This document shows positions 1 to 14,360 of a DNA stretch of 14,360 bases, piece by piece. The DNA lies in NCBI GenBank assembly GCA_021775835.1, contig JAJFHC010000044.1:1-14360 (forward strand), given 5' to 3'. Each line of letters starts with the position of its first letter. Within the stretch, counting starts at the first letter, position 1. Origin of the DNA: Hyphomicrobiales bacterium (lineage in GTDB: Bacteria > Pseudomonadota > Alphaproteobacteria > Rhizobiales > JAJFHC01). The notes under the pieces were generated by a model. That model did not search any database. It was not told where the DNA came from and saw only the letters and a program-made list of their open reading frames with translations. The position numbers were made by a program, and so were the translations under genes.

Positions 1-1
1 A

Positions 2-1300
2 CTCGTTCAAGACGCGGAAGTGCTCAGCCAGAGTGAATTGCTGTCCAGGCAACAGGCTGCATGGCAGCGTCAGCGTCTCTATGTTTCCGAGAATTCAGAA
101 TTCTATCAAAACCTCTGGACTGGTCGAAATCCGCCGGCCAATCTTCGTGATTTGCCGGACCTTCCCCTGTCTTCGAAGGCTCAATTGAGAATTTCGCAGG
201 CCGGTCATTCGCCATTCGGCGACTACCTTGCGTCTGACCGGGCGACCGTGTCGCGATTGCACCGGACGTCCGGCACGACCGGCCAAGCCATGAATCTGGC
301 CATGTCGGCAAGAGATTGCGACATAACGGAAACCGTCGGTGGCCGCAGTCAACGCGCGGCGGGACTGACTGCCGAACACACCGTGGTGCACTGCCTCAAT
401 TATCAGATGTGGATGGGTGGGGTGACCGATCACCTCACGCTAGAGCGGACCGGTGCCACGGTCGTGCCTTTCGGTGTCGGCGGCACCGAGCTTCTGATCC
501 GCACAATCCTGGAAACAGGTATTGACGCCATTTCGTGTACTCCATCGTATCCCGCGGTTCTGGAACGTGTGCTGGTCGACCGGTTTGAGGGCATGACGCC
601 CCGTGACCTTGGGCTGAAGCTTGGATTGTTCGGCGGTGAAGCCGGGCTAGACGATCCTCAGTTGCGTGACCGGATCAAACAGACGTGGGGCCTTGATCCG
701 CGCAACGCTAACTACGGGGTGTCCGATGTGTTCTCAAATTTTGCAGCCCAGTGCGTACACGACACACGGCTGCACTTTCTGGCCGGCGACGTTCTCTATC
801 CGGAGCTGATCACGCCTGAAACGGGCACCCCCCTGGTTATTGAAACCGGCCAGGAGGGGGAACTTGTGCTCACTCATCTCGCGCGGGATTGCCAACCTCT
901 GGTGCGCTTTCGCACCGGGGACATCATCGCCGTTGACGATACTGACCCTTGTGTTTGTGGCCGCACGGGAATGCGGTTCAGGGTTGTGGGGCGTAGCGAC
1001 GACATGGTTGTGGTCAGAGGTCTTAACATCTTTCCGACAATGGTTGCCGCAGTCATTGCCGGGTTTCCGGATCTGTCCGGCGACTACCGCGTTGTCCTGG
1101 ACCAGAAGCCGCCTTACGATCATCTGCCGGTTCACGTGGAACTGGCCACGGGAGCCTCAATTGTCGATGGTTTCGGTGAGGCGGTTGAATCTGCGGTCAA
1201 GCAGAAACTGGGGGCGAGCGCCAAGGTGACTGTTCTGCCGGCGGGCAGTTTCGCTCTGACCGAGGGGAAAACCAAACGCGTGGTGAGGACATACGAATGA
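2..1300 (+). CDS. Phenylacetate-CoA ligase family (PaaK-like) acyl/aryl-CoA ligase, 5' end probably outside the window
   Basis: Member of the ANL adenylate-forming superfamily, which activates a carboxylic acid with ATP and transfers it to CoA in the cytoplasm. Numbering from a GTG at 20, the P-loop-like RTSGTTG lies at residues 82-88, followed by YGVSD, the PLVRFRTGD hinge region, then GRSDDMVVVRGLNIFP and a C-terminal GKTKR lysine, in PaaK order and at about PaaK length (roughly 430 aa). The GTG at 20 has no spaced ribosome site, and the frame is open to the left edge (LVQDAEVLSQSEL). That run resembles the conserved N-terminus of PaaK proteins, so the true start is probably upstream. The stop overlaps the next ATG (ATGA at 1297-1300), which suggests translational coupling with the enoyl-CoA hydratase. 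The acid substrate cannot be read from the sequence; phenylacetate, another aromatic acid or an aliphatic acid are all possible. Confidence 0.88.
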   Translation, partial: LVQDAEVLSQSELLSRQQAAWQRQRLYVSENSEFYQNLWTGRNPPANLRDLPDLPLSSKAQLRISQAGHSPFGDYLASDRATVSRLHRTSGTTGQAMNLAMSARDCDITETVGGRSQRAAGLTAEHTVVHCLNYQMWMGGVTDHLTLERTGATVVPFGVGGTELLIRTILETGIDAISCTPSYPAVLERVLVDRFEGMTPRDLGLKLGLFGGEAGLDDPQLRDRIKQTWGLDPRNANYGVSDVFSNFAAQCVHDTRLHFLAGDVLYPELITPETGTPLVIETGQEGELVLTHLARDCQPLVRFRTGDIIAVDDTDPCVCGRTGMRFRVVGRSDDMVVVRGLNIFPTMVAAVIAGFPDLSGDYRVVLDQKPPYDHLPVHVELATGASIVDGFGEAVESAVKQKLGASAKVTVLPAGSFALTEGKTKRVVRTYE

Positions 1301-2058
1301 GCCAATTTCAGTATGAGACCGTTCTGAGTTCGATCGACGACAGCGGGGTTCGAACCATATCGCTCAACCGCCCGGGCAGTCTCAATGCCATGAACCTGAC
1401 GTTGATCGAAGATGTGGCCCGCGCCTTCAATGATGCCAACGCGGACCAGGCGACCAGGGCGATCATCTTCACGGGCCAGGGCCGGGCATTTTGTGCAGGC
1501 GACGACCGGCACGAGCATGTGCACCCGGTGAACGAAGGTGAAGCCCGTGCGCTTGTCGACGCGATCCAGCAGGCAACCCATGCGATCGTGTTCGGTGCCA
1601 AGCCGGTAGTGGGCGCGATTAACGGTTGGGCCGTGGGGGGCGGCTTTGAATGGGCCATCAATTGTGATTTTCCGATCTGGGCCGAAAGCGCCAAGGGTTT
1701 TTTCCCCGAAGTCTCCCTTAACCTGTTCGTGACTGGTGCCGTGACGTCTCTGCTGCCGTCGCTGGTGGGGCTGAACAAGGCCCGGGAAATGCTGATGCTG
1801 GGCGAACGCTATGACGCGCGTGCGCTCGAGGAAATCGGTGTCGCTTGGCGGGTCGTAAACGACGACGCATTGCTGGTAGAGGCCAACGGAGTTGCCGCGC
1901 GGCTCGCCCAATTGCCGCCTCTGTCGGTCCGTGCCATGAAACGGGTCCTGAACCAGAGCGCGGTAAACGACATCAACCGAGCACTTCAGCTTGAAACCGA
2001 AGCGACGATTGCCGGTTTTCTCGATCCGGAGACGACTCGATTGTTGAAGGACTTTTGA
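1297..2058 (+). CDS. Enoyl-CoA hydratase/isomerase (crotonase) family protein
   Basis: A 253-aa crotonase-fold enzyme acting on enoyl-CoA thioesters. The two oxyanion-hole segments are visible: RAFCAGDDR at 63-71 and GWAVGGGFEWA at 110-120. The two catalytic acids of true hydratases also appear to be present, Glu138 in FFPEVSL and Glu164 in AREMLMLGE, at the positions of Glu144 and Glu164 in rat mitochondrial hydratase. This favours a hydratase or dehydratase over a dehalogenase or naphthoate-synthase type. The start ATG overlaps the ligase stop by 4 nt, so the ligase-made CoA ester or a product of it is a natural substrate. No thiolase or dehydrogenase is next to it, so the rest of the pathway must be upstream or elsewhere. 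An antisense frame on the other strand is its shadow. Confidence 0.9.
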   Translation: MSQFQYETVLSSIDDSGVRTISLNRPGSLNAMNLTLIEDVARAFNDANADQATRAIIFTGQGRAFCAGDDRHEHVHPVNEGEARALVDAIQQATHAIVFGAKPVVGAINGWAVGGGFEWAINCDFPIWAESAKGFFPEVSLNLFVTGAVTSLLPSLVGLNKAREMLMLGERYDARALEEIGVAWRVVNDDALLVEANGVAARLAQLPPLSVRAMKRVLNQSAVNDINRALQLETEATIAGFLDPETTRLLKDF

Positions 2059-2079
2059 TCCAAGCGGCAAGCTTGATTG

Positions 2080-2110
2080 GCAATTCAACTACGATGAATT
2101 GCGGTTTTAA
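2080..2110 (+). terminator. Weak intrinsic terminator candidate after the crotonase gene
   Basis: Stem GCAATTCA / TGAATTGC (2080-2087 and 2095-2102, 8 bp, 7-nt loop) followed by CGGTTTT. It lies 22 nt after the crotonase stop on the same strand. The stem is AT-rich and the T run is short, so efficiency may be low. Confidence 0.4.
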
Positions 2111-2122
2111 GGGAATCCGTTT

Positions 2123-2139
2123 CCCGGCCGCGCGCCGGG
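2123..2139. repeat. GC-rich inverted repeat in the convergent gap
   Basis: CCCGGC (2123-2128) and GCCGGG (2134-2139) with a 5-nt loop, inside the 2059-2255 gap between two convergent genes. No T run follows on either strand. It could limit read-through or be chance GC-rich pairing. The rest of that gap shows no supported gene. Confidence 0.3.
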
Positions 2140-2255
2140 GCCTACTCGCCTGAACAGCCGTCTGAAGCGACCGTGATTGGACCCCGGCGCAAGGTCCGGA
2201 ACGGTGAGGCCATGACGTTGGCTACGGTTTGGAAACCCGCAGGTTGCGTTTGCTG

Positions 2256-3434
2256 TTAACGGATCACCGGGACGTCCCGTGCGGCGCGGCGCGTCAGCAG
2301 TTCGCAACCGTCTTCTGTGATCACCACGTTTTCCTCATGAACCAGCATTTTGCCGTCGCCATAAGCCATGCCCGGTTCGATGGTCATGACCATGCCGGGA
2401 ACCAGCATGGTCTGGTCGCCGAGCCGGTTCGACGGCGGTTCCGTCAGTTGCATACCCAGACCGTGGCCGAGGCGTCCGACGTTGAGGTCCGTCGATCCGG
2501 CGTCTTCGAGGACACGGGCCATTGTCGTGAAAAGGTCCTCGGACGTAATGCCGGGGCGGGCTGCAGCGATGCCGGCTTCAGTGGCCTGCCAGACGGCTTC
2601 GTGCACTCTCGCCAGATCGTCGTCCACATGGCCGAACGCGAAATTGCGGTCGAAGTCACATGAATATCCATCGTAGATTGCCCCAAGGTCGATGAACAGG
2701 ACGTCGCCGTGCCCGAGAACCCTTTCGGTCGGGCCGACGATGATCTGGTCGTAACCGCCGTGACCGGAGCAAACGGCCATGAACGGGATGGCATCGACGC
2801 CGCGCTCGGTGAGTTCAAGGCGGAATTCACGGCTGATGTCATGTTCGGATTGTCCCAGCGCGAGGCGGTCCGGGAGGGCTTGATAACCGTCGCTGGCGAC
2901 GCCGCAGATGTACCGGATCTTCTCGATCTCGGCGGCCGACTTGACCATGCGCATTGCCCAGATAGCAGGCGAGCCGTCGACGAACTCCAGGCCTGATATG
3001 CCGTTCCGGATACGATCGAAATCGGCGATCGGCATGCGGATGACGGATTCGCGCCCCATCTCCCAACCGACTCGTCCGAAACGCCGGGGCACGCCTTCGA
3101 GAACTGAGGTGACCAGCGATACCCCGTCATCCTCCGGTTGTGGCGCGGGCCAGGTGCGGATGTCGGCAATCCAGGTGCGGGCAAAGCCCGGTCCGCCAAT
3201 TTCAGGCACGACCGCGACAGGCGCACCCTCGCGCGGCAGGATGACGAACCACGGTCTGGTCGGGCTTTCCCAGAACTGGGATGCAAAACCTGAAAAATAC
3301 CTCACGTTGTGAGGTGACGATACCACCAGCGCGTCGAGCTCCTGATCGACCATTATGCTCTGGGCCCGTGTCAGGCGCTGTTCGTATTCTGTTGTGGCGA
3401 AACCGCGGGCCGGCGCCAGTCGATTTTCAGTCAT
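2256..3434 (-). CDS. M24 family metallopeptidase (Xaa-Pro aminopeptidase/creatinase type)
   Basis: A 392-aa cytoplasmic pita-bread-fold enzyme. The N-terminal domain (about 1-160) contains NVRYFSGF, typical of the creatinase/prolidase N-domain. The C-terminal domain carries all five expected dinuclear metal ligands: Asp249 and Asp260 in FIDLGAIYDGYSCDFDR, His324 in GRLGHGLGMQ, Glu353 in TIEPGMAYG and Glu367 in VHEENVV. Family members cleave Xaa-Pro peptides or hydrolyse small amidino or amide compounds (creatinase, ectoine hydrolase DoeA), and motif reading cannot separate these. It is about the usual length for bacterial aminopeptidase P-like proteins of the short class. It stands alone on the minus strand, convergent to the crotonase gene and with no transporter or co-substrate gene beside it. 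The ribosome site before the ATG is weak. Family confidence is high, substrate unknown. Confidence 0.9.
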   Translation of the reverse strand: MTENRLAPARGFATTEYEQRLTRAQSIMVDQELDALVVSSPHNVRYFSGFASQFWESPTRPWFVILPREGAPVAVVPEIGGPGFARTWIADIRTWPAPQPEDDGVSLVTSVLEGVPRRFGRVGWEMGRESVIRMPIADFDRIRNGISGLEFVDGSPAIWAMRMVKSAAEIEKIRYICGVASDGYQALPDRLALGQSEHDISREFRLELTERGVDAIPFMAVCSGHGGYDQIIVGPTERVLGHGDVLFIDLGAIYDGYSCDFDRNFAFGHVDDDLARVHEAVWQATEAGIAAARPGITSEDLFTTMARVLEDAGSTDLNVGRLGHGLGMQLTEPPSNRLGDQTMLVPGMVMTIEPGMAYGDGKMLVHEENVVITEDGCELLTRRAARDVPVIR

Positions 3435-3471
3435 GATGTGGAGAGCCGTTTTCGTTGTTGTTTATGATCCC

Positions 3472-3501
3472 AGTATGACCAGAGCAGGCCGCTGCTTTCA
3501 A
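3472..3501 (-). promoter_or_regulatory. Possible promoter of the M24 peptidase gene
   Basis: On the minus strand TTGAAA (3501-3496) and CATACT (3477-3472) are separated by 18 nt, about 38 nt before the start codon. The match to the housekeeping consensus is moderate and was read by eye only. Confidence 0.28.
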
Positions 3502-3538
3502 GCAGACATTGTAACCAGACACTGAGGCGCAAAAACAG

Positions 3539-3567
3539 TTGCCCGAATCCGCGAACAGGGCAATACT
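3539..3567 (+). promoter_or_regulatory. Possible promoter of the 24-codon ORF transcript
   Basis: TTGCCC (3539-3544), a 17-nt spacer and AATACT (3562-3567) precede the small ORF, giving a predicted leader of roughly 30 nt. Each box matches the consensus partly. The downstream intrinsic terminator, which faces the same way, independently requires a promoter somewhere in this gap. Confidence 0.4.
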
Positions 3568-3586
3568 CATTGTATGTTCAACTATT

Positions 3587-3601
3587 GAAAGGAGGTGATC
3601 C
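3587..3601 (+). promoter_or_regulatory. Near-maximal Shine-Dalgarno sequence of the small ORF
   Basis: GAAAGGAGGTGATCC is a 15-nt uninterrupted match to the complement of the bacterial 16S rRNA 3' tail, ending 1 nt before the ATG at 3603. Chromosomal ribosome sites usually match 4-7 nt. The spacing from GGAGG to ATG is normal (7 nt). Confidence 0.8.
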
Positions 3602-3602
3602 A

Positions 3603-3677
3603 ATGTCTCATGAGAATTCGGTTCTGTCGAAGGACTTTGGATATAGTGCAGGTCTAACGGAGAAAACTTCGTTCTAG
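3603..3677 (+). CDS. Predicted 24-aa small protein, unrecognised
   Basis: ATG at 3603, 24 sense codons, TAG at 3675-3677. The peptide begins MSHENSV, has KDFGYS in the middle and ends GLTEKTSF. It has no cysteine, no hydrophobic stretch for a membrane helix, and roughly balanced charge (two Lys, one His, two Glu, one Asp). The case for translation rests on the exceptional ribosome site directly before it, a promoter-like pair upstream and an intrinsic terminator 61 nt after the stop. No other + strand gene lies between the M24 start and that terminator, so the unit is self-contained. I recognise no family: the PqqA Glu/Tyr pattern and mycofactocin-type endings are absent, and no radical-SAM or peptidase-transporter maturation genes flank it. 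It could be a small functional protein, a leader whose translation regulates the RNA, or a dual-function RNA. Confidence 0.6.
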   Translation: MSHENSVLSKDFGYSAGLTEKTSF

Positions 3678-3688
3678 CCGCCTATCAC

Positions 3689-3714
3689 CTTCGGTCCGGA
3701 CGATCCGGCCGAAG
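3689..3714 (+). ncRNA. Hairpin in the 3' part of the small ORF transcript
   Basis: CTTCGG (3689-3694) pairs with CCGAAG (3709-3714), and CCGGA (3696-3700) with TCCGG (3704-3708), leaving one bulged T and a 3-nt loop: 11 bp in all. It sits between the stop codon and the terminator hairpin. It is flanked by ATCACCT (3684-3690, sharing two bases with the stem) and CACCTC (3715-3720), both complementary to the ribosome site upstream. Confidence 0.55.
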
Positions 3715-3737
3715 CACCTCGACAAACCATCTCATGG

Positions 3738-3763
3738 AGGGCCGCAGCAATGCGGCCCTTTTT
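3738..3763 (+). terminator. Strong intrinsic terminator of the small ORF transcript
   Basis: AGGGCCGC (3738-3745), a 6-nt loop, GCGGCCCT (3752-3759), then a run of five T (3759-3763). The T run is only on the + side, so it ends + strand RNA. The only + strand gene-like object upstream since the crotonase is the 24-codon ORF. Confidence 0.85.
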
Positions 3764-3799
3764 GATTCTGTGGTACGCATTCGAACTTTAATGCGCATG

Positions 3800-4339
3800 T
3801 CACCGGGACAAATCGAAGGCTTCTTCAAGCGCTTTGGAACAGTCTCCGTCGGGCTTTGAGATCATGATCGTGCGCAATTCCCGCGAGAATTCGGCGCCAC
3901 GCTGAGTAATTGAGAAGTGGAACGAGATCAGGGTATCGCGGTGGCGCGACGGCAATAGTGTTTTGTCGGAGCGGAGTTGCTCGGTCACGGGGCCGCCGGT
4001 GATGTGGTAACCGGTAACCCGCCAACCATTGCGGACCGTGCCGACTGCCGATCCCGGTGTTCCAAAAAATCTTGCCGTGATGTGAGTTGGTTCATTACCG
4101 GAGGCCGGCGTCTTGCCGGCACAGATCAGACCTTTCCCTTGAACCGCTGTGAAGCGAACTTCTCCCGCTGCCTGGCCATATTCTGGTTGGCAGCCCATGT
4201 ACCTTGGCGTGCTACGCTGAGTATGTGCGTAGGCTTCGTAGGCGTCGACCGCGCACTCGGCGGTTGCTGCCGGACTCTGGTTTGCACCCAAACTGGCCAT
4301 CGCCAATGCAAGCCAAACCATTTTTTTGGAAATCCTCAT
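3800..4339 (-). CDS. Secreted protein of unknown function (179 aa)
   Basis: The start chosen is the ATG at 4339 because AGGAGG lies 9 nt before it on the minus strand; a start further upstream at 4378 would add 13 residues that break the signal peptide layout. MRISKK, a hydrophobic core (MVWLALAMASLGA) and an AATA-E cleavage site near residue 27 form a Sec signal peptide. The mature part has four cysteines (29, 50, 73, 167), enough for two disulfides in the periplasm, and no further membrane segment. I do not recognise the domain. It lies 109 nt downstream of the glutathione transferase gene on the same strand and converges on the small ORF terminator. An exported soluble protein is well supported; its role is unknown. 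Confidence 0.75.
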   Translation of the reverse strand: MRISKKMVWLALAMASLGANQSPAATAECAVDAYEAYAHTQRSTPRYMGCQPEYGQAAGEVRFTAVQGKGLICAGKTPASGNEPTHITARFFGTPGSAVGTVRNGWRVTGYHITGGPVTEQLRSDKTLLPSRHRDTLISFHFSITQRGAEFSRELRTIMISKPDGDCSKALEEAFDLSR

Positions 4340-4448
4340 CAGGCCAACCCTCCTGCAATTGCGACCGCCGCCCTTCACTCTGGACTCTGGCGCTCAACGC
4401 AGGAGACGATACCCGAATGTGCGGGCAAGGCAGCTAAAATCACCGTGT

Positions 4449-5090
4449 TCAAGAGGCCTTCTCATTTGTTTCCCCCGGGAACGCCGTTGCCGAAACGGAC
4501 GGGCAATCCTGCATGGCCGCAAGCCAGGTGGCCAATGCGGGAACTTCCAAAAGCAACCGGGCGCCGGTGGGCACGGTGTTCAGGTAGGTCAGCATCGGCA
4601 GCGCCCAGAAGTCGGGCAGGCATATGCTGTCTGCGACAAAATAGGGACCGGTCATCAAGCCATCCAGAACCTGCAATACCTTGCGGGCTTCCTCAATCGC
4701 TTCAGGGGTAGGGGCATCGACCTCATCGTTTTCGTGTTCTTCCACGTAGATGCCCCAAACGAGTGCCCGAAACCCGTAGTTGTCGAGCACCCGCATGATC
4801 TGTACGCCACGAGCAAGCGTCGCTGCCTCTTCCGGCATCAAGGTTGTACGCGGGGTGAGGTGGGTCAGGTATCGCACGATGGCGTCGGTCTCAAACAGTC
4901 GCGTGCCGTTGTGCTCCAAGGCGGGTATCCGTTTGAACGGATGAAGCTTGCGATAGAATGCCGGAGGCCCTTCGTCTGCAAATATGTCGACCTCGATAAA
5001 CTCATGCGTGATGTCCAGCCGATGCAGCACAAGCCTGACGATGCGGGTGTAAACGCTGTAGGGTGCGCCATACAGTTTCATGTTGCTCAT
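4449..5090 (-). CDS. Glutathione S-transferase family protein
   Basis: 213 aa from the ATG at 5090, which has GGGGAG 7 nt before it; an upstream TTG at 5105 lies inside that ribosome site and is rejected. The N-terminal thioredoxin-like domain (about 4-80) shows the active-site-side run YGAPYSVYTRIVRL, the cis-proline in RIPAL (Pro56) and the glutathione gamma-glutamyl-binding FETDAIVRYL (Glu67, Thr68). The all-helical C-terminal domain follows, with YFVADSICLPDFWALP matching the folding motif around Asp160. The likely nucleophile-stabilising residue is a Ser or Tyr at 11-14, but the class cannot be fixed by eye. It is a cytoplasmic enzyme conjugating or reducing electrophiles. It is divergent from the acetyltransferase/EamA pair across a 153-nt gap. 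Confidence 0.88.
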   Translation of the reverse strand: MSNMKLYGAPYSVYTRIVRLVLHRLDITHEFIEVDIFADEGPPAFYRKLHPFKRIPALEHNGTRLFETDAIVRYLTHLTPRTTLMPEEAATLARGVQIMRVLDNYGFRALVWGIYVEEHENDEVDAPTPEAIEEARKVLQVLDGLMTGPYFVADSICLPDFWALPMLTYLNTVPTGARLLLEVPALATWLAAMQDCPSVSATAFPGETNEKAS

Positions 5091-5206
5091 CCGTGATCTC
5101 CCCAATTTCCGTTTTTGCCCGATGGGGGCGTCGGTTGGAAATCAAAAGTGGCATGCGGTCGTGATGGCCGATTGGTTCTATCTCGATCCGTCATGGTGTG
5201 GCATTG

Positions 5207-5218
5207 AACATACATGTT
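5207..5218. promoter_or_regulatory. Short inverted repeat in the divergent GST/GNAT gap
   Basis: AACAT-AC-ATGTT, 26 nt before the acetyltransferase ATG. It could be an operator in the shared regulatory region, but it is short and may be chance. I see no convincing -35/-10 pair in the gap. Confidence 0.2.
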
Positions 5219-5243
5219 TGGAGAAACAGGAGACAGGCCAACC

Positions 5244-5690
5244 ATGGCGAACATCGAACTGACCGGCCCGCGCGATGACCTGAAGCAGGGCTGGCGGCAG
5301 CTCTATAATGGTTACGCGACGTTCTACAAACGTGAAATGACAGATGATATTGCCGAAAACGTATGGCGCTGGCTCAACGATCCGACCCACGAGGTGAACG
5401 GCATCATTGCTCTTGCCGACGGCAAGCCGGCGGGCCTTGCTCATTTTCGCCGGATGCCAAGTCCGTTGCGTGGCGAGGACGTGGGGTTTCTTGACGATCT
5501 TTTTGTCAATCCGGAACTGCGCGGCATGGGGATCGCCCAGGCTCTCTTCGAGCAGTTGCGTGAAGAGGCAAAAGCGCGTAACTGGGCGCTGGTGCGCTGG
5601 TTGACCGCGGACGACAATTACCGGGCCCGTGGGCTTTACGATACGCTTTCCAAAAAGACCCTGTGGAACACCTATGAGATGGTGATTTGA
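5244..5690 (+). CDS. GNAT family N-acetyltransferase
   Basis: 148 aa from the ATG at 5244, which has GGAGA about 10 nt upstream; an in-frame ATG at 5214 lies before that ribosome site and is not used. GNAT motif A is clear: DVGFLDDLFVNPELRGMGIA, with the acetyl-CoA pyrophosphate-binding R-G-x-G-x-A at 93-98. Motif B (DNYRARGLYDTL, Asn125 and Tyr132) follows and the usual short C-terminal strand ends the protein. It transfers an acetyl group from acetyl-CoA to an amine in the cytoplasm; the substrate is unknown. The stop codon overlaps the TTG of the EamA permease by 4 nt, so the two are probably co-translated. An amino compound acetylated by this protein and exported by its partner would fit, as inference only. 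Confidence 0.88.
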   Translation: MANIELTGPRDDLKQGWRQLYNGYATFYKREMTDDIAENVWRWLNDPTHEVNGIIALADGKPAGLAHFRRMPSPLRGEDVGFLDDLFVNPELRGMGIAQALFEQLREEAKARNWALVRWLTADDNYRARGLYDTLSKKTLWNTYEMVI

Positions 5691-6583
5691 ACCGCAGCCG
5701 GGGGATTGAACTGTCGCTGGTCGTTGCAATCGGCGTTTTCTGGGGGCTGAACTGGCCGGCAGTGAAGTTCATCCTCGGCGAGATACCCCCCTGGACGTTC
5801 CGTGGGTTTGCCTTTTTTGTCGGCGCGATTGCTCTTGGCTGTCTGGCTTATGTCAGGGGCGAGAAACTGAAGCCTGAAAAGGGTGAGTACTGGCCCCTTG
5901 CTATCGCTGGTCTCCTGACGATTTTCGGGTTCAATGTGCAAACAGCCCTGGGCCAGTTGCTGACGGAAACCTCACGGGCTGCGATCATCGCTTTTACCAT
6001 GCCTTTGTGGGCCGCCTTGTTTTCCGTGCTGTACCTGGGGGAGAGATTGACCGTCCTCAAGCTGGCGTCCCTGGCCGTCGGCATGCTCGGGCTGGCGGTT
6101 CTCGTGTCCGAAGGTTTCGAGTCGTTCCTGCAGGCGCCGCTTGGCGGCATATTCATGCTGGGCGCGGCGATTTCGTGGGCGGCCGGTACGGTTGCGCTTA
6201 AGGCCCGGGAGTGGTCGATGCCGCCGATCTCCCGGGCGGCATGGCTTGTGGGGTTTTCCGCACCGCCGACCATACTGGTGGCGCTTCTTTTCGAGCAACC
6301 GCTGTCGGTGTCGGATGTTTCAGGGCCGGTCATCCTGGTCCTGATCTACCACATCGTGTTCCCCATGGTTGTCTGTTATGGGGCCTGGGTCATCCTGGTC
6401 GGGCGCATGACTGCTTCCTCGGCGGCGATCGGGACCCTGCTGATACCAATAGTGGGCGTGTTGTCGGCCGGTTATTTTCTGGGCGACGCCATGACCTGGC
6501 AAAAGCTTACCGCCCTTGCTCTGGTGCTGTGTTCGATTGCCCTGACCTTTGTCGAAGGAAGCCGCACCGGCGCTGCGAGGTAG
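5687..6583 (+). CDS. EamA/DMT superfamily transporter (10 TM)
   Basis: 298 aa with two EamA repeats. The first covers about residues 8-143 (FWGLNWPAVKFIL, then FTMPLWAALFSVLYLGERLT, the typical end of the first repeat). The second covers about 152-288 and ends with IGTLLIPIVGVLSAGYFLGDAMTW. About ten hydrophobic segments can be counted, and the length is standard. The start is a TTG at 5687 overlapping the acetyltransferase TGA (TTGA), with a GAGATGGTG run upstream. The non-ATG start is supported by coupling and by the N-terminal signature beginning immediately. Members are inner-membrane exporters or permeases of amino acids and metabolites; the substrate is not predictable. No strong terminator follows, and the deaminase gene starts 88 nt later. 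Confidence 0.9.
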   Translation: MNRSRGIELSLVVAIGVFWGLNWPAVKFILGEIPPWTFRGFAFFVGAIALGCLAYVRGEKLKPEKGEYWPLAIAGLLTIFGFNVQTALGQLLTETSRAAIIAFTMPLWAALFSVLYLGERLTVLKLASLAVGMLGLAVLVSEGFESFLQAPLGGIFMLGAAISWAAGTVALKAREWSMPPISRAAWLVGFSAPPTILVALLFEQPLSVSDVSGPVILVLIYHIVFPMVVCYGAWVILVGRMTASSAAIGTLLIPIVGVLSAGYFLGDAMTWQKLTALALVLCSIALTFVEGSRTGAAR

Positions 6584-6671
6584 CCGCGCTTGATTCTGTC
6601 GACCAGTCTTCGGGAGGCTGTGATAATGTGATGACCGAAGAACTTGAATTTGTGGTCAGGAGTTTTTTGGT

Positions 6672-7148
6672 ATGAGCGACAAATGTTCCGAGACAGACTG
6701 GAGACGGCGCCTGTTCGTCACAACGGGTACGGCGGCCCTGGCAGGTTTTGCAGTTTCTGCCAAGGCTGAGGACATTCAACATCCGATCGTACAGATAGAC
6801 GATGCTACGCCGGAGACGTTCATCGAACGGGCGTTTGAAATGCGCGAAAGGGCAAGCTCCACAGGCGATCAACCCTATGGCGCAATCGTGGTGTCGCCGG
6901 CGCAAGTCATCGTCGGCCAGGCGCCGAGCCGGGTGGTTACAGCGGGCGATCCCACGGCCCATGCGGAAACGGAAGCCATCCGCGATGCGGCCCGCAGGTT
7001 GGGCACGCGCGATCTTTCAGGTCACATACTCTATTCGTCGTCGCGACCCTGCCCGATGTGCGAAGCAGCGGCATACTGGGCGAATATTTCAACAATGATC
7101 CACGGTCAGGATGGTCGGAATGCCGGCCAGCCCAAGCTGTGCGGTTGA
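6672..7148 (+). CDS. Tat-exported nucleoside deaminase-like zinc protein (CMP/dCMP deaminase fold)
   Basis: 158 aa; ATG at 6672 with AGGAG about 10 nt upstream. Residues 10-34 form a twin-arginine signal: DWRRRLFVTT, a moderately hydrophobic stretch, then VSAKA-ED as cleavage site. The mature domain has both zinc-deaminase signatures: TAHAETEAI with His97 and catalytic Glu99, and SSRPCPMCEAA with Cys127 and Cys130. These correspond to the H-A-E and P-C-x-x-C motifs of cytidine, guanine and tRNA-adenosine deaminases. The protein ends only 28 residues after the second cysteine, so the terminal helix of larger relatives is short or missing. Tat export fits a protein that must load zinc and fold before transport. 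Substrate unknown; a periplasmic base or nucleoside, or some other amine, is possible. Confidence 0.83.
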   Translation: MSDKCSETDWRRRLFVTTGTAALAGFAVSAKAEDIQHPIVQIDDATPETFIERAFEMRERASSTGDQPYGAIVVSPAQVIVGQAPSRVVTAGDPTAHAETEAIRDAARRLGTRDLSGHILYSSSRPCPMCEAAAYWANISTMIHGQDGRNAGQPKLCG

Positions 7149-7467
7149 CCGAATAGAAGGCCGATTGTTGAGCGTTTCATCCCGATTGCCGTGTTCAAAA
7201 CCTGCCGGTTCAGTTTTTTCGTGGCCGGCACTGGAGGGACAATCGGGCAAATGCCGCCCATTGCGTTGGAAGCGACCAAATACACAGGATTGCATGCGGC
7301 GGCGTCGAAATGGGCTTTTCTCCCTCCATACACCGGTCATCGACATGTCCAAAAATTCACCATGATTTCGCGGCATTATCACTGCTAGAGGCTGTCAACC
7401 CTTGGAATCCGGGTTGAAAGCGCCTATCTGAAGATCTGAGGGCGATGCAGGTGAGGAACTATAGATC
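7149..7467. other. 319-nt gap with no supported gene
   Basis: The region between the deaminase and the glycine-zipper gene holds frames of up to 65 codons without ribosome sites. A weak terminator-like AACC-TGCC-GGTT stem followed by CAGTTTTTT lies near 7199-7221 and may end the deaminase RNA. A perfect 7-bp inverted repeat lies at 7395-7417. Nothing else is recognisable. Confidence 0.5.
7395..7417. promoter_or_regulatory. Inverted repeat over a possible -35 box before the glycine-zipper gene
   Basis: TCAACCC (7395-7401) and GGGTTGA (7411-7417) are perfect 7-nt arms 9 nt apart. The loop holds TTGGAA (7402-7407), which with TATCTG (7425-7430) after a 17-nt spacer could be a promoter. Arms straddling a -35 box resemble a repressor operator. 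There is no T run, so a terminator is unlikely. Confidence 0.35.
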
Positions 7468-7968
7468 ATGAAATTCAGAAGTTCAGTCAAGACAGCAACC
7501 GTTGCCATTGTCGCGCTGGCAAGCGTCGGCGCCATGACATCGGCTGCGCAAGCCTCGCGCTATTGCGAGCGGGAAGCCAGGGATTATGCCGATCATCGCG
7601 CTGGCGGCGGCGGCGAAGATGCACTCCGCGGCGGCCTGATCGGTGCGATCGGCGGTGCAATTCTCGGTGGTGCCATTGACGGCGGCAGGGGTGCGGGCAG
7701 AGGCGCGCTCATCGGTGGTGGCGTCGGCGTGCTTGGCGGCGCGGTGCACGGCAGTGCCGAGTGGAAACGGGCCTACAAGTATTCCTACCGCAGATGCGTC
7801 AAGGCACAACGAACCAAGCACAGGCGCAAAAAGATCAATCGCGCCAGGGTGAGACCGGCAGCGTGGTCCGATGAATGGTATCAATATTGCGCGCAGAGAT
7901 ACCGGTCATTCAACCCGGACACGGGGTATTACAAAACCAATTCTGGCCGGTTCCGCCTCTGCAAGTAG
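7468..7968 (+). CDS. Secreted glycine-zipper protein with BA14K-like C-terminus
   Basis: 166 aa. The N-terminus is a Sec signal (KFRSSVKTATVAIVALASVGA, cleaved after AAQA-S). Residues about 50-93 are a glycine zipper, LRGGLIGAIGGAILGGAI then GRGALIGGGVGVLGGAV, two alternating Gly/hydrophobic helices that in this class insert in or lie against membrane. A very basic linker follows (RTKHRRKKINRAR). The last 35 residues, WSDEWYQYCAQRYRSFNP then DTGYYKTNSGRFRLCK, match the BA14K pattern (W-x-x-Y-C-x-x-R-Y-R-S-F-[DN]-P-x-T-G-x-Y). BA14K proteins are small secreted or surface proteins of Hyphomicrobiales, first known as a Brucella immunoreactive, lectin-like protein. An envelope location is likely, biochemical role unknown. 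GAGGA lies about 12 nt before the ATG. Its own terminator makes it a single-gene unit. Confidence 0.82.
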   Translation: MKFRSSVKTATVAIVALASVGAMTSAAQASRYCEREARDYADHRAGGGGEDALRGGLIGAIGGAILGGAIDGGRGAGRGALIGGGVGVLGGAVHGSAEWKRAYKYSYRRCVKAQRTKHRRKKINRARVRPAAWSDEWYQYCAQRYRSFNPDTGYYKTNSGRFRLCK

Positions 7969-7999
7969 TACCGAAACCGACCATACCAATCAGAACAAC

Positions 8000-8032
8000 A
8001 ACGGGCGTTTCATTCTTGAGCGCCCGTTTTTC
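8000..8032 (+). terminator. Intrinsic terminator after the glycine-zipper/BA14K gene
   Basis: AACGGGCG (8000-8007) and CGCCCGTT (8021-8028) form an 8-bp stem with a 13-nt loop, followed by TTTTTCT. It lies 31 nt after the stop codon on the same strand. Confidence 0.85.
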
Positions 8033-8109
8033 TGTGCCGATGAAGATGTCCGCCGAATTCACGTGTCAGGATTTACCATGTTGCAACCGCCAGCATCAAT
8101 TCGGTAGCG

Positions 8110-8135
8110 GAGTCCGGCATTCACGGTTATCGTTC
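8110..8135 (+). promoter_or_regulatory. Weak candidate for an EcfG-type promoter before the polysaccharide deacetylase
   Basis: GGAGT, 17 nt, CGTT. The general-stress sigma factor EcfG of alphaproteobacteria uses GGAAC-N16/17-CGTT; here the last two bases of the -35 box differ. No better promoter was seen in 8033-8172. Confidence 0.2.
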
Positions 8136-8172
8136 TCCTGTTCGCCGGTGTTGAGGCAAATAAGAGAAAAAC

Positions 8173-9513
8173 ATGATTGCCTTGATGAAAGCATCCGTTG
8201 TTCGGTCTTCCTCAAACCTCTCCTGGAAAGCGGTTCTTGCAATCTCGGTCATGGTTACGACACTGACCATGGCAGGTGGAATGCCGGCGTCGGCCGGTTG
8301 CGGCGACAAGGCATTGCCGTCGCGAGTGATCCATATGGACCTGTCGACGACAGGGCATAACAAGGGCGTTCTCGACAGTGCGTCGTTCCTCAGGGAAAAG
8401 GAAGTGGTGCTCACGTTCGACGACGGCCCCCTACCGGTAACGTCGCGCCGCATTCTGGCGGCCCTCGATGATTATTGCGCAAAGGCCACGTTTTTTCTGG
8501 TTGGGCGCATGGCACGCGCATTTCCGACAATAGTGGCGGATATGGCCGGAAGAGGCCACACGATCGGCTTTCATACCTTTACCCATGCCAATCTCAAAGG
8601 TCGCGCCATTGGCAGTTCCCAAAGCGAAATTACCCGGAACGTGAACGTGCTGAACAGCATTCTATCGAAAACCGGTCAGGCGAGAGCCATGGCGCCGTTC
8701 TTCAGGTTCCCCTATCTCAAGCGGTCGTCGGCTGTACAAACCTATCTCTCAAAGAAGGGTTTTCTGACAGTCGGTGTTGATATTGATAGCAGCGACTGGA
8801 AACACACGAATGGCGCTTCAATCGTCAACAGCGTCCTTGGACAATTAAAATACCGCAAACGCGGCATCATCCTTTTCCACGACATCAAGCGGGCAACGGC
8901 TCGGGTTCTCCCAAGGCTACTGGGGGAACTGAAACGCCGTGGCTACCGCGTTGTGCACCTGAGATCCACATCAACCGGCGTGGCATCAGTTGCCTCTCTT
9001 GCTGGCCAAGGCGCACCAATCCTGGCGAACGCGGACAGCCAGGTTCGAAAATCTCGTCCGGCCAGGGTCGTGGCCGTGCAACAGCGCCGTGACAGAATTC
9101 CCTTGTCGGCGAGGCAAACCAGATCCAACGTGCAACATACTGTTCGAAGTCGTATCGCTGGCCGCTCAACGCTCACGTCAGGTCAAAAACCCGCGTCAAA
9201 GGCCAGACAGAACGCATCCACCAAACAAGTGCTGAACGGCACGGAATACAATTTCAGCAACGCTTCGCCGCCGCGGCAGACTGCGGCAAAACCGGTCCGG
9301 AAGTTGGCCGTGGTCCAGAAGCAGGCTCCACGAAGCACAACGTCCTTCAATTTCAATCAGTCCGGGAAGGCTGCTGCCAACAACACACGTGTCAGGAAAC
9401 CGAAAGCCGTTGCTGTTGTGACGAAGCCGGATCGCCGGACCACGGCGGTCAATGGACAGAACATCAACGGCAAGTCATTCAATTTCGTCTCTGTTGCACC
9501 TGCGGGGAACTAG
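8173..9513 (+). CDS. Secreted polysaccharide deacetylase (NodB domain) with a long basic C-terminal tail
   Basis: 446 aa. The signal peptide occupies about 1-41 (core VLAISVMVTTLTMAGG, cleavage PASA-G). The NodB/carbohydrate esterase 4 domain spans about 76-262: motif 1 TFDDGP at 81-86 (Asp83 catalytic base, Asp84 metal), motif 2 HTFTH (metal ligands His134 and His138), motif 3 FRFPY at 177-181, motif 4 DIDSSDW and motif 5 LFHD (His236). The metal site is therefore complete and the enzyme should be active on an N- or O-acetylated glycan in the periplasm. Residues about 265-446 are low-complexity, rich in Arg, Lys, Ser, Gln and Asn, with no predicted fold. They carry a short motif three times (EYNFSN, SFNFNQ, SFNFVS). 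The ATG at 8173 has AAGAG upstream; a second ATG 12 nt later has none. Relatives include chitooligosaccharide and peptidoglycan deacetylases. Confidence 0.88.
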   Translation: MIALMKASVVRSSSNLSWKAVLAISVMVTTLTMAGGMPASAGCGDKALPSRVIHMDLSTTGHNKGVLDSASFLREKEVVLTFDDGPLPVTSRRILAALDDYCAKATFFLVGRMARAFPTIVADMAGRGHTIGFHTFTHANLKGRAIGSSQSEITRNVNVLNSILSKTGQARAMAPFFRFPYLKRSSAVQTYLSKKGFLTVGVDIDSSDWKHTNGASIVNSVLGQLKYRKRGIILFHDIKRATARVLPRLLGELKRRGYRVVHLRSTSTGVASVASLAGQGAPILANADSQVRKSRPARVVAVQQRRDRIPLSARQTRSNVQHTVRSRIAGRSTLTSGQKPASKARQNASTKQVLNGTEYNFSNASPPRQTAAKPVRKLAVVQKQAPRSTTSFNFNQSGKAAANNTRVRKPKAVAVVTKPDRRTTAVNGQNINGKSFNFVSVAPAGN

Positions 9514-9571
9514 GGCCTGTTCAGTGCTTCCGAGAAGATTCCTGACGTTGCCCAAGAACGCCATGTGAACT

Positions 9572-9591
9572 CAAACGAAATGCAAACGAAA
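9572..9591. promoter_or_regulatory. Tandem repeat, operator candidate for the GlpR-like regulator
   Basis: Two perfect copies of CAAACGAAA (9572-9580 and 9583-9591) with an 11-bp period, so they face the same side of the helix. DeoR-family regulators often bind direct repeats containing TTTCG or CGAAA. The pair ends 19 nt before the -35 box of the regulator gene, consistent with autoregulation. Confidence 0.45.
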
Positions 9592-9610
9592 GACCGGGAA
9601 AGTCTCTGCC

Positions 9611-9639
9611 TTGAGAAGTGTCTGAATCTGGCGTATTTT
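9611..9639 (+). promoter_or_regulatory. Promoter of the GlpR-like regulator gene
   Basis: TTGAGA (9611-9616), a 17-nt spacer and TATTTT (9634-9639). The predicted transcript start near 9646 leaves a leader of about 25 nt, enough for the GAGGAG site before the TTG start at 9671. It is the best promoter-like pair in the window. Confidence 0.6.
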
Positions 9640-9670
9640 CGTGACGAGCGTTGGCTGAGGAGTCGCTGAT

Positions 9671-10441
9671 TTGGAACCCATTCCCCCACGGCATTCGGAC
9701 ATTCTGCAATATGCGCGGCAAACCGGCCGGGTCAGTGTAGAAGATCTGTCGGACCAGTTTGATGTGACACCGCAAACAATCCGGAAGGATCTCAACGACC
9801 TGTGCGATCGGGGGTTGTTGCAGCGTGTGCACGGTGGTGCGGTGCTGCCTTCGACCGTTACCAATTACGGCTATGAGGTGCGCCGGGTCCAGGCTGCCGA
9901 GGAGAAGCGTCTGATCGGCATAAGGGCGGCATCCCTGATCCCCGATCATTGCTCGATCCTGATTACCGTCGGAACAACGACCGAACAGGTCGCCAATGCC
10001 TTGCAGGGGCGTCTGGGTTTGATGGTGATTACCAATAATATGAATGTTGTCAATATCTTGGCCGGTTCACCAGAAGTCGAACTTGTTGTCGCCGGCGGCG
10101 TCGTCCGGCCAACGGATCTGGCAGTCGTCGGTGAGGCGGCGGTCGATTTCATCCGCCAGTTCAAGGTCGATTATGCCGTGATCGGGGCGTCCGCAATCGA
10201 CGAGGACGGAACGCTGCTTGATTACGATTATCGTGAGGTCAAGGTCGCTCAGGCGACGATCGAGTGTGCCCGTCACTCGATTCTCGTCATCGATCACATG
10301 AAACACGAGCGTACAGCACCGGTACGCATCGGCCACGTGTCGCATTTCGACTACCTGGTGACAGACCGGCCGCTTTCAGACCGCCTGACGAACACCTGCA
10401 GGGAGAACGATGTGAAGATCGAACTGGCCTTTTCAGCGTGA
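9671..10441 (+). CDS. DeoR/GlpR family transcriptional regulator
   Basis: 256 aa. The TTG start at 9671 is supported by GAGGAG 8 nt upstream and by the N-terminal PRHSDIL run that opens GlpR-type proteins. The winged helix-turn-helix covers about 8-60 (VSVEDLSDQFDVTPQTIRKD, wing RVHGGA). The DeoRC sugar-phosphate sensor domain follows: VGTTTEQVA at 100-108, VITNNMNVV, VAGG, VGEAAVDF and DYAVIGASAID at about 168-177, then LLDYDYREVK. From memory this agrees with E. coli GlpR along its whole length, so a repressor sensing glycerol-3-phosphate or a related phosphorylated compound is likely. No glycerol genes are next to it, so the target may be elsewhere. It has its own promoter and tandem-repeat operator, and converges with the TauE/SafE gene after 30 nt. 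Confidence 0.9.
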   Translation: MEPIPPRHSDILQYARQTGRVSVEDLSDQFDVTPQTIRKDLNDLCDRGLLQRVHGGAVLPSTVTNYGYEVRRVQAAEEKRLIGIRAASLIPDHCSILITVGTTTEQVANALQGRLGLMVITNNMNVVNILAGSPEVELVVAGGVVRPTDLAVVGEAAVDFIRQFKVDYAVIGASAIDEDGTLLDYDYREVKVAQATIECARHSILVIDHMKHERTAPVRIGHVSHFDYLVTDRPLSDRLTNTCRENDVKIELAFSA

Positions 10442-10471
10442 GTTTCAGTTTATTTCGATTCCGAACCAGGC

Positions 10472-11239
10472 TTAGAACAAAACCTGGCGAACGATTCCGT
10501 ACAGGCCCGCACAAAACAGGATCCCCAGGGCAACACGCCGGTAAAGGGCCTCATTGGATTTTTGGAACAGGCGGCTGCCGATCCAGACACAGAGCATGAA
10601 CGGCGGTAGCAATAATCCGGCTGTCTTCAGGGCCCTCCATTCGATCAGGCCGGCGATCGCCATCTGAATGATCAAGGCGCACAGGGTCAGCGCAAAATAG
10701 CCCGTGAAGTTTGCGCGATTGGTGACGGCGTTGTCACGGCTCGACAACAGATAGAGCATGACCGGCGGGTTGCCGAGGCTGGTCAGTGCCATGAGTACGC
10801 CGGAGGTTCCACCAACCCCGAGGGTTGCCCACAAGGGCTTTTCGCCCTGATAACGCCAGCCTGACATCAACAGGATGGCAAACACCATGACCAACGCACC
10901 TATGCAAATGGCAATCGAGCGTGCGTCAAGCGACACGAGAAGCCAACTGCCCAGTGGCATGAACAGGGCAGCCATGATTCCCATGGGGGCGATGACCCGC
11001 CAGTTGATGTCGCGGTGAACCGACGGCAGAAGCTGGCCTGTGACCACGATTTCCATTGCAATGATGATCGCCACCGTCTCCACCGGGCCAAACAGCACAA
11101 CAAAAAACGGCGCCATGAGCATGCCGGATCCAACACCGGCAAAGCCGCGCATGAGACCGGCGGCAGAGGCAATCAGGAGGGCTGCCAGAAGAGTTGAGGT
11201 CATGGAATAGGTGTCCGGGGAAACGACGGTCGAGATCAT
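10472..11239 (-). CDS. TauE/SafE family sulfite exporter-like membrane protein
   Basis: 255 aa, mostly hydrophobic, with about eight membrane segments. The family signature appears in both halves: GLMRGFAGVGSGMLMAPFFV near the N-terminus and GGTSGVLMALTSLGNPPVML in the middle. The length is standard. The family moves organosulfonates, sulfite or small organic anions across the inner membrane; the substrate is not predictable here. Two starts are possible, ATG at 11239 and an in-frame ATG 36 nt later (MTSTLLAALL); neither has a strong ribosome site. It is divergent from the Nudix gene. There is no obvious functional link with the convergent GlpR-like gene. Confidence 0.88.
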   Translation of the reverse strand: MISTVVSPDTYSMTSTLLAALLIASAAGLMRGFAGVGSGMLMAPFFVVLFGPVETVAIIIAMEIVVTGQLLPSVHRDINWRVIAPMGIMAALFMPLGSWLLVSLDARSIAICIGALVMVFAILLMSGWRYQGEKPLWATLGVGGTSGVLMALTSLGNPPVMLYLLSSRDNAVTNRANFTGYFALTLCALIIQMAIAGLIEWRALKTAGLLLPPFMLCVWIGSRLFQKSNEALYRRVALGILFCAGLYGIVRQVLF

Positions 11240-11258
11240 GCCAGAAGGTTAGTTGTGG

Positions 11259-11268
11259 CGCAATTGCG
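11259..11268. promoter_or_regulatory. 10-bp perfect palindrome between the TauE/SafE and Nudix genes
   Basis: CGCAATTGCG lies 20 nt before the TauE start in the divergent region. It is a possible operator, but short palindromes of this kind also occur by chance. Confidence 0.2.
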
Positions 11269-11353
11269 GCCAGGACAGGCGATGGCGCTTTTATTCCCCT
11301 ATCAACCTGTTATACCGAGGCAATTATGGCTTCTGGTTCAGGGTTGGGACGGC

Positions 11354-11986
11354 ATGACATATGCGTTTGGCGATGTTCTGCGCCACAGCATCACTCAAAA
11401 CCTTGCCGCATTCGCCGTCGCGCGGGTTGCGGACGAAAGCCTGCGCGATGCGGCGGTGGCCCTGGTGGTGACCGGCGACCCGGATACCGGTGAGGCCACG
11501 TTGCTCCTGACCCTGCGCTCAGCCGGCCTCAGGCGTCACAGCAACCAGTATGCCCTGCCTGGCGGGCGTCTTGACGAGGGTGAAACGATCGAACAGGCCG
11601 GGCTTCGGGAGCTGCATGAGGAACTGGGGCTTGAAGTCGATGCGCGCACCATCATCGGCACCCTGGACGACATGACCACCCGGTCAGGGTTTCGCATCTC
11701 TCCGATCGTTGTATGGGGTCCTGAAGTTGCCACGCTGGTTCCCGATCCCGGGGAAGTGGACACCGTGTTCCGGATTCCCTTGAGCGAACTGGACGGCGAG
11801 GACATTCTTCACCTTATTCCTGCTGACGACCAAGATCATCCAGTGTTGTCCCTGCTTTTACCCTCCGTGGGTCATTTCATGTATGCACCGACAGCGGCCA
11901 TCCTCTACCAGTTCCGGGAGGTTGCCCTGCGCGGGTCAGCGACGCGTGTCGCCCACTACGGCCATCCGGAATTCGCCTGGAAGTAA
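11354..11986 (+). CDS. Nudix hydrolase, CoA pyrophosphatase (NudL)-like
   Basis: 210 aa from the ATG at 11354. A complete Nudix box G-x5-E-x7-R-E-U-x-E-E-x-G-U is present: GRLDEGETIEQAGLRELHEE followed by LGL. Just before it, LLTLRSAGLRRHSNQYALPGG resembles the NudL region upstream of the box, in a diverged form. Family members cleave CoA or other nucleoside diphosphate derivatives in the cytoplasm. The frame is open back to a GTG at 11255, and an ATG at 11282 has AGGA upstream. That extension contains TTA and ATA codons rare in this window and no family homology, so I prefer 11354, where MTYAFGDVLRHSITQNLAAF fits a NudL N-terminus; the extension remains possible. The stop is 6 nt from that of the convergent DUF454 gene. 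Confidence 0.85.
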   Translation: MTYAFGDVLRHSITQNLAAFAVARVADESLRDAAVALVVTGDPDTGEATLLLTLRSAGLRRHSNQYALPGGRLDEGETIEQAGLRELHEELGLEVDARTIIGTLDDMTTRSGFRISPIVVWGPEVATLVPDPGEVDTVFRIPLSELDGEDILHLIPADDQDHPVLSLLLPSVGHFMYAPTAAILYQFREVALRGSATRVAHYGHPEFAWK

Positions 11987-11992
11987 ATGTCC

Positions 11993-12391
11993 TCAGGAGC
12001 CTGGTGCCTTGCTTGGTTTGGTGAGGATATAGGCAGCACCGCCGGCCATCAGACCGGCCGTGAGCGCCAGATAGACCCAGGGGACTGTCGTGAGAAACAC
12101 GAGATAGGCGAGACTCGCGGTCATGGCACCGACGGCGGCAAACTTGGCAACCAGGGGGATGACCCGGTGTTCTTGCCAGCGTCGAAGCGGCGGCCCGAAC
12201 AGCTTGTGCGTGTAGAGCCAGTCATGGAAGCGCGGTGAACTTTTCGAGAATGCCCACAGGGCCACGATCATGAGGGGTGTCGTCGGCAGAACCGGCAGAA
12301 ATGCCCCGAGAACGCCTATCCCGAAAAAGACCCACCCGAGCAAGAAGTAAGCCCAACGCACCGTTGCGCTCGAAGACCGGGAAGGTGGCAT
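11993..12391 (-). CDS. DUF454 (YbaN family) inner-membrane protein
   Basis: 132 aa from the ATG at 12391, which has AGGG about 7 nt upstream. Signature features are LGWVFFGIGVLGAFLPVLPT then TPLMIVALWAFSKSSPRFHD, and WLYTHKLFGPPLRRWQEHRVIPLVAK, all typical of DUF454. Two hydrophobic hairpins are visible, at about residues 12-48 and 84-122, so it is a small integral membrane protein. The family is widespread and its function is not established. It lies downstream of metY on the same strand, separated by a 167-nt interval that holds a strong palindrome. Confidence 0.88.
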   Translation of the reverse strand: MPPSRSSSATVRWAYFLLGWVFFGIGVLGAFLPVLPTTPLMIVALWAFSKSSPRFHDWLYTHKLFGPPLRRWQEHRVIPLVAKFAAVGAMTASLAYLVFLTTVPWVYLALTAGLMAGGAAYILTKPSKAPGS

Positions 12392-12502
12392 GGTCGAACC
12401 CTTTTGCCAGAAACACGTACCGTTAGAGTCTAGATGGACGTGGAACACCGGAGGTCAAGCAGAATCAAATCCTGTTCCGTACAATTCGGGAACCAACGCA
12501 AC

Positions 12503-12531
12503 GGGGACACAGGATGTGTAACTGTGTCCCC
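12503..12531. repeat. REP-like 10-bp palindrome between metY and the DUF454 gene
   Basis: GGGGACACAG (12503-12512) and CTGTGTCCCC (12522-12531) are perfect arms with a 9-nt loop. No T run follows on either strand, so it is not a classic terminator. It lies 27 nt after the metY stop and could stabilise the 3' end. The GGGGACAC/GTGTCCCC core resembles palindromes scattered through many environmental genomes near TnpA_REP-type enzymes; that comparison is from memory. Confidence 0.5.
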
Positions 12532-12558
12532 GCAGCGGATTTGTCGTTTCAGACGCGA

Positions 12559-13866
12559 TCAGCTTCCGGCCTGGTCCAGGGCCTGGGAGATGTCGGCGAT
12601 GATGTCGTCAGGATGTTCGATGCCGATCGATAATCTGACATAACTCTCCGTCACACCGGTGGCGGCAAGCTCGTCTCCGGCAAGCTGGGAATGGGTGGTC
12701 GATGCTGGATGGATTGCCAGGCTGCGGGCATCACCGATATTGGCGACGTGATAAAGCATCTTGAGAGAGTTGATGAACTTCTTGCCGGCTTCCATGCCAC
12801 CTTTGATTTCGATGCCCATGAGACCGCCCATGCCGCCGGACAGGTAAGTCTCGGCGCGACGCTTGAGTTCACCCTCGGCAAAGCCCGGGTATATAACCCT
12901 GTCCACTGCCGGGTGCCGGTTGAGATACTCGGCGACCCTCTGGGCGTTCGAGCAATGCTGGCGCATGCGCAAAGGCAGAGTCTCAAGACCCTGAATGAAC
13001 ATGAAGGCATTGAACGGGCTCATGGCCGAGCCCAGGTCCCGCAACAACACGACGCGGGCACGAATGGCATAGGCTATTGGAGCGCCGAGGGCTTCGGGAA
13101 CCAGCGTACCCCAGACCGCGCCATGATAGCTGGGGTCGGGCGTGTTCATCAGTGGCTGGCGTTCCGGTATGGCGGTCCAGTCGAAGTTACCGCCGTCGAC
13201 CAGCAGGCCGCCAATCGACGTGCCGTGGCCCCCGATGTACTTGGTTGTGGAGTAAAGCACGATGGCTGCTCCGTGTTCCAGGGGCCGACACAGGATTGGG
13301 CACGCGGTATTGTCCATGATCAGCGGGATGCCGTATTCCCTACCGATATCGGCTACTTCCTTGATCGGGAACACATTGAGCTTCGGGTTGGGCAGGGTTT
13401 CGGCGTAAAACGCGCGGGTCTTGTCGTCGATTGCCCTGCGGAAGTTTTCGGGATCTGAGGGGTCGGCAAACCGGACTTCTATTCCCATCATGGAGAGCGT
13501 ATTGGCGAAGAGGTTCCAGGTGCCGCCATAAAGGTCGGTGGAACTGACGATGTTGTCTCCGCACTGGGCAAGGTTCTGAATGGCGAATGTCGATGCCGCC
13601 TGGCCCGAGGCCAGTGACAGGGCGACGGCACCGCCTTCGAGATTGGCCATGCGTTGTTCCAGAACGTCATTGGTCGGGTTCATGATCCGGGTGTAGATGT
13701 TGCCCAGTTCCTGCAGCGAGAACAGGTTTGAGGCGTGTTCAGTATCGTTGAACTGATAGGACGTGGTCTGATAGATCGGCACGGCAACCGCATTGGTGGC
13801 GGGGTCTGAACGATAGGTTCCGCCGTGGAGGGCGATTGTTTCCGGATTGACGTAGTCACCTGACAT
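12559..13866 (-). CDS. metY: O-acetylhomoserine aminocarboxypropyltransferase (O-acetylhomoserine sulfhydrylase)
   Basis: 435 aa, the standard length of MetY and longer than the roughly 390 aa of MetB/MetC/MetZ. It is a Cys/Met-metabolism PLP enzyme: Tyr58 and Arg60 in NIYTRIMNPT (phosphate contacts from the neighbouring subunit), the SGQAA loop at 88-92, Tyr113 in DLYGGTWNLF (ring stacking), Asp185 in IMDNT, and the Schiff-base Lys209 in STTKYIGGHGTSIGG. It makes homocysteine from O-acetylhomoserine and sulfide for methionine synthesis in the cytoplasm. The ATG at 13866 has GGGAG 7 nt upstream. The 178-nt leader has a strong hairpin and pseudoknot potential, so RNA-level control by methionine or SAM is conceivable. 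The nearest minus-strand neighbour upstream is the truncated hemoglobin. Confidence 0.92.
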   Translation of the reverse strand: MSGDYVNPETIALHGGTYRSDPATNAVAVPIYQTTSYQFNDTEHASNLFSLQELGNIYTRIMNPTNDVLEQRMANLEGGAVALSLASGQAASTFAIQNLAQCGDNIVSSTDLYGGTWNLFANTLSMMGIEVRFADPSDPENFRRAIDDKTRAFYAETLPNPKLNVFPIKEVADIGREYGIPLIMDNTACPILCRPLEHGAAIVLYSTTKYIGGHGTSIGGLLVDGGNFDWTAIPERQPLMNTPDPSYHGAVWGTLVPEALGAPIAYAIRARVVLLRDLGSAMSPFNAFMFIQGLETLPLRMRQHCSNAQRVAEYLNRHPAVDRVIYPGFAEGELKRRAETYLSGGMGGLMGIEIKGGMEAGKKFINSLKMLYHVANIGDARSLAIHPASTTHSQLAGDELAATGVTESYVRLSIGIEHPDDIIADISQALDQAGS

Positions 13867-13873
13867 ACTGGTT

Positions 13874-13959
13874 CTCCCAAGTTGTTACGGCGCAGGCGGC
13901 GAAGGTGTCCGCAAGTGCCCGCAGCGACCTCCCGATTGATGCCGGGCAGGTATCGGGAG
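13874..13959 (-). promoter_or_regulatory. metY leader: hairpin with pseudoknot potential and alternative pairing to the ribosome site
   Basis: On the minus strand, CTCCCGAT (13959-13952) and ATCGGGAG (13936-13929) form a perfect 8-bp stem with a 15-nt loop. The loop's TGCCCG (13948-13943) is complementary to CGGGCA (13921-13916), 7 nt after the stem, which would give an H-type pseudoknot. The CTCCC of the stem is also complementary to the metY ribosome site GGGAG (13878-13874), so the hairpin and ribosome-site masking exclude each other. It lacks the conserved core of the SAM-II riboswitch. Function is inferred only. Confidence 0.4.
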
Positions 13960-14009
13960 CAATGATGTCATGGTTGCTGAAATTTTGCCAGATGGCGCGG
14001 GCAGGCGAA

Positions 14010-14024
14010 GTCAATCCTGTTGAC
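14010..14024. promoter_or_regulatory. Operator-like dyad upstream of metY
   Basis: GTCAA-TCCTG-TTGAC, a perfect 5-nt inverted repeat with a 5-nt centre. On the minus strand it contains TTGACT, a good -35 box for metY, but no clear -10 box lies 16-18 nt further on. It is a possible binding site for a methionine regulator. Confidence 0.35.
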
Positions 14025-14044
14025 CGTATGCGGATGATAAGGAA

Positions 14045-14360
14045 CTAAAGTTGGGCGGGTTCGCGGGATTTTGCCCTCCCGACAACGCCTTCACCACGCT
14101 GGATGGCAATTCCCATCTGCAGGGACTGTGCGATGCGTTCGGCGCGATCGACAAACAGGCGGGCGGCGTCGGGCGGGCAAATGTCTCGTGCGGTTTCCGT
14201 GAACAAGTCGAGCCATCGGACAAAGTGTTCTGCAGTAACATCCGGGAGGGCGGCGTGCGCCTGCATGGGGGTGCCCTTGTAGCGCCCGGTCATCAGGGCC
14301 ACAGATGACCAGAAGGCACAGAGCTTCTCAAGATGGGCGTCCCAGTCCTCAACTACAGTG
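14045..14360 (-). CDS. Group III truncated hemoglobin, C-terminal part (5' end beyond the right edge)
   Basis: 104 codons are visible from the edge to the TAG at 14047-14045; the N-terminal roughly 30 residues lie outside. Counting from the edge, DWDAHLEKLCAFWSSVALMT then GRYKGTPMQAH holds the conserved Phe-Trp pair and the proximal haem ligand His35. FVRWLDLFTET carries the family-specific Trp49 (G8 position), and RAERIAQSLQMGIA is the final helix. The arrangement matches Campylobacter jejuni Ctb (proximal His72). The protein ends with a short polar tail. Group III proteins bind O2 or NO tightly and are linked to nitrosative stress or redox chemistry; the exact role is unknown. The gene is on the same strand as metY, 178 nt upstream of it. 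Confidence 0.88.
   Translation of the reverse strand, partial: TVVEDWDAHLEKLCAFWSSVALMTGRYKGTPMQAHAALPDVTAEHFVRWLDLFTETARDICPPDAARLFVDRAERIAQSLQMGIAIQRGEGVVGRAKSREPAQL

Follow-up and report, generated by a model that had tools for sequence, protein, structure and literature searches.

Results

A self-contained unit with an exceptionally long ribosome site

A short plus-strand unit in a 14,360-nt stretch of DNA from a Hyphomicrobiales bacterium (hereafter the window) raises the question of what it is kept for: a 24-residue micro-protein, a regulatory RNA, or the act of translation itself. The original prediction described a Shine-Dalgarno (SD) match of 15 nt to the complement of the 16S tail, a 1-nt spacer, an ATG, 24 codons, a stop, a hairpin and a terminator pointing the same way, and we found every element in its place (Table 1). 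The ribosome site, GAAAGGAGGTGATCC, is an exact complement of the alphaproteobacterial 16S tail sequence GGAUCACCUCCUUUC, and is the sole match in the window even when three mismatches are allowed, a laxity at which 0.44 matches are expected. The S. meliloti 16S 3' sequence GGCUGGAUCACCUCCUUUCU is contained in an oligonucleotide printed in the accessible part of PMC6943124, and we infer that it is also valid for the window's organism. One nucleotide (A3602) separates the site from the ATG (3603-3605), the 24 codons end at TAG (3675-3677), and a terminator-like hairpin (3736-3761) is followed by a T run ending at 3763, all on the plus strand.

The unit sits between two minus-strand genes, one for an M24 peptidase (Pfam; start at 3434) and an ORF ending at 3800, and the gap between them is, as predicted, empty of standard genes: no ORF of at least 60 aa spans 3434-3800 on either strand. 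The downstream ORF (3800-4378, minus strand) encodes 192 aa without a Pfam match and is partly conserved in L173, the closest relative found. The sequence from 3572 to 3766 folds far more stably than its shuffles (z = -5.1, with 0 of 200 as good). Since a sigma-70 consensus scan did not include the promoter-like block at 3538-3568 among its listed sites, the promoter function of this block is putative.

Table 1. Features of the unit in window coordinates.
Feature	Positions	Strand	Evidence
Promoter-like block (GTTGCC, 17 nt, CAATAC/TC)	3538-3568	+	31/31 nt same in L173, both sides diverged
Predicted transcript, ~189 nt, predicted ends	3575-3763	+	Conservation resumes at 3575 past a variable 6-nt stretch; RF01867 match 3579-3758
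RF01867 (CC2171) full-length match	3579-3758	+	53.5 bits, E=1.4e-10, curated cut-off 75
Extended Shine-Dalgarno GAAAGGAGGTGATCC	3587-3601	+	Complement search; core GGAGGTGATC in relatives
24-codon ORF MSHENSVLSKDFGYSAGLTEKTSF, stop TAG	3603-3677	+	Frame kept open across family
Helix P1 5' arm CATGAGA (codons 3-5; extendable by TC 3606-3607)	3609-3615	+	Covariation
Helix P1 3' arm TCTCATG (extendable by GA 3737-3738)	3730-3736	+	Covariation
Hairpin AACGGAG-AAAA-CTTCGTT, codons 18-24	3656-3673	+	Single-sequence folds
Anti-SD ATCACCT right behind stop, complements 3593-3599	3684-3690	+	Complementarity to own SD
Post-stop hairpin CTTCGGTCCGGACGATCCGGCCGAAG	3689-3714	+	Single-sequence folds
Second anti-SD CACCTC, complements 3592-3597	3715-3720	+	Single-sequence folds
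Intrinsic terminator GGGCCGCAGCAATGCGGCCC + T5	3739-3763	+	Terminator scan; 24/25 nt same in L173

L173 shares the surroundings of the unit: the two sequences are 79.7% identical across 2053 aligned columns. They agree at 64% for 3437-3539 and at 83% for 3540-3574; from 3575 to 3602 the count is 28 of 28 positions, the ORF has 72 identical positions of 75, the stretch 3678-3738 has 53 of 61 and the terminator 24 of 25, and beyond it identity falls to 60%. The unit is thus a conservation island in this comparison, with 87-100% identity inside the predicted transcript and 60-64% in the flanks. All three differences in the 75-nt ORF are nonsynonymous.

The unit is a homologue of the CC2171 RNA

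The original prediction recognised no family, a view that does not stand. Although Rfam at its gathering thresholds gave no match in the window, nor in 10 relatives at the position of the family unit, a search in E-value mode brought up RF01867 (CC2171), which the window matches from model position 1 to 159 of 159, with the SD block aligned at high posterior. The full-length alignment takes in helix P1 and the terminator, and P1 covaries in an alignment including both. Because the score of 53.5 bits lies below the curated cut-off of 75, we file the window as an RF01867 homologue and not as a curated member. The 12 relatives tested all match the model at 27-54 bits (E 2e-8 to 0.02), likewise below 75.

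CC2171 RNA was reportedly first described by Landt in 2008. It has the same SD, start-codon position, P1 helix around the middle and terminator as the window unit. Its consensus reads GAAAGGAGGUGAUCCA GUG UCU CAU, whereas the window has an ATG start and a different interior; the RF01867 entry is typed "Gene; sRNA", with no ORF mentioned in the output. A family member in M. huakuii, MH_s33, is listed with RNA-seq coordinates in the accessible part of PMC5596092, and a table entry in the part of the Rfam 15 paper available to us touches CC2171/RF01867. The alphaR8/SisA-D sRNAs resemble the unit in being alphaproteobacterial sRNAs with an anti-SD-like stretch, but as described in the accessible part of PMC12559287 they come in four copies and have a UUUCCUCCCU core, which is absent from window positions 3575-3763.

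Searching the contigs of GTDB species for AAAGGAGGTGATCCNATG returned at least 118 loci. Of these 118, twelve were judged unrelated by eye (L012, L017, L039, L040, L041, L057, L064, L065, L089, L102, L103 and L112); the other 106 comprise 102 with an ORF of 16-36 aa, three with 57-59 aa and one truncated at a contig end. Before counting, L006 and L018 were also set aside because a contig end cuts them; at a later stage L136, L141 and L143 were removed as unrelated, and L124-L129, L220 and L221 as duplicates. Judging from the 80 loci with titles, carriers are alphaproteobacterial, except L078, a MAG labelled Gammaproteobacteria. Searches with RF01867 itself (E<=0.001) matched 48 of 101 genomes in the order of G001, seven of them over the cut-off and each at one place, and 61 of 289 genomes in the class, nine over the cut-off, at 68 places and at most three per genome; among 14 control genomes only Caulobacter vibrioides matched. 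The unit is usually present once per genome. At one family locus (L028:7753-7804, plus strand) we also observed a Whalefall-1 RNA (RF01762; 44 bits, above its own cut-off).

For comparisons across the family, 197 members were reduced to 170 unique sequences, and 163 were used after dropping seven with ORFs longer than 40 aa (six of Azospirillum type and L218, which is unrelated); ORF length is 14-36 codons in 163 of the 170. Because a match to GGAA?GGTGATCC.[AGT]TG was the entry criterion for all 170, this block is invariant among them by construction. For tests at the block itself we used the 50 best-scoring RF01867 loci, comprising 30 of the 48 places in the order and 20 of the 68 in the class, which were unselected for a start codon. 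This set includes L186, whose variant SD the pattern missed and which is outside the 170, and is the only one in which the later additions L225-L244 are counted. A terminator was detected in 157 of the 163 members.

Ribosome site, start, frame and stop are kept

Across the class, GGAGGTGATCCNATG was matched exactly in 37 of 385 genomes, while a reversed control matched in 2 of 385 (not every match being confirmed as a unit); within L004's genus, 60 of 61 genomes have the pattern, and two of these have it at a second place as well. These counts argue that the long SD is not due to chance. Among the 50 best-scoring loci, the core GGAGGTGATC (or the core plus one A) is exact in 44, and the six variants read GGTGGTC, in which a G-U pair is possible at the changed A. 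In L119-L122 (Rhizobiaceae) the SD has an extra A (GAAAGGAAGGTGATCC, GGAAGG), mirrored by CCTTCC behind the stop. Extended SD motifs in S. aureus share the pairing that reaches toward the start codon; they occur at an estimated 30% or so of initiation sites there (PMC13009471, accessible part), whereas the window's match is 15 nt long in a class where SDs are sometimes scarce. In Caulobacter, 75.4% of genes are without an SD according to the accessible part of PMC4117421.

Several features suggest that the RNA is translated. An ATG or GTG stands one nucleotide past the SD core in all 50 best-scoring loci (44 with GGTGATC, split into 30 GTG and 14 ATG, and six with GGTGGTC), a count that is not fully independent because the RF01867 model covers the start-codon block. 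Over codons 6-16 of the 163 unique members, stops occur once in 1793 codons in frame, compared with 87 and 38 in the shifted frames and 3.6% predicted from composition. Stop position is conserved and stop type is not: codon 19 of the MSHG (sphingomonad-type) group (n=49) is TAA in 22, TGA in 21 and TAG in two, and codon 24 of the MSSDFV group (n=22) is TAA in 14, TGA in four and TAG in two. RNA structure alone would hardly account for such swapping between stop types. In the GTG-start group the position is not fixed, codon 26 being a stop in just 9 of 18. Overall, the conservation of reading frame and ribosome site in relatives, on which the original prediction had staked itself, was borne out, and the window unit is very probably translated.

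The S. meliloti homologue (L119) encodes a peptide, MSNEISDLVMDMGEVKESRQPSA, of 23 aa and computed pI 4.18. SEP1 of S. meliloti has the same length and pI (Hadjeras 2023, PMC10117765), and we infer from this match of length and pI only that the two are identical. In the accessible parts of that study, SEP1 has the top translation efficiency (TE) among 54 unannotated ORFs, is Western-confirmed as SEP1-SPA with one native peptide-spectrum match, and is by elimination one of eight SEPs located in full or in part in the P100 fraction (PMC10117765). Its top TE fits a strong SD as in the L119 homologue, which has one extra A. The same parts present SEP1 as a small protein with conservation across Rhizobiaceae, and make no link to CC2171. 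The L119 record (CP090106.1) is labelled pSymB yet is 3.72 Mb, a chromosome's size, and is the sole S. meliloti-named record among 13 plasmid matches; the S. meliloti locus is probably chromosomal. Our literature search, with most subscription papers beyond reach, found no paper that reports translation of the CC2171 family. What is new here is that RF01867, a family typed as sRNA, looks translated.

The peptide sequence is not detectably kept

The synonymous bias expected of a conserved micro-protein was sought and did not appear. From codon 2 onward, pN/pS is 1.5 in the MSSDFV group (20 sequences), 1.35 in MSHG (45) and 0.82 in GTG (9). Counted from codon 6, the in-frame value is 1.9 for MSSDFV (shifted frames 0.51 and 0.93), 1.3 for MSHG (0.75 and 0.83) and 0.90 for the GTG group (0.92 and 1.10), and in the window's own clade (11 sequences, codons 6-13) it is 0.80 (0.78 and 1.08). 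Across four groups of few, related and short sequences, amino-acid selection was thus not detected: values range from 0.72 to 1.9, and none is clearly under both shifted frames. As a control, the six Azospirillum-type ORFs of 56-59 aa gave 0.51; the method is weak and the control modest, because one shifted frame of MSSDFV also gave 0.51. Peptides from different lineages have little in common; the motifs MS..., (D/G)(F/L/M)G and EQP recur.

The Azospirillum-type loci (L037, L075, L087, L123, L130 and L133) have the same SD and start and a terminator-like end. By eye their longer ORFs contain a hydrophobic stretch resembling a signal peptide, and the one tested gave no Pfam match above cut-off. 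A locus of this type looks like a protein gene grown out of the RNA.

The RNA has a covarying helix and predicted competing folds

Helix P1, spotted by eye and tested afterwards, joins codons 3-5 to the base of the terminator. In 50 chosen members, 79.1% of cells are paired and changes on both sides occur at 7 of 7 pairs. The covariation score is 0.526, compared with at most 0.145 for slid versions and with 0 of 500 shuffles as high; seven pairs changing on both sides arose in 20 of 500 shuffles. The outermost pair forms in just 16 of the 50 and the innermost in 27. This alignment holds 50 of 90 chosen sequences, the other 40 (18 of them sphingomonad-type) having been excluded deliberately because their 3' arm looked misaligned by eye. 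Duplex energies cover a wider set: in the 157 members with a terminator, matched arms reach -10.6 kcal/mol against -6.9 kcal/mol for arms from other groups, and in the 40 left-out sequences -12.2 matched against -8.5 swapped. The difference holds in the 22 non-sphingomonad left-outs (-9.5 against -6.9) and is absent in the 18 of sphingomonad type (-15.4 against -15.5), where P1 is invariant.

A second class of pairing involves the ribosome site. A perfect complement of at least 6 nt to the SD lies behind the stop in 11 of 23 members of the window's clade (defined by starts of the form [MV]S-x-E-[IVN]), compared with 2 of 140 other members and with 4% of positions elsewhere in these RNAs. Among these sequences the post-stop anti-SD is clade-specific; an anti-SD in every lineage is weakly supported (mean pairing of 154 members -13.5 against -11.7 in shuffles, 23% in the top 3 of 41). 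A motif past the ORF that pairs with its own SD region is also known from icaR mRNA, in which the 5' and 3' UTRs pair, and the window has such a downstream motif in ATCACCT. However, icaR is a repressor gene with a long 3' UTR (PMC3868564, accessible part), whereas the RNA of the window unit is 190 nt long, its peptide is unconserved and P1 competes with the pairing.

Predicted folds of the window place these pairings close together. For 3575-3763, the P1 fold (-75.3 kcal/mol) and the fold pairing the SD with 3715-3720 (-74.5 kcal/mol) are 0.8 kcal/mol apart; for the longer piece 3572-3766 the latter is the optimum. Pairing of the SD with 3684-3690 is not in the predicted optimum of 3575-3763, its fold lying 11 kcal/mol higher at -64.3. 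P1 and SD:anti-SD pairing are mutually exclusive under nested folding, a model that excludes pseudoknots. RNAalifold found almost nothing in a mixed 53-member set, and gave SD-pairing folds with P1 absent for sets of 7 sphingomonad and 17 other sequences. Many relatives have, by eye, a hairpin at a place similar to that of the codon 18-24 hairpin, often with a CAGC or CAGT loop.

Weighing the explanations

Translation combined with selection at the RNA level is, in our view, highly likely. Selection seems to act on the ribosome site, the start, an open frame of limited length, the stop, P1 and, in the clade, the anti-SD. The original prediction of a highly translated micro-protein or dual-function RNA holds insofar as the unit is self-contained, conserved and very probably translated, and the unit may be a dual-function RNA; a micro-protein as the selected product is not supported. 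That a 24-aa, SEP1-like peptide is functional and tolerant of sequence change, with the RNA features only securing high expression, is unlikely. It would account for the conserved start, frame and stop, for the synthesis of SEP1-SPA, the single native spectrum and the P100 placement by elimination (accessible part of PMC10117765), for the recurrent motifs, and for a clade pN/pS lower than one of its two shifted frames (0.80 against 1.08). Set against it are the pN/pS values as a whole, the three nonsynonymous changes out of three to L173, the scant likeness between peptides of separate lineages, and the overlap of the MS and EQP codons with P1 and a hairpin. The reading given by Rfam, a non-coding sRNA whose ORF is incidental to an SD-like sequence serving RNA pairing, agrees with the RNA-level constraint and with the statement that Caulobacter ncRNA regions are untranslated (Schrader 2014, PMC4117421), although the inclusion of CC2171 among those regions is not evident from the accessible part of that paper; we consider it very improbable, for incidental ORFs are not expected to retain start, frame and stop. 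Because the micro-protein explanation fails to predict the RNA part and the non-coding one fails to predict the frame, we prefer a ribosome-gated RNA.

Two further explanations bear on the ribosome site and the layout. The SD could be protective or a decoy, holding the 30S subunit to stabilise the RNA or titrating 30S or anti-SD-bearing sRNAs, with translation a by-product. A parallel is STAB-SD, attributed to Agaisse and Lereclus in 1996, which resembles the unit in a very strong SD that could stabilise RNA by retaining a 30S; reportedly it acts without a start codon, whereas start and stop are kept in the window's family. The core, exact in 44 of the 50 best loci and with possible G-U pairs in its six variants, and the usual single copy per genome suit this explanation, but by itself it leaves unexplained the kept open frame and the three-codon kept stop in two clades, and we consider it, too, unlikely. 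A leader peptide or attenuator of the downstream gene is highly improbable. In its favour, hairpins and a terminator come after a short ORF, and 57 of the 141 family loci where a next gene is visible have that gene on the same strand; however, it is on the opposite strand in the other 84 and in the window, which disfavours attenuation, and no neighbour cluster covers more than a fraction of loci. The largest cluster found in a search for a conserved neighbour comprises 31 proteins encoded next to the unit, and the ones listed come from sphingomonads. Sphingomonad loci (e.g. L002 and L013) have a recurrent upstream same-strand small-protein gene in this cluster, of which six sequences were inspected.

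Discussion

We propose that the window unit, an RF01867/CC2171 homologue, is a mini-mRNA in its own right: a regulatory RNA gated by ribosomes, in which selection acts on translation being carried out and not on the peptide. We give this reading an even chance. The gating component, taken alone, is plausible but falls somewhat short of that. The RNA would switch between two mutually exclusive nested folds: with P1 closed the SD would be fairly open, and with SD and anti-SD paired it would be shut. The extended SD could anchor the 30S subunit even though codons 3-5 sit in P1, and anchoring followed by translation would melt P1 and cover the anti-SD. Ribosome loading would in this way determine which fold the RNA adopts and, through it, how long the RNA lasts or how it acts in trans, with stability, a trans-acting segment and 30S titration as candidate outputs. 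More speculatively, and on balance doubtfully, the family may be a mini-mRNA widespread in Alphaproteobacteria, mostly in single copy, whose SD covers the full tail and whose two folds compete; it would sense free 30S and signal through its fold or lifetime, its start having been taken over in the Azospirillum type by an exported-type protein of 56-59 aa.

If the proposal is right, an Rfam family typed as sRNA would become a translated one, spread over many Alphaproteobacteria below the Rfam cut-off, and a top-ranking micro-ORF in Ribo-seq would be explained. The family would provide a natural case of frame, start and stop selected without the peptide, in which translation as the function could be tested by point mutations. 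It would also be a warning that high translation efficiency alone does not imply a functional protein.
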